In this document: piece by piece, positions 1-64,000 of the stretch
How positions within the stretch are numbered: position 1 is the first letter of the stretch
Layout: each line of letters starts with the position of its first letter
Origin: Paenisporosarcina cavernae
Lineage (GTDB): Bacteria > Bacillota > Bacilli > Bacillales_A > Planococcaceae
Length of the DNA: 64,000 bases
Assembly (NCBI RefSeq): GCF_003595195.1
Contig: NZ_CP032418.1
Location: 2,166,001-2,230,000, forward strand
Direction of reading: 5' to 3'
Notes under the pieces: model-generated
The model's input: the letters and a program-made list of their open reading frames with translations, nothing else
Database searches by the model: none
Told to the model about the DNA's origin: nothing
Made by a program: the position numbers and the translations under genes

Positions 1-722
1 GGTTTCATTTCAAACGGCATTGTTTCCTTCACATAATTGGATGCTGGCAACCCATACATAGCAATACCATAGCGGACACCTTGAAAAATCGCATTCTTTT
101 TTGTGATGCTCGCTGCACTGTTACTCGCATGGATGAACGGGACAGGCGTTGGAAAGAGACGCAACATGTATTGAAACGTCTCTAATTGTTGATCAAACTT
201 TTGCGTGTCTTCTTCATCCGCTGTCGCAAAGTGAGTGTAAACACCTTCCACTTGAATGGTAGGTCGCCTTTTAAGTACTTGAAGAATCTCGGTCAACTCT
301 AACTCTGAACGAATTCCTAAACGTCCCATTCCTGTGTCTATTTTCAAATGGATCCGAAGGGGTTTTACCAACTCTTGGACTTCGTTGATCCACTCCGCTT
401 GAAAGACCGTTAAGATAATATTTTGTTGTGCAGCAATGTTGGCAAATGAAACAGGTGATGCGCCGAGGACAAGAATGTCTGCTTGAAAGCCAAGATTTCT
501 AAGTTCAATTGCTTCATCTGGCGTTGCAACTGCCAACATGGTAGCACCTGCCGCTAGTGCAGCTTTGCTGACAGCCTCCACGCCATGCCCATATGCATCT
601 GCTTTTACAACTGCGATGATGTTGGTTTCATCTGGAAGAACCTTTCGCAAGGACACGATATTGTGCGTAATTGCTTTTAGATCAATTTGTGCATAAGTTG
701 GTCGGTATGTTGGTAGTATCAT
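1..722 (-). CDS. alr: alanine racemase, 3' end cut by window edge
   Basis: PLP-dependent enzyme that interconverts L- and D-alanine, supplying D-Ala to Ddl and MurF, both encoded further along this window. About 240 N-terminal codons are visible; the gene runs off the left edge. The PLP lysine is residue 40 in VVKADAYGHG, and the TGMGRLG and HFATAD segments of the TIM-barrel N-domain are present. The ATG at 722 is preceded by AAGAAGG. It is the third gene of a minus-strand run acpS, ydcC, alr, the same order as in B. subtilis, where the ndoAI-ndoA antitoxin/toxin pair follows (outside this window). Confidence 0.96.
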   Translation of the reverse strand, partial: MILPTYRPTYAQIDLKAITHNIVSLRKVLPDETNIIAVVKADAYGHGVEAVSKAALAAGATMLAVATPDEAIELRNLGFQADILVLGASPVSFANIAAQQNIILTVFQAEWINEVQELVKPLRIHLKIDTGMGRLGIRSELELTEILQVLKRRPTIQVEGVYTHFATADEEDTQKFDQQLETFQYMLRLFPTPVPFIHASNSAASITKKNAIFQGVRYGIAMYGLPASNYVKETMPFEMK

Positions 723-746
723 GGTGAACCTTCTTTGTCGAATAGA

Positions 747-1757
747 TTATTTTACTGTTTCTGGCTGTAATGAAGCCGCTACAGCAATCATTTCTTCTTG
801 AGTCATGGAATTAGATGCTAGGAAAAAGTGCATTCCATCATGCTCCCATGCCACGGAGTTTTCTGTAATCGCGCCGATTGCAACTCCTAAATCAGCTGGA
901 TCTCCTGCTGCAAAAACTGGTACCACTTCCGCAGTTTCGATCGGTTGACTTGATTGAATAATAGTGAAGGAACGATCTCCGCCATAGGTCAAAATAATTC
1001 GATCGCCTGCGTCACTTTTAACGACTTTCTCATCTAGCTTCGTCACGCCTTCCCAACTCATCGTTGGATAATGTGTTTTTAGTTCTGGCACTTCCATATC
1101 CGCGCTTACAGCTTTTTCTTCATCTGTGCTCTGTTCCATATTAACATCAAAGTCACTTGCGGCACGTGTTTTACCTAACGTAATTTTTTCGAACGTCAAA
1201 ATAATTTGTTCTTTTTTGTCTTGATCAAATAACAACACTTTTGTCGGTAGCAATGTTTTTTTACTAACAATAATATCTTGTGAAGGTAATAGTTCCTTTT
1301 GATTGTTGCGTGTCGCTGTGTGGAAAATATACGATTTTTTTGTTTCTTCCATTTTAACTGACTTGTCTGCTGCCAAGTCGCCAGCAAGTGACCCGATTAA
1401 ATATGCTTGGCTATTTTTTTGCGGCCAATCACTTTTAAATTTGTACGTTTTCCCGAGCGTTGGGGAAGAAACAAATACACCGTCTTTATTGCGGGTAATT
1501 GTTTGCATCATTTCTTCCTCATTTTGTGTCACATTTACTCGGAAAAAGTCAGGTTTTGTGTGCCAAACATCTACGTCGTACACTCTTGCCTCCGTACCAG
1601 TTCTTATTTCCATTTTAGCTTTCGCATCATACCCTTTGGTGTCTACCCACTTCTCTGTCACTTTTTCAAGCACTTCTTCCGGGGAGTCTTTTCCACAACC
1701 ACTAAGTAAAGAGCCTAACAGAACTAGCACGGCACCCCATGCCCATCTCTTTTTCAC
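747..1757 (-). CDS. ydcC: outer-surface lipoprotein of the YdcC (LolA-like) family
   Basis: Membrane-anchored lipoprotein of about 336 residues. The N-terminus is a lipoprotein signal peptide, with lipobox LLSGC placing the lipidated cysteine near residue 21. The rest resembles the LolA/DUF4367-type beta-sheet lipoproteins encoded next to alr in Bacillus. An in-frame ATG lies at 1775, but the GTG at 1757 has AAAGGA seven bases upstream and gives the usual start of a short charged head followed by the hydrophobic stretch, so I prefer it. In B. subtilis the equivalent gene belongs to the mother-cell sporulation regulon; nothing here shows that directly. Confidence 0.85.
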   Translation of the reverse strand: MKKRWAWGAVLVLLGSLLSGCGKDSPEEVLEKVTEKWVDTKGYDAKAKMEIRTGTEARVYDVDVWHTKPDFFRVNVTQNEEEMMQTITRNKDGVFVSSPTLGKTYKFKSDWPQKNSQAYLIGSLAGDLAADKSVKMEETKKSYIFHTATRNNQKELLPSQDIIVSKKTLLPTKVLLFDQDKKEQIILTFEKITLGKTRAASDFDVNMEQSTDEEKAVSADMEVPELKTHYPTMSWEGVTKLDEKVVKSDAGDRIILTYGGDRSFTIIQSSQPIETAEVVPVFAAGDPADLGVAIGAITENSVAWEHDGMHFFLASNSMTQEEMIAVAASLQPETVK

Positions 1758-1809
1758 GCTGTCATCCTTTCCCATTTCGTATTATTACGTTATGAGAATT
1801 GTCCGCGCT

Positions 1810-2163
1810 TTATTCAACAAGAATAACTTGTGCCGCTGCAAATTCTTTCGAGTGGGTTATCGAGACAAACCCATTCACCTTCTTTTTCTTCACGACAAGG
1901 AATGGTTTGCCAGTTGCTTCTTTTTGTATCTCGATGTCTTGGAATGAATACTCAATCCCTATTCCCGTTCCTACTGCTTTTACAAATGCCTCTTTCGCAG
2001 CGAAACGACCTGCCAGAAATTCTACTTTCCGGCTATCCGAAAAATCTTTCCACATTTCCTGCTCTGCACCCGTCAATATACGGCGATAAAATTTATCCGA
2101 TTTTAGAAGAAGTTCTCTAATTCTTGGGATTTCTACAATATCTAGTCCAATACCTGTAATCAT
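1810..2163 (-). CDS. acpS: holo-[acyl-carrier-protein] synthase
   Basis: Transfers the 4'-phosphopantetheine arm of CoA to the serine of acyl carrier protein, a cytoplasmic step essential for fatty acid synthesis. The 117-residue protein has the family length. It starts with GIGLDIVEIPRI, which holds the metal-binding Asp8, and has the second motif FAAKEAFVKA around residue 55. ATG start. First gene of acpS-ydcC-alr and divergent from the rhomboid gene, with only 67 bases between them that must hold both promoters. Confidence 0.96.
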   Translation of the reverse strand: MITGIGLDIVEIPRIRELLLKSDKFYRRILTGAEQEMWKDFSDSRKVEFLAGRFAAKEAFVKAVGTGIGIEYSFQDIEIQKEATGKPFLVVKKKKVNGFVSITHSKEFAAAQVILVE

Positions 2164-2230
2164 ACATACTCTCCTTTTACGTCCCTCTCATTTCCATGTA
2201 TAATTCAAGACAGACTAAAGAGGTGACAAA

Positions 2231-2857
2231 ATGTTTATTCGCAATGAAAAATTCAAAGAATATCTTGCAAAATACCCTGTTGTATCTGGTTTAATTGCAC
2301 TGAATATTATCGTACATATACTCGCTAGTTTCCGATTTGGAGAATTTTCACTCTTCCAATGGGGCGTTGGTGCTAATTATTTAATCGGAGATGGAGAATG
2401 GTGGCGACTGATCACGCCAATGTTTTTACATGCAGGTTTTTTACATTTACTATTTAATATGTTCTCACTATATCTTTTTGGACCTGAGTTGGAAAGGTTA
2501 ACGGGAAAAGTACGATTTTTAACCATCTATTTCCTTGCTGGACTATTCGGTACAATTCTCACTTACTTGCTACAAGATGCAAATTACGTGCATGTAGGTG
2601 CAAGTGGGGCAATCTTCGGTATATTCGGCGCATTTGGAGCTTTGGTATATTACACCCGCAAAGCATTTCCAGGACTCCGTCAAATTATTTTACCGATTAT
2701 CGTGATTAGTGTGATTATGACATTCCTGCAACCCAATGTGAATGCGACTGCACATATCACCGGTCTTGTCGTCGGGTTTTTAATCGGTTTAAGCTTTTTC
2801 CATCCTAAACGTATTGTTAGTTGGAAAAAAAAATCACCGATTCGACGTGTGAAGTAA
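2231..2857 (+). CDS. ydcA: rhomboid family intramembrane serine protease
   Basis: Six-helix polytopic membrane protease of 208 residues with no extra cytoplasmic domain. The catalytic serine lies in the GASG motif around residue 132, and the partner histidine is in NATAHITG of the last helix. WWRLITPMFLHAGFLHLLFNM matches the conserved L1 loop and helix 2 (WRxxTxxFxHxxxxHxxxNm). AGAGGTGA precedes the ATG. The position between ydbT and acpS matches B. subtilis ydcA. Substrate unknown. Confidence 0.93.
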   Translation: MFIRNEKFKEYLAKYPVVSGLIALNIIVHILASFRFGEFSLFQWGVGANYLIGDGEWWRLITPMFLHAGFLHLLFNMFSLYLFGPELERLTGKVRFLTIYFLAGLFGTILTYLLQDANYVHVGASGAIFGIFGAFGALVYYTRKAFPGLRQIILPIIVISVIMTFLQPNVNATAHITGLVVGFLIGLSFFHPKRIVSWKKKSPIRRVK

Positions 2858-2888
2858 GGCGAATACAGGAGATATTCTAGAAAAACTC

Positions 2889-2926
2889 AAAAGCGGTTAC
2901 GAGCCATCACTCGTAACCGCTTTTTT
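2889..2926. terminator. bidirectional intrinsic terminator
   Basis: AGCGGTTACGAG and CTCGTAACCGCT form a 12-bp stem followed by six T on plus; the minus strand reads a weaker T run. It serves the convergent rhomboid and ydbT genes. Confidence 0.9.
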
Positions 2927-4394
2927 ATGGTCGAAACCAGTTCATGATCGAAACGACTTGCTTTTCTTCCATGTACGGAAGCTTTACCTTAGTACCTAAT
3001 ACACTCGATTTAATCGTTGTTTTAATTGAGGCAAGCGATTTTCGCCTTGCAAAAATACTTTGAGAAAGCTCCATCGATTGTACCCTTCTTTTTTCAATTA
3101 AAAACGTGCGTAAACTAATCCCTCTCGTTCTCATCGCTACAACTTTATTGTTTGTCGCAAATGCAGTAGATCGATGTTGCCAAATACCAATTCCCACGAC
3201 AACTGGCAGTAAGAGTAGACTAAATAATCCGTACGGAAAGAAAAAATAGCTGCATGCAGCCACCGCTGGAACCATCCATAGGAAGTCTAGCCGAAAGAAA
3301 AAGGCACGAGCTCGTGTTGGGGAGTGCTCCCACTCTTTAGGCCATTCATATGTCGGAAACAGTTCCGGAAGTAAGCGTTTCGCTTTTTCTGTTTTGATGA
3401 GTGGAAACAATTTTACTTTGGCTTCCTCTTCTTTCAACCCGCCTCCTGCACTTTCAATCATCACGGTACAGTAGCCAAATAATTGACGTAACGGATTTTC
3501 ATGAAGCTGAATTCCTTGCACACGTTCAAAAGGTACAGCTACTTTTTTCTTTTCAAGTAATCCTCGAGAAATAGTAAGTTGATGGTCGCTTCGCCAAATA
3601 GTGAATTGATGGAAATTAATGAGTGTCAGTAGAACGGAAAGCAACCATCCAATGAGAAGCACGATAAATACGATCGTGATGACAATAATCGCGCCAAAAT
3701 GTAGAAACGCTACTAGTTCACTATAAATTGCTTCATACGGTATAAGTTCCGAGAACTGCGACAGAAAGACGGCTATACCTGAAAAGACTACGCCAATTCC
3801 TCCTGATGTGGTAGCTAAGAGAAGTAAATCCTTAGTAGCCATCTGGTAAAACGGCTTACGCTTCTCTTCATTCTCCAAAGTCTCATCTGTTCCGTGGAAA
3901 GTCACCTGCTTTTTTCCTTGTTTCGCGTCTTCAATATAACGTTCAAGCGCTTCCGCGTCTTGCAAGGTGATGGCGGTCAATTCCGCTTCTGATTTGTCCA
4001 TGATATTCGAGCTTGCTGTTTCGATTTTCACTTTGATGAGTTTAAGCGGTCTATGTAAGATTCCTTCTGTAAAAGTTAGACTTTGGATGCGTTCAAATGG
4101 AATGGTACGGTTTTTTTTCACGAATAGTCCGTATTGCATGTGTAGTTCATCTTCGTCCACCCAGTACATGAAGCGTTTCCATTTGATGACTCCAGATATT
4201 CCGACAAATAGTAGCGCTGCTAATCCAATGAGTGCAGGAATTCTGTCCCACCAACTACCTTGTGTAAACGCATCGAGGTTAAATCCGTTGGCGATGAACA
4301 AAAAGAGAAATGGCAGCAGAAGCTCCTTCAAGCCTTTTAGGAAATTGAGTACCGCTGAGACGGGATGCAATTTGTAGCGTTCATTAGAGATCAT
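2925..4394 (-). CDS. ydbT: bacterial PH-domain membrane protein YdbT
   Basis: Membrane protein of 489 residues with three bPH2 (YdbS-like) domains alternating with paired hydrophobic segments, near residues 20-70, 185-260 and 370-410. The recurring phrase FERIQSL / FERVQGIQLHENPLRQLFG marks the PH domains. The track start is a TTG at 4400; the ATG two codons later (4394) is better spaced from AGGGTG, so I use it. It overlaps the end of ydbS by 11 bases, indicating translational coupling. Function is unproven; in B. subtilis the YdbS-YdbT pair is linked to resistance to the LCI-type bacteriocin amylocyclicin. Confidence 0.88.
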   Translation of the reverse strand: MISNERYKLHPVSAVLNFLKGLKELLLPFLFLFIANGFNLDAFTQGSWWDRIPALIGLAALLFVGISGVIKWKRFMYWVDEDELHMQYGLFVKKNRTIPFERIQSLTFTEGILHRPLKLIKVKIETASSNIMDKSEAELTAITLQDAEALERYIEDAKQGKKQVTFHGTDETLENEEKRKPFYQMATKDLLLLATTSGGIGVVFSGIAVFLSQFSELIPYEAIYSELVAFLHFGAIIVITIVFIVLLIGWLLSVLLTLINFHQFTIWRSDHQLTISRGLLEKKKVAVPFERVQGIQLHENPLRQLFGYCTVMIESAGGGLKEEEAKVKLFPLIKTEKAKRLLPELFPTYEWPKEWEHSPTRARAFFFRLDFLWMVPAVAACSYFFFPYGLFSLLLLPVVVGIGIWQHRSTAFATNNKVVAMRTRGISLRTFLIEKRRVQSMELSQSIFARRKSLASIKTTIKSSVLGTKVKLPYMEEKQVVSIMNWFRP

Positions 4395-4863
4395 CTTCAA
4401 TCACCCTCGCTAATATCGAAATTCGTTGTCGGAGCTCATTTGCTTCCTCTGTCACTAGCATGGGAATGGAGTGATCGGTTGCGGCAGTCGAAATTGAGAT
4501 GCTCGCCAAATTGTACAGGCGTAAAATTGGTCCTTGTTCGATATCGACATGTTGCACACGCACCATCGGAACGAGGGTACGTTTCATGACAAATAATCCA
4601 TGTTGTACTTCGATTTCTTGGTCACGTACTTCGTACCGCCATCTGCTGTAACGAATTTTCGGGAATAAATAGACAACGAAATATGCAAGTAAAAGAACTA
4701 CAGCCGCTAACACTGCGTATATCCAAAACTCACCTTTCAAAAAATACGTTAACACCATGCCCCCTGCTGCCAATAATGCGGCGATGGCCACTTGGATAGC
4801 TCCGTAAATTCTCCATACATGCAGACTTTTCGGGGATAAATGATTACTCGGTTCATTTTTCAT
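4384..4863 (-). CDS. ydbS: bacterial PH-domain membrane protein YdbS
   Basis: Small membrane protein of 159 residues: two hydrophobic helices near residues 20-65 and one bPH2 domain (VRVQHVDIEQGPILRLYNLASI). An upstream in-frame ATG would add 33 residues without similarity to the family; the ATG at 4863 gives the standard YdbS length. It is the first gene of ydbS-ydbT. Its ribosome binding site is weak (GGTG). The 5' side abuts the short-period repeat block that follows cshA. Confidence 0.88.
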   Translation of the reverse strand: MKNEPSNHLSPKSLHVWRIYGAIQVAIAALLAAGGMVLTYFLKGEFWIYAVLAAVVLLLAYFVVYLFPKIRYSRWRYEVRDQEIEVQHGLFVMKRTLVPMVRVQHVDIEQGPILRLYNLASISISTAATDHSIPMLVTEEANELRQRISILARVIEDDL

Positions 4864-4970
4864 GTTCCACACCAACTTTCTACTATCTATACGATTCAGT
4901 TTACAAGTAGTTTCATGGAATTGGAACAACTGGAGAGAAATCGTGGATTTGTGAGGAGACATCGTAGGAG

Positions 4971-5125
4971 TGTCGGGAATAAATTAGATGGTTGGTGAAA
5001 TTAGGAAAATGTCTCAGGAATTATCGATTTTGTCTCGGAAAGTGGGTGAAATGTCCCCGGAATCGATGATTTTGTCCTAGGAATGGACTTGAATGGCTCG
5101 GAAATCAACTATTTTGTATTGGGAA
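4971..5125. repeat. 21-bp-period intergenic repeat, TGTC..GGAA type
   Basis: Degenerate units TGTCTCAGGAA, TGTCTCGGAA, TGTCCCCGGAA, TGTCCTAGGAA, TGGCTCGGAAA and TGTATTGGGAAA start at 5010, 5031, 5052, 5073, 5094 and 5115, exactly 21 bp apart although the sequence between cores varies. One more TGTCGGGAA lies at 4971. The block fills the 330-base gap between the cshA terminator and ydbS; no gene is seen in it. Confidence 0.8.
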
Positions 5126-5153
5126 ACATTTTGCTTCGCTAGTTTTCAGTAAT

Positions 5154-5186
5154 AAAAAAAGCACCTCTCCGAAGAGAAGTGCTTTC
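5154..5186 (-). terminator. intrinsic terminator of cshA
   Basis: On minus, AAAGCACTTCTC-TTCG-GAGAGGTGCTTT is a long stem with a tetraloop followed by seven T. Confidence 0.92.
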
Positions 5187-5193
5187 GATTAAA

Positions 5194-6753
5194 TTAAGAG
5201 TCTTTGCGTGAAGTTGTGCGTGGACGTCCACCGCGTGAACCACCATCGCGTGATGCTCCATCACGAGATCCGCCACCGTCACGACGGAATCCGTCACGGC
5301 TACCACTTGCACTACCGCTACGACGAGAGCCATTGCGGTCAAATCCGCGTCCGCCGCCACTGCTGCGACCTCCGCTACGATTACCTTTGTATCCGCCGCC
5401 TGAACGACCACCGCTGCGACCATCACGACGCATAGGAAGTGGACGCTCTTCAGTGATAGAAACCGGTGTTTCATCTGGCTCACGAGTCATCGATTTGATT
5501 GCAGCTGCAATTACATCGATTGCTTCGTGTTTTTCAAGTAATTCTTCTGCGAATGTACGATAATCACCTAAGTTGTTTTTCGCAACCATTTCGTTCAACG
5601 TGTCTACTGCTAGACGTTGTTGTCCAACTAGTGCTTCATCCGTTGTTGGTGGACGTAGTGGTGACATGCGTTTTTTCGTTGTATCTTCAACAATTCGTAA
5701 ATAGCCCATTTCACGAGGTGTTACGAATGTTACTGCGACACCGCTTTTACCAGCACGGCCAGTACGACCGATACGGTGAACATAGCTTTCTGGATCTTGT
5801 GGAATATCGTAGTTGTATACGTGTGTAACTCCCGAGATATCTAATCCACGTGCTGCTACGTCTGTAGCGACTAAAATGTCGATTTTATTCGACTTAAACT
5901 GTTTTAAAACAGACATACGCTTCGCTTGCGATAAATCTCCGTGAATTCCCTCTGCAATGTATCCACGAATACTTAATGCGTGAGACAACTCATCCACGCG
6001 ACGTTTTGTACGACCGAAAACAATTGCAAGTTCTGGTTGGTGAACGTTAATAATACGAGATAACACGTCGAATTTTTCACGTTCATGAGCTTTCACGTAG
6101 AACTGTTCAATGTTTTCTACTGTCATTTCTTTTGATTTAATTTTTACTTCTTCCGGGTTTTTCATGAAGTTTTCAGCAATTTTACGAATTGGTGCAGGCA
6201 TTGTTGCTGAGAATAAAAGTGTTTGACGATCAGAAGGAACGTTTTCAAGGATTGTATTGATATCTTCAATGAATCCCATATTTAACATTTCATCTGCTTC
6301 ATCTAAAACAAGTGTATTTACATTTTCTAGTTTTAACGTACGACGGTTAATATGGTCTAGAATACGACCTGGCGTACCAACAATAATTTGCGGCTTGTTT
6401 TTAAGCGCACGAATTTGACGGCTAATATCTTGTCCACCATAAACGGAAAGAATTTTCACACGTTTGTCATATCCAATTTTATAAAGTTCTTCTGATACTT
6501 GGATTGCGAGTTCGCGAGTAGGTGCGATGATTAGTCCTTGGATGGCAGGGTTTTTCGGGTCGATTTTTTCAATTAAAGGAATACCAAATGCGGCTGTTTT
6601 ACCAGTACCAGTTTGTGCTTGGCCGATAATGTCTTTGCCTTCCATTGCAAATGTAATTGTTCCTTCTTGAATTGGGGTTGCTTCTTCAAATCCCATACGA
6701 TTGACGGATTTAAGTGTAGAAGCGCTAATGTTTAGTTCTGAAAAGTTTGTCAA
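5194..6753 (-). CDS. cshA: DEAD-box ATP-dependent RNA helicase CshA
   Basis: Cytoplasmic RNA helicase of 519 residues, implicated in cold adaptation, ribosome assembly and mRNA turnover through the degradosome in Bacillus. Motifs in order: Q motif (FEEATPIQ), I (AQTGTGKT), Ia (PTRELAIQ), II (LDEADEML), III (SATMP), VI ([10 protein letters not shown]). The C-terminal ~90 residues are a low-complexity RGG/RSGG/RDGG tail, usual for RNA binding. An in-frame TTG at 6786 gives 11 extra residues, but the TTG at 6753 has AAGGAG nine bases upstream and yields the canonical start. The transcript leader contains a possible terminator (see 6875). Confidence 0.95.
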
Positions 6754-6874
6754 AATTTCAGTCTCCTTTATGATTTCATTTGACAAATGGTTACATTTTC
6801 AGAGGGGACTTAAATTTAAAGGAAAGCCCGGTGTCTTTCCGAGCGGTTCAATAAAGTAGTAAGTGGGTTGGTCC

Positions 6875-6906
6875 AAAAAAAAGAACTCTTCGCTAAAACG
6901 GAAGAG
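6875..6906 (-). terminator. terminator between the esterase gene and cshA; possible attenuator
   Basis: On minus, CTCTTCCG-TTTTAG-CGAAGAG is followed by TTC and a run of eight T. It may end the upstream esterase transcript. A promoter-like sequence lies 5' of it, so it could instead be an attenuator in the cshA leader. Confidence 0.7.
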
Positions 6907-6938
6907 ACTTTACACAAAATGTATCCATTGCTCTAGTT

Positions 6939-6967
6939 AGTTTAACACGTCCCACAGTGTGTTGCAA
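6939..6967 (-). promoter_or_regulatory. candidate SigA promoter upstream of cshA
   Basis: On minus, TTGCAA (6962-6967), 17 bases, TAAACT (6939-6944). A transcript from here would cross the hairpin at 6875 before reaching the cshA start some 180 bases on. Inferred by eye. Confidence 0.5.
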
Positions 6968-6990
6968 CGAATCTGCTACAGTCGTAATAG

Positions 6991-7686
6991 TCAGTTTTCT
7001 TTTTCCAAAAAGCTGAAAACGCTTGCAAACCAGTCTTCGCAGTCATCGCTATAACAGATGTGGTGCTTGCCAGTTTCGGAGAAGATGAGCTTCTTTTCCG
7101 TCGATCCTAACTGCTCGAACAAGTAATGTGCCGAAGTAAACGGTACAATTCCATCTAGTTTCCCTTGCACGATACAAACGGGTGGATTAATTTGTGCATA
7201 ATATGGTCGCACGAGTTTCGCTACTCGGAGAAATTGCATCGTCGCACGGAGTGGAGTATTTGCCCACTTATATCGATATTGCTTTAACAACGAACTCTCT
7301 CTTACTTTCCCATGAAAAACGTCTTTGGCCACTTCTTTCATATCTTGTGCCATTTGCGCGGGAGATATGTATTTTGCTGCTGCGCTTAATAAAACAAGTT
7401 TATGGACCGGATAACGCATTGCTAAATACAGCGCAATGAGTCCGCCCATGGAAAAGCCTACTACAATTACTCGATCCACATCACGGCTAAGATTTCGGTA
7501 TGCCGTTTCCGCTTCCATTAACCAATTTTCCGCATTCCAATTTTTTAATTGAAGAGTGGAGCCGTGACCAGGTAACGTTGGCACTGCAATCGTCCAATCG
7601 GTTTTTTCGCGCAAGTAATGTGCGAAAGGCAACACTTCGTATGGTCCACCAGTAAATCCATGAATGCACAAGACACCTGTCGTCAC
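6991..7686 (-). CDS. alpha/beta hydrolase (carboxylesterase / monoacylglycerol lipase type)
   Basis: Cytoplasmic serine esterase of 231 residues. The nucleophile is in GFSMGG near residue 80, the oxyanion loop in CIHGFTGGPYE at the N-terminus, the acid in GKLDGIVP, and the histidine in TGKHH near the C-terminus. GTG start at 7686 behind AAGGAGG. It follows murF by 15 bases and is probably cotranscribed with ddl-murF. Resembles the Est30/YvaK carboxylesterase family; the substrate cannot be read from sequence. Confidence 0.9.
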   Translation of the reverse strand: MTTGVLCIHGFTGGPYEVLPFAHYLREKTDWTIAVPTLPGHGSTLQLKNWNAENWLMEAETAYRNLSRDVDRVIVVGFSMGGLIALYLAMRYPVHKLVLLSAAAKYISPAQMAQDMKEVAKDVFHGKVRESSLLKQYRYKWANTPLRATMQFLRVAKLVRPYYAQINPPVCIVQGKLDGIVPFTSAHYLFEQLGSTEKKLIFSETGKHHICYSDDCEDWFASVFSFLEKEN

Positions 7687-7701
7687 GACTCTCCCTCCTT
7701 T

Positions 7702-9069
7702 TTATGCTTCAATTTGTTCGATGATTTCTTCTAATGCCATTCCTCGAGAACCTTTAAAAATGACCATCGATTGATCAGAAGTTTCTTCTTTTAAAATTTT
7801 CGCCATTGCCTTTTTGTCTTCTTCAAACCATCTCACACGTTCCCCGAAAGTAGGCGCTAACTTGGTGAATAAATGCTTCATACGTGGTCCTAGTAAAAGC
7901 ACTTGGTCAATCGTCTCGGGTGCAATAGAAGATGCTAATTCACCATGAAAAGCCGTTTCATCTTCCCCAAGTTCTAACATATCCCCTAGTACTAGCCATT
8001 TTTCATTCCGTAAATTCGAACTAGCAACAAAGTCGATTGCTGCTTTCATGGAAGTAGGAGCCGCGTTATACGCGTCATTGATAAATAGAGCACCTGTGGA
8101 AGAAATCATCGGTTGCATACGCATATCCGTTAAAGAAACATTTAAAAACCCTCTCGCAATCTGGTCGGCAGTTAACCCAAGTTTGTCGGCAATTGCGACG
8201 GCGAATAAAGCATTTTTCACTTGGTGTTTTCCGTAAACGGGCAATTGAAAGGTTCCTTCTACTAATCCCGATACGTGAAATTCACTTCCACGATCGGTTG
8301 CAACAATGGAGGTCGGATAGAGTGTATTTGTTGCGTCATAGCCGATTGCAAGAGTAGGGTTCGTCAAAAACGAATCCACAAACGGTTTCAATAACGGTTC
8401 ATCACCGTCGTACAAAAGCGTACCGCTTGGTTGTAAGCCATCTACTATCTCAAATTTCGCTTTCGCTATTCCTTCACGAGAACCTAAGTCTTGCATATGC
8501 GCTTCTCCGATATTCGTGATAGCCACTAAATGTGGTTCCGCCAAATTCGATAAAAAAGAAATTTCGCCGAAATTGCTCATACCCATTTCTAATACAGCCA
8601 CTTCTGTGTGCTTATGCAGACCTAAAATCGTTAAAGGTAATCCTAACTGGTTATTGTAATTCCCAATCGTTTTTTGCACACGAAAATAAGGAGATAGTAC
8701 GCCAGCAACAAAATCCTTTGTGGATGTTTTTCCGTTAGATCCGGTAATCCCAATAAATGTTGCACCATGTTCTGCTCGATATGCTTTAGCCATTTGTTGC
8801 AACGCTTTTTCTGTGTTTTCCACCACAATAATTGGCAAATCAGCAGGTGGTTCACCTTCGTCTGTTTGCCATAAAGCTGCAGAAGCTCCTAATTCAAATG
8901 CTTTTTGGACATATTGATGTCCATTTGTTTTTTCGCCTTTAAACGGGATAAACAAATCACCCGCTTGGAGAGTCAATGTATTGATGGACACTCCTGTCAC
9001 GAGAATATCCTCCGCGAATTGTTGCTTGCTATTCAGCCATTTTGCAACGTGCTGTAAACTTTCTTTCAC
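7702..9069 (-). CDS. murF: UDP-N-acetylmuramoyl-tripeptide--D-alanyl-D-alanine ligase
   Basis: Adds D-Ala-D-Ala to the UDP-MurNAc tripeptide, the last cytoplasmic step of the muropeptide precursor. 455 residues, normal length. N-terminal substrate domain, then the Mur ligase P-loop GITGSNGKTSTK near residue 108, then a C-terminal domain with GDMLELGE. GTG start at 9069 preceded by AGGTGA. Ten bases downstream of ddl, which supplies its dipeptide substrate, so a ddl-murF operon. Confidence 0.97.
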   Translation of the reverse strand: MKESLQHVAKWLNSKQQFAEDILVTGVSINTLTLQAGDLFIPFKGEKTNGHQYVQKAFELGASAALWQTDEGEPPADLPIIVVENTEKALQQMAKAYRAEHGATFIGITGSNGKTSTKDFVAGVLSPYFRVQKTIGNYNNQLGLPLTILGLHKHTEVAVLEMGMSNFGEISFLSNLAEPHLVAITNIGEAHMQDLGSREGIAKAKFEIVDGLQPSGTLLYDGDEPLLKPFVDSFLTNPTLAIGYDATNTLYPTSIVATDRGSEFHVSGLVEGTFQLPVYGKHQVKNALFAVAIADKLGLTADQIARGFLNVSLTDMRMQPMISSTGALFINDAYNAAPTSMKAAIDFVASSNLRNEKWLVLGDMLELGEDETAFHGELASSIAPETIDQVLLLGPRMKHLFTKLAPTFGERVRWFEEDKKAMAKILKEETSDQSMVIFKGSRGMALEEIIEQIEA

Positions 9070-9079
9070 AAATCTTCAC

Positions 9080-10162
9080 CTATTCCATCGTGTAGTTGAG
9101 TTGTTGTTTTTCTTCATGTCGTTCAAGTGCCAAGTCAATTAATTGGTTGATCAGTTCAGGATAAGAAACTCCCGTGTGTTGCCATAATAATGGGAACATA
9201 CTGAACGGCGTAAATCCTGGCATCGTGTTTACTTCATTAATGAGTACTTCATTGGAATCTGTGACAAAAAAATCTGCTCTCACTAATCCAGCACAATCAA
9301 GTATTTTAAAAGCTTTCACGGCATCTTCATGTAATTGTTGGAGCACATCTGTTGGTACTTCTGCCGGAATAATCAGTGCGGTATTGCCATCTTTGTACTT
9401 CGCTTGATAATCGTAAAAATCTGTAAGAGGTTTTATTTCCCCAGGAACAGAACATTTCGGTTCATCGTTACCTAGAACTGCCACTTCTATCTCACGAGCG
9501 GTAATTCCTTGTTCAATAATGATTTTTCGGTCATATTTCAATGCAAGTTCTACTGCTGAGATTAATTCTTCGCGAGAATTCGCTTTACTAATTCCAACAC
9601 TTGACCCTAAGTTTGCTGGTTTAACGAATACCGGCCAGTGAAGCGTCGCTTCTACCTCGCCAATTTTTTGCTCTTGGTTTTTTTGCCATTCTTTTCGAAT
9701 GAAATACACGAATGGTACTTGGTTCAAGCCTGCTTGTGCAAACAATTGCTTCATCACGACTTTATCCATCCCTGCTGAAGACGCTAATACACCATTTCCT
9801 ACATACGGTAAGTTCATGACTTCGAGTAACCCTTGTACTGTTCCGTCTTCTCCGTTTGGACCGTGTAGTAACGGTAAAATGACATCTAAGGAAGCATTTT
9901 CTTCTCTTTCTTCCGGTAAGAAGCTTGATATGTCATTCGGTAGAGATTGCCCCATTTCTGAAGTAAACTGTAGGTTGTCGATATTTTTTACAGGTTGAAG
10001 AAGTGGTTGCCCTTTTCTCCATTCTCCTTCGTTTGTAATATAGATTGGATAGACGTCGTACTCATCGAAATTGATCGCCTGCGTTACTGCCATTGCGGTT
10101 GACAATGACACTTCGTGCTCCGCTGATTTCCCACCATATAATAATCCTAGTCGCTTTTTCAT
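9080..10162 (-). CDS. ddl: D-alanine--D-alanine ligase
   Basis: ATP-grasp ligase joining two D-alanines in the cytoplasm. 360 residues; [18 protein letters not shown] at the start, [10 protein letters not shown] near 100, [15 protein letters not shown] near 190, and the ATP-grasp metal site [11 protein letters not shown] near 310. ATG start behind GGAGGG. First gene of ddl-murF; with alr (1-722) the window holds the whole D-Ala-D-Ala route. Confidence 0.97.
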
Positions 10163-10174
10163 TCGTACCCTCCA

Positions 10175-10924
10175 TTAAGTTGAAAATGCAATCGTCTGAT
10201 CTGCTTCGGATTGCACAAAATTTTCTAAGTCGTCCCAAATTTCATTGACATACACAAATTCAGATAATGTTCTAATTTCTAATGTAAAATGCACCTGTGG
10301 TTTCTCTACCCTATAAATAGAGAAAAATGCTCCTTCTCGAGCAAATTCTTTTATTTCACGCATTTGCTCCGGTGAAATAGTAAACTGGGCTTTCTGCTGT
10401 TTTCGCTTCCAAAACAACGGCTTCCCGACTTTCGCCATTTCCCGTTGAAATAGCGACTGGATAAACAGTTCAATTGCTTTCGAATCTCGATAATACACTT
10501 TTACTTTTTTCTCTTCTTCATTTGATAAATAAACGAATTGATTGTTTAATTGGAAATAAAAAGGAGATCGAAGTGCTTCCTTTTTATGTCCTAGATACAA
10601 CAACTCCGCTTGTTCTGGTGGTGTTAGCTGCGCTAATTTCTTTTCTTCCTCAAAATCAATCCAGCATAATTCGATTGGATGATCTTCTAGTTCTTCTAAA
10701 AAGTCTTCCATGTCTTCGGAAGTGATGAATTCAAGCTGTGTGTGCATATTATAAGAGCTTTCCTCATATGCCGGCTTGAGAAACAACAAATTAGAAAGTG
10801 GCTTCGTGTTTTCTGCAAAATCCTTCATCGTAATTCCCTGTGCTAAAATATATTGCTGTGCTTCGTTAAGATGGAAATAAGCATGGAAAATATAATCATC
10901 AAAATCTTTCACACGTTTCGCCAT
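10175..10924 (-). CDS. conserved protein of unknown function
   Basis: I do not recognise this 249-residue protein. It is acidic and soluble, with no signal peptide or membrane segment, and looks alpha/beta with many aromatic residues (FDDYIFHAYFHLNEAQQYI at the start). The frame is open 29 codons further upstream, but the ATG at 10924 has GGAGG seven bases before it and I take it as the start. It precedes ddl by 12 bases on the same strand and is divergent from rodA, so it may be the first gene of the ddl operon. Confidence 0.75.
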   Translation of the reverse strand: MAKRVKDFDDYIFHAYFHLNEAQQYILAQGITMKDFAENTKPLSNLLFLKPAYEESSYNMHTQLEFITSEDMEDFLEELEDHPIELCWIDFEEEKKLAQLTPPEQAELLYLGHKKEALRSPFYFQLNNQFVYLSNEEEKKVKVYYRDSKAIELFIQSLFQREMAKVGKPLFWKRKQQKAQFTISPEQMREIKEFAREGAFFSIYRVEKPQVHFTLEIRTLSEFVYVNEIWDDLENFVQSEADQTIAFST

Positions 10925-11078
10925 TTTCTTTCCTCCGTTTCCGCTTATATTATAATGCCTGACGAGGAAGAAAGAAACATATTCCCTTTTTGCTCGTCTG
11001 TCTATAGACACAAGCTTTTTTCCATGCCGTACGTTATAATGGGTAAGGTTTAAAAGCTAAAAAAGTTAGGTGACTCAT

Positions 11079-12266
11079 TTGGAATCAAACAAAAATTTTA
11101 CAGATCGTTTCGATTGGACATTAGCATTTATTCTATTGTTATTGTTCATTGTTAGTATATTAGCAATATCATCAGCGCAATCCTCCGGACAATATCCGAT
11201 TAATTTCATCCCTAGGCAAGCGCTGTGGTATGGAGTTGGCGCAGTTATCATTGCTGGAACTATGTTTTTTGAGCCAGATCAATATAAACGCTTCGCTTGG
11301 GTTTTTTATGGAATTGGCATTGGCGTACTTGTTGTCTTAATGCTTTCTCCAAGTGGACAAGGTCAAATAGCAGAACTTCGTAATGGCGCAAAAAGTTGGT
11401 TTCATTTACCTGGTGTCGGAAGTATTCAGCCATCCGAATTTATGAAAACATTCTTTATATTAGCGTTAGCACGACTTGTCACAAAGCATCATGATTATTA
11501 TCCGTTGAAAACGATAAAAACCGATTTCATCTTGCTTGGTAAAATTGCTGCTACAGCCGCTTTACCATTAGCACTCATTTTAAAGCAACCCGATTTAGGA
11601 ACGTCTCTCGTGTTCATCTCCATTACTGTCGCTATCATAATCGTGAGCGGTATTTCATGGAAAATTATCCTTCCGGTATTTGTTGCAGGTGCTGGCATTG
11701 GAGCTAGTCTCCTTTGGATGGCCATTTACATGAAAGATTTCTTAATCAATACGTTCAATTTTGATAAATACCAAATTGCTCGTGTCTATTCTTGGTTAGA
11801 TCCATATTCGTATTCGTCGAATGAAGGATATAATTTGATTAATGCGATGACTGCCATTGGATCCGGAGAAATAAGCGGTAAAGGATATGGCGGACGAGAA
11901 GTTTATGTACCTGAAAATCACACAGATTTTGTTTTCACGGTCATTGGGGAAGAATACGGTTTTATCGGCGCGAGTGTTGTAGTGAGTATTTTCTTCTTAC
12001 TTATTTATCACTTAACAAAAGTGACACTCCAGCTAAAAGATCCTTTTTCTACATATGTGAGTGCTGGAATCATTGCAATGGTGACATTCCATGTATTTCA
12101 AAATATCGGAATGACCATTCAGTTATTACCAATTACAGGAATTCCCCTTCCATTCATTAGTTACGGTGGTAGTTCTCTGATGGGGAATATGCTCGCACTT
12201 GGATTAGTTTTTAGTATGAAATTTCACCACCGAACTTATATGTTCAGTTCTGATGATGATGAATAA
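11079..12266 (+). CDS. rodA: RodA/FtsW-family peptidoglycan glycosyltransferase
   Basis: SEDS-family polytopic membrane enzyme (about 395 residues, some ten helices) that polymerises lipid II for side-wall growth. Recognised from PSEFMKTFFILALARL, the KQPDLGTSLVF motif that holds the catalytic Asp, HTDFVFTVIGEEYGFIGA, and GIPLPFISYGGSS near the C-terminus. The spacing and sequence fit RodA better than FtsW. The longest frame begins with a GTG at 11070 that sits inside the ribosome binding site AGGTGA; the TTG at 11079 is correctly placed after it. Divergent from the ddl-murF group. Confidence 0.9.
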   Translation: MESNKNFTDRFDWTLAFILLLLFIVSILAISSAQSSGQYPINFIPRQALWYGVGAVIIAGTMFFEPDQYKRFAWVFYGIGIGVLVVLMLSPSGQGQIAELRNGAKSWFHLPGVGSIQPSEFMKTFFILALARLVTKHHDYYPLKTIKTDFILLGKIAATAALPLALILKQPDLGTSLVFISITVAIIIVSGISWKIILPVFVAGAGIGASLLWMAIYMKDFLINTFNFDKYQIARVYSWLDPYSYSSNEGYNLINAMTAIGSGEISGKGYGGREVYVPENHTDFVFTVIGEEYGFIGASVVVSIFFLLIYHLTKVTLQLKDPFSTYVSAGIIAMVTFHVFQNIGMTIQLLPITGIPLPFISYGGSSLMGNMLALGLVFSMKFHHRTYMFSSDDDE

Positions 12267-12299
12267 AAAAAACTCCGATTCGATGGAATCGGAGTTTTT
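12265..12299. terminator. bidirectional intrinsic terminator
   Basis: AAACTCCGATTC and GAATCGGAGTTT pair around a short loop, with A/T runs on both sides. It ends rodA on plus and the small gene at 12302 on minus. Confidence 0.9.
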
Positions 12300-12301
12300 C
12301 T

Positions 12302-12439
12302 TTATCCTTGTGTCGGCGTAGGTTGAGTTGGTGGTGCTAAAGCTTTTAGCATTTCAAGTCTAGATTTTGTCATCGTTACTTTTACACCAACTTTGGAAAG
12401 ATTCGTGACGATTTTCTTTAAATCCACTTCGTTTGCCAT
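12302..12439 (-). CDS. small conserved protein, 45 residues
   Basis: A 45-codon frame with ATG at 12439, GAGGTG six bases upstream, and a terminator directly after the stop. The peptide begins MANEVDLKKIVTNLSKVGV and ends in a proline/threonine/glutamine tail (PPTQPTPTQG). The pattern KIVxNLSxVGVxVTxTKSRLE resembles very small Bacillales proteins such as the Lmo0850-like family; that match is from memory and uncertain. No signal peptide or membrane segment; function unknown. Confidence 0.75.
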   Translation of the reverse strand: MANEVDLKKIVTNLSKVGVKVTMTKSRLEMLKALAPPTQPTPTQG

Positions 12440-12615
12440 TAAGTCCACCTCACACTTTCTTATATGTATAGGAACGTTTCCGAATGAATGAAGTTACACA
12501 TTATTTCAATGCGTATAGATATAATACCACGAAAAAGCGCATTTAAATCTTTCAATTATGTTACATATTTTAACCGTTTCTTCACAAACTAAACGTCAAA
12601 AAGGAGGTTTTTTTA

Positions 12616-13029
12616 TTGAAAATTAAAGAAAAAATGAGCCGTGATATTGTCACTTGCCAAAAGTCCGATCTCGTTCATGAAATTGCACAAAGTATGCGTG
12701 CGCTAGATATTGGCTGTATGCCCGTTGTTGAACGAGGAGAAGTGATTGGAATGATTACGGACCGAGACATTGTTACACGCAGCGTTGCAAAAAATAACAA
12801 AGAAAAAGTAGAAGATGTGATGACAAAAGATGTCATTTCTGCACATCCAGACGATTCTATTGAGGAAGCAAGTGCTCTGATGGCAGAACATCGCATTCGC
12901 CGTCTACCTGTCATGGAGAACAACCAGTTAGTTGGCTTTCTTTCATTAGCCGACCTAGCTGTACCATCTGAAACAACTAATTATGCTGCAAATGCATTGC
13001 ACGAAATATCCGAACCACGACACTTATAG
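12616..13029 (+). CDS. CBS-domain protein (YhcV-like)
   Basis: Cytoplasmic protein of 137 residues made of two CBS domains (about 7-60 and 72-125) forming one Bateman module that usually binds adenine nucleotides. Repeated signature GCMPVVERGEVIGMITDRDIV and RRLPVMENNQLVGFLSLADLA. TTG start with AAAGGAGG at the ideal distance. Closest in form to the B. subtilis general-stress protein YhcV. Monocistronic in appearance; copZ starts 71 bases on. Confidence 0.9.
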   Translation: MKIKEKMSRDIVTCQKSDLVHEIAQSMRALDIGCMPVVERGEVIGMITDRDIVTRSVAKNNKEKVEDVMTKDVISAHPDDSIEEASALMAEHRIRRLPVMENNQLVGFLSLADLAVPSETTNYAANALHEISEPRHL

Positions 13030-13099
13030 AGAACACAATACTTTACTTCTCGCCTATTCGTCTTCTATACTTTTCTCAAACAGAAGAGGAGGTCTCGAA

Positions 13100-13315
13100 A
13101 TGGTCGATCACGTAACATTACAAGTGGGTGGCATGACATGTAACCATTGTGTCAATGCAATCGAAAAAAGTGTAGGAAATATTTCAGGCGTCGATAAGGT
13201 AGATGTTCATCTGGAGAACGGTACCGTGGACGTAGAGTTTAATAAAACAGTAGTGGAAATGCGTCAAATTACTTCCGCAATTGAAGAACAAGGATATGAA
13301 ATCGTCGATCAATAG
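13100..13315 (+). CDS. copZ: copper chaperone CopZ (heavy-metal-associated domain)
   Basis: 71-residue single HMA domain with the metal site GMTCNHC at residues 11-17 and the C-terminal IEEQGYEIV strand. Carries Cu(I) to a P-type ATPase in the cytoplasm. The frame is open much further upstream, but the ATG at 13100 has GAGGAGG before it and begins exactly at the family start. Unusually, neither copA nor csoR lies next to it in this window. Confidence 0.93.
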   Translation: MVDHVTLQVGGMTCNHCVNAIEKSVGNISGVDKVDVHLENGTVDVEFNKTVVEMRQITSAIEEQGYEIVDQ

Positions 13316-13336
13316 ATGGATGGTTCGCATACCATT

Positions 13337-13372
13337 AGCCTGCACATTCTCCATGAGTGTGCAGGCTTTTTT
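13337..13372 (+). terminator. intrinsic terminator of copZ
   Basis: AGCCTGCAC and GTGCAGGCT form the stem, followed by six T. Confidence 0.9.
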
Positions 13373-13443
13373 AATGTCAATGAAGGTGATGAATGTTGTT
13401 ACACCGTTATCCAGGGAATATCTACACCATTAATGGAATGTTT

Positions 13444-13494
13444 CTATTTTCGACGAAGAATCTCTAATTCGTACAACTCTTTCCAAGAATTCAT
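13444..13494 (-). CDS. 16-codon micro-ORF with a strong ribosome binding site
   Basis: Directly after the MFS stop codon lies AAAGGAGG, eight bases, then ATG and the peptide MNSWKELYELEILRRK. The ribosome binding site starts at the MFS stop, so the two would be translationally linked. The peptide is charged and could form one amphipathic helix. No similarity recalled. The optimal spacing is the only evidence that it is translated. Confidence 0.4.
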   Translation of the reverse strand: MNSWKELYELEILRRK

Positions 13495-13508
13495 ACCTTC
13501 CGCCTCCT

Positions 13509-14810
13509 TTATGCTGTCATTGTTTGACTTTCCACATCTTTTGTCATTTCTTCCTGATTCTTTTCTACTTTTTCTAAAACCGTCGATCGAAGTAAAATGC
13601 CTACTGTTATAATTAAAGCAATACCAGAACCAATGAGTACCCACTGAGATGGAAAGATGTCATACATAAAGCCGAACAATAACATGCCAGCTGGAATTAA
13701 TGCTTGTGCCATCGTTTCCATAATGCCAAACACGCGACCTCTAAATTCTTCTTCTATCATTTTCTGCATTAATACACCAAGGGGAGTATTGACAAACGCG
13801 AGCGTAATTCCATTCGCCAACATCAAAATCACGAAGAACAGCACCACTCCCAAGTAATTAAATGTGATGAATAGTGGAACAGATACCGCCGCAACAAAAA
13901 TTCCTATCAACATAATTCCATACTTTCCTACTGCTAGAGGTTGCTTTAATTCTTTTCGCATCGAAAGATAAATCGAACCTAAAATCACTCCAAACGATAA
14001 TGCACCTTCTGCAATACCAAAATCTCTAGAGTCTAGCTTTAATTGATCCACTAGGACGAAGGAAAAACCGACCATAAAAGCGCCAAATAAGAAGTTAACC
14101 GTTAAACCAACACCCATTACTGTCGTTAATAGTTTGTTTTTCTTCAAATAGCTTATTCCTCCTCGCATGTTTTGCACCATTGACTCTTTCACCTCGGACA
14201 CTTTCTCCACGTTTTTTGTCGAGAATAAATGAAAGTTCATCGTCGATTCCAGTACAACTGCAATCACATAACTGACAATTTGTATGACGAAAAAAGTCGT
14301 TATGCTGACTGTTCCGAACAATAACCCGCCAATTGCTGGTCCTGCAATACTTGCCATCGAGACAGACATTTGATTGTAGGACATTGCTTTTTGTAATCTT
14401 GGAGGATCTACTAAATTCGCGATGGATGCAGAAAATGCAATACCCGTAAAAGAAGATGTCACGGATAATATAGCTGTCGTCACGTAAATCGCTGGAATCG
14501 ATAATCCATCTACCATGCTATAAAGAAGCAAGGCAGAAACCGCGAGTGCACTTGCAAGTTGAGCAATAATCACGATCTTCTTTTTCGAAAATTTATCTGA
14601 TAAGTAACCCGCAAACGGTCCAATGATGGTTCTTGGTAACACACTGAAAATAAGATTCAACGCAAAATTGGTTGCGGATCCTGTCAGTGATAAAATATAA
14701 AAGCTCATACCAAATGCGTAAATTTGAGCCCCGAACGTTGAAATCATTTTGCTAATAAAAAAAGTCCATAGGTGATACGTTGCCTTTTTTGTTTTAAGTA
14801 CAGCATCCAT
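13509..14810 (-). CDS. MFS efflux transporter (MFS_3 / macrolide-efflux-like)
   Basis: 433-residue major-facilitator protein with about 12 hydrophobic helices. The A-motif-like loop GYLSDKFSKKKIVI falls between helices 2 and 3, and RTIIGPFAGYLSD, GPAIGGLLFG and NTPLGVLMQKMIEEEFRGRVFGI are typical of the EntS/MefA-type exporters. ATG behind GGAGG. It is divergent from an XRE-TPR regulator, with two matching operator-like palindromes between them, so it is probably that regulator's target. Export substrate unknown (drug or peptide). Confidence 0.88.
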   Translation of the reverse strand: MDAVLKTKKATYHLWTFFISKMISTFGAQIYAFGMSFYILSLTGSATNFALNLIFSVLPRTIIGPFAGYLSDKFSKKKIVIIAQLASALAVSALLLYSMVDGLSIPAIYVTTAILSVTSSFTGIAFSASIANLVDPPRLQKAMSYNQMSVSMASIAGPAIGGLLFGTVSITTFFVIQIVSYVIAVVLESTMNFHLFSTKNVEKVSEVKESMVQNMRGGISYLKKNKLLTTVMGVGLTVNFLFGAFMVGFSFVLVDQLKLDSRDFGIAEGALSFGVILGSIYLSMRKELKQPLAVGKYGIMLIGIFVAAVSVPLFITFNYLGVVLFFVILMLANGITLAFVNTPLGVLMQKMIEEEFRGRVFGIMETMAQALIPAGMLLFGFMYDIFPSQWVLIGSGIALIITVGILLRSTVLEKVEKNQEEMTKDVESQTMTA

Positions 14811-14830
14811 TTTTATTCCTCCGATGAAAT

Positions 14831-14902
14831 GTTTAATTTAATTAAACAAAATATACCATGCGCAAAAATTGATTGCAAATAAAAAGTTTAATATAATTAA
14901 AC
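14831..14902. promoter_or_regulatory. divergent promoters with overlapping -35 boxes and two operators
   Basis: Two copies of the palindrome GTTTAATTTAATTAAAC (14831-14847) and GTTTAATATAATTAAAC (14886-14902). The plus promoter for the regulator is TTGATT, 17 bases, TATAAT, the -10 lying in the second palindrome. The minus promoter for the MFS gene is TTGCAA, 17 bases, TATATT, with the first palindrome just downstream. The two -35 boxes overlap within TTGATTGCAA. This arrangement implies that one repressor silences both genes. Confidence 0.75.
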
Positions 14903-14923
14903 TATGTAGAAAGGCGTGATCGC

Positions 14924-16144
14924 GTGAATGAATTAGGCGCTCGTATAAAAGCATTACGAAAAGAAAAAAAACTAACACTGGAAATGTTAGCTGGAGATAA
15001 AATGTCGAAAGGCATGATGAGTTTAATCGAAAACGGGAAAGCGCAACCTTCCATGGAAAGTCTCCAACACATTGCAAAGCAACTGCAAGTGGAAGTTGCA
15101 GAGTTGATCGGTGATGGTCAGGCGAAGTTCCGAAGGGATTTATTGAAGAGAGCGGAAAGCTTGTACGAAACTCCGTCTTCTTACGAGCTTCCAAATTATC
15201 TTGGGCTAATTGAGTTAATCCAACCCCATTTAGAAAAATTATCTCTGAACTATGAGTCCGCGAAGCTCGAAGAATATTATGCAAAAGCGTGCTTTCATTT
15301 AAAAAAAGAAGAATGGGAAGTGTTTTACTTATCGGCCAAACATAAATATGAAAAACTCCATTTGTATTCTTCCTATGCATCCCTCCTACTCATGCGAGCG
15401 ATGGTAGAATTCCAATTGCATCATTACGAGGATGCACTTACGTTAGCTATTAAGGAATATGAAAGTTTCGAAGAAAAAACGATTGTTTTAGATCCTATGA
15501 CAAAATTGGATTACTTGTATATTATCTCTGTACTGAATTCTGCAATCGGTCAGGATGATAAAGCAGACTTATGGATGGAAGAAGCAATTGCCTATGCCAT
15601 CGAAAAACGAGTTTTCTACCGTATTGATGATTTATATCGTCTGGCATGTTTTCGAGCAATGATGAATGGGGAAGAAGATAAGAGAAGGTATTATATAGAA
15701 AAACTTCGTTTATATGCCGACTTCACCGAGAGAAAGGATTCACATGAATATGCACTAATTATGAATGCACATTTCTATACAACGTTTGAAGAAAATCCAG
15801 AAATGGCATGGTCGTATTTAGAGAACTTCCCTGAAACAGATGATTCGAATGATTTCTATATGTTAGAAATGGCAAAATATCGGAATTTAACAGGAGAGTA
15901 TACTACTTCTCTCGAGCTGTTAAAGCAGGTCACGATTTCCTCCAATATCCATCATCCGTATGACTTATCTATGATGTATGATAAATATCGAGTGCAGGCA
16001 TTGAATGAAATGGGGCTCGGGAACCACGAAAATGCTTTAATGGCCATAGAACAAGGGCTTAAAGCAAATGAAGGTATTCCCGAAACAGTGTATGTAAAAA
16101 AATTAATGAAGCTACAAAAAGAAATAGAATCGGAATCACGGTAA
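14924..16144 (+). CDS. XRE-family regulator with TPR-like C-terminal domain
   Basis: 406 residues. Residues 4-60 are an HTH_3 DNA-binding domain (IKALRKEKKLTLEMLAG, then MSLIENGKAQPSMESLQHIAKQL). The remainder is all-helical with repeated A/Y/L spacing typical of tetratricopeptide repeats, as in PlcR/Rap-related and other peptide-responsive regulators. GTG start at 14924 behind AAGGCGTGA. Divergent from the MFS pump and flanked by two palindromes, so likely autoregulated. The inducer, possibly a peptide exported by the pump, is inferred only. Confidence 0.85.
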   Translation: MNELGARIKALRKEKKLTLEMLAGDKMSKGMMSLIENGKAQPSMESLQHIAKQLQVEVAELIGDGQAKFRRDLLKRAESLYETPSSYELPNYLGLIELIQPHLEKLSLNYESAKLEEYYAKACFHLKKEEWEVFYLSAKHKYEKLHLYSSYASLLLMRAMVEFQLHHYEDALTLAIKEYESFEEKTIVLDPMTKLDYLYIISVLNSAIGQDDKADLWMEEAIAYAIEKRVFYRIDDLYRLACFRAMMNGEEDKRRYYIEKLRLYADFTERKDSHEYALIMNAHFYTTFEENPEMAWSYLENFPETDDSNDFYMLEMAKYRNLTGEYTTSLELLKQVTISSNIHHPYDLSMMYDKYRVQALNEMGLGNHENALMAIEQGLKANEGIPETVYVKKLMKLQKEIESESR

Positions 16145-16188
16145 GGCAAAAGAAGTTCATCAGTATTTTTAGAAAGCTGGGGGCAACT

Positions 16189-17643
16189 ATGGGAATAAGT
16201 ATTTGGGGAATTTTCTTCTCCACAATTATCGTATTAAATATATTTTTAGCCGTCGTTCTTATTTTTTTAGAACGTCGGGATGCATCCGCCACATGGGCAT
16301 GGTTAATGGTGCTATTCTTTATTCCTGTTGTCGGATTCATCATCTATTTATTATTGGGTAGACAACTTCGACGCCGTCACCTTTTCCGCTGGGAAGGAAA
16401 GAAAAAAATCGGTATAGAGAAATTAGTCGATTATCAACTAGAAGCCTTAGATGAACATCGACTAGAGTTTCGCGAGAAAGATTCCGAGGCTTTTAAAGAT
16501 CTTATTTACATGAACTTAAAAAATAATCAAGCCGTCCTGACACAAGATAACGCAGTGAAAATTTTTAATGATGGACGCGAAAAATTTGATTCGCTCATAG
16601 AAGATTTAAAGACAGCTAAAGATCACATTCACATCCAATACTATATTTTGCGGATGGACGATCTAGGGAAAGAAATATACGAAGTGCTTCTTACAAAAGC
16701 GAAAAACGGCGTAAAAGTACGCGTGTTATATGATGATATGGGTTCCCGCAAAACGAAAAAGCATCACTTTAAAGAATTAATCGCACTAGGTGGAGAAGTA
16801 GAATCTTTCTTCCCATCTATTATGCCTTTGATAAACCCTCGGCTAAACTATCGGAACCATCGGAAAATCGTGGTCATTGATGGAAGAATCGGATACATTG
16901 GTGGTTTTAATGTCGGGGACGAGTACCTTGGAAAAGATCGGAAATTTGGCTACTGGAGAGACACACACCTTCGGTTGGAGGGCAGCTCCCTACACCCTCT
17001 TCAAACTCGATTTATACTTGATTGGAACCAAGCTTCTTCTCATCATTCAATCGAGTACGACGACCGCTACTTCCCTGCGATTCCGCAAAAAGGAAATGTT
17101 AGTCTACAAATCGTTTCCAGTGGTCCAGATGAAGAATGGGAACAAATTAAAAACGGCTATTTGAAATTAATTGCGATGGCAAAGAAGTCGATTTATATAC
17201 AAACACCATATTTTATTCCAGATGCAAGTTTTCTAGACTCGTTGCGAATCGCTTGTCTATCAGGATTAGACGTTCGAATCATGATCCCAAACAAGCCTGA
17301 TCATATGTTTGTATATTGGGCGACATATTCATACGTTGGTCAACTTCTGCGTGCAGGAGCAAAAGCCTATATTTATGAAAACGGATTTATTCACACAAAA
17401 ATGATTGTCATTGACGGAGAAGCATCCACCGTCGGTACAGCCAACATTGACGTTCGGAGCTTCAAATTGAATTTTGAAGTGAACGCATTTATTTACGATC
17501 ATGCAACTTCTAAAGAGTTGGCTGGCTTGTTTGAACAAGACATGAAATTATCCTCCGAGCTCACATACGAACTGTACAAAGATCGGACGAGACTAATTAA
17601 AATGAAAGAATCATTTTCACGACTACTATCACCAATTTTATAA
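16189..17643 (+). CDS. cls: cardiolipin synthase
   Basis: Phospholipase D-superfamily membrane enzyme condensing two phosphatidylglycerols into cardiolipin. 484 residues, standard Bacillus length: two N-terminal helices (about 5-50), then two HKD motifs, HRKIVVIDGRIGYIGG (near 224) and HTKMIVIDGEASTVGTAN (near 400), each with HxKxxxxD. ATG start preceded by GGGGG. Single gene with its own terminator. Confidence 0.95.
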   Translation: MGISIWGIFFSTIIVLNIFLAVVLIFLERRDASATWAWLMVLFFIPVVGFIIYLLLGRQLRRRHLFRWEGKKKIGIEKLVDYQLEALDEHRLEFREKDSEAFKDLIYMNLKNNQAVLTQDNAVKIFNDGREKFDSLIEDLKTAKDHIHIQYYILRMDDLGKEIYEVLLTKAKNGVKVRVLYDDMGSRKTKKHHFKELIALGGEVESFFPSIMPLINPRLNYRNHRKIVVIDGRIGYIGGFNVGDEYLGKDRKFGYWRDTHLRLEGSSLHPLQTRFILDWNQASSHHSIEYDDRYFPAIPQKGNVSLQIVSSGPDEEWEQIKNGYLKLIAMAKKSIYIQTPYFIPDASFLDSLRIACLSGLDVRIMIPNKPDHMFVYWATYSYVGQLLRAGAKAYIYENGFIHTKMIVIDGEASTVGTANIDVRSFKLNFEVNAFIYDHATSKELAGLFEQDMKLSSELTYELYKDRTRLIKMKESFSRLLSPIL

Positions 17644-17651
17644 TTATTTAC

Positions 17652-17683
17652 CCAGTAGGAGCACTTTGCCTACTGGTTTTTTA
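17652..17683 (+). terminator. intrinsic terminator of cls
   Basis: CCAGTAGG and CCTACTGG stem with six T after it. Confidence 0.9.
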
Positions 17684-17715
17684 TGGGGTAAGTGGAATTA
17701 TCTAGGGTCGAATTA

Positions 17716-18175
17716 GGACACTTTGCGCTGACATTGGGACACTTCCTGCAAACATTGGGACACTTTGCGCTGACATTGGGACACTTTGCGCAATCATTAG
17801 GACACTTCACACAAACATTGGGACACTTTCCCCAAACATTGGGACACTTTTCCCAAACATTGGGACACTTTCCCCAAACATTAGGACACTTTGCGCCGAC
17901 ATTGGGACACTTCCTGCAAACATTGTGACACTTTGCGCTGACATTGGGACACTTTGCGCAATCATTAGGACACTTCACACAAACATTGGGACACTTTGCG
18001 CAATCATTAGGACACTTCACACAAACATTGGGACACTTTCCCCAAACATTGGGACACTTCACACGAACATTGGGACACTTTGCGCTGACATTGGGACACT
18101 TTGCGCTGACATTGGGACACTTTGCGCAATCATTAGGACACTTCACACAAACATTGGGACACCTTTCCCAAAATA
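17716..18175. repeat. 21-bp tandem array, about 22 copies
   Basis: Head-to-tail units of exactly 21 bp starting GGACACTT and ending ACATTG or TCATTA. The middle falls into a few recurring types (TGCGCTG, CCTGCAA, TGCGCAA, CACACAA, TCCCCAA). Variants recur in the order TGCGCAA then CACACAA four times, which suggests block duplication. Because 21 is divisible by three, long frames are open on both strands, but none has a ribosome binding site or a sensible start. The array fills the 565-base gap between the convergent cls and vanY genes. Confidence 0.97.
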
Positions 18176-18202
18176 AAAAGGCCGGCATCTTGTGCCAGCC
18201 TT
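18171..18202 (-). terminator. intrinsic terminator of the VanY-type gene
   Basis: On minus GGCTGGCACAAGATGCCGGCC followed by TTTTTATTTT. The 21-bp array begins within this T-rich tail. Confidence 0.88.
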
Positions 18203-18208
18203 TTCTTC

Positions 18209-19153
18209 TTATTGTAAATGTAGATATTCTTCCAGTGTTTGCTTGTTGGTGTATATCGCTGTGGCGATGTCTTTTCCAACATATCGGAAGTGCCACGATT
18301 CGTGCATGTATCCTGTTATTTGTTCTTTTCCAGAAGGATATCTCATAATGAATCCGTAGTTATGGGCGTTTGCTGCGACCCATTTTCCTGCAGCTGTTTC
18401 CCCGAAGGATGATGATGCCCAGTGTTTTTCCATGTTTTTCTCTCCAATATCAAACGCTAATCCTGTTTGATGTTCAGAGAATCCTGGACGCGCACTGTAT
18501 CGGTCCGCTGCTGCTTGACCATCTTTTGCGACATATTGTGTATACAACGTTTCTTGGCGGTCATATGATCGGTACGTGCTAAAAGCGACGAGCTCCAATG
18601 ACTGTAAGCGAGCGGCGGCGGCCATTTCTTCGAATGCTTCGCGAGCGATTTTGCTTTCTCCAGGTGCGTATGTTTTTGGAAGTGGGTATTTTTTATTCGC
18701 TACTAAAATTCCATTTACATACGTAGGTTTTGCAGGATATGTGACAGTATCCGAATATCCTGAGTTCGCCCCAGTGCTAGGTGTTGTCGGTTGTTCCACT
18801 GGCGTTTCTGGTTGGACAGGTGGCGACGAAGGTTGCTCCGTATTTGGTTGAGATGGTGTAGTTGGTGACGGGTTTTCGTCCGTTTTCGCTGGTTCTTTCG
18901 AATCGTCTACCGGTGTGTCCGTTGTTTCTTCTGTAGGTTTATCTTCATTTCCCACGTCTGTCACATCCTCAGGTGCTTCCGTAATCGGAGTTTCGTCCGT
19001 AATTTTTTCGTCTGATGGTGTGGTGTTTGACGGTTCATTCGTCATCTTCATCCACGTTGGAGATAGTAACCATGCGCCTAATGCAAGCAGTAAAACAAAC
19101 GTCACAACTGCTCCGTAGATAAAATATTTATGTTGGTAAAAACGAGATTTCAT
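18209..19153 (-). CDS. membrane-anchored D-alanyl-D-alanine carboxypeptidase, VanY/LdcB family
   Basis: 314 residues: one N-terminal membrane anchor (about 10-30), a low-complexity Pro/Thr/Glu linker (about 38-130) that would span the wall, and a C-terminal peptidase_M15 (VanY) domain. Zinc-site motifs are visible: EHQTGLAFDIG (HxxxxxxD) and ESWHFRYVG. It trims the terminal D-Ala (or the L,D bond, in LdcB-type members) of stem peptides outside the membrane. ATG start with AAGGA far upstream. Monocistronic, divergent from the MFS gene at 19287. Confidence 0.9.
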   Translation of the reverse strand: MKSRFYQHKYFIYGAVVTFVLLLALGAWLLSPTWMKMTNEPSNTTPSDEKITDETPITEAPEDVTDVGNEDKPTEETTDTPVDDSKEPAKTDENPSPTTPSQPNTEQPSSPPVQPETPVEQPTTPSTGANSGYSDTVTYPAKPTYVNGILVANKKYPLPKTYAPGESKIAREAFEEMAAAARLQSLELVAFSTYRSYDRQETLYTQYVAKDGQAAADRYSARPGFSEHQTGLAFDIGEKNMEKHWASSSFGETAAGKWVAANAHNYGFIMRYPSGKEQITGYMHESWHFRYVGKDIATAIYTNKQTLEEYLHLQ

Positions 19154-19286
19154 AATGTATAACGTCCTTCTTTCTACTCTTTAACTAGATTAAGTGTACC
19201 ATGATTTATAGAAGCTCGACATGTAGCCACTTTTTTTCGTTATACTAGATTTGAATCTTAGTATCCGAGAGGAATTTTTTTAAAAA

Positions 19287-20435
19287 ATGAAATCACAAAA
19301 GTGGATGTCCATAAACTTCTTTTTATTTTTCTTTACATGGGGTGTATTTCTCCCTTACTTTACTGGCTGGTTGACAAGCGTAAAAGGCTTAACCATTGCA
19401 GAAGCAAGTATTGTGATGGGGAGTGGAATGCTTGCTCGAGCTTTTTCCACCTTCCTCTTATTCCCGATCGCAACAAGCAAAGCTTCTTTGCAAATTGTCA
19501 TGAGAATTAGTGCAATTTTTTCTCTGATCGTGATGAGCTTGTTTTCATTTGGTGATAGTTTTACGATGTTGCTCGCAATTAGTGTGCTTTTTAGCATTAT
19601 TTATCCTAATCTGCTTCCCGCAATGGAAAGTAGCGCATCGCTTCTGATGCAACACGAAAAGCTACATTACGGAAAAAGTCGATCATTTGGTTCTTTAGGA
19701 TATACGATTGCATTATTAACAATCGGGCTATTCGTTAATCTATTTGGGGATGAAGCAATTCTCTGGGTAATGATCGCTGGATTAGCGTTTTTTACGTTCA
19801 TGCAATTAGTTCAGACTCCTGCCGTCTTAAAGGAAATCCATCGTCCAGACGACGCGAAAGGAACTTCTTCGTTTAAAGAATTATTTACTTCTACATCCTT
19901 TGTTACTGTACTCCTACTAGCAATACTTTTACAAGGGGCTCACGCCTCGTATTATAATTTTGGGTACATCTATCTAATAGATTTACAGGTTAGCGGTATT
20001 GTCATTGGTATCATTTTAAATATTGCCGTTGTTTTTGAAATATTCTTTTTCATGTTTGCCGATCGATTATTACGGAAAACATCCATTTCTTCTATGTTTC
20101 TGCTAGCTGCAATAGGATCCACTTTACGTTGGATCGTTATATTTTTCTTCCCTACCATTTTTGCGTTCGTCTTGTCTCAGCTACTGCATATGGTCTCGTT
20201 TGGTTTAGCTCATTATGCATTTATTCAATTTATTACCAAAAGATTAGACCGACATCTTATCGCAACGGCTCAAGGATTGTACGCAGCCCTTGCCATGAGT
20301 TTGAGCACGGCGATTTTAACTTTTGCTGGAGGATATTTGTATGATATTTCGCCAGGCTATGCTTTTCTAGGTATGACAATATGTACGATTCCTGCAATTG
20401 GGATTGTTTTATTTACAAAGAAAAAATGGGATTAA
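19287..20435 (+). CDS. MFS transporter, PPP/LacY-like family (YwbF-like)
   Basis: 382 residues with about 12 helices and little extramembrane sequence. FTWGVFLPYFTGWLTSVKGLT at the N-terminus and SFGSLGYTIALLTIGLFV near 135 resemble the phenylpropionate permease/nucleoside-symporter-like MFS group to which B. subtilis YwbF belongs. ATG start; GAGAGGA lies rather far upstream (14 bases). No neighbouring catabolic genes hint at a substrate. Confidence 0.82.
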   Translation: MKSQKWMSINFFLFFFTWGVFLPYFTGWLTSVKGLTIAEASIVMGSGMLARAFSTFLLFPIATSKASLQIVMRISAIFSLIVMSLFSFGDSFTMLLAISVLFSIIYPNLLPAMESSASLLMQHEKLHYGKSRSFGSLGYTIALLTIGLFVNLFGDEAILWVMIAGLAFFTFMQLVQTPAVLKEIHRPDDAKGTSSFKELFTSTSFVTVLLLAILLQGAHASYYNFGYIYLIDLQVSGIVIGIILNIAVVFEIFFFMFADRLLRKTSISSMFLLAAIGSTLRWIVIFFFPTIFAFVLSQLLHMVSFGLAHYAFIQFITKRLDRHLIATAQGLYAALAMSLSTAILTFAGGYLYDISPGYAFLGMTICTIPAIGIVLFTKKKWD

Positions 20436-20508
20436 GTTTATACTACCCTCATAAAACGATTTCTCTAGTCGAATAAATGAGTAATTATTCGATAAGGAGC
20501 GTGTGAAG

Positions 20509-20631
20509 ATGTCACGTATTTCAAAATTCGAAGTGTTATTGTTGATGAAACAATTAGATACCTTACTAGAAACGCGCAAAGAAGATCGCGCTAAAGATAT
20601 GAAACAACCAAAAAAACGTGGGGCTCAATAA
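20509..20631 (+). CDS. small basic protein, 40 residues
   Basis: ATG at 20509 preceded by AAGGAGCGTGTGAAG. The peptide begins MSRISKFEVLLLMKQLDTLL and ends in a lysine/arginine-rich tail. The stop codon lies in the loop of the following terminator, which makes a compact transcription unit. No family recognised. The amphipathic N-terminal half could be a helix. Good ribosome binding site and terminator support a real gene. Confidence 0.65.
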   Translation: MSRISKFEVLLLMKQLDTLLETRKEDRAKDMKQPKKRGAQ

Positions 20632-20648
20632 GAGCTCCACGTTTTTTT
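20611..20648. terminator. bidirectional intrinsic terminator
   Basis: ACGTGGGGCTC and GAGCTCCACGT form an 11-bp stem; seven T on plus, six T on minus. Shared with the convergent gene at 20647. Confidence 0.9.
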
Positions 20649-20904
20649 ATAGGATAATTAAGAGTAAAACAAGAAAAAGGAGGACAAAAAACGAGGACAT
20701 TCCCCACATCCATTTGGATTCTTTTGAAAATCCTTTTTCCTTCAATGAAATAGCACGGTAGCCATTTGTTAGTGCAAATAATAAGGTAAATCCTAAAACC
20801 GCGACGACTAAATCCCCTTTTATCAAAAAGACAAAAGAAATTACACTTAGAATTCCCATGGCAAGTAGTACGATGAGAATTCGTTTGTTCGCTATGTGCT
20901 TCAT
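20647..20904 (-). CDS. small membrane protein, 85 residues
   Basis: Three hydrophobic segments (about 10-27, 32-48 and 67-85) and little else. The ATG overlaps the stop codon of the yidC gene by four bases (20901-20904), so it is translationally coupled to the insertase and may assist or modulate it. Not recognised as a named family. Confidence 0.72.
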   Translation of the reverse strand: MKHIANKRILIVLLAMGILSVISFVFLIKGDLVVAVLGFTLLFALTNGYRAISLKEKGFSKESKWMWGMSSFFVLLFLVLLLIIL

Positions 20905-21674
20905 TTTGTGGTTGTTTCTACCGCTTTTTCAGGATGATGGGAATAAAATCTTCTTCCCAAATACGTTTGGAAAATAAGTAATAACCCACCTACAGTCCAA
21001 TACAACGGAAGTGCTGCCATCGATGTATACGAGATAAACATAATCATAATTGGCGATAAGTAAATGAAAAACTTCATTTGTTGTTTTTGTTGTTCTGGAA
21101 CGGTCCAAAGTGAAACTCTTGCTTGTACAAAATATACTGCTCCAGCAATTAACATCATAATGAAATCTGGAGAACCTAAGTTATACCATAAGAATTCATG
21201 GGATTGTACGTCAGGAGAATGAGAAATTGCGAAATATAGTCCCATTACAATTGGCATTTGGACAATCATTGGTAAACAACCCATATTTAGTGGATTGACG
21301 TTATGTTTTTTATAAAGTCCCATCATTTCTTGTTGGTACTTCATTTGTTCTTCTTTGTCTTTCGCTGCTTTTAATTTCTTTTGAATTTCTTCCATTTCAG
21401 GTTTCATTGCATCCATTTTCACTTTCATGCCTTGCTGATTTTTATAGTTCTTCAGCATAAACGGCATTAAGATTAGACGAATGATAATGGTAATCGCAAT
21501 AATTGCTAAACCATAACTTCCCCCGAAGAGTTCACCAAAATAATTGATGAGCCAGTCCATTGGACGAACAAACGTAGAATAGAAAAATCCTTCTTTATTT
21601 TCAACAGCGGAACAGCCTGTTAATACTAAGCTGGCCATAATAATCGTCGATAATACTAGTAATCTTTTTTTCAA
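20901..21674 (-). CDS. yidC: membrane protein insertase, YidC/Oxa1 family lipoprotein
   Basis: Inserts proteins into the membrane alone or with SecYEG. Lipoprotein signal with lipobox LTGC, then five helices. The functional arginine of the hydrophilic groove is in TIIIRLILMPF, followed by a charged coiled hairpin and NPLNMGCLPMIVQMPI. Length fits the SpoIIIJ/YqjG type. The frame starts at a GTG (21689), but AAGGTGA directly precedes the TTG at 21674, giving a conventional lipoprotein start (MKKRLLVLS). B. subtilis has two paralogues, and sequence alone does not say which this is. Confidence 0.92.
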   Translation of the reverse strand: MKKRLLVLSTIIMASLVLTGCSAVENKEGFFYSTFVRPMDWLINYFGELFGGSYGLAIIAITIIIRLILMPFMLKNYKNQQGMKVKMDAMKPEMEEIQKKLKAAKDKEEQMKYQQEMMGLYKKHNVNPLNMGCLPMIVQMPIVMGLYFAISHSPDVQSHEFLWYNLGSPDFIMMLIAGAVYFVQARVSLWTVPEQQKQQMKFFIYLSPIMIMFISYTSMAALPLYWTVGGLLLIFQTYLGRRFYSHHPEKAVETTTK

Positions 21675-21745
21675 TGTAGTCACCTTCACTTTTTCAAACT
21701 ATAGAAAAGTATAACGCATAAGGAATTGTGATTACAAATTTAGAT

Positions 21746-21776
21746 AAAAAAAGAGTCCATTTAAATGGACTCTTTT
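21746..21776 (-). terminator. terminator overlapping the stop codon of the AraC gene
   Basis: On minus AAGAGTCCATTTAAATGGACTCTT followed by five more T. The stem starts at the gene's stop codon. Confidence 0.88.
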
Positions 21777-22557
21777 AGACATTCATCGGTAAGGAGAAGC
21801 GGAAATACTCGTGCTCCTTATGGTCTCGGAACTGTTTTGGTGTGACATTTGTATATTTCTTGAATATTCGTGTGAAGTAGCTTTGATTACAGAAATGGTA
21901 TTGTTTTGAGATATCCGAGATACTTTTGCTCGTATGACGTAAGTAATATTGTGACTCTTCTACTCGACGAACATTTAAATATTCAACTAACGTAATTCCC
22001 ACGTGTTCTCTGAAAATACGGGAAAGATGACTCGTGCTAACTTGGAAATTTTTCGCAATATCTTCGACAGAAAGCTCCGTTTCCACTTCATCATTTATGA
22101 AGAGGATTACTTTATTCACCGTTTGGTGACTAAAAGAAGGCTGTTTCCGTTCTGCAATCGTTTGAATGAAAAAGTCGATTAAATCATCCGCAAATTGAAG
22201 AAAAGATGCATCTGTCATATAGTTCTCAATCATATCGACACATGCCGTGTTAAAAGCATATGCTTTTTTTGGAGGAACTTGATTTTCATACAACTTTCTA
22301 GACATGACGGAAGAAAGGATTGCAAAATACTGTCTTACTTCTTTAATCGTTTGTTTTCCAGCACGAATTGTTATGAGATCAATAATTTGGCGAAGCGTAT
22401 TTTTCGCTTGGTCCGATTCTAAATGATGCACTTGGTAAATTAGCTGGTTTTCCAATTCAAAAAAGTGTTCATAGCCCTCATATTTTGCAATGTTTTCGAT
22501 TTCCGTGACAAATCGTTTCGCAATCGATTCGCTGCCAGAAATGTGAAGATCCTGCAT
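21775..22557 (-). CDS. AraC-family transcriptional regulator
   Basis: 260 residues. The C-terminal ~100 residues are a standard HTH_18 double helix-turn-helix (VEDIAKNFQVSTSHLSRIFREHVGITLVEYLNVRRVEES, then ISKQYHFCNQSYFTRIFKKYTNVTPKQFR). The N-terminal 150 residues are helical and not a cupin, resembling the helical domain before the HTH in YesN-like response regulators but lacking a receiver domain. ATG start behind GGTGA. Target genes and ligand cannot be told from context. Confidence 0.9.
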   Translation of the reverse strand: MQDLHISGSESIAKRFVTEIENIAKYEGYEHFFELENQLIYQVHHLESDQAKNTLRQIIDLITIRAGKQTIKEVRQYFAILSSVMSRKLYENQVPPKKAYAFNTACVDMIENYMTDASFLQFADDLIDFFIQTIAERKQPSFSHQTVNKVILFINDEVETELSVEDIAKNFQVSTSHLSRIFREHVGITLVEYLNVRRVEESQYYLRHTSKSISDISKQYHFCNQSYFTRIFKKYTNVTPKQFRDHKEHEYFRFSLPMNV

Positions 22558-22758
22558 AATTTCACCGTCTCTCTTCTCTATACGTTATAGTACGTATTTT
22601 GCTCTTTTATTAACTATATAACGAAACTGCCTCTATGAAAATAGTTTTATGCTTATTTTCGGCAAATATTATCGTTTATTTCAAATGGCTTCAATAGACT
22701 TATGTTTTCGACATTTTCTGTCAATTATATAGCGCATTTAGATACGTATTTTTCTTTC

Positions 22759-23652
22759 TTAATCGTCTGCTAACGGGACTAATACTTCTAAATGTTTTGG
22801 TAAAATACTAATTTCTATCGGTGTTTCTCCTTTATCATCTCCATCGAGATTACAAATCATAGGCGTTTCTGTCTCAATTCGTACCACTTTTGACTTGAAT
22901 GCGATAACATCTTGATCCTCTTCTAATTTTCCTCGGAGAATAGCAGCACCCATTCTCGCAAAGGCAGCCAAGCCTGTTTGTTTTATGATGAAAACATGTA
23001 AATAACCATCGTCCGTTTCTGCATGTGGAGCTAATTTTTCAAACCCACCTACAGAATTAGTTAGTGCGACAAGTGTAATTACTGCCTTCCCTTTCCATGT
23101 GCCACCGTCATGAATGATGGTAAGTTCTTTCTCATCGTTTGCCGTTAATGCTTTCACACCTTCTACCATATACGCTAATGCACCAAGTTTTGTTTTTTGT
23201 TCTACGGATACACTTGATACGCTTTCCGCTACTGCACCTACCGCCAGTATATTCATAAAGTAATTATTTTCAACTTTTGCAATATCTACTTTTTTTGCCC
23301 GTGACTTTTCCAACATTTCAATCGAATCCCCTGGTTCTAATGGGATTCCTAGCGCTCTCGCAAAATCATTCACAGTTCCAAGAGGAACGAAGGAAAATAC
23401 TGGTCGATTTTCTTCTTCTGCAAGTCCGTTTACTGCTTCGTTAATCGTTCCATCTCCGCCCATAGCAGTTACTAGATCATATGTACCATCACAAGCCTGT
23501 TTGGCAAATTTGGTTGCGTCCCCTTCCCCTTCGGTTTCTTTCAAAACGACTTCGTAGCCTAAAGAGGTTAGTTTATCTAACGTTCTTTTTTTAAACGTAG
23601 ATGCTAACTCTTTACCAGAAGAAGGATTTAGTATAAACATTGCTTTTTTCAT
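22759..23652 (-). CDS. diacylglycerol/lipid kinase, DagK-YegS family
   Basis: Phosphorylates diacylglycerol or a related lipid at the membrane face. 297 residues with the DAGK catalytic motif MGGDGTINEAVNGL (near 62) and PLGTVNDFARALGIP (near 90), and the C-terminal domain ending CNLDGDDKGETPIEI. The ATG at 23652 follows GGAGGGAAAAATA; a GTG/ATG five codons earlier is less well placed. Probably YerQ/BmrU-like rather than the essential DgkB; this is uncertain. No clear terminator follows. Confidence 0.88.
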   Translation of the reverse strand: MKKAMFILNPSSGKELASTFKKRTLDKLTSLGYEVVLKETEGEGDATKFAKQACDGTYDLVTAMGGDGTINEAVNGLAEEENRPVFSFVPLGTVNDFARALGIPLEPGDSIEMLEKSRAKKVDIAKVENNYFMNILAVGAVAESVSSVSVEQKTKLGALAYMVEGVKALTANDEKELTIIHDGGTWKGKAVITLVALTNSVGGFEKLAPHAETDDGYLHVFIIKQTGLAAFARMGAAILRGKLEEDQDVIAFKSKVVRIETETPMICNLDGDDKGETPIEISILPKHLEVLVPLADD

Positions 23653-23673
23653 TATTTTTCCCTCCATTCGCTC

Positions 23674-23708
23674 AAAAAGGAAGCCTACTCTAATTAGAGT
23701 GAGCTTCC
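23674..23708 (-). terminator. intrinsic terminator
   Basis: On minus GGAAGCTCACTCT-AATT-AGAGTAGGCTTCC followed by five T, ending the gene at 23733. Confidence 0.88.
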
Positions 23709-23732
23709 TTGACGTTCCTATTTACTATCCCG

Positions 23733-24071
23733 TTATAGCTGTTCATCTGGCGTTTCAGAAGATTCGATTGCCGCTTCTTTTTTCGGCTTTTTGCCTTTTT
23801 TGTCTTGCACTTCTTCATTGTAATATTGCACGCTTGTCATCGCGCCTTCATCTACCATATTGTTATCATCTAAATCATATGGATCCGAAAAACCTTTTTT
23901 CGTCATATCTGATTTCGTATTGTGTTGGGATTCCATATAAGAATTCAATTTAGTTTTTGTATTATTAAATGCTACCATCGCTTTATCGCGATTCTCTTTT
24001 TTACTGAAATACGCGTATGCACCTGCTGCTAAACCTGCTAATAATAATGAACGTCCTGTACCTTTAGCCAT
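23733..24071 (-). CDS. single-anchor protein of unknown function (YtxH-like)
   Basis: 112 residues: MAKGTGRSLLLAGLAAGAYAY forms a short glycine/alanine-rich membrane segment, followed by KKENRDKAMVAFNNTKTKLN, a charged helical stretch, then an acidic, disordered tail. The layout is like the general-stress YtxH proteins, but I cannot assign it firmly. ATG behind GAGGTAGAGAG. Monocistronic with its own terminator. Confidence 0.68.
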   Translation of the reverse strand: MAKGTGRSLLLAGLAAGAYAYFSKKENRDKAMVAFNNTKTKLNSYMESQHNTKSDMTKKGFSDPYDLDDNNMVDEGAMTSVQYYNEEVQDKKGKKPKKEAAIESSETPDEQL

Positions 24072-24173
24072 TCTCTCTACCTCCGAAATAGATCATTTAT
24101 TTTTATTCATATTGTATTGATACCCTTCGCAAGCAAAGTTAACACCTTTTTTTATATCATTTTCGTGACAAAA

Positions 24174-24611
24174 TTATTTCCTTACCATATCCACATGCGG
24201 GATTCCATCTTCATCGTATACATCAGATATTGGTGTAAATCCAAATGCACCGTAAAAATGTTGCAAGTGAGCTTGAGCCTGTAATTGGATAGAGACATTC
24301 GAATGATCTTGCCCACAAACTTCTAGGCATTTTTCCATTAATTTTTTTGCCCAGCCTTGTTGTCGATATTTTTTCACGACAATCACTCGACCTATTGAAG
24401 TGTATTCATATTTAGTTCCTGCAGGTAAAATTCGCGCATAACAAATAATGTCGTTATTTTCTTCAAAGAAAATATGTCGTGCATCTTGATCATGATCATC
24501 TAATTCTGGGTATGGACATTTCTGTTCGACTACAAATATATTCACTCTATTTTTTAAGATGGTATATAATTCTTCCTTCGATAATGAATCAAAAGTCTCA
24601 ATTCTCCACAT
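24174..24611 (-). CDS. GNAT acetyltransferase, ElaA family
   Basis: 145 residues with the ElaA signature VFVVEQKCPYPELDDHDQDA-type segment (here NIFVVEQKCPYPELDDHDQ) and the acetyl-CoA loop VVKKYRQQGWAKKLM. The frame is open 36 codons upstream; the ATG at 24611 has GGGGGAAG in front and matches the family start. Divergent from another GNAT gene at 24707. Substrate unknown. Confidence 0.9.
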   Translation of the reverse strand: MWRIETFDSLSKEELYTILKNRVNIFVVEQKCPYPELDDHDQDARHIFFEENNDIICYARILPAGTKYEYTSIGRVIVVKKYRQQGWAKKLMEKCLEVCGQDHSNVSIQLQAQAHLQHFYGAFGFTPISDVYDEDGIPHVDMVRK

Positions 24612-24706
24612 ATCTTTCTTCCCCCATTCATCCCTATTATTCCATAGTAGTAGCCGTTTTGAGAAATATTTGATATGATGGCAAAAAGCAATCGGGGTGA
24701 AATGAT

Positions 24707-25204
24707 TTGATTCGAGCAATGATTGAAAGCGATATTCCAGCTGTCCAAGATATTGCCAAAACGAGCTGGAACGATACGTATGAAAATATTATTCCGTTAG
24801 AAGTACAAACTCGTTTTTTAGAACGAAATTATTCAGTCCCAATGATGCAAAAGCGACTTGAAAAAACGATGATTTATGTGGCAGTACACAACGACCAGAT
24901 AATCGGATTTGCCAATTTTACAAAAGTAGATGAAGATGGCGATGCAGAGTTAACTGCCATTTATTTACTACCTGACTATCAAAAAATGGGATATGGTAAG
25001 CAGCTGTTAAACGTAGGTTTGTCATCGCTGAAATCTGCTAGCCAACTATTTGTCTATGTAGAATGTGAAAATAAAAAAGGACGATCCTTTTACGAGAACA
25101 ACCAATTTACTCTTCTAGAAGAGTTTGAGGAAGTCTTCGATGGACATCCTCTTTATACAGCAAAATATGTGTATTACGTAAAAGAACCTGTCTCCGCTTA
25201 TTAA
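24707..25204 (+). CDS. GNAT acetyltransferase
   Basis: 165 residues with the core GNAT fold: TAIYLLPDYQKMGYGKQLLNVGL is motif A (acetyl-CoA pyrophosphate loop), and VYVECENKKGRSFYENNQF is motif B. TTG start with GGGGTGA at short distance; a downstream ATG at codon 5 is the alternative. The stop codon lies inside the following terminator stem-loop. Substrate not predictable; similar proteins are often annotated as PaiA or RimI-like. Confidence 0.88.
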   Translation: MIRAMIESDIPAVQDIAKTSWNDTYENIIPLEVQTRFLERNYSVPMMQKRLEKTMIYVAVHNDQIIGFANFTKVDEDGDAELTAIYLLPDYQKMGYGKQLLNVGLSSLKSASQLFVYVECENKKGRSFYENNQFTLLEEFEEVFDGHPLYTAKYVYYVKEPVSAY

Positions 25205-25220
25205 CGGAGACAGGTTCTTT
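25181..25220. terminator. bidirectional intrinsic terminator
   Basis: AAAGAACCTGTCTCCG and CGGAGACAGGTTCTTT form a 16-bp stem; it contains the stop codon of the plus gene and also ends the minus gene at 25237. Confidence 0.88.
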
Positions 25221-25236
25221 CGTTGTTATATTCGAT

Positions 25237-25878
25237 TTATTTTCGATACTCGTCACGATTCACAGTAGTGTTTTCTTCATTCACGCCATCGTTATACAAT
25301 CCACTTTCATTTCGAAGTGGAGGTGTTTCTTCGTTGCGTGTTGGCTCTACATATTCTTCTCTACGAGTAACAGTGTCATCCATATAACGTTCATCTTTGC
25401 GATACACTGGTTCTTCGACGACTCGTTCTCGGGAATACGTGTCATAGTACTGATCCTCTACACGCGCTTTTCTTACAAAACACATAATGGCTGCAATATA
25501 TAACAAAATTGGTGCGAGAAGAATGATACCTGAAAAAAGACCTGCTAAAATGAATAAAAATCCTGCTGATTTCGGGCTACGATTTTTTGTCGCTTTGGCA
25601 ATTCCTAAAAGACTTAAAATAATACTAATAGCTAGCAATACAATTAATACCCATCCAACTACTCCAAATACATTTCCGAATAATTCAAGTCCTTGTTGAA
25701 TTTCCGCTTCAGATAAGGTTGGGTCAGCCGTCTGAAGTTGTGCAGACATTTCCTGATTGAACTCATCCACGTTCATAGACTGCGTTCCTAATACTCCCAA
25801 TAGAAGCAACCCGAGTACAAGCATGTTTAAAATTGTTGCGATGACACTTAAAGCTACTTCACCTGTCCTATTTACCAT
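25237..25878 (-). CDS. DUF4064-type membrane protein
   Basis: 213 residues. Starts MVNRTGEVALSVIATILNML, which, with about four helices in the first 135 residues and the LLGIAKATKNRSPKSAG loop, matches the DUF4064 pattern. The C-terminal 75 residues are charged, rich in R/E/Y/D (repeated RREEYVEP-like segments) and probably disordered in the cytoplasm. ATG behind GGAGAG. Function unknown. Confidence 0.8.
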   Translation of the reverse strand: MVNRTGEVALSVIATILNMLVLGLLLLGVLGTQSMNVDEFNQEMSAQLQTADPTLSEAEIQQGLELFGNVFGVVGWVLIVLLAISIILSLLGIAKATKNRSPKSAGFLFILAGLFSGIILLAPILLYIAAIMCFVRKARVEDQYYDTYSRERVVEEPVYRKDERYMDDTVTRREEYVEPTRNEETPPLRNESGLYNDGVNEENTTVNRDEYRK

Positions 25879-25969
25879 AAAAATCTCTCCTATTCTTTCA
25901 TCATATTCTCATACTTCCCTTCATAAAATTTTATTAAACATGTTTAAAAGATGAGAGGATGGGTATTTT

Positions 25970-26107
25970 ATGAGTAACAACAATTCGAGAGGAGCAGATG
26001 AGGATATGAAAAACAAAGAGGTAGTATTCAGCCAAGGAGATTTCTTCTATACAATGTTTGGAGCATCTGTAATGACTGGTATTTTGTTTATTTTCACTAT
26101 GATGTAA
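25970..26107 (+). CDS. small single-helix membrane protein, 45 residues
   Basis: ATG at 25970 with GAGAGGATGGG upstream. The first 25 residues are polar (MSNNNSRGADEDMKNKEVVF); the last 20 form one hydrophobic helix ending FIFTMM. A terminator follows at 26143. No family recognised. The coding start and layout are convincing for a small membrane protein but unproven. Confidence 0.6.
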   Translation: MSNNNSRGADEDMKNKEVVFSQGDFFYTMFGASVMTGILFIFTMM

Positions 26108-26142
26108 GGAGACCATTACATGAACATATTTGTTCCATATTA

Positions 26143-26182
26143 AAAGGCAATCCATCTACTAACTCAGTAGGGATTGCCTTTA
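26143..26182. terminator. bidirectional intrinsic terminator
   Basis: AAAGGCAATCC and GGATTGCCTTT flank an inner CTACT/AGTAG pairing; T-rich on plus, TTTT on minus. It ends the small plus gene and the minus GNAT gene. Confidence 0.88.
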
Positions 26183-26185
26183 TTT

Positions 26186-26467
26186 TTATGCTTTTAGATC
26201 ATCATATTCGTTGTATCGATTAAATGCCGTGACTACATAAGAGCAAACCGCTTCCATTTTATAGCCATTTTCTTTTGCATACGTTGCTGCCTCATCTAAT
26301 AATTGTTTGGCAACGCCTTGACCACGTAAAGATGGAGATACAAATGTATGATCCATTACCATGATATCGCCTAACTGGGTCCACGTGATTTCCCCAAGTG
26401 TTTGGCCATCTTTCTCATAAACATATGCAAATACATCTTGTCCTTTTTCTTCAAACGTAAATTCCAT
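26186..26467 (-). CDS. GNAT-like N-acetyltransferase, YjdJ type
   Basis: 93 residues; the short GNAT_2/YjdJ form with DHTFVSPSLRGQGVAKQLLDEA as the acetyl-CoA loop and CSYVVTAFNRYNEY near the end. The frame is open nine codons upstream, but AAAGGAG lies just before the ATG at 26467. It follows mhqO by 30 bases on the same strand and may be cotranscribed with it, which would tie it to quinone stress. Confidence 0.85.
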   Translation of the reverse strand: MEFTFEEKGQDVFAYVYEKDGQTLGEITWTQLGDIMVMDHTFVSPSLRGQGVAKQLLDEAATYAKENGYKMEAVCSYVVTAFNRYNEYDDLKA

Positions 26468-26497
26468 TCCATTCACGCTCCTTTTTTTCATCATACA

Positions 26498-27472
26498 TTA
26501 CTTCCCATCCAAAGTTAAAGGACGAAGCACTTTTTCAATCTCTGCTCGTTTTGGTTCTAAAAACGGAGGTAATGCTAATCTTTCTCCTAGCGATTCCAAA
26601 GGTTCGTCACTGGAAAAGCCTGGTTCATCCGTTGCGAGCTCATATAAAATTCCGTTAGGCTCACGGAAATAAATCGATTTAAAATAATAGCGGTCTACTT
26701 TTCCGGATGTTTCAAACCCTTCTTTTTCAAGCAGCTCTAACCATTTGTCGTATTCTTCCATTGTTTTGACGCGAAATGCCACATGATGCACACTTCCTCT
26801 ACCAGGACGCTCTGGAGGCAAATCGGGTCGAACTTCAACGTGTACTTCCCCTGCCGGTCCACCTTCTCCAGTTGAAAATACATGAATTTTTCCGGAATTT
26901 TCACTAACTCCGCTTTCATACGTGCCGACTTTTTCAAATTTTAAAATAGACGTTAATACTCTTTCTGTAGGCACTAGATGACGGACTGTTAGTGTAACAG
27001 GACCTAAGCCGACGATTGCAAATTCTGCTGGTATATCTTCCGTTTCCCATGCTGTACCATACGGGATTCCCTCTCCATTATCCACCACTAGCATTAGTCT
27101 AGAACCTTCTTCATCTTCAAAATACAGCGTGCTTCTACCAAACCGTTCTTCAATTGCATTGTGCGTAACACCTAATTGATCAAATCGTTTTGCCCAGAAA
27201 TGAAGTGCCTCGTTACTTTTCACACGGAATCCAGTGTTGCTAATACTAGATACTCCAGGATAGGTGCGACCAGCATGTGGTATATCAAAATACGTCATAT
27301 CCGTTCCAGGCGTTCCTAATGCATCTGCATAAAAAAGATGATAGGAAGAAGGATTATCTTGGTTCACCGTTTTTTTCACTAAACGCATTCCTAATATTCT
27401 CGTAAAAAAATCATGGTTTTTCTCCGCACTTGCCGTAATTCCTGATACGTGATGAATACCTTCTAGTCTCAT
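26498..27472 (-). CDS. mhqO: ring-cleaving dioxygenase, MhqO/MhqA-type glyoxalase fold
   Basis: 324 residues, two pairs of glyoxalase (VOC) modules. GIHHVSGITASAEKNHDFF at the start, GSVHHVAFRV near 225 and REPNGILYELATDEPGF near 270 contain the His/His/Glu metal ligands. Family members open hydroquinone-type rings and protect against methylhydroquinone and related electrophiles. ATG with GGAGGTCACGTA upstream. An MhqR-type operator sits just downstream of a good SigA promoter in front of the gene. Confidence 0.92.
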   Translation of the reverse strand: MRLEGIHHVSGITASAEKNHDFFTRILGMRLVKKTVNQDNPSSYHLFYADALGTPGTDMTYFDIPHAGRTYPGVSSISNTGFRVKSNEALHFWAKRFDQLGVTHNAIEERFGRSTLYFEDEEGSRLMLVVDNGEGIPYGTAWETEDIPAEFAIVGLGPVTLTVRHLVPTERVLTSILKFEKVGTYESGVSENSGKIHVFSTGEGGPAGEVHVEVRPDLPPERPGRGSVHHVAFRVKTMEEYDKWLELLEKEGFETSGKVDRYYFKSIYFREPNGILYELATDEPGFSSDEPLESLGERLALPPFLEPKRAEIEKVLRPLTLDGK

Positions 27473-27491
27473 TACGTGACCTCCGCTCTAA

Positions 27492-27543
27492 AATATCTTG
27501 AATTCGAGATATTTAAATCATACCATTTTTTTACTATCCCCTC
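27492..27543 (-). promoter_or_regulatory. mhqO promoter with MhqR-type operator
   Basis: Minus strand: TTGAGG (27538-27543), 17 bases, TATGAT (27515-27520), then the near-perfect palindrome TATCTCGAATTCAAGATA (27492-27509). It fits the MhqR box known from B. subtilis (tATCTcgaAtTCgAGATa), at the place where a bound repressor blocks transcription. Confidence 0.8.
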
Positions 27544-27727
27544 AAGTAATGCCCCTTTTGCATTTACTTAAGATGAAGAAAATTGAATTCATGTAAATTC
27601 TACTTAGATACTTTCTAAAAAAATGTAAACCCTACTTTCTTTACTAATATGGGAATAACGAAACTGCCTTTATCCTATCCTCCAATAATTAGACTCAACG
27701 CTCTTCCTACACTTTTCTAACTCCATA

Positions 27728-27755
27728 GAAAAACACCGCAACAATAGTTGCGATG
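27728..27755 (-). terminator. intrinsic terminator of the mntR operon
   Basis: On minus GCATCGCAAC-TATT-GTTGCGGTGTTTTT. The rest of the 290-base gap between here and mhqO is A/T-rich with no gene seen. Confidence 0.8.
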
Positions 27756-27766
27756 CTCTATTTCCC

Positions 27767-28678
27767 TTATTTGAACAATGATTTCAATGAATCTGCTAAG
27801 GATTGAAAGAAATCTTTTACTTTTTGCCAGAAACCTTCATTATCTGCAATATCACCGATAATCCCATCAATTGTGGACGATAAGTCCGAAAGCTGATCAG
27901 ACCATTTACTGAAATCGATGTCTAGTTGACGAATACGATCCATTAAATCAATCAGTAATTGACGATCTTCTGGACTTAACTCAATTTGTAACCGATCTAA
28001 TTGATCTGTGACGATTTTTTCCACTTCTTCTTTGGAAGCTGGATTTTTCTCGGCAATATCTTTCTTAATCTCCGTTAGAAGTTCACTTACTTTTGCTTCG
28101 TCAATCCCGGCTTCATTCGCCAAAATAGTGGCAACAGAAAGTTCATCGTTTGCAACATCGGTGCGTTCAGGATCTAGTTTTTCACCTGAAACCTCGTATG
28201 CTTTATAAATTCCGACAAGTGCAGAATGTCCAGTCACTTTTTTCGGTGCCGCTACCTCAACTACCGCATTTTCAATCCCTGCTGTAAGCATAGCATTGGC
28301 ATACATTTCAGAAGTTACTTGTGTGATATTTTCTTCCGTCACAATATCAATCACAAGTCCTTTCCCTTCGTCCTTGCGCGTAATTTTGGCAGAGGAATAC
28401 ATATTAGCAGAAGCATCTCCGTCTTGAATATAGGTAACTAAATCGTCTCCATCTACTTCAATTTCTTTTACTTCTGCTTCATCTTCGACACTTAAACTTT
28501 TTTTGACACTTTCTTTTTCACTGTCAGATAAATCGGCACCGTATACAACGATCGGTGGTCCAAATTTTTCATTTACACCTTCACTAGAAGATGAGCCGGT
28601 ACTAGCGAACGCACTTGTTGGAATAACCAATAAAGATAATGCGATCATCGCCGCCATTTTTACTTGCTTCTGAATCAA
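27767..28678 (-). CDS. ypuA: secreted DUF1002 protein (YpuA-like)
   Basis: 303 residues with a signal peptide (about 1-25, cleavage after AFA) and a DUF1002 domain: GADLSDSEKESVKKSLSV near the start, then VTGHSALVGIYKAYEVSGEKL. The C-terminal part is helical and acidic, ending in an amphipathic segment (VKDFFQSLADSLKSLFK). TTG start at 28678 behind AAGGAGG. Third gene of mntR-cvfB-ypuA. Function unknown; the B. subtilis homologue belongs to cell-envelope stress regulons. Confidence 0.88.
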   Translation of the reverse strand: MIQKQVKMAAMIALSLLVIPTSAFASTGSSSSEGVNEKFGPPIVVYGADLSDSEKESVKKSLSVEDEAEVKEIEVDGDDLVTYIQDGDASANMYSSAKITRKDEGKGLVIDIVTEENITQVTSEMYANAMLTAGIENAVVEVAAPKKVTGHSALVGIYKAYEVSGEKLDPERTDVANDELSVATILANEAGIDEAKVSELLTEIKKDIAEKNPASKEEVEKIVTDQLDRLQIELSPEDRQLLIDLMDRIRQLDIDFSKWSDQLSDLSSTIDGIIGDIADNEGFWQKVKDFFQSLADSLKSLFK

Positions 28679-28690
28679 GAGAATTCCTCC

Positions 28691-29548
28691 TTATTTCATC
28701 AACGTCCAGCCATCTTGTTGCATGATTTTTCCGTCCTTCATCAATTTCCCTAAAGCGCGTTTAAACGCAGCTTTACTTAATTGGAACATCTCGAAAATCT
28801 CATCTGGAGAGGATTTGTCGGTAAACGGCATCTTTCCTCCCACTTCTTGCAAGTAACGCCAGATCGTTTCTGCATCGTCACCTAAACGCTCTTGCTTACG
28901 TGGCATCATCGAACCATTCAGTGAGCCATCTTCTTTTACTCCAATAATTCGAATTTCTACTTCTTCTCCTAAACGTGGCTCCGCTTTTTGTTCTGTATAA
29001 TGAACGAAAATTCGGTATCCTTGCGGTTGAGACAGGAAAAAAGAACCTACTGGTAGTAATCGGTAAGCACGTGCTTTTAAGTTCTCATTAAATACAGACG
29101 TTGGAGCTTCTACAAAGGATTCCATCACTTTATCTTCTGTTACAAGGCGTCCGAACAAATCACCATTTCGATCCGTGCGAAGAGACATATATAGTTCATC
29201 ACCTGGATGCGGCCACAACTCGATCAATTTAGGCAAATCTTCCCCTTTTACAACTACTTCACGAGAAGTTCCAACATCGACCATTATGCCGTCTTTTCCA
29301 ATATTCTTAATGACTTTAGCCCATCCATATTTCTCTTTTGTAATGGTAGGTAGTAACGTTGTAGCGGCTAATTCCCCACGACGATCCATATAGAGGAAGA
29401 CAGATAATGTGTCCCCTACCTCTAAATCTTCGGGCGCCTCTGAAAAATTAATCGAAAACTCCCATCTACTTGCTTGCACCATCCATTTAGATGTTTGCTT
29501 TTCTTTTACCGTAACTTCGATTATTTCTCCTGCTTGAATTGTTGACAT
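28691..29548 (-). CDS. cvfB: S1-domain RNA-binding protein of the CvfB/YitL family
   Basis: 285 residues: three S1-like OB modules (GEIIEVTVKEKQTSKWMVQ; YGWAKVIKNIGKDGIMVDVG; the segment ending YRIFVHYTEQKAEPRLGEEVEIRI) and a C-terminal winged helix (PDEIFEMFQLSKAAFKRALGKLM). Homologues bind RNA and affect virulence gene expression in staphylococci. The first possible start is a TTG at 29560; I use the ATG at 29548, although neither has a strong ribosome binding site. mntR ends a few bases upstream. Confidence 0.9.
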   Translation of the reverse strand: MSTIQAGEIIEVTVKEKQTSKWMVQASRWEFSINFSEAPEDLEVGDTLSVFLYMDRRGELAATTLLPTITKEKYGWAKVIKNIGKDGIMVDVGTSREVVVKGEDLPKLIELWPHPGDELYMSLRTDRNGDLFGRLVTEDKVMESFVEAPTSVFNENLKARAYRLLPVGSFFLSQPQGYRIFVHYTEQKAEPRLGEEVEIRIIGVKEDGSLNGSMMPRKQERLGDDAETIWRYLQEVGGKMPFTDKSSPDEIFEMFQLSKAAFKRALGKLMKDGKIMQQDGWTLMK

Positions 29549-29564
29549 GGTAGATTCCAACTTT

Positions 29565-29987
29565 CTACTTTTCTTCTTGTCGTTCTTTTACCTCTTCTAG
29601 CTTTTGTGTAAACTCCGGATTTTCCTCCAACACTTGGATTAAATCGGCAATGCGATCAATGGAATTCCAACTTAAATGATGTTCAATTCCTTCTACATCT
29701 TCGTAAATCTTTTCCTCATGCACGCCAATTAAACGTAAAAATTGCTCGAGCAGGTCATGACGTTTTACTAACCGTTTTCCTAACTTCAATCCTTTTGGCG
29801 TTAACATCAATCCTCTATAACGTTCGTACACTAAATAACCATCTTTATCTAATTTTTGTACCATTTTGGTGACAGAAGAAGGTAAGACATTTAACGAAGC
29901 TGCAATGTCAGAAACTCTCGCATATCCTTTTTGATCTATTAATAAATAGATTTGTTCAATATGATCTTCCATACTTGGCGTCGGCAT
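29565..29987 (-). CDS. mntR: manganese-responsive DtxR-family repressor MntR
   Basis: 140 residues, full family length. Winged helix ([40 protein letters not shown]), then the dimerisation helices with metal ligands: Asp8-equivalent in EDHIEQIY, and [17 protein letters not shown] containing E/E/H/H. In B. subtilis it represses manganese uptake by mntH and mntABCD when Mn(II) is plentiful. No Mn transporter is adjacent; a ZIP transporter lies at the far end of the window. ATG start. Confidence 0.94.
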
Positions 29988-30009
29988 TCATTTCCCTACT
30001 TTCTAGCAC

Positions 30010-30342
30010 TTAATGTTTCGGATATTTACTCACAACATGGATCGCACGGATGATTCGTTTATTAATCCATTCTAAATTCTCTTTTGTATTTAATTGTTCA
30101 TACGCAGCTTCGCGTCCAAACGAAGAAGTAACGTAATGGCTAGGAACTGAATTTAACGTTAACGCCATTATGTCAGCTTCACATTTCGGGCATTTACAAA
30201 TCATTTGATATTCAGAGCCGCGCATTAATACCATGACCAAGCTTCGAACGATCTCTTCCATGACATTTACTAAAATAGGTTTTTCCAAAAGAACTCGCTT
30301 CTTTCTATTATTTTTTACATACATGTTTTGTTTAAAAAACAA
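30010..30342 (-). CDS. ComFB-like protein
   Basis: About 110 residues. Contains the ComFB pattern VNVMEEIVRSLV..MICKCPKCEADIMALTLNSVPSHYVTS with the CxCxxC cysteines that bind zinc. Stand-alone ComFB proteins have recently been described as c-di-GMP receptors in cyanobacteria, and B. subtilis ComFB sits in the competence operon comF; here it is alone. The start is uncertain: TTG at 30342 or ATG at 30324, neither with a clear ribosome binding site. Confidence 0.8.
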   Translation of the reverse strand: MFFKQNMYVKNNRKKRVLLEKPILVNVMEEIVRSLVMVLMRGSEYQMICKCPKCEADIMALTLNSVPSHYVTSSFGREAAYEQLNTKENLEWINKRIIRAIHVVSKYPKH

Positions 30343-30390
30343 TAGGGTACATTTTGAATATCAAAGCACTAGCAGAAAGGAGGCAACAAC

Positions 30391-30546
30391 GTGGGCAGAT
30401 TATTATGGTTAGTTATCGTCGTATTAGTTGTTTTATGGTTACTTGGACTTGTATTTAAAATTGGTGGCGGTTTAATCCATTTATTGTTAGTAATTGCTGT
30501 CATCGTGATTATTTTCAACCTACTAACTGGTAGGAAGCGGCTATAA
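30391..30546 (+). CDS. lmo0937-family small membrane protein
   Basis: 51 residues, two hydrophobic segments separated by KIGGG: MGRLLWLVIVVLVVLWLLGL then GLIHLLLVIAVIVIIFNLLTGRKRL. This is the usual form of the widespread lmo0937 (DUF5670) family. GTG start with AAAGGAGG seven or eight bases ahead. Divergent from the comFB-like gene. Function unknown; often in stress regulons. Confidence 0.85.
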   Translation: MGRLLWLVIVVLVVLWLLGLVFKIGGGLIHLLLVIAVIVIIFNLLTGRKRL

Positions 30547-30548
30547 GG

Positions 30549-30582
30549 AAAGGGATGTCCGAAAAACGGGCATCCCTTTTTT
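30549..30582. terminator. bidirectional intrinsic terminator
   Basis: AAAGGGATGTCCG and CGGGCATCCCTTT stem followed by T on both strands. Confidence 0.88.
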
Positions 30583-31704
30583 CTATTCTTTTATTTTAGC
30601 ATAAATACACATATCTGTGATGTGTGTTCGATCTGCCGATAAGGCATCACCGCGTAAAATACCTTCCAATGTGAATCCTAACCGTTCTGCCACCGCTCGA
30701 CTGCGGACATTATCTGTCTCACAGCGCAGTGCTAGTCGGCGAATTCCCCAATCTTCAAAAGCAATGCGGCTTAAAAAGTCGACTGCTTCCGTCATATATC
30801 CTTTGCCTTCAAAACGATAATCTAACCAGTAGTGAATCGACATTTTTTTTACTTCCCAATCGATTTCATAAAAATCGACGGTGCCTATAAAAGTAGAAGA
30901 ATCTTTTTCAAACAAATGAAAACGGAGCTGCTTCTGCTGTTCAAAAAGCGTTGCAGCTTCTCGAATATTTCTCTCCGTTTGATCTAATGTCGGCGGATCT
31001 TGTGCAAAGCGTAGCCATGGTTTTAATTGTTCTATAGACGTCGAAATACTTTCCCACACGTCTCTACTATCTTCGCTTCTTGGAGAATGCATGCTCAATC
31101 GTTTCGAATGGAGCTCTTTATTTATCAAAACAGGCTGTATGGATGTCGCTTCTTGCACTTCCACTACATACGGATTTTCATCATTCCAAATTACTGGTGT
31201 TGTCTTTCCAGAAAGAAAATCTTCTCTCGTCATCCCATATGTGATCGAATCATATAATTTATCTTCTTTTGGGGAATACCAAGATTTTCGCAAATGGGCT
31301 TCTTTCACAAAACCTGCCCGTTCAAATGTTTTTCGCATCGCAAAATTGTCCTGCCTTGTATGTCCTTCGATTCGAATTTTATTTTCCGGCAATGAAAACA
31401 CATAGGTTGCGATTAACTTCAGCGCTTGCGGACCATATCCTTTCCCGCGGAACGCCTCTGCGATTCGCAAGTCAAATACGGGGATATCATCTTGCAAATC
31501 GAATAACTTTACCATTCCAACTTTTTGCGAATCCTCTTCGAGCCAAAAGGTTTTCACCTCATCTGACTCATATCCACCTTCTTCGATTGTTTTCTCAATA
31601 ATTTCACGAGCAGGTGTTGAATTGCCATGAAACGGCCAATTATTCGTCGTCATAAAATGGATAAGCAACTCTTGCTCTTCCATTGTCCATTCTTGTAACT
31701 TCAT
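30583..31704 (-). CDS. tandem double GNAT acetyltransferase (RimJ/RimL type)
   Basis: 373 residues made of two full GNAT domains. The first (about 1-175) has RIAEAFRGKGYGPQALKLIATY and FERAGFVKEAHLRKSWY; the second (about 205-373) has YWLDYRFEGKGYMTEAVDFLSRIAF and AERLGFTLEGILRGDAL. Both keep the acetyl-CoA loop, so both could be active. The second half resembles ribosomal-protein serine acetyltransferases. The start is the ATG at 31704 behind GGAGGGG; an upstream frame extension lacks support. Confidence 0.88.
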   Translation of the reverse strand: MKLQEWTMEEQELLIHFMTTNNWPFHGNSTPAREIIEKTIEEGGYESDEVKTFWLEEDSQKVGMVKLFDLQDDIPVFDLRIAEAFRGKGYGPQALKLIATYVFSLPENKIRIEGHTRQDNFAMRKTFERAGFVKEAHLRKSWYSPKEDKLYDSITYGMTREDFLSGKTTPVIWNDENPYVVEVQEATSIQPVLINKELHSKRLSMHSPRSEDSRDVWESISTSIEQLKPWLRFAQDPPTLDQTERNIREAATLFEQQKQLRFHLFEKDSSTFIGTVDFYEIDWEVKKMSIHYWLDYRFEGKGYMTEAVDFLSRIAFEDWGIRRLALRCETDNVRSRAVAERLGFTLEGILRGDALSADRTHITDMCIYAKIKE

Positions 31705-31830
31705 GTTTTTCCCCTCCACTTCAAATCTAATAGTTTCTTCGCTATCTTGCAAACGGTTTTATGAAATGAAAAGAGGAATTTCTCACGAAAATAGGGAATA
31801 GAATGTATAAGTGAAGAAGGAGGTAGCATC

Positions 31831-32250
31831 ATGTATAAAAAAATACTAGTTGCAGTAGATGGTTCTGATCACTCAAAACGCGCTGCAACACATGCAGTGT
31901 ATTTGGCTGAGCATACAGAAGGGAGTCACGTCACACTTCTCTATGTTCTCGACTACGATAAAACATTGGCACCACATCTACAACAAATGACGAGTGATGA
32001 CCTCCACGAGGATCGTAAAAGTAAAATCGAACCGATTCGGTCTCTTTTTATTGACAAAGGCGTTCAGTGCGACATCCGCTTATTGCACGGAGAGGCTGGA
32101 CCAGTCATCGTCGAGCATGCCAACAAAGAATCCTACGACGTTGTGGTCATTGGCAGTAGAGGGTTAAATACATTACAGGAAATGGTGCTCGGCAGTGTGA
32201 GTCACAAAGTGGCCAAACGCGTCCATGCTCCTGTTTTATTAATAAAATAA
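31831..32250 (+). CDS. universal stress protein UspA family
   Basis: 139 residues, one Usp domain: KKILVAVDGSDHSKRAATHAV at the N-terminus and the nucleotide-binding GSRGLNTLQEMVLGSVSHKVAKRVHAPVLLIK end, with the G-2x-G-9x-GS motif that marks ATP-binding members. ATG behind AAGGAGG. Single gene with its own terminator; a general-stress role is likely, not shown. Confidence 0.93.
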   Translation: MYKKILVAVDGSDHSKRAATHAVYLAEHTEGSHVTLLYVLDYDKTLAPHLQQMTSDDLHEDRKSKIEPIRSLFIDKGVQCDIRLLHGEAGPVIVEHANKESYDVVVIGSRGLNTLQEMVLGSVSHKVAKRVHAPVLLIK

Positions 32251-32310
32251 GAAATCTATGTAAGCATTCGTGCGCGAAATATCGAATGGATGCTACACGT
32301 AAAAATAATG

Positions 32311-32348
32311 AAAAATGCCAGGAAGCATCTCACCTTCCTGGCGTTTTT
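32311..32348. terminator. bidirectional intrinsic terminator
   Basis: ATGCCAGGAAG and CTTCCTGGCGT stem with A/T runs on both sides, between the convergent usp and acylase genes. Confidence 0.88.
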
Positions 32349-32349
32349 C

Positions 32350-34722
32350 TTATTGTCCTGGGAGTAATTGGAGCTTCTCCATCTCTTGTGTTTCATTCCC
32401 ATCAATGGACGTTACATGATAGTCGCCTTTCGCCCAATCCTGCACTTGATCATGGAACCATTTGGACTTGATGTGTCCACTCTGTCCAGGTCCCACAATA
32501 TGGTAAGCTTTAGAAGTATCGGCTAAGTCCACCACATAGCGCCAAGAAGCACCATGGTCGACTCGTCCGTCTTCATCAAACCCAGCAGCCATCACGGTAA
32601 TATTGGATCCCGATACCGGAACTGATTTTGCATTCAACAAGTATCCTAAAACAGGCGAAGCACCTCCAAGAGGGTGATCGAAGGTGAGTTGATGATACTC
32701 TCCCCATTTCCAATCCTTAGGATCCTCACCGAATTCTTCTGCAACATTCTTCATGGATTCCTCCAGCGAGTCAGCTAGCCATTTGTCTAAACCGCCGTAT
32801 TGTTTTACCCATTCGCCTTCATTTCCAGCAAATGCATCGCGTAGCATTTGATCTGTGATATTTCCTTTTCCTTGTAATAAATCATACACATCTTCTGGCA
32901 TCTCGGGAGCAAACAAGGTGATTGGAAGCTGCTTGATCCAGCGATGAAAGATAAGTGGAGCCGCGCTATCTTTCGAGTCATTTTGATCCCAATCATCTAA
33001 AATGGTTACATACTTTTCCAGATGATCAGCACGATCACTTTTTCGAACTGTCGCTACCATGTCTTGCACAAATTCTCGAGCAAGTAAGTCTTGTGTATCC
33101 ATTTGAAGCGCCATCATATCTTCCTTCTTAAAAGAATCTCCAGCTTGTAGCACTTCCGAAATTCGTTCATACCGATAGGATTGCGCCCAAAAATCCGTTA
33201 TATGATACGGATACGAATCGTCCACTACTTCATTATTAGCTGTAGCGATGAAACCTTCTTTCGGATTAACTACACGCGGCAATTCATCGTATGGAACATA
33301 TCCTTTCCAACCATAGTCGGAGGAATTTCCTGGTACTGGTAGCTGTGCATCTCCTTGCTTTCGAATTGGAATTCGACCATTTGCTTTATACGCAATCGTT
33401 CCATCCGTGGAAGCAAAGACGAAGTTCTGTGCAGGAGCATGAAAATCCTCTAACGCCGTTTCAAACTCCTCCCAATTTGTTGCTTTATTCATATTCAAAA
33501 CCGCCTGTAGTTCCAATGTTGGTTCTAACGCGGTCCATTGCATCGAAAAGACAGCCTCTGACTCTGTGTTGTCGTACATGACATCCGATATGATCGGACC
33601 ATGGCGTGTGACAACCACTTCAAAATCAACCGTGTCGCCATCTTTTACACGAATCGGCTCGTCTCTAACCTCTGCTTTTTCCCATTTGCCGTCATACTCA
33701 TACTCGTATTTAGTCGAAGGATTTGGCTTTTCGATATATAAATCTTGCACGTCTGGGCCAACATTCGTTACACCCCATGCAATCGACTCGTTGTGTCCCA
33801 AAATAATCCCAGGAACTCCTGCAAAGATTACACCACTCACATTCTGTTCAGGTGAAGATAAATGCATTTGATACCAAATCGATGGTGTGCTTAATCCCAA
33901 ATGCGGATCATCTGCTAACAATGGTTTGCCAGATGCCGTTTTTTCTCCTGACACCACCCAGTTATTGCTTCCGTTAAATTCATTCGGCAACAAACTCGCA
34001 TCAAAGGCATTTGCCACCTTCACTTGGTTGTCCAAATTCGCTTGAATGATGGACGGTTTGTCTTCTGGGTACGTAATGAACAGCTCTTTTGCCTTCGCTT
34101 CTGGTAAGTTTCCTAGCGCCCAATGACGAACCGCCAAACTTGACCAATTTCCGCCTAAATCATACGCCATATATTTCCCAATCGTTAAACTATCAATCGT
34201 ATCCCAGTCAGAAGGTTCGTATCCAAGCAATGAAAACTCATATGATAACTTATTTTCTTCCTTTGCATACGTAATATACGCATTTACCCCTTCGGCATAC
34301 CACTCAAGCACTTGTTTCGCTTCCGATCCGTAGCCAGCCCAAGACTTTTCAGCCGCATCACGCAAACTGAACGTTCGGAAAAATTTATCCGTCGACACCG
34401 CTGCATCTCCCACTACTTCCGAGAGCGTTCCACTCGCTTGTCTTCGCGCTAAATCCATTTGGAATAACCGATCCTGTGCCTGCACAAATCCTTGAGCGCG
34501 ATATAAATCAGCCTCACTTTTTGCCGTAATGTGTGGAACACCTTTTTCATCTCTTTCCACACTTACTTCTTCTTCCAACATATCTACATGTAGCTCTCCT
34601 GATATCTGAGGCTTCGACTTCCCTATGAACCAGTTCAAGCCAATAGCAACTGCTAAGATTAGCAAAGCTAAAGTACCAAGCGTCCATAACAAAATCTTCC
34701 CTATTCGACGTTTCTTTCTCAC
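32350..34722 (-). CDS. penicillin acylase family (Ntn) hydrolase
   Basis: 790 residues, single membrane anchor or signal at about 10-30, then the alpha chain and a beta chain that begins at the conserved serine of FNGSNNWVVSG (near residue 248), the N-terminal nucleophile after self-cleavage. DDPHLGLSTPSIWYQMHL and RHGPIISD are family motifs. Homologues hydrolyse penicillin G, cyclic imides or acyl-homoserine lactones; the actual substrate cannot be read here. GTG start at 34722 with AAGGGGGA upstream. Faces the outside of the membrane. Confidence 0.92.
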   Translation of the reverse strand: MRKKRRIGKILLWTLGTLALLILAVAIGLNWFIGKSKPQISGELHVDMLEEEVSVERDEKGVPHITAKSEADLYRAQGFVQAQDRLFQMDLARRQASGTLSEVVGDAAVSTDKFFRTFSLRDAAEKSWAGYGSEAKQVLEWYAEGVNAYITYAKEENKLSYEFSLLGYEPSDWDTIDSLTIGKYMAYDLGGNWSSLAVRHWALGNLPEAKAKELFITYPEDKPSIIQANLDNQVKVANAFDASLLPNEFNGSNNWVVSGEKTASGKPLLADDPHLGLSTPSIWYQMHLSSPEQNVSGVIFAGVPGIILGHNESIAWGVTNVGPDVQDLYIEKPNPSTKYEYEYDGKWEKAEVRDEPIRVKDGDTVDFEVVVTRHGPIISDVMYDNTESEAVFSMQWTALEPTLELQAVLNMNKATNWEEFETALEDFHAPAQNFVFASTDGTIAYKANGRIPIRKQGDAQLPVPGNSSDYGWKGYVPYDELPRVVNPKEGFIATANNEVVDDSYPYHITDFWAQSYRYERISEVLQAGDSFKKEDMMALQMDTQDLLAREFVQDMVATVRKSDRADHLEKYVTILDDWDQNDSKDSAAPLIFHRWIKQLPITLFAPEMPEDVYDLLQGKGNITDQMLRDAFAGNEGEWVKQYGGLDKWLADSLEESMKNVAEEFGEDPKDWKWGEYHQLTFDHPLGGASPVLGYLLNAKSVPVSGSNITVMAAGFDEDGRVDHGASWRYVVDLADTSKAYHIVGPGQSGHIKSKWFHDQVQDWAKGDYHVTSIDGNETQEMEKLQLLPGQ

Positions 34723-35012
34723 ACAAAATTCCCCCTTGTATACGTTAGCAATTCGCTATACTGGAGAAATATTCCTCTATTTGCCGACAAAATAGTGTGT
34801 TGCAATGTAGAATTCTCGACAATATAATGTTTCTTCGCGAATCGCACCAATTCTTCTCGAATCGCACCGATTATAGTTACTTGTACCTCTCGTAGCGCCA
34901 CTCAAGTATTAAAATCCCATCCCATTTGATATATTCCAATGAATATCTCGCAACTAGTATCCGTCTAATAAATGCACCACGCATTCCTTCTACCGAAATC
35001 CATTTCCACACA
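34723..35012. other. intergenic stretch without recognised gene
   Basis: About 290 bases between murB and the acylase gene. The only structure seen is a pair of 20-bp direct repeats, TTCTTCGCGAATCGCACCAA (34831-34850) and TTCTTCTCGAATCGCACCGA (34851-34870). These may be a short remnant of the same kind of periodic repeat found at five other terminator-proximal sites. Confidence 0.55.
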
Positions 35013-35041
35013 AAAAAAAGAGTCCTTTTCAGGACTCTTAC
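35013..35041 (-). terminator. terminator overlapping the murB stop codon
   Basis: On minus AAGAGTCC-TGAAA-AGGACTCTT followed by six more T; the stem begins at the murB stop. Confidence 0.9.
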
Positions 35042-35958
35042 GCATTCGGATTTTCTCCGACAATTTTCACTTCTAATTCTAACTCTACTCCAAACTTTTC
35101 TTTGACCGTACTTCGTACCATGTCAATTGTTTGGATGTAATCCGTTGCAGTAGCATTATTTTTATTTACAATAAACCCTGCGTGCTTCGTGGAAACTTCC
35201 GCTCCACCATAGCCTTTGCCTTGCAGATCACAATCTTGTATCAGTTTTCCCGCAAAATAACCAGGAGGTCGCTTGAAGACACTACCTGCAGATGGATATT
35301 CGAGTGGTTGCTTCGATTCACGTAAATGCGTTAAATCCGCAATCTTCGAATCAATCGCAAGTTGTTCGCCTTTTTCCAACATAAATTCTGCCGATAACAC
35401 GTAATAACCGTATTTCGTGATGGCGCTCTTACGGTACTCGAGCTCTAGCTGCTCCTTATTTAACACAAGTTTTTCCCCTTCGGGCGTCAACACCGTGCAC
35501 TGATAAATAATGTCTTTAATCTCGCCGCCATATGCACCAGCATTCATCGCCATTGCACCACCGATTGATCCTGGAATTCCACATGCAAACTCAAGACCCG
35601 TAAGCGATTCCACCGCTGCAGCTTTTGACACGTCAATAATGTCAATTCCAGCTTCGCAATAAACGTGCAAATCGTTAATATACACACGGTTTAACTTTGA
35701 AAAATTCAACACAATGCCACGCACCCCACCGTCACGCACCACCATATTGGAACCATTTCCAAGTAGTAGAAGCGTCACGTCATTCTCATGCGCGTACTTT
35801 ACCACAAATTGTGCTTCCTCTTCCGTGTTTGGAGCCACATATAAATCGGCAATCCCGCCCATTCTCGTCATCGTATGCAAATGTAGCGGCTCATCCATCA
35901 TCATACTATCCTGAGGAAGCTTCGTTCCCAAATCTTGTATCCAACGCTCTTTATTCAT
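35038..35958 (-). CDS. murB: UDP-N-acetylenolpyruvoylglucosamine reductase
   Basis: FAD enzyme that reduces enolpyruvyl-UDP-GlcNAc to UDP-MurNAc in the cytoplasm. 306 residues, Gram-positive short form. FAD-domain motifs LLLGNGSNMVVRDGGVRGIV (near 70) and GIPGSIGGAMAMNAGAYGGE (near 130), and the catalytic serine in YPSAGSVFKRP (near 225). ATG start. Not in the mur/dcw cluster here, stands alone. Confidence 0.96.
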   Translation of the reverse strand: MNKERWIQDLGTKLPQDSMMMDEPLHLHTMTRMGGIADLYVAPNTEEEAQFVVKYAHENDVTLLLLGNGSNMVVRDGGVRGIVLNFSKLNRVYINDLHVYCEAGIDIIDVSKAAAVESLTGLEFACGIPGSIGGAMAMNAGAYGGEIKDIIYQCTVLTPEGEKLVLNKEQLELEYRKSAITKYGYYVLSAEFMLEKGEQLAIDSKIADLTHLRESKQPLEYPSAGSVFKRPPGYFAGKLIQDCDLQGKGYGGAEVSTKHAGFIVNKNNATATDYIQTIDMVRSTVKEKFGVELELEVKIVGENPNA

Positions 35959-36029
35959 ACAAAAACCCTTTCAGCTTTCACGATTCTTTTCATAGTATGC
36001 GATGTTTACGATCGTTTGACAAGCAACAT

Positions 36030-36338
36030 TCACGATAACCATACTTTGGACCACTGCTCAATTCCATCAATCGCGGCCTTTAGACCCTCACCCTTACTCG
36101 TCAACGTATACTCCACACGCACCGGTGCCTCCTCATATACTTTTCGTGCCACGACACCTTCTTTTTCGAGCTCCTTCAACCGTTCCGACAAAAGTCTACC
36201 ACTAACAGGGAGCGCCGACTCCATCTCACTGAATCGCTTAGGTCCATCTAACAACTGATAAATGATCAACCCAGTCCACCGTTTACCGATCAAATCCATC
36301 GCCTTCGAAAGTCTTGGACATAATTCGACTTCGCTCAT
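36030..36338 (-). CDS. HxlR-family regulator, YodB/CatR type
   Basis: 102-residue winged helix. The single cysteine in ELCPRLSKAMDLIGKRWTG (Cys7) matches the redox-sensing cysteine of YodB and CatR, whose oxidation by quinones or diamide releases DNA. GPKRFSEMESALPVSGRLLSERLKELE is the recognition region. Divergent from a CatE-like dioxygenase, with two operator-like sites in between. By analogy it represses that gene and itself. ATG start behind AGAGGTGA. Confidence 0.88.
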   Translation of the reverse strand: MSEVELCPRLSKAMDLIGKRWTGLIIYQLLDGPKRFSEMESALPVSGRLLSERLKELEKEGVVARKVYEEAPVRVEYTLTSKGEGLKAAIDGIEQWSKVWLS

Positions 36339-36378
36339 TTCCGCTCACCTCTTTATAGAAGTAGTATACACCGAAAAC

Positions 36379-36455
36379 CTACTTTCGTAAAATAGAGTAA
36401 CTTAATTACTTGACGTAATTGAATTACCATTGTATATTTACTTACGAAAAGTAAC
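36379..36455. promoter_or_regulatory. divergent promoters with two HxlR-type operator sites
   Basis: Plus promoter for the dioxygenase: TTGACG (36410-36415), 17 bases, TATATT (36433-36438), overlapped by TTACTTACGAAAAGTAAC (36438-36455). Minus promoter for the regulator: TTTACG, 17 bases, TATACT, its -35 inside CTATTTTACGAAAGTAG (36379-36395 on minus). Both sites share a TTACGAAA core between TA-C / G-TA ends, as in YodB/CatR boxes. Confidence 0.7.
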
Positions 36456-36478
36456 TTTAAGGAAAGGAGTTAATAATA

Positions 36479-37342
36479 ATGAGCTTTCAATTAGACCCTC
36501 AACTCCGAATGGGCCACCTGACACTACGAGTACAATCGCTCTTGGCAATGAAGGACTTTTACGTTCGCGCTTTTGGCTTTGATGTATTAACAGAGGCAGA
36601 GACGGAGGTCATATTTACCGCCAATGGTCGTGACAAACTTCTCGTTTTACAAGCTGATCCAGATGCTACGATACGAGAACGCCATATGGCAGGACTCTAT
36701 CATGTCGCATTTCTTGTCTCTTCTCGAGAAGACTTAGCTTACGTCATTCATCATCTATTAAATAGCGGCATACAATTAGATGGTGCGGCGGATCATTTAT
36801 TCTCAGAAGCATTCTACTTACACGATCCGGAAGGAAACGGGATTGAAATTTACCGAGACCGCTCGCGAGAAGAATGGGAATATCAAGAAAACGGCGATTT
36901 AGCAGTCGCAAATGCTCCTATTCAATTTCAGGCAATAATGGACACACTCGATCAGAATCGTCCATGGAACGGCTTTCCATCCGATACTGTAATCGGACAT
37001 ATACATTTGCAAACTGTAAATTTAGAAGAGGCACGTACCTTTTTTCTCGAAGTACTTGGAATGGATTCCATGATTCAATTACCCAATTCTGCTGAATTTG
37101 TATCAGCTGGTGGTTATCACCATCACATCGCTGTCAACGTTTGGCAAGGGTCACACCGTAAGGTTGCATTGCCATCCAGTACAGGAATTGTCGAGTACTC
37201 CATGATTGTAAGTACACTCTCTGAGCTTGAACGATTAGCCAACCATTTTAGGGAGTTAGAAGTACCTTTTATGCAGAACAAAAACACTGTAAGTCTCAAA
37301 GATATGAACGGCACGAACATAATTATTACTTCAGAGGATTAA
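36479..37342 (+). CDS. CatE-like VOC dioxygenase
   Basis: 287 residues with two glyoxalase modules (about 10-125 and 170-280). Metal-ligand segments are MGHLTLRVQSL (first His), YHVAFLVSS, GNGIEIYRDR (Glu), and in the second module GHIHLQTVNL and YHHHIAVNVW. Matches the YfiE/CatE catechol-2,3-dioxygenase group. Start ATG at 36479 with AAAGGAG. Divergent from the HxlR regulator, reproducing the catR-catE logic of B. subtilis, but without a catD gene. Confidence 0.87.
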   Translation: MSFQLDPQLRMGHLTLRVQSLLAMKDFYVRAFGFDVLTEAETEVIFTANGRDKLLVLQADPDATIRERHMAGLYHVAFLVSSREDLAYVIHHLLNSGIQLDGAADHLFSEAFYLHDPEGNGIEIYRDRSREEWEYQENGDLAVANAPIQFQAIMDTLDQNRPWNGFPSDTVIGHIHLQTVNLEEARTFFLEVLGMDSMIQLPNSAEFVSAGGYHHHIAVNVWQGSHRKVALPSSTGIVEYSMIVSTLSELERLANHFRELEVPFMQNKNTVSLKDMNGTNIIITSED

Positions 37343-37388
37343 GAAAAATTTTTTGGGGTAATTATTAGAAGAATAATTTTAACACTAT

Positions 37389-37451
37389 TATCTTAAATTC
37401 AAGATATTTTAATTCAAGACTATTGACATCGAGATACTTTTACATTACGAT
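37389..37451 (+). promoter_or_regulatory. yceI promoter with MhqR-like box
   Basis: TATCTTAAATTCAAGATA (37389-37406) resembles the MhqR operator. A second half-like TTCAAGAC and GAGATA follow. The promoter is TTGACA (37423-37428), 17 bases, TACGAT (37446-37451). Confidence 0.6.
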
Positions 37452-37489
37452 TAAAAAAGTTAACCAACACACATTAGGAGGAAATGAAC

Positions 37490-38017
37490 ATGAAAAAATG
37501 GAACGTAGACCCAGCTCACTCAACACTAGGATTTTCAGTAAAACACATGATGGTATCGAAAGTACGCGGAAACTTTAATCAATTTGATGCACAAGTTGAA
37601 GCGAACGAAAACGATTTAACAGGTGCATCCATCGCATTTGACATCGATGTTGCTAGTATTAACACAAACAACGAAGATCGTGATAATCACCTTCGTTCAG
37701 AAGACTTCTTCAATGTAGAAGCATTCCCGAAAATGTCTTTCGTTGCAACAGACATCACAAAGAAAAATGATTCTGATTACACCATCACTGGTGATTTAAC
37801 GATTAAGGATGTCACAAAACCAGTAACATTCGATGCAGAATACGAAGGAAAAGGAACAAACCCATGGGGTCAAGAAGTAGTCGGTTTTACAGCAGAAGGT
37901 AAAATCAACCGTAAAGACTTCGGCTTAACATGGAACCAAACGTTAGAAACTGGCGGAGTATTAGTCGGAGAAGACATTAAACTTAACTTAGAAATTCAAG
38001 CGAACCCAGCACAATAA
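37490..38017 (+). CDS. yceI: YceI-family polyisoprenoid-binding protein
   Basis: 175 residues, one lipocalin-like YceI domain: WNVDPAHSTLGFSVKHMMVSKVRG at the start, DHLRSEDFFN-type motif (DNHLRSEDFFNVEAFPKMSF), and GFTAEGKINRKDFGLTWN. These beta-barrels bind long isoprenoids, including quinones. No signal peptide, so cytoplasmic. Of two near ATGs, the one at 37490 is correctly spaced from AGGAGG. An MhqR-like box upstream and the neighbouring CatE-like gene suggest a role in quinone stress. Confidence 0.9.
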   Translation: MKKWNVDPAHSTLGFSVKHMMVSKVRGNFNQFDAQVEANENDLTGASIAFDIDVASINTNNEDRDNHLRSEDFFNVEAFPKMSFVATDITKKNDSDYTITGDLTIKDVTKPVTFDAEYEGKGTNPWGQEVVGFTAEGKINRKDFGLTWNQTLETGGVLVGEDIKLNLEIQANPAQ

Positions 38018-38178
38018 TGTACATTACCCCTTATCTCACATTTCGAGGTAAGGGGTTTATTATGTTTAATACGCTAGGTAATAGTACTAAATGAAAGGAG
38101 TGAACAGCTAGTATGCCGGAATAATAGTATCTTCTCAAAAATAGGATAGCTCTACATATTTTATTTCCTTAATCCTTC

Positions 38179-38219
38179 TATCAGCGGTATAACGCTTTCT
38201 ATTGGCGGAACACTTTTCT
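38179..38219. repeat. 21-bp-period intergenic repeat, TATCAGCG type
   Basis: Two units, TATCAGCG at 38179 and TATTGGCG at 38200, exactly 21 bp apart, just beyond the terminator of the GGDEF-EAL gene. The rest of the 260 bases between the convergent yceI and GGDEF-EAL genes shows no gene. Confidence 0.6.
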
Positions 38220-38225
38220 CAAACG

Positions 38226-38256
38226 AAAAATGCCATGAATACAGGATTCATGGCAT
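38226..38256 (-). terminator. intrinsic terminator of the GGDEF-EAL gene
   Basis: On minus ATGCCATGAATCC-TGT-ATTCATGGCAT with five T. Confidence 0.88.
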
Positions 38257-38278
38257 CATAACGGATACATTCTTTTAT

Positions 38279-40444
<2,166 letters not shown>

Positions 40445-40572
40445 CTCTCTACTCCTTTCTACCAAATTGCGTCAAAATAACCTAATTATCTGTCATTATA
40501 TTCCAAAATAAGTATTCTTTGCTTCTATAGTATTTTCAGTCAAATTAGCCCAATAGTCAATGCTATTTTCCA

Positions 40573-41595
40573 TTATGGGCGAAATTCCATTCGCAGACTG
40601 GCTTTCGAATCCTTTACCTCTACAGTGGCAAAAGCACCATTCACAAGTGTCCATTGCGGGGGCATATGACCGAAATCGCCATCATAGGCAATGGGAATAT
40701 CTAAAGATTGCTGTAAACGCTCCATCGCATCCACAGCGGTAAAATCCTCCACATCTTGTGCAGCTGGTGTTCTTCCAAACAAAATGCCACTAGTGTTTTG
40801 AAACCATCCGGCTTGTTGCAATTGTAAAAGTGTTCGATAAAAATCAGTCGCACTAAAACCATCCACTTCGAAGTACCACAAGATAGGTTCATTCTTGATA
40901 AATGTCTGTTGGAAAGTAGCTATATCTCCATACGGTGTCCCACATAAATGACAAACAGTATCGAGGCAACCTCCTAACAATCTCCCTTCTACTCTTATCG
41001 GCACATCGCCTATCGTTTTCCACTGTGTTTTTTCGGTTAAATGAAAAACATATGGTTTTGCTTCACGTGTATGATCCCACGAAGATTGAAACTTCTCCGA
41101 AGAGTGTTGAATAAGAGATTCACCCACTTTCATTTGTAAAACATCGAGAAATTTTGATGTTGTAGGATCCCATTCATCACTACGTAAATCCACTAGATTG
41201 GTACCATGAGCTGTCGCAATACCTGCTCTCACCGTTACACTAAACAGCAGCGTACTCACGTCTGAATAACCTAAGAGCCATTTAGGAGAAAGTACCGTGA
41301 AATCAATTAGTGGTAAAATTTCTTGCAGAATTTCTCCTCCCCATGGGGGGATAATGGCTTGTATAGATGGGTTTTCCCACATCTCCTTCAATTCTTTTGC
41401 ACGTAGTTCTTTCGGTGCTGAAGCTGCTTTCTCTTGTGTCCACGTTGTCTTCCCTATTTTTACCAGAAAGCCTCTTGTCTCTAGTTGAGAAACTGCTTGA
41501 TGGATTAATGAATGTAAAAATTCTGGCACGCCTGATGAAGGTGCAGTAACTCCAATTGTATCTCCGAATTTTACTGGTGCTGGATAGCGAATCAC
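40573..41595 (-). CDS. LD-carboxypeptidase / MccF-like peptidase (S66)
   Basis: 340 residues. S66 serine peptidase: GDTIGVTAPSSG at the N-terminus, the nucleophile region LLGYSDVSTLLF (Ser in GYSD), GRLLGGCLDTV and the C-terminal YDGDFGHMPPQWTLVNGA with the catalytic His. Members cleave L,D-bonds in muropeptides (LdcA) or inactivate microcin C-like compounds (MccF). The GTG at 41595 follows GGGGGA; the longer frame has no support. Divergent from a DUF2500 gene. Confidence 0.88.
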   Translation of the reverse strand: MIRYPAPVKFGDTIGVTAPSSGVPEFLHSLIHQAVSQLETRGFLVKIGKTTWTQEKAASAPKELRAKELKEMWENPSIQAIIPPWGGEILQEILPLIDFTVLSPKWLLGYSDVSTLLFSVTVRAGIATAHGTNLVDLRSDEWDPTTSKFLDVLQMKVGESLIQHSSEKFQSSWDHTREAKPYVFHLTEKTQWKTIGDVPIRVEGRLLGGCLDTVCHLCGTPYGDIATFQQTFIKNEPILWYFEVDGFSATDFYRTLLQLQQAGWFQNTSGILFGRTPAAQDVEDFTAVDAMERLQQSLDIPIAYDGDFGHMPPQWTLVNGAFATVEVKDSKASLRMEFRP

Positions 41596-41667
41596 GATGT
41601 CGTCCCCCAAAAAATGTATTGAAACTATTTTACCGAAATGTCGTAATAGTAGATAGGGGGGATTTAT

Positions 41668-42060
41668 ATGCCATTTGAACAATTCGGAGATCCATACAGT
41701 AGTGGGGGATTTGACGTTTTCTCTTTATTTTCGATCATCTTTCCACTCTTTTTCCTTGTCGTATTTGGAATCATTCTTTTTGCAATCATTAAAGGAATTT
41801 CTCAATGGTCCAAAAACAATCGCTCACCAATCCTGACTGTTCCTGCTGAAGTAGTGACAAAGCGGACGAAAACTTCAGGGGGTACAGGAGATTCTGCAGC
41901 GAGTACTCGTTACTTTGTGACGTTCGAAGTACAAAGTGGCGATCGAATGGAACTACAGTTGAGTGGCCAAGAATTCGGTATGCTAGCTGACGATGATATC
42001 GGATTACTCACATTTCAAGGGACACGTTATAAATCATTTGAACGCAAAAAAAGTAACTAG
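41668..42060 (+). CDS. DUF2500 family protein
   Basis: 130 residues: one transmembrane helix (about 17-45) followed by a small beta domain (LTVPAEVVTKRTKTSGG..STRYFVTFEVQSGDRMELQLSGQEFGML..GLLTFQGTRYKSFER), which is the DUF2500 pattern. ATG behind a GGGGGGA run. Its stop lies at the base of the terminator. Function unknown. Confidence 0.88.
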   Translation: MPFEQFGDPYSSGGFDVFSLFSIIFPLFFLVVFGIILFAIIKGISQWSKNNRSPILTVPAEVVTKRTKTSGGTGDSAASTRYFVTFEVQSGDRMELQLSGQEFGMLADDDIGLLTFQGTRYKSFERKKSN

Positions 42061-42083
42061 GAATTCGAATCCTAGTTACTTTT
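42047..42083 (+). terminator. intrinsic terminator of the DUF2500 gene
   Basis: AAGTAACTAGGAATTC and its complement form a stem of about 15 bp; TTTTC follows. Confidence 0.85.
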
Positions 42084-42173
42084 CAATTTATACAAGAAAC
42101 GTTTACCTGTCGTTTCATAGTTTACTTTTAGATTATTCCAATCGCTCTACAACACTAAGTCGTAATCCTTTGC

Positions 42174-42809
42174 TTATACAGAAACAGTAGCAAGACGCGC
42201 TGCAGACTCTTGCACTTTTCGCATTCCTTCTGCAATGATTTCTTCTGCGCGATCTGGGAACTGGTTATGACCTTCAATGATAATTTCTTCCACGTCTTTT
42301 ATTCCAAAGAAATTCATGATCATTCGAATATAGTTGACACTCATTTCACTCGGTGCCATTTCCGGAGTCGAGTAGACGCCTCCACGTGCATTTAAAATGA
42401 TTGCCTTTTTATCGGGAACTAATCCGATTGGTCCATTCTCATTGTAGCTAAATGTCACACCAGCACGATAAATATAGTCAATAAACGTCTGTAAAGCAGC
42501 TGGAATGGTTTTATTCCAAAGTGGGAAGGCAAACACTACGACATCGGCTTCCATAAACGCGTCCATTGCTTTGTTCGAAGCAGTAAGAATACGTTGTTCC
42601 ACGTCATTTAATGGCTCAGCTTGTGCGGACTTGCCCATTGCAGTAAAGAAATCTTGGCCGAAATACGGCATATCTTCTTTAAATACATCAAACGTATTGA
42701 CTGTTACATCTTTCGCTTGTGAAATTTCTTCCATAAATACGTCATACATTTTACTTGAAATTCCTTCTGTTGAAGGACGGTTATTTGCTTTTACAACTAA
42801 AACATTCAT
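42174..42809 (-). CDS. azoR: FMN-dependent NADH azoreductase
   Basis: 211 residues, flavodoxin-like fold: MNVLVVKANNRPSTEGIS for the FMN phosphate site, ADVVVFAFPLWNKTIPAALQTFIDYIYRAGVTF and ILNARGGVYS. Reduces quinones and azo dyes by two electrons, so it belongs with the electrophile defence. The ATG at 42809 follows TTGGAG; a GTG three codons earlier overlaps that site. A 10-bp palindrome AAGACGTCTT lies 55 bases upstream. Orthologous to AzoR1/AzoR2 of B. subtilis; which one is unclear. Confidence 0.92.
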   Translation of the reverse strand: MNVLVVKANNRPSTEGISSKMYDVFMEEISQAKDVTVNTFDVFKEDMPYFGQDFFTAMGKSAQAEPLNDVEQRILTASNKAMDAFMEADVVVFAFPLWNKTIPAALQTFIDYIYRAGVTFSYNENGPIGLVPDKKAIILNARGGVYSTPEMAPSEMSVNYIRMIMNFFGIKDVEEIIIEGHNQFPDRAEEIIAEGMRKVQESAARLATVSV

Positions 42810-42875
42810 TTCAAACACTCCAATTTCGGTTAATTTATCGACAATTTTTACTTCTTCATTTCAAGACGTCTTACA

Positions 42876-42918
42876 GTATAAAAGTGAGCAGTGTAGAATT
42901 CCAGTGATCTGCTCACTT
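42876..42918 (-). terminator. intrinsic terminator of the FrnE-like gene
   Basis: On minus GTGAGCAG and CTGCTCAC flank a 17-base loop, followed by TTTTATA. Confidence 0.7.
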
Positions 42919-42942
42919 CGTATATTGTTTTCAACTCATTTA

Positions 42943-43653
42943 TTAGATATCACAAGAGTCATCTGAGCAGACATTCGCATTCGTGTCGCCAAGAAGCTGT
43001 AACTTCGAGCGCTGAATACCTTCTTCTGCCGCCACTTTTTCTAACATTTCTTCAAATACATCGTTTGGTTGTGCGCCAGAAATCGCGTATTTTTCATTCA
43101 CCACAAAAAATGGCACTCCGCGAACTCCCAACTCGATTCCTTCTTGCATTTCCACTCGAACTGCCGCCAAGTTTTCTTTCGTTTCGAGCATTGCTTTCGC
43201 TTCTTCTACGTTTAGCCCTGCTTCTTTCACGATCTCTAGCAAAACTTCTCTACGACCGATTTCCCTAGCATCAATGAAATAAGCATGGAATAGTCGTTCG
43301 CTCAATTCTTTCGCTTGATCATTCTTTTGTGCCCACATCACTAAACGATGAGCATCACGAGTATTCGCCGGACGAATAGCATCGAAATTATAGGTGAGAC
43401 CAACAGATTTCGCTTGCTCTCGTACTCCATCCGTCATTTGTTTTGCGGCTTCCACAGTCGTTTGATATTTTCGTGCAAGTGATTCATATGTTGTTTCTTC
43501 CGATGTTGCAGGCGCAGACATATCCAACTCATAGCTTTTGAACACAACGTCCACGTGATCTTGAAGTCCTTTCTTTTCAATCGCTTGTTCTAATCGTCTT
43601 TTTCCTATATAACAAAACGGACAAACATAGTCCGACCAGATTTCAATTTTCAT
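42943..43653 (-). CDS. DsbA-family oxidoreductase, FrnE-like
   Basis: 236 residues with a thioredoxin fold carrying the CPFC active site (IWSDYVCPFCYIGKRRLEQA, residues about 11-14) and the long helical insertion of the FrnE/polyketide-synthesis group; GVRGVPFFVVNEKYAISGAQ holds the cis-proline. Two more cysteines lie at the extreme C-terminus (NVCSDDSCDI). No signal peptide, so cytoplasmic. ATG at 43653 after AGAGGTGA. An MhqR-type box overlaps its promoter. Confidence 0.92.
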   Translation of the reverse strand: MKIEIWSDYVCPFCYIGKRRLEQAIEKKGLQDHVDVVFKSYELDMSAPATSEETTYESLARKYQTTVEAAKQMTDGVREQAKSVGLTYNFDAIRPANTRDAHRLVMWAQKNDQAKELSERLFHAYFIDAREIGRREVLLEIVKEAGLNVEEAKAMLETKENLAAVRVEMQEGIELGVRGVPFFVVNEKYAISGAQPNDVFEEMLEKVAAEEGIQRSKLQLLGDTNANVCSDDSCDI

Positions 43654-43673
43654 AACTTTCACCTCTAAAAAAT

Positions 43674-43706
43674 AGTATAGGATGGCATTCTCTCGAATTC
43701 AAGATA
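43674..43706 (-). promoter_or_regulatory. FrnE-like gene promoter with MhqR-type box
   Basis: Minus: TTGAAT (43697-43702), 17 bases, TATACT (43674-43679). The -35 is embedded in TATCTTGAATTCGAGAGA (43689-43706), which differs from the MhqR box by one arm base. Confidence 0.7.
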
Positions 43707-43869
43707 AATGCTCATGCATGAAAATGTGGTAACGGAACAGAAGATGGACTCTTAGTATCTTTTATTAAATAGAGATACAAGTTTTTAATCCCGATCTATT
43801 TTAACTACCCAAACTACTTACGTTTCCTAAAACATTTATCCTACTTTACACGTGAGTTCCGTTCCACAT

Positions 43870-43900
43870 AAAAAAGCCCTAGAGATTCTAGAGCTTTTCC
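43870..43900 (-). terminator. intrinsic terminator of ppaC
   Basis: On minus AAAAGCTCTAGAATCTCTAGGGCTTTTTT. Confidence 0.88.
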
Positions 43901-43906
43901 ACATAT

Positions 43907-44830
43907 TTACGCTTCCGTTAATGCTTCCGTTAATACAGGAACCACTTGTTTTTTTCGAGAAACTACTCCTTTAAGGAGTGCCTTATTTTGTTCAAAGTTA
44001 ACTCCAAATGCTTTCTCTGCTTTAGTCGCTTGACTTCCTAAAGCAATTGCTACGGAATCATTATTTAAAATGTCTGTAATCACAAAGAAGAACAAATCCA
44101 AGTTTTTCTCTGCAATATTACGATAAATTGCTGCTTCTAGTTCTTCTTGACGAGATAAGACATCTTCTACATCCACAGTATTCACTTGAGCAATTTCTAT
44201 TTTATAGTCACCCATCCCGAATTCTTTCGCATCGAGCGTCAACAACTCTTCTAGCGTTTTTTTACTTAAATCAGCTCCTGCTTTTAACATGTCTAATCCA
44301 TATTCTTGCGCAGAAACGCCTGCAATTGTTTCTAGTTCTTTTGCAGCTGCAATATCTTGTTCCGTGCATGTAGGAGATTTGAATAATAACGAGTCAGAAA
44401 TAATCGCAGATAACATCAGACCAGCAATATTTGCTGGAATTTCGACATTATTTTCTTTGAATAATTTCAGTAAGATCGTTGCGGTACATCCGACAGGTTC
44501 AACACGCATATATAAAGGATCAGCTGTTTCAAAATTAGCTACTCTGTGATGATCGACTACTTCTAAGATGCGAGCATCTTCTATTCCATCGATACTTTGT
44601 TGGAACTCGTTGTGATCGACTAGGATTAATTCTGCTTCTCCAGCTTTCTCGACGAATTGAGGTGCTTCAAAACCAAATGTTGAAAGCGCGAATGCTGTTT
44701 CATCTTGTACTTCCCCTAAACGAATTGCTTGTGCGTCCATTCCTAGTTGTTGTTTTAAATAAGCGTAGACAATGGCAGACGAAATGGAATCGGTATCCGG
44801 GTTTTTATGTCCTGTTACAAAAATAGTCAT
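43907..44830 (-). CDS. ppaC: manganese-dependent inorganic pyrophosphatase (family II)
   Basis: 307 residues. DHH-family enzyme hydrolysing PPi in the cytoplasm: [30 protein letters not shown] (DHH motif) and [10 protein letters not shown] in the N-domain, SRKKQVVP in the C-domain. ATG at 44830 with AGGAGG, one base after the nsrR stop codon, so nsrR and ppaC are translationally coupled. A pyrophosphatase behind a nitric-oxide sensor is an unusual pairing. Confidence 0.95.
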
Positions 44831-44831
44831 G

Positions 44832-45311
44832 TTATTCTTCCTCCTGATTTTCAAATGATGAATCGGTCGTGTTTGTGGGTGCTACTAATATAGAACGGAG
44901 TTCAGCTTTGTTTTCCAACAAATCCTCAAGTGTATATCCGTCTAATACAGCTAAATAGGCACGCAATGCTTGTGCAAGTATCCCTTTTAAATAACACACA
45001 GGTGTAATTACGCACTTGTTTCTTGCACAATCAAAACATTCTACTAAATAGAAATCATCTTCTGTTTGTCTAATTAGTTTGCCAATATTAATTTCTTTCG
45101 GTTGAATCGCTAAACGTATGCCGCCGCCTCTTCCACGTGTGGAATGAATATACCCTAGCTTCGCAAGATCATACGTTACTTTCATTAAATGATTTTTAGA
45201 AATTCCATACGCTTCGGATATTTCGCGAATCGTGGATAGCTCTCCCGACTCTTTTGTGCCAACGTACATCAGTACACGCAATGAAAAGTCGGAGTACATT
45301 GTTAAACGCAT
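44832..45311 (-). CDS. nsrR: NO-sensing Rrf2-family repressor NsrR
   Basis: 159 residues. Winged helix ([42 protein letters not shown]) followed by three cysteines, [16 protein letters not shown], spaced as in the [4Fe-4S] NsrR proteins. Nitric oxide attack on the cluster relieves repression. Divergent from hmp, its classical target, with an NsrR-like box between them. Confidence 0.94.
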
Positions 45312-45386
45312 CTTGTCACCTTACTTTCTACTTGTCCATTATAGCGATTATGTCTTTTCCGTGAAAGAAATGTGTCGGATTTTTTA

Positions 45387-45410
45387 AAGATGTATTTTAT
45401 ATATTGCTTT
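45387..45410 (+). promoter_or_regulatory. NsrR-like operator upstream of hmp
   Basis: AAGATGTATTT followed at dyad spacing by an imperfect second arm ending ATTGCTTT; the left arm equals the consensus half-site AAGATGYATTT. Located 54 bases before the hmp start. Confidence 0.7.
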
Positions 45411-45463
45411 AAGAAAATTAGGGGAGTAAGGTGAAGGTATCCAAAACGAAGGGAAGTTTTACA

Positions 45464-46645
45464 ATGTTATCTACTCAAACGATCGACGTTATTAAATCTA
45501 CTGTTCCTGTATTAGCTGTACATGGTACGGATATTACGAAAGTGTTTTATAAGAATTTATTTTCCGCTCATCCAGAACTATTAAATATTTTTAATCACGC
45601 GAATCAGTCGCAAGGACGTCAACAAACAGCGCTTGCAAATACGGTGTATGCTGCAGCACTTCACATTGATCAATTGGAAGCTTTATTACCTGCAGTGAAG
45701 CAAATTGCTCATAAGCACCGTTCATTAGGAGTTAAAGAGGAACACTACCCAATCGTTGGAGAACATTTGCTTGGGGCAATCAAAGAAGTGCTTGGTGATG
45801 CTGCTACTCCTGAAATTTTATCCGCATGGGAACAAGCTTACGGTGTCATTGCAAGTGTTTTCATTTCCGTTGAAAAGGAAATGTATACAAAAGCTGCGGA
45901 ACAACCGGCTGGATGGGACGGTTTTAAAGACTTCAAAGTCGTTCGCAAAGTGAGAGAAAGTAGTGTAATTACATCCTTCTATTTAGAAGCTGCTGATGGT
46001 TCAACATTACCTCCTTTCCAACCCGGTCAATACATTACGGTTCGAGTTTCTATCCCAGGTAAGGAATACACGGCAAATCGCCAATACAGTCTTTCAGCTG
46101 CACCTAACGAAAATTATTACCGTATCTCTGTGAAAAAAGAAGCAGACAGAGAACCATTTGGAACAGTTAGTACGTATTTGCACGATCATGTTCAAGCTGG
46201 TGATACGATCGAAATTAGTGCCCCAGCAGGCGATTTCGTATTAGATACAGAAGCTATGTCCCCAGTGACTTTTATAAGCGGAGGAGTAGGAATCACGCCT
46301 TTCATGAGTATGCTTGGGTATATTGCGAATCATCAACCATCACGCCCAGTATCATTTTTACACGGTACTCGCAACAAACAAACACAAGCGTTTGATTTGG
46401 AAATAAAAGATCATATGCGCAACATCCATGATACAACGAACTGTACGTTATTCTCTGACGAGCCAAATGGCTACATTACACCAGAATTTATAGAAGAAAA
46501 TATGTTAAAAAACAGTGACATCTATTTATGTGGGCCTGTTCCATTCTTAGAAATTATGACAAAACACTTAGCTCAATTAGGTGTTGAAGAAGAAAAAATT
46601 CACCTTGAGTTCTTTGGACCAGCAGTTAGTTTGTCAACTAATTGA
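45464..46645 (+). CDS. hmp: flavohemoprotein, nitric oxide dioxygenase
   Basis: 393 residues: globin domain (about 1-140; proximal His in LANTVYAAALHID), FAD domain (FQPGQYITVRVSI, NRQYSLSAAPN) and NAD domain (FISGGVGITPFMSML). Oxidises NO to nitrate. The frame opens with a GTG at 45431, but the ATG at 45464 gives MLSTQTIDVIKSTVPVL, colinear with known Hmp, and has GGGAAG seven bases before it. Divergent from nsrR. Confidence 0.95.
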   Translation: MLSTQTIDVIKSTVPVLAVHGTDITKVFYKNLFSAHPELLNIFNHANQSQGRQQTALANTVYAAALHIDQLEALLPAVKQIAHKHRSLGVKEEHYPIVGEHLLGAIKEVLGDAATPEILSAWEQAYGVIASVFISVEKEMYTKAAEQPAGWDGFKDFKVVRKVRESSVITSFYLEAADGSTLPPFQPGQYITVRVSIPGKEYTANRQYSLSAAPNENYYRISVKKEADREPFGTVSTYLHDHVQAGDTIEISAPAGDFVLDTEAMSPVTFISGGVGITPFMSMLGYIANHQPSRPVSFLHGTRNKQTQAFDLEIKDHMRNIHDTTNCTLFSDEPNGYITPEFIEENMLKNSDIYLCGPVPFLEIMTKHLAQLGVEEEKIHLEFFGPAVSLSTN

Positions 46646-46787
46646 TAAATAGGTGGAAGTAATTTATGTAGAAAGAAATGGTTAAATCTCTTTTAAATGA
46701 GTAGAAAGAAGTGTATAATAAATTATTGTATAATACATTTATACTACTTTAGTAATTGAAAGTTTAGAATCGAGGTTTAATCACGCA

Positions 46788-47579
46788 ATGAAAGCGGATA
46801 AGAAATACTTACCATTAGAAATGTATTTTTCCCAATGTACATTACCGTCCGTCACTTTACGTTTTCAGGAAATCGAGAATATAATGGGACAACAGCTCCC
46901 AAACGCTGCCTATCTTAATAGCAGTTGGTGGAAAAAAACAAAACCTCCAGCGCTGCATTATGTTGCTTGGACGAACCAGGGGTATGTGGTAGAGAAAGTA
47001 GACTTAGGGAATACAATCACGTTTGTAAATGAAGCGAAGCCAGTCACAACCGATTCGACCAGTGATCATCATATCCTCATCATCCGACAAGTTGATGTGG
47101 AAGATGCCCGTTCCATCATTGAGTTGCAAATGACAATCGAGGCCGAATCTGATTTTTTATTGTACGGAAAAGACGAACGAAAATTAAGCGTACAAGCGAT
47201 GCGAAAACGGATCATGGAATGGCGTAAAATGGAAAATTCCGCAATGTTTGTTGCCATTTCCGATGGAAACTATGCCGGTTTCTTACTTCTGTTAGGAAAT
47301 AGTGCACCGCGTGCGAAGCATCGAGCGTCCTTATTTTTAGGAGTGAAGCAAGAATTCCAACGAAAAGGAATTGCTACCGCTTTAATCAAACACGCCGAAT
47401 CATTTGCATCATCACAAGGTGTCCATAGATTAGAGCTTACTGTGATAGCAACCAACGATGCAGCCATTGCTCTTTACAAACACACTGGTTTTGAACAAGA
47501 AGGATTACGCAGAGAGTCGATGTTGATAGACAATACCCTTCATGATGAACTTTATATGGGGAAAATTTTAATTAAGTAA
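46788..47579 (+). CDS. GNAT acetyltransferase with an extra N-terminal domain
   Basis: 263 residues. Residues 1-85 form a separate small domain with pattern YLPLEMYFSQ..VTLRFQEIENIMGQQLPNAA..SSWWKK, resembling the DUF7662-type module fused to varied enzymes. Residues about 100-263 are a GNAT domain (FLGVKQEFQRKGIATALIKHAESFA, then NDAAIALYKHTGFEQEG). ATG start; no strong ribosome binding site. TATAAT-like sequence at 46720-46735. Confidence 0.85.
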   Translation: MKADKKYLPLEMYFSQCTLPSVTLRFQEIENIMGQQLPNAAYLNSSWWKKTKPPALHYVAWTNQGYVVEKVDLGNTITFVNEAKPVTTDSTSDHHILIIRQVDVEDARSIIELQMTIEAESDFLLYGKDERKLSVQAMRKRIMEWRKMENSAMFVAISDGNYAGFLLLLGNSAPRAKHRASLFLGVKQEFQRKGIATALIKHAESFASSQGVHRLELTVIATNDAAIALYKHTGFEQEGLRRESMLIDNTLHDELYMGKILIK

Positions 47580-47645
47580 AAAAAGCCTACTACAAAGGGA
47601 AGAACATGAATGACATGTATCCTTTGTTAGTAGGCTTTTGTTTAT
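47578..47645. terminator. bidirectional intrinsic terminator
   Basis: AAAAGCCTACTA-CAAAGG and CCTTTG-TTAGTAGGCTTTT with a 20-base loop; serves the GNAT gene and the convergent arsC. Confidence 0.88.
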
Positions 47646-47649
47646 TTTT

Positions 47650-48069
47650 TTATTTACCCGTCTCTGAAAATGCGAGAATTCGGGCTTCTATTTCATCACG
47701 CACACGCACGAATGTGTTCCACTTTTCTTCTTCCGATCCAGTCGCTTTCGCAGGATCTTCAAATCCCCAATGCCATCTTATTACATTAGGTGGAGTCACT
47801 GGACATTTATCGTTTGCATCCCCACAAAGTGTAACTGCATAATCTGCGTTCTTCAGAAGTTCCATGTCGATAATATCAGACGTTTGATTCGCAATATCCA
47901 CTCCCGCTTCCGCCATCACTTTGACCGCATTCGGGTTTAACCCATGTGCTTCAATTCCCGCAGAATAAACATCAAATCGATCACTCAAATATTTTTTTCC
48001 AAATCCCTCTGCCATTTGTGAACGACAGGAATTACCTGTACATAAAAAATAGATACTTTTTTTCGTCAT
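47650..48069 (-). CDS. arsC: arsenate reductase, thioredoxin-coupled
   Basis: 139 residues, low-molecular-weight tyrosine phosphatase fold. P-loop [14 protein letters not shown] (Cys10), and the two relay cysteines in [16 protein letters not shown] (Cys82 and Cys89). Reduces arsenate to arsenite for export by ArsB, using thioredoxin. Third gene of arsR-arsB-arsC; ATG start. Confidence 0.96.
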
Positions 48070-48099
48070 GTTCTTTCACTCCTTCTAATTGAGCTACAC

Positions 48100-49404
48100 C
48101 TAAGCTGAAATAAGGAGTAGCCACAAATATAATCCTGTTAATGTGATAAAAAGGGTTGGGATCGTTAAAACAATGCCGACTTTAAAATAATATCCCCATG
48201 AAATGTCGACACCTTTTTGTTTCAATACATGTAGCCATAATAATGTAGCAAGAGACCCTATAGGCGTCATTTTGGGTCCTAAATCAGACCCAATGATATT
48301 CGCATAAATGAGTGACTCTCGGATGGTACCCACTGTTTGGGTATCCGCAATGGCGATGGCATCAATCATGACCGTTGGCATATTATTCATTACCGACGAC
48401 AAAACTGCCGCGATAAAGCCCATTCCTACTGTTGCAGCGTACAATCCGTGGGATGCTGTCCAGTCAATTAATACTGTAAGAAAATCTGTGAGTCCCACAT
48501 TTCGTAAACCGTAGACAACAACATACATTCCGATGGAAAAGAAGACAATGGCCCAAGGTGCTCCCTTTACCACTGCTTTTGTATGAACTGCTGGACTCTT
48601 TCTCGCTAGGAATAAAAAAAGAAGTGCAATAGCGGCTGCAACAAACGATACAGGAATGGCTAAAAACTCACTTAAAAAATAAGCGATTAGTAAAACCGTT
48701 AACAAAAGCCATGACAAGCGAAAAAGACGTAGGTCTTTAATCGCGGAAGAAGGATTTGCTAGTTTCTCTACCTCTACCGTTTTTGGAATGACACGACGGA
48801 AATAAATAAATAAAACGAGAACACTCGCACCAAAGCTAAACAAATTTGGCACAATCATTCTAGAGGCGTATTCCAAAAATCCAATTCCAAAATAATCAGC
48901 CGAAACGATGTTCACTAAGTTACTAATAACAAATGGTAGTGAAGTTGTATCGGCAATGAATCCCGAAGCCATGATAAACGGTAAAATCATTCGATCTTTT
49001 AAATCTAATGCTCGTACCATCGCCAGAACAATCGGGGTTAATATAAGTGCTGCCCCATCGTTCGCAAAGAATGCCGAAACGAGCATTCCTAATAACAAAA
49101 CGTAAAAAAACATACGATACCCACTGCCATGGGATAATTTCGCCATATGCAAAGCTGCCCACTCAAAAAACCCAATTTCATCTAGCAGTAGGGAAATAAT
49201 GATAAGTGCGATAAACGTAAAGGTCGCATTCCATACGATCGATGTAACGTCGAGTACGTCCGTAAAATCTACTACTCCAAAGAGTAGAGCTACAATCGCT
49301 CCTCCAACTGCTGACCACCCAATGGACAAACCTCTCGGTTGCCAAATAACAAAAAGGAGCGTGAGGAGAAAAATTCCTCCTGCGATAATAATGTCCAATG
49401 TCAA
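48100..49404 (-). CDS. arsB: arsenite efflux pump ArsB
   Basis: 434-residue polytopic membrane protein with about 12 helices, NhaD/ArsB ion-transporter type: [40 protein letters not shown] and [43 protein letters not shown]. Exports arsenite/antimonite driven by the membrane potential. ATG start. Lies between arsR (12 bases) and arsC (30 bases) on the minus strand. Confidence 0.96.
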
Positions 49405-49416
49405 TCCTCCATTATC

Positions 49417-49749
49417 TTAACTAGTACAAGATACTTTTTTACCTTCTGCAACGAGATGCTCCAATGTTCTTTCAGGAGTAGGAAGTTCATGAATCAGCTG
49501 GAGAATAAACGCTTTTTCATCGTGCATCTCCTCTAACTGCCAAATTGTCCATCTACCCTGTTTCCGTTCTTTCACGAGTCCCGCATCCTTCAACTTTTTC
49601 ATATGCTGACTGACTGCTGGCTGTGACATATGTAGCAACTCTGTTAACTCACATACACACAATTCAGATGTGGACAAATATTTAACGATTTTTAATCTCG
49701 TCGTATCCGCTAACGCTTTTAAGACTTGATCTGCTTGCATATAATTCAT
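49417..49749 (-). CDS. arsR: arsenical-resistance repressor ArsR
   Basis: 110 residues, winged helix with the alpha-3 metal site ELCVCEL (Cys-x-Cys), then SQPAVSQHMKKLKDAGLVKERKQGRW. As(III) binding releases the operator. The ATG at 49749 follows AAGGAGTTGCTT; the preceding in-frame TTG sits within that spacer. First gene of arsRBC, autoregulated through the operator at 49784. Confidence 0.95.
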   Translation of the reverse strand: MNYMQADQVLKALADTTRLKIVKYLSTSELCVCELTELLHMSQPAVSQHMKKLKDAGLVKERKQGRWTIWQLEEMHDEKAFILQLIHELPTPERTLEHLVAEGKKVSCTS

Positions 49750-49778
49750 AAGCAACTCCTTATATGTTTGACAATTTT

Positions 49779-49807
49779 ATTATATAAGCAAATGCTTATG
49801 CATTCAA
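49779..49807 (-). promoter_or_regulatory. ars promoter with operator in the spacer
   Basis: Minus: TTGAAT (49802-49807), exactly 17 bases, TATAAT (49779-49784). The spacer carries the palindrome ATAAGCATTTGCTTAT (49784-49799), so ArsR would block RNA polymerase binding directly. Confidence 0.85.
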
Positions 49808-49998
49808 GAGGTAATAGTATTTTTTACTACATCTATAGTGAAGAAGCTGCATATTTTGTTGGCATACAATCCACATGCATGAATTGATTAAAGTATTGCC
49901 GCTTGCCTTAGAGATCTCCCTGAGATCCTTGCACGTTAGTTGAAATGTAGGATCAAAGAAATGTGATAAAAGCCTGAATAGCATTAAGTTTTAGCTTC

Positions 49999-50096
49999 TA
50001 TAAGCGCAAAACCGAGTTCTATAAGCGAAAAACATCCAACTATTAGCGCAAATTCCATTCTATAAGCGCTTATGGCCATTCTATTGGCGTTCATAC
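49999..50096. repeat. 21-bp-period intergenic repeat, TATAAGCG type
   Basis: TATAAGCG, TATAAGCG, TATTAGCG, TATAAGCG and TATTGGCG begin at 49999, 50020, 50041, 50061 and 50082 (steps 21, 21, 20, 21). They lie between the terminator of the M20 gene and arsR. The remainder of this 450-base gap (49808-49998) has no convincing gene. Confidence 0.85.
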
Positions 50097-50115
50097 TTTT
50101 TGAAAGTAAAGAATG

Positions 50116-50149
50116 TAAAAATGCCATGAGTATTTTTCACTCACGGCAT
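50116..50149 (-). terminator. intrinsic terminator of the M20 hydrolase gene
   Basis: On minus ATGCCGTGAGTG-AAAAA-TACTCATGGCAT with five T. Confidence 0.88.
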
Positions 50150-50203
50150 CACTATCTAGACACTTTACTGCTTAAAAATGTTCCTTTTATCGGATCCTTT
50201 ATC

Positions 50204-51334
50204 TTACTTGGCTATCCACGTTTTCTTTAATTCCTGAATCGTTTCATAAACTAGTTCAACGCCGTATTGCAGCGCTTCGTGATTAAATGTCATGTCAGGA
50301 TGGTGCAAACCTGGTGATAAGTCGCATCCTAATCCGATCATTGTTGTCTTGAGTTCTGTGTTATGTTCTGCATAGAAATGAAAGTCTTCCCCACCAGGGG
50401 TGATCAATTCTTGTACACAGTTTTCAGCACCCAACACGTTGTGAATTGCTTTTTCAACGATTGCTTTTGCTTCGGGATGAGGTCTTGCTGCTACTAAATT
50501 TGTATGTATGGAATAGTCTATTGTGGCACCGTATTGTTCTTCTACTAAACGAAGAGCTTGGAATGTTTTCATTTCAAGCGTTTGCATAATCGCATTCGAT
50601 TGTGCACGTAAATCTAACGTAAAGACCGCTTTTCCTGGAATGATATTTCCCGTCTCGCTACCCGCGAGTAACTGTGTCATTTTCACGGAAAAAGGTTCCA
50701 TCGGATCTAGTCGTATCGCTTCTAGATGCTGGACGATGGAAGTCGCGACTTCGATAGAATTGATGCCAAGATGAGGTCTAGCTGCATGAGCGTCTGTGCC
50801 AGCTATTGTTCCTTTTATCATGATAGATGCCCCATGATCGATGGATGCAGATGCTTTACCAAACGGCAATTCTTGGACCGGACGCAAATGCAGTCCAAAC
50901 AGATAGTGCAGGTTGCTTACAACCCCGTGCTCGATTAACTTGAGCGCACCTTGACCTGTTTCTTCAGCTGGTTGAAAGATGAAACGCAGACGAAATGGCA
51001 ACTGCTCGTCATTCTCGATTAGTTTTTTTAGCGTACCAAAGACAATTGTCATATGGGCGTCGTGGCCACAAGAATGATTCGCTTGAAATGTGCCTTCTAC
51101 TTCTTGCCAAAGTGCATCCATATCGGTACGAATTCCGGCAACTAATTCTCCTTCTCCAGTATCAACATATAACCCAGTACAGTCCGCAAATTGCACAGGT
51201 GTTAGTCCTAGCAACTCCACTTGGTTGCTTATGTAATTAGTTGTCGCAATTTCTTTCCAACTTACTTCTGGATGCTGATGTAAATACTCAAACATCTCCT
51301 GTATCTGGTGAACTTCCCCTTTAGATTGTTCCAT
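50204..51334 (-). CDS. M20-family amidohydrolase
   Basis: 376 residues, zinc aminoacylase/hippurate-hydrolase type. Metal-binding segments NHSCGHDAHMTIV and QPAEETGQGA, then the dimerisation domain (GTDAHAARPHLGINSIEVA) and GGEDFHFYAEH near the C-terminus. Cleaves N-acyl or N-acetyl amino acids in the cytoplasm. Start ATG at 51334, with GGAGAG upstream; 32 further codons are open but unsupported. No biosynthetic neighbours to specify the substrate. Confidence 0.9.
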   Translation of the reverse strand: MEQSKGEVHQIQEMFEYLHQHPEVSWKEIATTNYISNQVELLGLTPVQFADCTGLYVDTGEGELVAGIRTDMDALWQEVEGTFQANHSCGHDAHMTIVFGTLKKLIENDEQLPFRLRFIFQPAEETGQGALKLIEHGVVSNLHYLFGLHLRPVQELPFGKASASIDHGASIMIKGTIAGTDAHAARPHLGINSIEVATSIVQHLEAIRLDPMEPFSVKMTQLLAGSETGNIIPGKAVFTLDLRAQSNAIMQTLEMKTFQALRLVEEQYGATIDYSIHTNLVAARPHPEAKAIVEKAIHNVLGAENCVQELITPGGEDFHFYAEHNTELKTTMIGLGCDLSPGLHHPDMTFNHEALQYGVELVYETIQELKKTWIAK

Positions 51335-51399
51335 ACCCCTTTTGCTCTCCTTTTTGTTACCCGTTCTTTCTACCGTTATTTTAGCTTTATTCGACAAAA

Positions 51400-51422
51400 T
51401 AAAAAACCCTTTTTCAAGGGTC
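51400..51422 (-). terminator. intrinsic terminator of the PfpI gene
   Basis: On minus ACCCTTGAAAAAGGGT followed by TTTTTATTTT; short stem just beyond the stop codon. Confidence 0.8.
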
Positions 51423-51426
51423 TTCC

Positions 51427-51945
51427 TCATAACTTTTCTAGTAATTTTAATGACTCACGATTAAAAGCAGGAATATCATCGGGTTGTCTACTAGTCACCA
51501 ATTGATTTTGGCATACGAGAACCTCTTCATCATGATAGTCTGCACCGGCGTATATCAAGTCTTGTTTAATCGATTTGAATCCCGTTGCTTTTCGACCTTC
51601 TAACGCTTTCGCGGTAATTAATAGTTGTGGTCCATGACAAATCGCAAATACTGGTTTTTTCTCATCCATAAATGCTTTTGCGAATGAAACGAAACGCTCG
51701 TCTCCGCGTAACTGATCTGGAGAAAACCCTCCCGGTAACAGTAGCGCGTCAAAATCTGAAGGATTTACGTCATCAATGCCGTAATCTATTTTAATTACTG
51801 CTTCGCCTTGTTTACCTTTTACTTCTTTACCAGCTTCTTTTTCAATCGTAAATACTTCGTGTCCAGCTTCATTTAATGCATCGGAGGGACCTGTAAATTC
51901 TACATCTTCAAACATATCTGTAATCAAAGTTGCAATTTTCGCCAT
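51427..51945 (-). CDS. DJ-1/PfpI family protein (YfkM-like)
   Basis: 172 residues. Class I glutamine-amidotransferase-like fold with the nucleophile elbow AICHGPQLL (Cys about 105) and the Glu in FEDVEFTGP. Family members act as glyoxalase III/deglycase-like or protease-related stress proteins; the biochemical activity is debated. ATG behind GAGGAGATGACAAC. B. subtilis YfkM (general stress protein 18) is the nearest form. Confidence 0.92.
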   Translation of the reverse strand: MAKIATLITDMFEDVEFTGPSDALNEAGHEVFTIEKEAGKEVKGKQGEAVIKIDYGIDDVNPSDFDALLLPGGFSPDQLRGDERFVSFAKAFMDEKKPVFAICHGPQLLITAKALEGRKATGFKSIKQDLIYAGADYHDEEVLVCQNQLVTSRQPDDIPAFNRESLKLLEKL

Positions 51946-52005
51946 GTTGTCATCTCCTCAATATTTTAGTCTATCTCTGTTTTCCACAAGGAAGAAAAAG
52001 TAAAC

Positions 52006-52599
52006 CTATGGACGAAACTTGGACACATACGGATTATCTTTTTCGAAAAAACGATATGGATAATGAACCGCTTCTAAACTATTTCCGATGCCCACTCTCG
52101 GACCAGTTTCAATTGACTGTACAGATTCCCCTTTTGCAATATAGAGTGGTTGCTCCCACCATTTGTGTCCATAGTATTCCATGGAAACATCTAGAGCTTT
52201 GCTTAACTTTCCTGGCCCATTTGTCCATTCCAGCTTTTTTCGTCCATCGCGAAATTCTTGCATCAATGATTCCCCTAAGATGGGTTCCCCAGCTCGAATT
52301 AAAATCGCCTCAGGAGTACCTTCTGGACCACTAACGACATTCATTAACACTTGCCGATGCATCTGATACATGTAGACACTACCTGCTCCACCAAACATAA
52401 CTTCTGTCCGTTTTGTTCGACGGTTGCCAAAGCTATGCGCTGCACGGTCCACTGCACCTAAATACGCTTCTACTTCCACAATTTTGACAGCAAGTGTGCC
52501 ACTCGAATGTTCATGCACTAAATAAGTGCCTATTAAATTTGAACTAAGTTCTAACGTTGGTTTTTGATAAAATTCTCTTGATAATGCTTCAAATTTCAC
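52006..52599 (-). CDS. 3-methyladenine DNA glycosylase (AAG/MPG family)
   Basis: 197 residues. Removes alkylated purines in base-excision repair. ARD motifs: LSREFYQKPTLELSSNLIGTYLVHE, VEVEAYLGAVDRAAHSF (catalytic Glu) and the GSVYMYQMHRQVLMNVV strand. The frame is open 33 codons upstream, but the GTG at 52599 has AGGAG seven bases before it and gives the usual start. Divergent from the SGNH gene; the two starts are 76 bases apart. Confidence 0.93.
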   Translation of the reverse strand: MKFEALSREFYQKPTLELSSNLIGTYLVHEHSSGTLAVKIVEVEAYLGAVDRAAHSFGNRRTKRTEVMFGGAGSVYMYQMHRQVLMNVVSGPEGTPEAILIRAGEPILGESLMQEFRDGRKKLEWTNGPGKLSKALDVSMEYYGHKWWEQPLYIAKGESVQSIETGPRVGIGNSLEAVHYPYRFFEKDNPYVSKFRP

Positions 52600-52675
52600 A
52601 TTTTCACTCCTGTATATGTCGAATGTATTTTCCATTTGATATACTAGAAAAACAACCCTGAAAGGACGATTCCCA

Positions 52676-53488
52676 ATGGAAAAATGGAAATGGCTCATAT
52701 GGCTATTAGCTGGTGTATTAGTTGTCTTTTATTCCCGCAGTTTGACAAAACAAGACGAAGCAATTGCGACCCAAAATGAGCGAAAGACACTCGATCAATC
52801 AGAAGAAAGTATCTATCATCATTTACTCGCAATTCAAAAACAATATGGCAATGTGAAACTAGCCGTTACTGGTAGTAGTGTAACAAAAGGCTCTGGTGCT
52901 AGTCATCCATCTAAATCCTGGAGAGGACTATTAGAATCACACCTCCGCTTATCTGATCCATCTCTTCGTAATGTAAGCATTGCTAATCATGGTCATTCAG
53001 GGTATACGTCCGTTCGAATTTTAGAAAAAGCGGTAACAGAACCAATTATTGCCTACCAACCAGATGTTCTGTTTATCGAAACTTCTGTGATAAATAATCA
53101 CAACAAAAATGTACCGATGAAAGAAACTCTCGACTCGCTAAAACAACTACACGATTATTATCAAGCGCAGTTACCAACTACATATCTGGTGTTTTTATCT
53201 CCAAATCCTTGTGTGGAGAATAAATTCGGACCAAAGATTAACGAATTAGGATACTCATTTGAAGATTATATCGAAGAAACGTCACTTTTTTTAATGAACC
53301 AGGGGTATGTGTACTTTAATAGTCATGCACATATGAAGCAGTATATGGAAAAACATCAAATTGCCATTTCTTCTACATTAAAAGACGGAATCCATCCAAA
53401 TGATAAAGGCTATCAAATTTGGTACCAGACACTACTTCCCTTCATTTATGAATACCGTGAAATCGACAAAGCGAAGATCGAGAATTAA
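52676..53488 (+). CDS. SGNH/GDSL-type hydrolase, membrane-anchored
   Basis: 270 residues with an N-terminal signal or anchor (about 3-20). SGNH blocks: VTGSSVTKGSGASHP (block I, Ser in GSS), GHSGYTSVRIL (Gly), IETSVINNHN (block III with Asn) and KDGIHPNDKGYQIW (block V, Asp and His). Hydrolyses an ester or removes acetyl groups on the outer face; polysaccharide deacetylation is possible. ATG start with AAAGGA. Monocistronic. Confidence 0.88.
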   Translation: MEKWKWLIWLLAGVLVVFYSRSLTKQDEAIATQNERKTLDQSEESIYHHLLAIQKQYGNVKLAVTGSSVTKGSGASHPSKSWRGLLESHLRLSDPSLRNVSIANHGHSGYTSVRILEKAVTEPIIAYQPDVLFIETSVINNHNKNVPMKETLDSLKQLHDYYQAQLPTTYLVFLSPNPCVENKFGPKINELGYSFEDYIEETSLFLMNQGYVYFNSHAHMKQYMEKHQIAISSTLKDGIHPNDKGYQIWYQTLLPFIYEYREIDKAKIEN

Positions 53489-53518
53489 TATCTCCCCCTG
53501 TTATCATTTTTCAAACAA

Positions 53519-53560
53519 CAAGCCATTCTCTTCCGAAAAGTCGGAAAGGAATGGCTTTTT
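53519..53560. terminator. intrinsic terminator, plus strand, possibly both
   Basis: AAGCCATTC-TCTTCCGA and TCGGAAAGGAATGGCTT stem, five T on plus; the minus T tract is weaker. Confidence 0.85.
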
Positions 53561-53566
53561 CGCTTG

Positions 53567-54481
53567 TTATTCAGAGATAAGACCTTTTCCCACTAAAAAG
53601 TCTCGCGCAACATCTTCCGCTTTTTCTCCATCAATATCTACTCGTGCATTCATTTGTTGCATTTCTTTTTCGGTGATTTTCCCTGCAAGTTCATTTAATG
53701 TGTCTTCTAACTCAGGGTAAGTTTCTAGAGCTTCCATTCGCACGACAGGTGCTGCATCATATTTCGGGAAAAATCCTTTGTCATCCTTTGTTGTTTGTAA
53801 ATCGAATCGTTCGATGCGACCATCAGTAGTAAATGCTGGAATCACATCAACATCACCTTGTTTCAATGCTTCGTACATAACATTTGGATCTAGACTTTCG
53901 GTTTCAGAAAATGTAAACGGATAAGTCGCGATCATGCCTTCGTATCCATCCCCTGGACGTTCGTAAAAGGCATGTGGTGCGCCAAAAACCATTTCCTCTT
54001 GCTTCGAAATTTCCACTAAATCCGAATACGTTTCTGCATCGTACCCACTGTCTTTTGAATACGCTAATGTGTAGGTGTTTTCAAATCCTAACGGCTCTAA
54101 CCACGTTACATTGAATTTGTCCTCATATCCTTCACGTACTCGTTTCAAGACGCTATCTGAACTTTCTCCAAGCTCCAGTTCTTCTTCTAATACGGATTGG
54201 AGACCTGTCCCTGTATATTCCACATAGACATCAATATCCCCATTTTCGATTGCTGGAGTTAAAATTGCCACTTCCCCTAGTCCATCTTTATATTCCACTT
54301 CATAATCGGTTTTCTCTTCAATATACATGCCTAAAATGTATGGAAGGATATATTGTTCTGTCCATGGCTTTCCGCTCACCACAATCGGTTCACTTGCATC
54401 TCCTGAACTGTTTCCTCCATCTCCACATGCACTTAAAAGTAATGTTGCTGCTAACCCCATTCCTACTAACGCTTTTTTCAT
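53567..54481 (-). CDS. osmoprotectant ABC transporter, substrate-binding lipoprotein
   Basis: 304 residues, lipobox LLLSAC near residue 20, OpuAC (PF04069-type) domain beginning VSGKPWTEQYILPYILGMYIEE and YVEYTGTG. Binds glycine betaine, choline or carnitine outside the membrane. ATG at 54481 with GGGAGGA. Last gene of a run ATPase, permease, binding protein. Similar in form to OpuBC/OpuCC. Confidence 0.92.
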   Translation of the reverse strand: MKKALVGMGLAATLLLSACGDGGNSSGDASEPIVVSGKPWTEQYILPYILGMYIEEKTDYEVEYKDGLGEVAILTPAIENGDIDVYVEYTGTGLQSVLEEELELGESSDSVLKRVREGYEDKFNVTWLEPLGFENTYTLAYSKDSGYDAETYSDLVEISKQEEMVFGAPHAFYERPGDGYEGMIATYPFTFSETESLDPNVMYEALKQGDVDVIPAFTTDGRIERFDLQTTKDDKGFFPKYDAAPVVRMEALETYPELEDTLNELAGKITEKEMQQMNARVDIDGEKAEDVARDFLVGKGLISE

Positions 54482-54496
54482 CTTATTTCCTCCCAA

Positions 54497-55138
54497 TTAG
54501 TCAATTGTCATTCCTTTAGGTGTTGTTCGTTTCTCAATCCACTTGAGAATAAAGTCAAAAGCTATGGCTAAGAGTGCTACTGGCAACGCACCGGCTAATA
54601 CGAGCTCGTTATTATACGACTGAAGACCACGATAAATAACGTCTCCTAGTCCACCTGCTCCTACAAAAGTGGCTAGTGTGGCAATGCCGACCGTCAAAAC
54701 CGTTGCGGTCCGTATGCCTGCCATGATAAACGGCAGAGCGAGTGGCAATTCAATTTGTCGTAAAATTTGCGATTGGGTCATCCCCATCCCTTTTCCTGCT
54801 TCGATAATGGAAGAATCGACTCCTTTAATTCCGGTATACGTGTTTCGCAAAATCGGTAACAGTGCATAAATAATAAGGGCAATTAAGGCAGTTTGCGTGC
54901 CGATTCCCATAATGGGGACTAGAAATCCGAAGAGCGCAAGGCTTGGTATGGTTTGAAAGATTGCAGTAATACCTATAATCGGTTCTGCTATTTTTCGATA
55001 CCGCGCAATGACAATCCCAAGAGGCAGTGAAATCGCAATTCCAACTGCAAGTGCGATAAAGGAAATATACAGATGTTCTAAAAAAGCAGACTGTATTAGA
55101 TCCGAGCGACTTTGAACTGTTTCGATAAAACTACTCAT
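54497..55138 (-). CDS. osmoprotectant ABC transporter, permease
   Basis: 213-residue BPD-type permease with about five to six helices and the EAA-like loop EAGKGMGMTQSQILRQIELPLALPFIMAG. Resembles OpuBB/OpuCB. Its ATG overlaps the ATPase stop codon by four bases. The second permease (OpuBD/OpuCD) that completes these systems in B. subtilis is absent from this run. Confidence 0.92.
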   Translation of the reverse strand: MSSFIETVQSRSDLIQSAFLEHLYISFIALAVGIAISLPLGIVIARYRKIAEPIIGITAIFQTIPSLALFGFLVPIMGIGTQTALIALIIYALLPILRNTYTGIKGVDSSIIEAGKGMGMTQSQILRQIELPLALPFIMAGIRTATVLTVGIATLATFVGAGGLGDVIYRGLQSYNNELVLAGALPVALLAIAFDFILKWIEKRTTPKGMTID

Positions 55139-56100
55139 GCCTTCGCACCTTCTTCTTCACGTAACATCGCGTTTAGTATGTCTTGTTGGGTAAGAAACCC
55201 GACAGTCGATTCGCCTCTTTTTATTTCAACAGTATCAGCAGATTGGAGTAATGTAACCGCCTCTTTCACAGAAGCATCTTCTGAAATCATGGCAGAGACA
55301 GTCTCTTTTGGAGTTTGGGAATAAAATTCCGTTAGATCTCGCAAGAGAATCTGTGAAAATTGACGCTGATTCTTCAATCGTTCCGATCCGATAAACTGAC
55401 GGACAAAATCGTTTGCTGGAGAATGAATAATTTCGTCCGGGGTCCCCACTTGTTCAATTTTTCCGCTCCGCATCACCACAATGCAGTCTGCTATCCGCAG
55501 CGCTTCATCCATATCATGTGTGACAAATACAATGGTTTTATGTATTCGTTGCTGTAGGTCTTTCATCTCCATTTGTAATTGTTCCCGACTAAGTGGATCA
55601 AGCGCACTAAATGGTTCATCCATTAGTAAGATATTCGGGTCACTTGCAAGCGCTCGGACAACGCCAACTCGTTGTTGCTGACCCCCACTTAATTCTAGTG
55701 GATAGCGGTTTAAAAAAATGGCAGGGTCAAGTCCGACAAGCGTCATTAGCTCTTCAATTCGTTGTCGTTTTTTCTCCTTGGACCATCCTTGCAGGGAAGG
55801 AACTAGTCCTGCATTTTTCTCAATCGTCATATGCGGAAACAAGCCGATTCGTTGAATGACATATCCAATGGACCTGCGCAAATCCACCGCACTTTTTGTT
55901 TTCACATCTTCTCCATCGATTTCCACTTTCCCGTTCGTCGGTTCCTCTAGTCGATTAATCATTTTCATTAAAGTCGTTTTACCACATCCACTTGGCCCGA
56001 TGATTGCAGTCAATTTTCCTGGCAATAACTTCAACGTTAAGCGATCAATCGCAACAGTCCCATCCGAAAAACGTTTCGTCACATCTGTAAATTCAATCAA
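55135..56100 (-). CDS. osmoprotectant ABC transporter, ATP-binding protein
   Basis: 321 residues. Walker A GPSGCGKTT, Q-loop YVIQRIGLFPHM, signature LSGGQQQRVG, Walker B ILLMDEPFSALD, H-loop FVTHD, followed by a C-terminal regulatory part (about 250-321) with one CBS-like unit (KRGESTVGFLTQQDILNAML). Typical of OpuBA/OpuCA. Start ATG preceded by GGGGGGAT. First gene of the three-gene unit; no GbsR-type regulator is adjacent. Confidence 0.93.
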   Translation of the reverse strand: MIEFTDVTKRFSDGTVAIDRLTLKLLPGKLTAIIGPSGCGKTTLMKMINRLEEPTNGKVEIDGEDVKTKSAVDLRRSIGYVIQRIGLFPHMTIEKNAGLVPSLQGWSKEKKRQRIEELMTLVGLDPAIFLNRYPLELSGGQQQRVGVVRALASDPNILLMDEPFSALDPLSREQLQMEMKDLQQRIHKTIVFVTHDMDEALRIADCIVVMRSGKIEQVGTPDEIIHSPANDFVRQFIGSERLKNQRQFSQILLRDLTEFYSQTPKETVSAMISEDASVKEAVTLLQSADTVEIKRGESTVGFLTQQDILNAMLREEEGAKA

Positions 56101-56233
56101 GCCATCCCCCCCTTAAACCTGCATACTTTTCCTTTCTTACCCTCTACCCTATTATTTCTGTTTTAAGCGCTTCACTTCTACTATTTCACCTCACATGCAG
56201 CACATTCCTCTTTTCCACTTAATATGCACAAAC

Positions 56234-56278
56234 GAAAAACTCGCGATAACATTCCATACATGGTTTGTCATCGCGAGT
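56234..56278 (-). terminator. intrinsic terminator of the GNAT gene at 56286
   Basis: On minus ACTCGCGATGACA and TGTTATCGCGAGT with a 15-base loop, five T. Confidence 0.85.
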
Positions 56279-56285
56279 ATACTTT

Positions 56286-57131
56286 TTATTGGAATCCTAA
56301 ATGTCGTGTATCTGCTATTTTTCGATAGCCAATTTCTTGATAAATTTTGTTGGAAGTTGGGTTCGAAAGATCGGTGAATAAAACGCAAAATCGATAGTCT
56401 CGCAACAATTCTTCCGTCACTTTTGCCACTAACGTTCTAGCATAGCCCTTTTTACGATGCTTTTTTGGTGTAAATACAAACGATACAGTAATCCCATTTG
56501 CAGAAGGACGTGATTTTTTAGCAACTGCGACCGTCTCACCATTTACAATCCATTTAAATACTTCTTCATTGCTAATAAACAGCTTCACCTTATTTCTCGC
56601 ATCTTCTGAACTAGAGACTGGAAGTCCTGTATCTTGTTCAAAAAATGTATACCATGTTTCAATCAGTTTTTGGTCTTCTGAAGTTGCAACTTCTAGTTTT
56701 CCTTCTGCCATCACTAAGTTGTCTTCGATGTGATCTATTCGATAAAATCCTTGCTCCATTAATACTGTCGTTTCTTGCTTCGTTTTGAGAGCATATAGTT
56801 TTGCAAAAGTGGAGACATACGGTTCTTCCCCAATGACGGAAAATACTTTCCATGTATGATCCACGAAATAGTCTACAGCGGTCTGTAAAAGTTTCTCGTT
56901 TTGCGAGTCTTCAATAATAATCATATGTAATGGATGTGGTGGTGTCATTTGAAAGAATGCAAGTATTTCACCTTCTTCTTCAATACATCCTAAGTGGTAC
57001 TCCGAATATTTTCCTTCTTGAATACCATTTAATACGCCAGCAAACAAGCTATACAAATCTTCCCGCTTCTGCAGTATATCTTTCGCCAACTGGAACATTT
57101 CGTTGGCAGAGTCAATTTTTCGGTAGAGCAT
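56286..57131 (-). CDS. two-domain GNAT acetyltransferase
   Basis: 281 residues. The N-terminal half (about 1-130) is a degenerate GNAT-like domain; the C-terminal half has the acetyl-CoA loop VFTPKKHRKKGYARTLVAKVTEELL and the end motif DLSNPTSNKIYQEIGYRKIAD of the FR47-like subgroup. ATG start after AGGAGTGTTGATGA. Divergent from the ECF sigma operon. Substrate unknown. Confidence 0.88.
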   Translation of the reverse strand: MLYRKIDSANEMFQLAKDILQKREDLYSLFAGVLNGIQEGKYSEYHLGCIEEEGEILAFFQMTPPHPLHMIIIEDSQNEKLLQTAVDYFVDHTWKVFSVIGEEPYVSTFAKLYALKTKQETTVLMEQGFYRIDHIEDNLVMAEGKLEVATSEDQKLIETWYTFFEQDTGLPVSSSEDARNKVKLFISNEEVFKWIVNGETVAVAKKSRPSANGITVSFVFTPKKHRKKGYARTLVAKVTEELLRDYRFCVLFTDLSNPTSNKIYQEIGYRKIADTRHLGFQ

Positions 57132-57191
57132 TCATCAACACTCCTCTCTTGTTATTAAATTAGTTTACTATTATAATCTTGAACTTTGAAA

Positions 57192-57234
57192 ACTTTTTTG
57201 AAAAAAAGTGATCCATTTTCTTCTTCGATACGTT
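57192..57234 (+). promoter_or_regulatory. candidate ECF promoter of the sigma gene
   Basis: ACTTTTTT-AAAAAAA tract, then GTGATCCATTTT and CGTT at 57231. The core TGATCC (57209-57214), 16 bases, CGTT is repeated with the same spacing at 58795, in front of the surface-protein gene. Extensive identity upstream of the -35 supports a shared sigma-dependent promoter. Confidence 0.75.
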
Positions 57235-57313
57235 TACTTTCTATACGGATAATTGTATCTAGTTACTCCCTCCTGTATGATTATTTTTAATAAAGGGACA
57301 CAAGGAGGTTTCT

Positions 57314-57907
57314 ATGGATCGACAAAACGATTATGACGTATATCTGCGATTATTAAAGCGTGATAAAGAAGCGCTTGAAATTCTATATGATCAATACGAA
57401 AGACTTCTCTATTCGTTTGCGTATCGAATGACAGGTGATGCGAAACATGCAGAAGATGTTGTACAAGATGTATTTATGAAGCTGTGGCGTGAGCACGCTC
57501 CATATTCCCCTGAAAAAGGAAAGTTTTCCTCTTGGTTATTAACGATGGTACGTAATACTTCCCTCGATTTTCACCGAAAGAAATCGCGACAAAACGAAGT
57601 CGCTTATATGGAACACGACTCAGAACAAGTGCAAGTGATTGATGCAAAGGAAGAAATTCCGGAACACTTTGTGGAGTGGAGAGAAAAGCAGTCGACCATT
57701 CGTACTGCTATTGCTGAATTAAAAGAAGATCAACAAAAAATAGTGGAACTCTTTTATTTCCAAGGACTTTCCCAAGACGTCATTGCGACGAAATTAGACA
57801 TACCACTCGGAACGGTAAAAAGCCGTATACGATTAGCCTTAGGACATCTCAAGAAGAAACTTCATGGAGAAAGGGGGATCTTGCAAGATGGAACGACAAA
57901 CATGTGA
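57314..57907 (+). CDS. ECF RNA polymerase sigma factor (SigK-like)
   Basis: 197 residues. Region 2 (ALEILYDQYERLLYSFAYRMTGDAKHAEDVVQDVFMKLWRE, about 18-60) and region 4 (IVELFYFQGLSQDVIATKLDIPLGTVKSRIRLALGHLKKKL, about 140-180), without region 3, define an ECF factor. ATG after AAGGAGG. The anti-sigma gene overlaps its 3' end by 20 bases, and the promoter upstream matches the one before the surface-protein gene, so it likely drives its own operon and the sortase operon. Confidence 0.93.
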   Translation: MDRQNDYDVYLRLLKRDKEALEILYDQYERLLYSFAYRMTGDAKHAEDVVQDVFMKLWREHAPYSPEKGKFSSWLLTMVRNTSLDFHRKKSRQNEVAYMEHDSEQVQVIDAKEEIPEHFVEWREKQSTIRTAIAELKEDQQKIVELFYFQGLSQDVIATKLDIPLGTVKSRIRLALGHLKKKLHGERGILQDGTTNM

Positions 57908-58610
57908 AACATTAATTGATTATTTCAATGGACAATTGAATGATATAGAAAAAGCGCAATTTGAAGAACATTTACAGCATTGCCCATCGTGCCAAGAAGA
58001 GCTTGCTGAATGGCAACTTTTAGCGGATGATCTTCCTTATGCGGTTGACACCGTCCTTCCTCCAAATGGAATGAAAGATCGAATTCTCTCAAACATTGTA
58101 GATGATAAAGAAGAAGAAATGGTGGTCGTGAATAACAAACCAATTCCTAAAAAGCCTTCCGTCAAATGGATGCCTTTCATCGCCGCTGCACTCTTATTAT
58201 CTATAGGGGCAAATATCTTTTTAGCTTCTATAGTAAGTAAACAAACGGATGAGCTTGCAACTTCTCAAGAAACGGTAGATGAGTTGTTAGCGTATGTCCA
58301 ACTTTCTTCTACGACTGGAGATGTAACAGGGACCGCATCGATGGTGAAACACGGTGAAGAAGTACAAATGGTTGTGACTGCGAATTCACTTCCACAATTA
58401 TCGAATGAAGAAGTTTTCCAAGTGTGGTTAATCGATGAAGATGGACCAAAGCGAGCTGGTTCTTTCCAAACAACTTCCGAAAACGGCACAATGGTCTTTA
58501 CACTTCCGGAAAACATGAACAAAGATTGGAGCCAAATTGCCGTTTCTCATGAACCGAACAAAGACAGTGAGAAGCCGCTTGGTGAAGTATTGCTTGCTTC
58601 TGATCTTTAA
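57888..58610 (+). CDS. anti-sigma factor, RskA type
   Basis: 240 residues: cytoplasmic zinc-finger anti-sigma domain with HxxxCxxC (EEHLQHCPSCQEEL, H28/C32/C35), one transmembrane helix (about 88-110), and an extracellular RskA-like domain (YVQLSSTTGDVTGTASMVKHGEEVQMVV..VFQVWLIDEDGPKRAGSF..). Holds the sigma factor inactive at the membrane until regulated proteolysis. The ATG at 57888 overlaps the sigma gene; a start at 57864 is possible. Confidence 0.92.
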   Translation: MERQTCETLIDYFNGQLNDIEKAQFEEHLQHCPSCQEELAEWQLLADDLPYAVDTVLPPNGMKDRILSNIVDDKEEEMVVVNNKPIPKKPSVKWMPFIAAALLLSIGANIFLASIVSKQTDELATSQETVDELLAYVQLSSTTGDVTGTASMVKHGEEVQMVVTANSLPQLSNEEVFQVWLIDEDGPKRAGSFQTTSENGTMVFTLPENMNKDWSQIAVSHEPNKDSEKPLGEVLLASDL

Positions 58611-58641
58611 ATAAAAAGTACAAAGTAGTTGCCACCCTATC

Positions 58642-58687
58642 AGACTGTGTGAGTATTCCATATTTGGAGCTTGCACAGTCTTTTTAT
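58642..58687 (+). terminator. intrinsic terminator after the anti-sigma gene
   Basis: AGACTGTG and CACAGTCT with a 24-base loop followed by TTTTATT. It separates sigma/anti-sigma from the surface-protein unit, which has its own promoter. Confidence 0.75.
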
Positions 58688-58775
58688 TAGCCAAAAAAGA
58701 ATTTGCAGTTTTAAAAACTGTCGTAGTGAAACCTTGCTGTGACGAGGATTCTATTTCGTTACACATTGAATGGAC

Positions 58776-58820
58776 AACTTTTTTTAAAAAAATGTGATCC
58801 ATTTTGCAATCCGCTCCGTT
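58776..58820 (+). promoter_or_regulatory. second ECF promoter, before the surface-protein gene
   Basis: ACTTTTTTTAAAAAAA, then TGTGATCCATTTT (TGATCC at 58795-58800), 16 bases, CGTT (58817-58820). Almost the same as the sequence before the sigma gene over 30 bases, although the surroundings differ. Confidence 0.78.
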
Positions 58821-58867
58821 AGCTTGGTGTAATGAAAATTCAAACTAATTTAAAAGGAGCGATTCAC

Positions 58868-60217
58868 ATGAACAAAAAAACGATTTTAATGTCATCTTTA
58901 TCTTTAAGTCTACTAGTGCCAACGATGGTGTTTGCAGAGGATCACAATTCAATGGGATCGGAAACAAATGTTTCTAGTCCAGCTTCCGAATTACGTTCTG
59001 CTTTAGGGCATCTATTTACAGAGCATGCGTTTTTAGCGACTGAAGTGTTGAAAAAAGGAGCAGATGGTGCGGAAGATTTTGATCAAGCTGCAGCGGCCTT
59101 AAGTGCTAATACAGATGATTTAACAGCAGCAATCTCTTCGGTTTATGGAGACGACGCAGGCGCACAATTTAAAGAAATTTGGAATTCACATATTGGATAC
59201 TTTGTCGATTACGTAACTGCTACTGGAGCGAAGGATGAAGCAGCGAAAAAAGAAGCGCTAGCGAACTTGGACAGCTATCGTACCGAACAAGCAGCATTTT
59301 TAGAAACGGCAACAGAAGGTCGTTTGAAAGCAGCAGATTTAGAAGCTGGATTAAAAATGCATGTAGACCAATTGATTTGGGCTTTTGATAGCTATGTTGC
59401 GGGAGATTATGAAACATCTTATATGAACGAGCGAGAAGCTATTGATCATATGAGAATGGTTGCAGCTAGTGTTGCGACAGCTATTACCGATCAATTCCCT
59501 GACAAGTTTGAGAACTCAAAAGCAGTCACTCCAGCAGCTGATTTACGTGCATCACTTGACCGTGTTTTCACAGAACATGCAGGACTTGCAGTAATGGCGA
59601 TGCAAAACGGAGTAGATGGTGATCCTGACTTTGATGCTTCGGCAGCCGCTCTTTTAGCGAACGCAGATGAGTTATCTGCTGCAGTCGCTTCTGTTTATGG
59701 TGAAGAAGGCGGAGAAGCATTTAAAGAAATTTGGAAATCACATATCGGTTATTTCGTCGATTATGTGACAGCAACTGCTAATGATGATCAAGCTGGAAAA
59801 GACGCTGCGAAAAAAGAATTAGATGGTTACATTACCGATCAAGCTGCATTCTTAGCGACAGCAACGGAAGATCGTTTACCTGCTGCTGATTTAGAGGCTG
59901 GCTTAACGGAACATGTGGATCAATTGCTTAATGCATTCGATAGTTATGTAGCTGGAGATTACGAAACTGCATATTCTGCGTTACGCGAGTCATATGCACA
60001 CATGTTAATGCCTTCTGAAGCGTTATCAGGTGCAATTGTCGACCAATTCCCAGATAAATTTGCTGGTAGCTCAATGCCAGAAGGAATGCCGAAAACTGGT
60101 ATGGGTGGAACTGCGAACGAAGATGCATTTCCATATGAATGGTTCTTATTAGGTGGGTTACTTGCTGCTTCGATGGGTGGAGCATATTCCCTACGTCGTC
60201 GTTCTAACGAGGCGTAA
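58868..60217 (+). CDS. secreted two-repeat protein with C-terminal sorting signal
   Basis: 449 residues. Signal peptide (about 1-23, ending VFA), two repeats (about 38-214 and 222-398) aligning at a constant offset of 184 residues without gaps, then MPKTGMGG (407-414), a hydrophobic helix and RRR: a sortase sorting signal. Each repeat is predicted helical and keeps four histidines (H53, H108, H165, H194 match H237, H292, H349, H378) in motifs TEHA, SHIGYFVDYVTAT, HVDQL and HM. A metal- or haem-binding helical bundle is inferred; I know no function. ATG at 58868 after AAAGGAG. Followed by its sortase three bases on. Confidence 0.9.
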   Translation: MNKKTILMSSLSLSLLVPTMVFAEDHNSMGSETNVSSPASELRSALGHLFTEHAFLATEVLKKGADGAEDFDQAAAALSANTDDLTAAISSVYGDDAGAQFKEIWNSHIGYFVDYVTATGAKDEAAKKEALANLDSYRTEQAAFLETATEGRLKAADLEAGLKMHVDQLIWAFDSYVAGDYETSYMNEREAIDHMRMVAASVATAITDQFPDKFENSKAVTPAADLRASLDRVFTEHAGLAVMAMQNGVDGDPDFDASAAALLANADELSAAVASVYGEEGGEAFKEIWKSHIGYFVDYVTATANDDQAGKDAAKKELDGYITDQAAFLATATEDRLPAADLEAGLTEHVDQLLNAFDSYVAGDYETAYSALRESYAHMLMPSEALSGAIVDQFPDKFAGSSMPEGMPKTGMGGTANEDAFPYEWFLLGGLLAASMGGAYSLRRRSNEA

Positions 60218-60220
60218 ATA

Positions 60221-60850
60221 GTGAGGAAGAAACTTGCTTTGATTGGCATCTCTGCTTTATTGTTAGCAGGGTGTCAATCGATGCCTTCCGCTTCGCAAGA
60301 AGAGAACGGGGCAAAGAAAGCACCAATAGAATCAGCAGAAACTGCCCCCATTACACTTGCGATTGGAAATGAAACATTATCTTCGGATAAGATTATTCAA
60401 GACGACAGACAAGGAATCACCCCATCGAACTTAACGATTCCCGCAATAAATGTGGACGCACCCGTCGAAGGCTACGGTGTGAACAAAAAAGGGGAAATGG
60501 ATGTACCAAATAGCGTGATCACAACTGGCTGGTACGACAAAGGGTACATGCCTGGGGCTGCCGGTAATGCTGTAATTGCTGGTCATGTAGATGGCAAAAA
60601 AGGACCCGCAGTATTTTACGATCTGAAAGAGCTACAAAATGGAGATGAAATCATTGTCTCCGACGAGCAAGGAAATGAGAAAATCTTTGTGGTAGATCGT
60701 GTAAAATCGTATCCTGTTGATGAAGCACCGCTCGATGAGATTTTCGGGTTTAAATACGGAAGTAGTTTAAACTTAATCACGTGCACGGGAGATTATTCAA
60801 ACGGTGGGTATGAGGAACGCTTGGTTGTGTATAGTAATTTGAAAGAGTAG
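60221..60850 (+). CDS. class F-like sortase, predicted lipoprotein
   Basis: 209 residues. Lipobox LLAGC with Cys18, linker, then a sortase beta-barrel: LTIPAINVDAPVEGYGV, catalytic His122 in AVIAGHVDG, Cys188 in LNLITCTGD, Arg200 in GGYEERLVVY. Sortases usually have a transmembrane anchor, so lipid anchoring is notable. GTG start directly after the surface-protein gene with GAGGCG overlapping its stop, so the pair is coupled. It probably attaches the MPKTG protein to the wall. Confidence 0.9.
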   Translation: MRKKLALIGISALLLAGCQSMPSASQEENGAKKAPIESAETAPITLAIGNETLSSDKIIQDDRQGITPSNLTIPAINVDAPVEGYGVNKKGEMDVPNSVITTGWYDKGYMPGAAGNAVIAGHVDGKKGPAVFYDLKELQNGDEIIVSDEQGNEKIFVVDRVKSYPVDEAPLDEIFGFKYGSSLNLITCTGDYSNGGYEERLVVYSNLKE

Positions 60851-60867
60851 ATATTTTTGACAAATAA

Positions 60868-60912
60868 AAAAGCGGCGGAGTTACGAGTAGATTCTCGTTA
60901 TTCCGTCGCTTT
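60868..60912. terminator. bidirectional intrinsic terminator
   Basis: AAAAGCGGCGGAGTTACGAG and its near-complement CTCGTTATTCCGTCGCTTTT form a long stem; T runs on both strands. Confidence 0.88.
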
Positions 60913-61422
60913 TCTTTGAGTTTGCAACCAGTTTTTAGTTTCTTTTGGGCTTAGAAACATATAAACAGTTGCATTGCTTTTTGCTAATCGAGACATCATT
61001 TTCGGTCGAATGTCCTTTGGAAACCGCCAAATCCATTGAAAAAATTCTATATCCATTTTTTCTGGGCACTCTTTTCCCATATCCGGACGGGTTTTACCTC
61101 GATACTTCCAAACTCGCTTAAACGCTCGATAGAGACACACGTACTTGGAATAGTCCAAATAGATAATTGTATCGGCGTATTGCAATCGATATTCTAGTGT
61201 AGAGTCAAAATTTCCGTCAATGATCCATTCTGGGTTTTGCAATGTTTTCTCTAGCTGCGCGATAAATTCTTTTTTTGGAAGTGCTACCCAACCAGGTTGC
61301 CAATATATCACATCCAAATGGATAACTGGCACATTCCATTTTACAGATAGTTCTTTTGCTAAAGTCGATTTTCCAGCACCACTCGACCCAACGATTAAGA
61401 TTTTCTTTGGATTATGCTGCAT
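60898..61422 (-). CDS. P-loop kinase-like protein (FlaR / topology-modulation family)
   Basis: 174 residues. Walker A GSSGAGKSTLAKEL near residue 12, then VIHLDVIYWQPGW, WIIDGNFDSTLEYRL and YLDYSKYVCLYRAFKRVWKYRGKTRPDMGKECPEK, the pattern of proteins annotated as DNA-topology-modulation FlaR and related adenylate-kinase-like enzymes. The annotated name is historical; the substrate is unknown. ATG at 61422 overlaps the upstream VOC gene by 11 bases. Confidence 0.87.
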   Translation of the reverse strand: MQHNPKKILIVGSSGAGKSTLAKELSVKWNVPVIHLDVIYWQPGWVALPKKEFIAQLEKTLQNPEWIIDGNFDSTLEYRLQYADTIIYLDYSKYVCLYRAFKRVWKYRGKTRPDMGKECPEKMDIEFFQWIWRFPKDIRPKMMSRLAKSNATVYMFLSPKETKNWLQTQRKATE

Positions 61423-61783
61423 CTTCTTCAAATGAGCAAACACCTAAAAGATTTCCGTCTAAATCTTTAAATTGAAAAAACTCCACTTTACCACCGCTTT
61501 GAACAGGTGTTGCTTCGACCCCCGCATCAAGCAAACGTTGATGTGTTTGATGAATATCCGATGTGTAGAAATTGAACCATTCGTGATCGGCAGGCTTTTC
61601 ATTTCCAAAATGATCGGTATTAACTAATGTAAAGGCTGTTTCACCATTTCCGATATCTAGCGCCGCATAGCCATTTTCGACATCGTGCCAACGCAATCGA
61701 AATCCGCACTTTTCTTCATACCACTTAATCGAAGCATGTGTATCAGAAACAGGTAGAAAAATTGTATCAATTCGTTTAAACAT
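61412..61783 (-). CDS. VOC family protein (glyoxalase/bleomycin-resistance fold)
   Basis: 123 residues, one VOC module: MFKRIDTIFLPVSDTHASIKWYEEKCGF, then FNFYTSDIHQTHQRLLDAGVEA and FQFKDLDGNLLGVCSFEED. ATG at 61783 behind GAGGAG; five more codons are open upstream. It overlaps the start of the P-loop gene. Catalytic role unknown. Confidence 0.9.
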   Translation of the reverse strand: MFKRIDTIFLPVSDTHASIKWYEEKCGFRLRWHDVENGYAALDIGNGETAFTLVNTDHFGNEKPADHEWFNFYTSDIHQTHQRLLDAGVEATPVQSGGKVEFFQFKDLDGNLLGVCSFEEDAA

Positions 61784-61851
61784 GACGCCACTCCTCACTC
61801 ATGTTGGTGGTTTTATTTTACCAACAATCGTTCCAACTGGCTAGAGCGTCC

Positions 61852-63093
61852 TTATTCTAATACCGTGTTTTTGGTTTCTTTACCTAAGAAAATAACGGCT
61901 AGAACACCTATTACAATTGCGATACAGAAAATACCAAAAATCCATCCAATATCGAAGTTTTTCGCCACTAATGAACCTACAAGGAGTGGTCCTAAAATTC
62001 CTCCGATTCGTCCTACTGCTGCAGCCATACCAGATCCAGTTCCACGAACAACGGTCTCATATTGCTCTGGAGTATATGCATATAGCGCACCCCACGCACC
62101 TAGGTTAAAGAATGATAATAATGCACCTGAAGTTAATAAAATCCATGTTACATCTGCATTGCCGAAAATATACGCACTTAAAGCCGTTCCAAGTAAAAAG
62201 CTTACTAACACAAATTTACGTCCAATTTTTTCAATTAACCAAGCGGCTAAGAAGTAACCAGGCAATTGAGCAATCGTCATTAATAACACATACTCAAAAC
62301 TCTTAATAAGTGTAAAACCTTTGATAACCATTACACTTGGTAACCATAAAAACATTCCGTAATAAGAAAACACGACAGTGAACCACAAGATCCATAACAT
62401 TAACGTGTTTTTCGTATACTTTTTGCTCCAGATTAATGCTAAGCGCTCTGTTATTGGTGGAACTTTTTCGCGCTTCGCCACGAATTGTGGAGAGTCTGGC
62501 AATTTCAAACGAAGATAAACAGCATAAAACGCAGGCAGCGCCGTCAAAATTAATGCGATTTTCCAACCATTATCAAAGTTAGGAATAATAAAATAGGAAA
62601 TAATTGCTGCTACTAACCAACCTGCTGCCCAAAAGCTTTCGAGTAAAACGACGATTCTGCCACGTTCTTTTGGCTCAACACTTTCAGATACTAGTGTAGA
62701 CGCAACTGGAAGTTCGCCACCTAGTCCCATTCCAACGAAGAATCGTAAGATTAAAAACGCTGCAAGTGTTGTCGTAAATGCGGATAGTCCACTTGCGACT
62801 GAAAATAATACCAAGGTCATAATGAATATTTGTTTTCGACCAATTTTATCTGCGAACATTCCGAAGACCATAGCACCTACTGCCATACCAATTGAGTTCA
62901 CACTACCAATCCAGCCCATTTCTGCTGGAGTTAAGCTCCATTCTACTGCGAGCGCCGCGATGATGAATGATAAAATCCCCACGTCCATCGCATCGAACAT
63001 CCACCCTAATCCTGCGATCCCAAGCAATTTATTTCGACTAATTTCCTTTTCTGGTTTACTTTTAACGGCAGTTTCCGTTATTGCTGTTGTCAT
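61852..63093 (-). CDS. niaP: niacin transporter NiaP
   Basis: 413-residue MFS protein with 12 helices. LLGIAGLGWMFDAMDVGILSFIIAAL, ADKIGRKQIF (loop 2-3), GMGLGGELPVASTLVSESV and LLESFWAAGWLVAAIISYF are almost identical in form to the B. subtilis niacin permease NiaP. Takes up nicotinate/nicotinamide for NAD salvage. ATG with AAAGGGGATGTAGAA. Two NiaR-type operators lie in and after its promoter. Confidence 0.9.
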   Translation of the reverse strand: MTTAITETAVKSKPEKEISRNKLLGIAGLGWMFDAMDVGILSFIIAALAVEWSLTPAEMGWIGSVNSIGMAVGAMVFGMFADKIGRKQIFIMTLVLFSVASGLSAFTTTLAAFLILRFFVGMGLGGELPVASTLVSESVEPKERGRIVVLLESFWAAGWLVAAIISYFIIPNFDNGWKIALILTALPAFYAVYLRLKLPDSPQFVAKREKVPPITERLALIWSKKYTKNTLMLWILWFTVVFSYYGMFLWLPSVMVIKGFTLIKSFEYVLLMTIAQLPGYFLAAWLIEKIGRKFVLVSFLLGTALSAYIFGNADVTWILLTSGALLSFFNLGAWGALYAYTPEQYETVVRGTGSGMAAAVGRIGGILGPLLVGSLVAKNFDIGWIFGIFCIAIVIGVLAVIFLGKETKNTVLE

Positions 63094-63114
63094 TTCTACA
63101 TCCCCTTTTTATAG

Positions 63115-63167
63115 TGTCTTGACACTTGTCGCAACATCAGTATATTCCTGTCATGACAGATATACAA
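63115..63167 (-). promoter_or_regulatory. niaP promoter with two NiaR-like operators
   Basis: Minus: TTGTAT (63162-63167), 17 bases, TATACT (63139-63144). The spacer contains the palindrome TGTCATGACA (63149-63158), and TGTCAAGACA (63115-63124, next to GACAAGTGTC) follows the start point. Paired TGTC/GACA sites are typical of the niacin repressor NiaR (YrxA). Confidence 0.72.
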
Positions 63168-63324
63168 TAGGATATTTGAAGACGGAATTTTCTGTTTTTC
63201 ATCTCTTTTCATTTACCCTACTGGATGGCTTATAAGCACGGAGAGTGAGGCTAATTGTGGCAGTCACAAATCTCAATGAATAAAACTTAAAATCTTTATC
63301 AAAATTGTATTATCAATCTACTTT

Positions 63325-63400
63325 TATCAGCGAGAAAGCCATTTCTATCAACCCTCGAGAGACTGCTATCAGCGGTTATTCCATTCTTTCGGCGCATCCG
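63325..63400. repeat. 21-bp-period intergenic repeat, TATCAGCG type
   Basis: TATCAGCG, TATCAACC, TATCAGCG and TTTCGGCG begin at 63325, 63346, 63367 and 63387 (steps 21, 21, 20). They share the core of the repeats at 38179 and 49999. Apart from the niaP promoter, the 410 bases between niaP and the ZIP gene contain only this and the terminator. Confidence 0.75.
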
Positions 63401-63448
63401 ATTTTTCGTTTGGATGCGTTGAATAAAGAATAGTTCTTTCCCTTTCAA

Positions 63449-63481
63449 GAAAAAATGCCACGAATCCTAGATTCGCGGCAT
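63449..63481 (-). terminator. intrinsic terminator of the ZIP transporter gene
   Basis: On minus ATGCCGCGAATC-TAG-GATTCGTGGCAT followed by six T. Confidence 0.9.
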
Positions 63482-63504
63482 GAAGGAATATACATGTAGA
63501 TTGA

Positions 63505-64000
63505 TTAAATAAACAACACTAAACTGACAGCCATCACTGCCATTCCTGCAACTAATCCATAAATTGAATAGTGCGTTTCATCGTATTTTTGTGCTGCAGG
63601 TAATAACTCATCTAACGAGATAAAGACCATAATTCCTGCTACGGCTGCAAACACGACTCCAAACATGATGCCATTTAAGAAAGGCATCAAAAGTAAATAG
63701 GCAATTAGCGCACCCACTGGTTCCGATAAGCCCGAAATAAACGACCATTTAAAGGCTTTTTTTCGATTGCCGGTTGCATAGTAAAGAGGGATTGCTACTG
63801 CAATACCTTCTGGAATATTATGAATGGCGATTGCAAACGCGATTGCGATCCCTAAATTTGGATCTTGCATTGCTGACATGAAAGTGGCAATACCTTCAGG
63901 GAAATTGTGAATGCCTACCGCTAGAGCAGTGAAAATACCCATTCTCATTAACTTTGTGTATTCATCATTAGAAGGAGTTTTCTCCATATCTTCTACACCC
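63505..64000 (-). CDS. ZIP family metal transporter, 5' end cut by window edge
   Basis: The C-terminal ~165 residues of a ZupT-like divalent-metal importer. Family motifs [13 protein letters not shown] and [21 protein letters not shown] carry the transport-site His/Asn/Pro/Glu of helices 4 and 5, and [17 protein letters not shown] follows. The reading frame stays open past the first visible ATG (63987) to the window edge, and these proteins are usually about 270 residues, so the true start lies outside. Zn(II), Fe(II) or Mn(II) uptake is likely. Confidence 0.9.

Follow-up and report, generated by a model that had tools for sequence, protein, structure and literature searches.

A sigma factor and a sortase in two adjacent, predicted transcription units

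The window, a stretch of 64,000 nucleotides from Paenisporosarcina cavernae, carries four consecutive genes on the forward strand between positions 57314 and 60850. The first, SIG (57314–57907), encodes an ECF sigma factor of 197 residues with the Pfam domains Sigma70_r2 and r4_2. Its end overlaps the start of ANTI (57888–58610), which encodes an anti-sigma factor with an HxxxCxxC zinc-finger domain (PF13490, zf-HC2, 30.9 bits), a hydrophobic, putatively membrane-spanning stretch recognised by eye, and an RskA_C domain (PF10099, 58.4 bits for a cut-off of 29.4). ANTI also matches the NCBIfam model NF052375 (120.5 bits, cut-off 100). Both sigma domains and the adjoining zinc-finger protein are the features of an ECF sigma factor with a class I (ZAS) anti-sigma factor. 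The third gene, SURF (58868–60217), encodes a putative secreted wall protein of 449 residues, with a signal peptide identified by eye, two repeats, and a sorting signal. The last one, SRT (60221–60850), starts with a GTG codon 3 bases downstream of SURF and encodes a sortase with the catalytic residues H122, C188, and R200 and, by eye, a lipobox cysteine at position 18. The initial annotation had described the same row, with an RskA-type anti-sigma factor and an MPKTG motif in the repeat protein, and our analysis confirms it.

The four genes appear to form two units with similar promoters. Upstream of SIG, the sequence TGATCC (57209–57214) is separated by 16 bases from CGTT (57231–57234), which is followed by TAC. 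The same elements precede SURF (TGATCC at 58795–58800, CGTT at 58817–58820, then AGCT). The −35 and −10 positions are exactly those given by the initial annotation, and the blocks around them (57204–57239 and 58790–58825), which it had called nearly the same, share 26 of 36 bases. The terminator that it placed between the units corresponds to a hairpin at 58642–58681 (−23 kcal/mol, z −6.8), and another terminator lies 3' of SRT (60868–60913, −28.5 kcal/mol, z −7.4).

We compared the pair with two known types of systems: SigK–RskA of Mycobacterium tuberculosis, which is of the ECF18/ECF19 type, and RpoE–ChrR of Pseudomonas and Shewanella, which is ECF11. As in the former, the sigma factor is paired with an RskA-type anti-sigma factor, and RskA_C is present in ANTI. 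The SigK model PRK09646 gives SIG 113.6 bits for a cut-off of 226. Unlike SigK, SIG has no cysteine at all, including those of the SigK type at positions 133 and 183, which 94% of ECF18 and 56% of ECF19 members are reported to have (excerpts of PMC7509140). The same excerpts place eleven genes under the control of SigK, among them the genes of two homologous antigens, MPT70 and MPT83, and do not mention a sortase; SURF is another kind of surface protein. The resemblance to RpoE–ChrR lies in the promoter, TGATCC-N16-CGTA in Pseudomonas and Shewanella, where it also precedes the sigma/anti-sigma operon itself (excerpts of PMC5507510 and PMC4336711). The −35 and the spacing are identical to ours, whereas the −10 is here mostly CGTT, ending in T, with CGTA at some SIG promoters. 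ANTI differs from ChrR in being of the RskA_C type (it scores 20.5 bits with the ChrR-type model TIGR02451, for a cut-off of 124.5), and the putative targets described here are envelope and wall genes, other than those listed in the excerpts of these two papers.

Conservation of the promoter and of the gene set

The exact pattern TGATCC-N16-CGTT is found three times in the window, where 0.10 matches are expected, and of the 59 window ORFs scored, SIG and SURF alone are preceded by a perfect site at a distance of 200 bases or less. A search of the whole genome, proposed by the initial annotation, recovered both promoters but showed that the pattern is not specific: there are eight sites, and five in the reversed control. 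Three of the eight are promoter-like (those of SIG, of SURF, and one at C1:275313), and the remaining five lie inside coding frames, three of them in antisense orientation and the other two in sense; the third match of the window, at position 386, is one of these five. A looser pattern gives 21 sites for 6 in the control, and 10 of the 19 genomes with SIG or SURF have no site of that form. Since the genome count is close to that of the control, the bare pattern is by itself weak and non-specific evidence, and the case rests on conservation.

Of the 30 homologous loci, 26 have the exact promoter before SURF, and two more have TGATCT as −35; these counts are not independent because the loci are related. 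In a second set of SURF loci, 19 of 22 have a perfect site when either TGATCC or TGATCT is allowed; these 22 were scored out of 30, as eight single-repeat loci fell under the threshold. Once the window and six genes of the first set are removed, 13 of 15 remain perfect. Among 290 other ORFs of these loci, used as a control, none has a perfect site and nine reach 9 of 10. One SURF copy (L033/L115) has no promoter site upstream. For the promoter of SIG, 26 of the 35 loci scored reach 9 of 10 or more (two of the loci, L080 and L152, being one gene), and the other nine reach 7 or 8, with L077, L085, and L139 the worst. Four of the 39 SIG loci (L086, L087, L156, and L157, all below 170 bits) were left out of this scoring. 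Extended forms of the motif occur at 15 sites among 101 genomes (none for the control), at 23 among 17 SURF genomes (one for the control), and at 15 among 261 genomes of the order (none for the control). We dropped the idea that the −35 elements of SIG and SURF co-evolve from C to T, because a −35 ending in T precedes SIG in genomes whose SURF has TGATCT and in genomes whose SURF has TGATCC.

SIG and SURF occur together. Each is present in 17 of 101 genomes, 16 of which have both, at cut-offs of at least 185 bits for SIG and at least 404 bits for SURF (thresholds were chosen once gaps had been seen). SIG is also present in all the genomes represented by 17 of the 30 SURF loci, and in 12 of these 17 it lies beyond the flank that was fetched; 16 of them are new cases, G114 being G033 again. 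SIG lies inside the fetched SURF locus in only 9 of 30 cases. SRT follows SURF in 21 of the 30 loci, and the other nine have no adjoining sortase. In two Pseudalkalibacillus genomes, a sortase encoded apart from SURF has its own perfect promoter. A single genome of 19 (G088) lacks a match to SRT, and its SURF has no sorting signal. This comparison across relatives, which the initial annotation had suggested, shows that both promoters are kept in most of the loci scored.

The putative wall protein and its presumed sortase

The two repeats of SURF (residues 38–214, positions 58979–59509, and residues 221–399, positions 59528–60064) are 62% identical, and the first is modelled as a six-helix bundle with a pLDDT of 95.8. 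No Pfam family matches SURF above its cut-off. The sequence search for solved relatives returned one match, at an E-value of only 1.4, and Foldseek, run both on the complete model and on a single repeat, yielded none at E ≤ 0.001. The best VIA-align scores (Z of 9.0 and 9.9) correspond to designed helical proteins and are under the level stated for helical bundles. The domain is new, with no Pfam or NCBIfam name, and is, as modelled, a six-helix bundle; from these searches we neither claim a fold family nor exclude one. In database records, SURF relatives are annotated under names like 'copper amine oxidase' and 'glycosyltransferase'. The former is found on two relatives in plasmid records and was rejected, as it has no Pfam support in SURF; Pfam also gave no confirmation of a copper amine oxidase domain in the C-terminal extension of another relative (L104).

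The C-terminus of SURF has the three elements of a sortase substrate: the motif MPKTGMGG (residues 407–414, positions 60086–60109), a hydrophobic stretch, and a positively charged tail (RRR). It is the only part named in NCBIfam, where it matches the GVDTG sorting domain just at the cut-off (NF058571, 29.1 bits for 29). This model is matched by 11 of 23 SURF members at an E-value of 0.001, and the motif differs from GVDTG, being MPxTGxGG in most copies.

Sortases are usually regarded as housekeeping or pilus-linked enzymes. SRT is identified as a sortase by Pfam and is the sole match of the genome to PF04203 at an E-value of 0.001. Its best NCBIfam match is the class F model NF033748, with a score (141.4 bits) under the curated cut-off of 166. 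All 15 members of the alignment that includes SRT (A3) match this model, and H122, C188, and R200 are invariant among them, so that the catalytic His, Cys, and Arg of class F are retained. SRT differs from class F sortases in its lower score and in its putative lipobox N-terminus. The initial annotation had called it a lipoprotein sortase. The predicted lipobox at Cys18 agrees with this and is found in 14 of the 15 aligned members, yet in 14 of the 30 sortase loci of the wider set, and the trait is not general there.

A probable wider regulon and its interpretation

The third promoter-like site of the genome (C1:275313) heads a gene for a DUF4383 membrane protein. In relatives, sites head SURF paralogs and genes for secreted proteins, CopC, DoxX, and YtkA. 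Judging from these sites, the regulon extends beyond one wall protein and its sortase: SURF and SRT stand as predicted targets, as first proposed, but the restriction to them does not. We rejected catalase as a member, despite a catalase-like ORF (PF00199) downstream of the DUF4383 gene, because a hairpin with a U run lies directly 3' of the DUF4383 stop codon and because the next gene of L175 is on the opposite strand.

These sequence comparisons make it very probable that SIG is autoregulated and switches on SURF, SRT, and a wider regulon via TGATCC-N16-CGTT. The conservation of the site before SURF and before SIG agrees with the shared-promoter module of the initial annotation. ANTI, as an RskA-type zinc-finger membrane protein, would keep SIG inactive until an envelope signal inactivates it, probably via stepwise proteolysis by analogy with RskA. 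We infer that the released sigma factor then binds the TGATCC-N16-CGTT promoters. The one before its own operon would provide positive feedback on SIG and ANTI, while the one before SURF would lead to export of this protein and to its attachment to the wall at MPKTG by SRT, its presumed partner. In trans, SIG would also control the DUF4383 gene here and, in relatives, further genes for secreted proteins or membrane proteins. The sigma factor appears to control the sole sortase found in the genome along with the neighbouring substrate. What emerges is a regulon that lends itself to testing, with a sharply defined promoter, in bacteria that are not known as pathogens, plus a new wall-protein domain whose ligand would indicate which stress the system answers.

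SURF could also be a sensor whose histidine-bearing domain binds a metal, heme, or an oxidant and feeds back on ANTI from the wall. Three histidines are invariant in 12 diverse SURF-domain sequences (alignment A4, which includes 10 of the 12 single-repeat or partial matches), and for each of the two repeats a fourth is found in 21 of the 23 SURF proteins; by position, all are near mid-helix in the model. The CopC, YtkA, and DoxX genes under the same promoter point in the same direction. However, the SURF gene frequently lies at a distance from SIG, and the searches by sequence and structure revealed no solved relative, which leaves us regarding the role of sensor as unlikely. We also give some, though low, probability to a broader reading, that of a Bacillales envelope response in which the ECF sigma factor builds a covalent wall layer with SURF, its paralogs, a dedicated sortase, and copper- or redox-linked envelope proteins. 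This layer might act as a sink or sensor of metal, heme, or oxidants at the wall.

The block might instead be read by one or more other ECF sigma factors of the same specificity, with SIG and ANTI being merely one target among others. Some genomes fit this scenario. In genus g3, which accounts for 8 of the 14 genomes with extended sites in the scan of 261, the site precedes a PepSY gene; in G010, the member of this genus examined for SIG, the SIG relative reaches only 148 bits and no SURF is found at the cut-off. Another genome (G073) retains SURF with a perfect promoter while its best SIG match has 100 bits, and the ECF gene at a distance of 2.5 kb has 82 bits. Yet SIG accompanies SURF in all but one of 17 genomes and in all of the 16 further ones, its own operon carries the motif in most loci, and genomes with other SIG relatives of about 145–167 bits (among them G001, G003, G008, G022, G029, and G038) lack the extended site. 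We find such an arrangement quite improbable. That the two blocks result from a recent promoter duplication within the locus, or from chance likeness, and have no regulatory meaning fits the near-control genome count of the bare pattern, but is already contradicted by conservation (the site precedes SURF in many genera, as well as SIG and sortases located elsewhere, and none of the 290 control ORFs), and we give it almost no credence.

We found no description of a module joining a sigma factor and a sortase in the titles and abstract openings of the open-licence PMC literature; the filaments of B. cereus, as presented in the excerpts of PMC13082335, are a different system. A promoter link across phyla was not apparent at the loci of Nocardioides and Methylocystis, where no site scores above 8 of 10; the single-repeat SURF relatives of these bacteria adjoin sigma genes.

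A sigma factor unit and a wall protein unit sharing a promoter

The window occupies positions 2166001-2230000 of a genome made of a single contig of 2,537,131 bases. The initial annotation had described a row of sigma, anti-sigma, repeat wall protein and sortase genes in two units parted by a terminator, and the open reading frames and domain matches in the window bear out this arrangement. SIG (57314-57907) encodes an ECF sigma factor, and ANTI (57888-58610) a protein that combines zinc-finger and RskA_C domains. Between ANTI and SURF (58868-60217) lies a strong hairpin with a U run. The SURF product has a signal peptide (identified by eye), two repeats, and at its end MPKTG followed by hydrophobic residues and arginines. 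Next comes SRT (60221-60850), a sortase gene with a lipobox, with a second hairpin 3' of it.

The near-identical block announced before SIG and SURF was confirmed: TGATCC-N16-CGTT occurs at 57209 and 58795, respectively, and the two blocks are identical at 26 of 36 bases. In the proposed genome-wide search, the bare pattern turned up 8 times and its reversed control 5 times. Coding frames contain five of the 8 sites (two sense, three antisense). The three promoter-like ones are those of SIG, SURF and C1:275313 (C1 being the contig of this genome), the last of which begins 52 bases ahead of where a DUF4383 membrane protein starts. A longer form, TGATCCA-N15-CGTTAGCT, occurs twice in the genome, before SURF and the DUF4383 gene, and not at all when reversed; the SIG promoter departs from it, carrying CGTTTACT.

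We file the system as a putative ECF/RskA switch that would command a wall protein and a sortase. Two known systems resemble it. RpoE-ChrR has almost the same promoter (PMC5507510, PMC4336711), but ANTI is not of the ChrR type. SigK-RskA and its surface antigens work in what would be the same mode (PMC7509140), but the conserved sigma cysteines given there are absent from SIG.

Conservation of the promoters and of the gene set

Scanning the genome_contigs collection gave a first set of 30 SURF loci, 26 of which have the exact promoter 5' of the gene, with a spacer of 16 bases (17 in L029). Of the others, L036 and L038 have TGATCT, L033 lacks a site, and L019 ends at the contig edge. In a second set of 30 loci, taken from whole genomes, 22 were above the threshold of the scoring script, and 19 of these have a perfect promoter if either TGATCC or TGATCT is allowed; the exceptions are L104 (CGTA), L105 (a partial gene) and L115 (no site). 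This set includes the window itself (L090) and six loci of the first set (L088, L089, L092, L093, L098 and L115 are L009, L010, L011, L012, L013 and L033). Among the new loci alone, 13 of 15 promoters are perfect. As a control, the 200 bases upstream of 290 other ORFs of at least 120 aa in the 30 loci of the first set gave no perfect score and nine scores of 9/10.

Sites before SIG are more variable (e.g., TGAACT in L069, L074, L076, L078 and L151). Among 35 loci scored of 39 fetched (L080 and L152 being one gene), 14 are perfect with TGATCC or TGATCT, 12 score 9/10, and 9 score 7 or 8. Mononucleotide shuffles of each upstream stretch reached 10 in 0-0.5% and 9 in 0-3.5% of cases.

SIG and SURF also tend to occur together. 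In 101 genomes, this one and its relatives, each was found in 17 and both in 16, using cut-offs (at least 185 bits for SIG, 404 for SURF) placed at gaps after the scores were seen. At these cut-offs, G068 has SIG without SURF. G073 has SURF with a perfect promoter, but its SIG matches reach 100 bits at best, and the ECF gene lying 2.5 kb from its SURF, at 82 bits, appears unlike SIG. A second test took 17 of the first-set SURF loci, representing 16 new genomes (G114 repeats G033). SIG was present at 246 bits or more in all 17, inside the fetched flank in 5 and outside it in 12.

At E 0.001, the genome has no PF04203 match other than SRT. This sortase is nearest to class F sortases but falls under their curated cut-off. 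A match to it (E 1e-20) exists in 18 of 19 genomes tested, and in the remaining one, G088, SURF has no sorting signal. The sortase gene follows SURF in 21 of 30 loci and not in 9. Two Pseudalkalibacillus genomes have a sortase gene with a perfect promoter in a locus without SURF (L193, L194), and another sortase that adjoins a SURF copy (L205, L206). The lipobox cysteine is present in 14 of 15 aligned members and, by eye, in 14 of 30 loci of a wider set, so the lipobox is a trait of only part of the sortase family. The comparison across genomes upholds the promoters, before SURF (26/30) and before SIG (26/35 at 9/10 or more); the sortase gene does not always stay with SURF.

Further candidate genes with the same promoter

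The idea of an autoregulated module for one wall protein and its sortase gains support from promoter conservation and co-occurrence, but proved too narrow because more putative target genes were found. TGATCCA-N15-CGTTAGC has 23 sites in 12 of 17 SURF genomes, against 1 for the control. Ten are SURF promoters, and 11 of the other 13 start 47-99 bases 5' of a start codon that looks plausible (in L171 and L172 the likely GTG, 65 bases downstream of the site); those of L167 and L178 match no gene. The 11 precede genes for SURF paralogs (4), a secreted low-complexity protein (3), DUF4383, DoxX, YtkA and a sortase. In all, the promoter precedes the secreted low-complexity gene in six genomes (L056, L059, L132, L159, L171, L172), G002, G005 and G044 among them, and a second secreted-protein gene follows in most loci; three of its products scanned matched no Pfam family above cut-off. 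Perfect promoters of this type stand before the gene for the small DUF4383 membrane protein both in this genome (L044 1553-1894, C1 near 275313) and in Bacillus pinisoli (L175).

In two genomes of genus g2, a CopC gene followed by a membrane protein gene carries the promoter (L120, L137; Pfam scan of L120). The site lies before CopC in G027, its counterpart in G009 being called by similarity, and the following gene is presumably CopD. The looser pattern behind these sites gives 21 against 6 in the control, so its single sites, including both CopC ones, are less sure.

Among 261 genomes of the order, TGATCCAAA-N13-CGTTAGCT has 15 sites and its control none. Eight of the 14 genomes concerned belong to genus g3, in which a PepSY gene follows the site (L062, L217-L223; PF03929 match shown for L062). 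G010, the g3 genome tested, has no SURF at cut-off and a SIG relative of 148 bits. The promoter site is therefore not exclusive to the SIG/SURF module, and genus g3 may have a second sigma factor of the same specificity.

The SURF domain

The SURF domain has no name in Pfam or NCBIfam, six scanned single-repeat relatives included, and sequence and structure searches found no solved structural relatives. Three histidines, an asparagine and a Tyr-Gly are invariant in twelve domain sequences (the two window repeats and ten relatives), and a fourth histidine is present in each repeat of 21 of 23 SURF proteins. One repeat is predicted to fold as a six-helix bundle (pLDDT 95.8) with the histidines, by position, about mid-helix in helices 1, 3, 5 and 6. 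In the model, this placement would fit a ligand site within the bundle; a metal or heme site would be our guess.

Single-repeat relatives on plasmids of Nocardioides and Methylocystis adjoin sigma factor genes (L041 7830-8531; L043 7908-8600), in neighbourhoods with folE and NnrS or DUF2249 genes. Some plasmid relatives are labelled 'copper amine oxidase' or 'glycosyltransferase' (L039 5098-7248; L042 7938-8582), labels for which Pfam scans gave no support. The SURF gene of L039 has a plastocyanin/azurin gene in divergent orientation to it.
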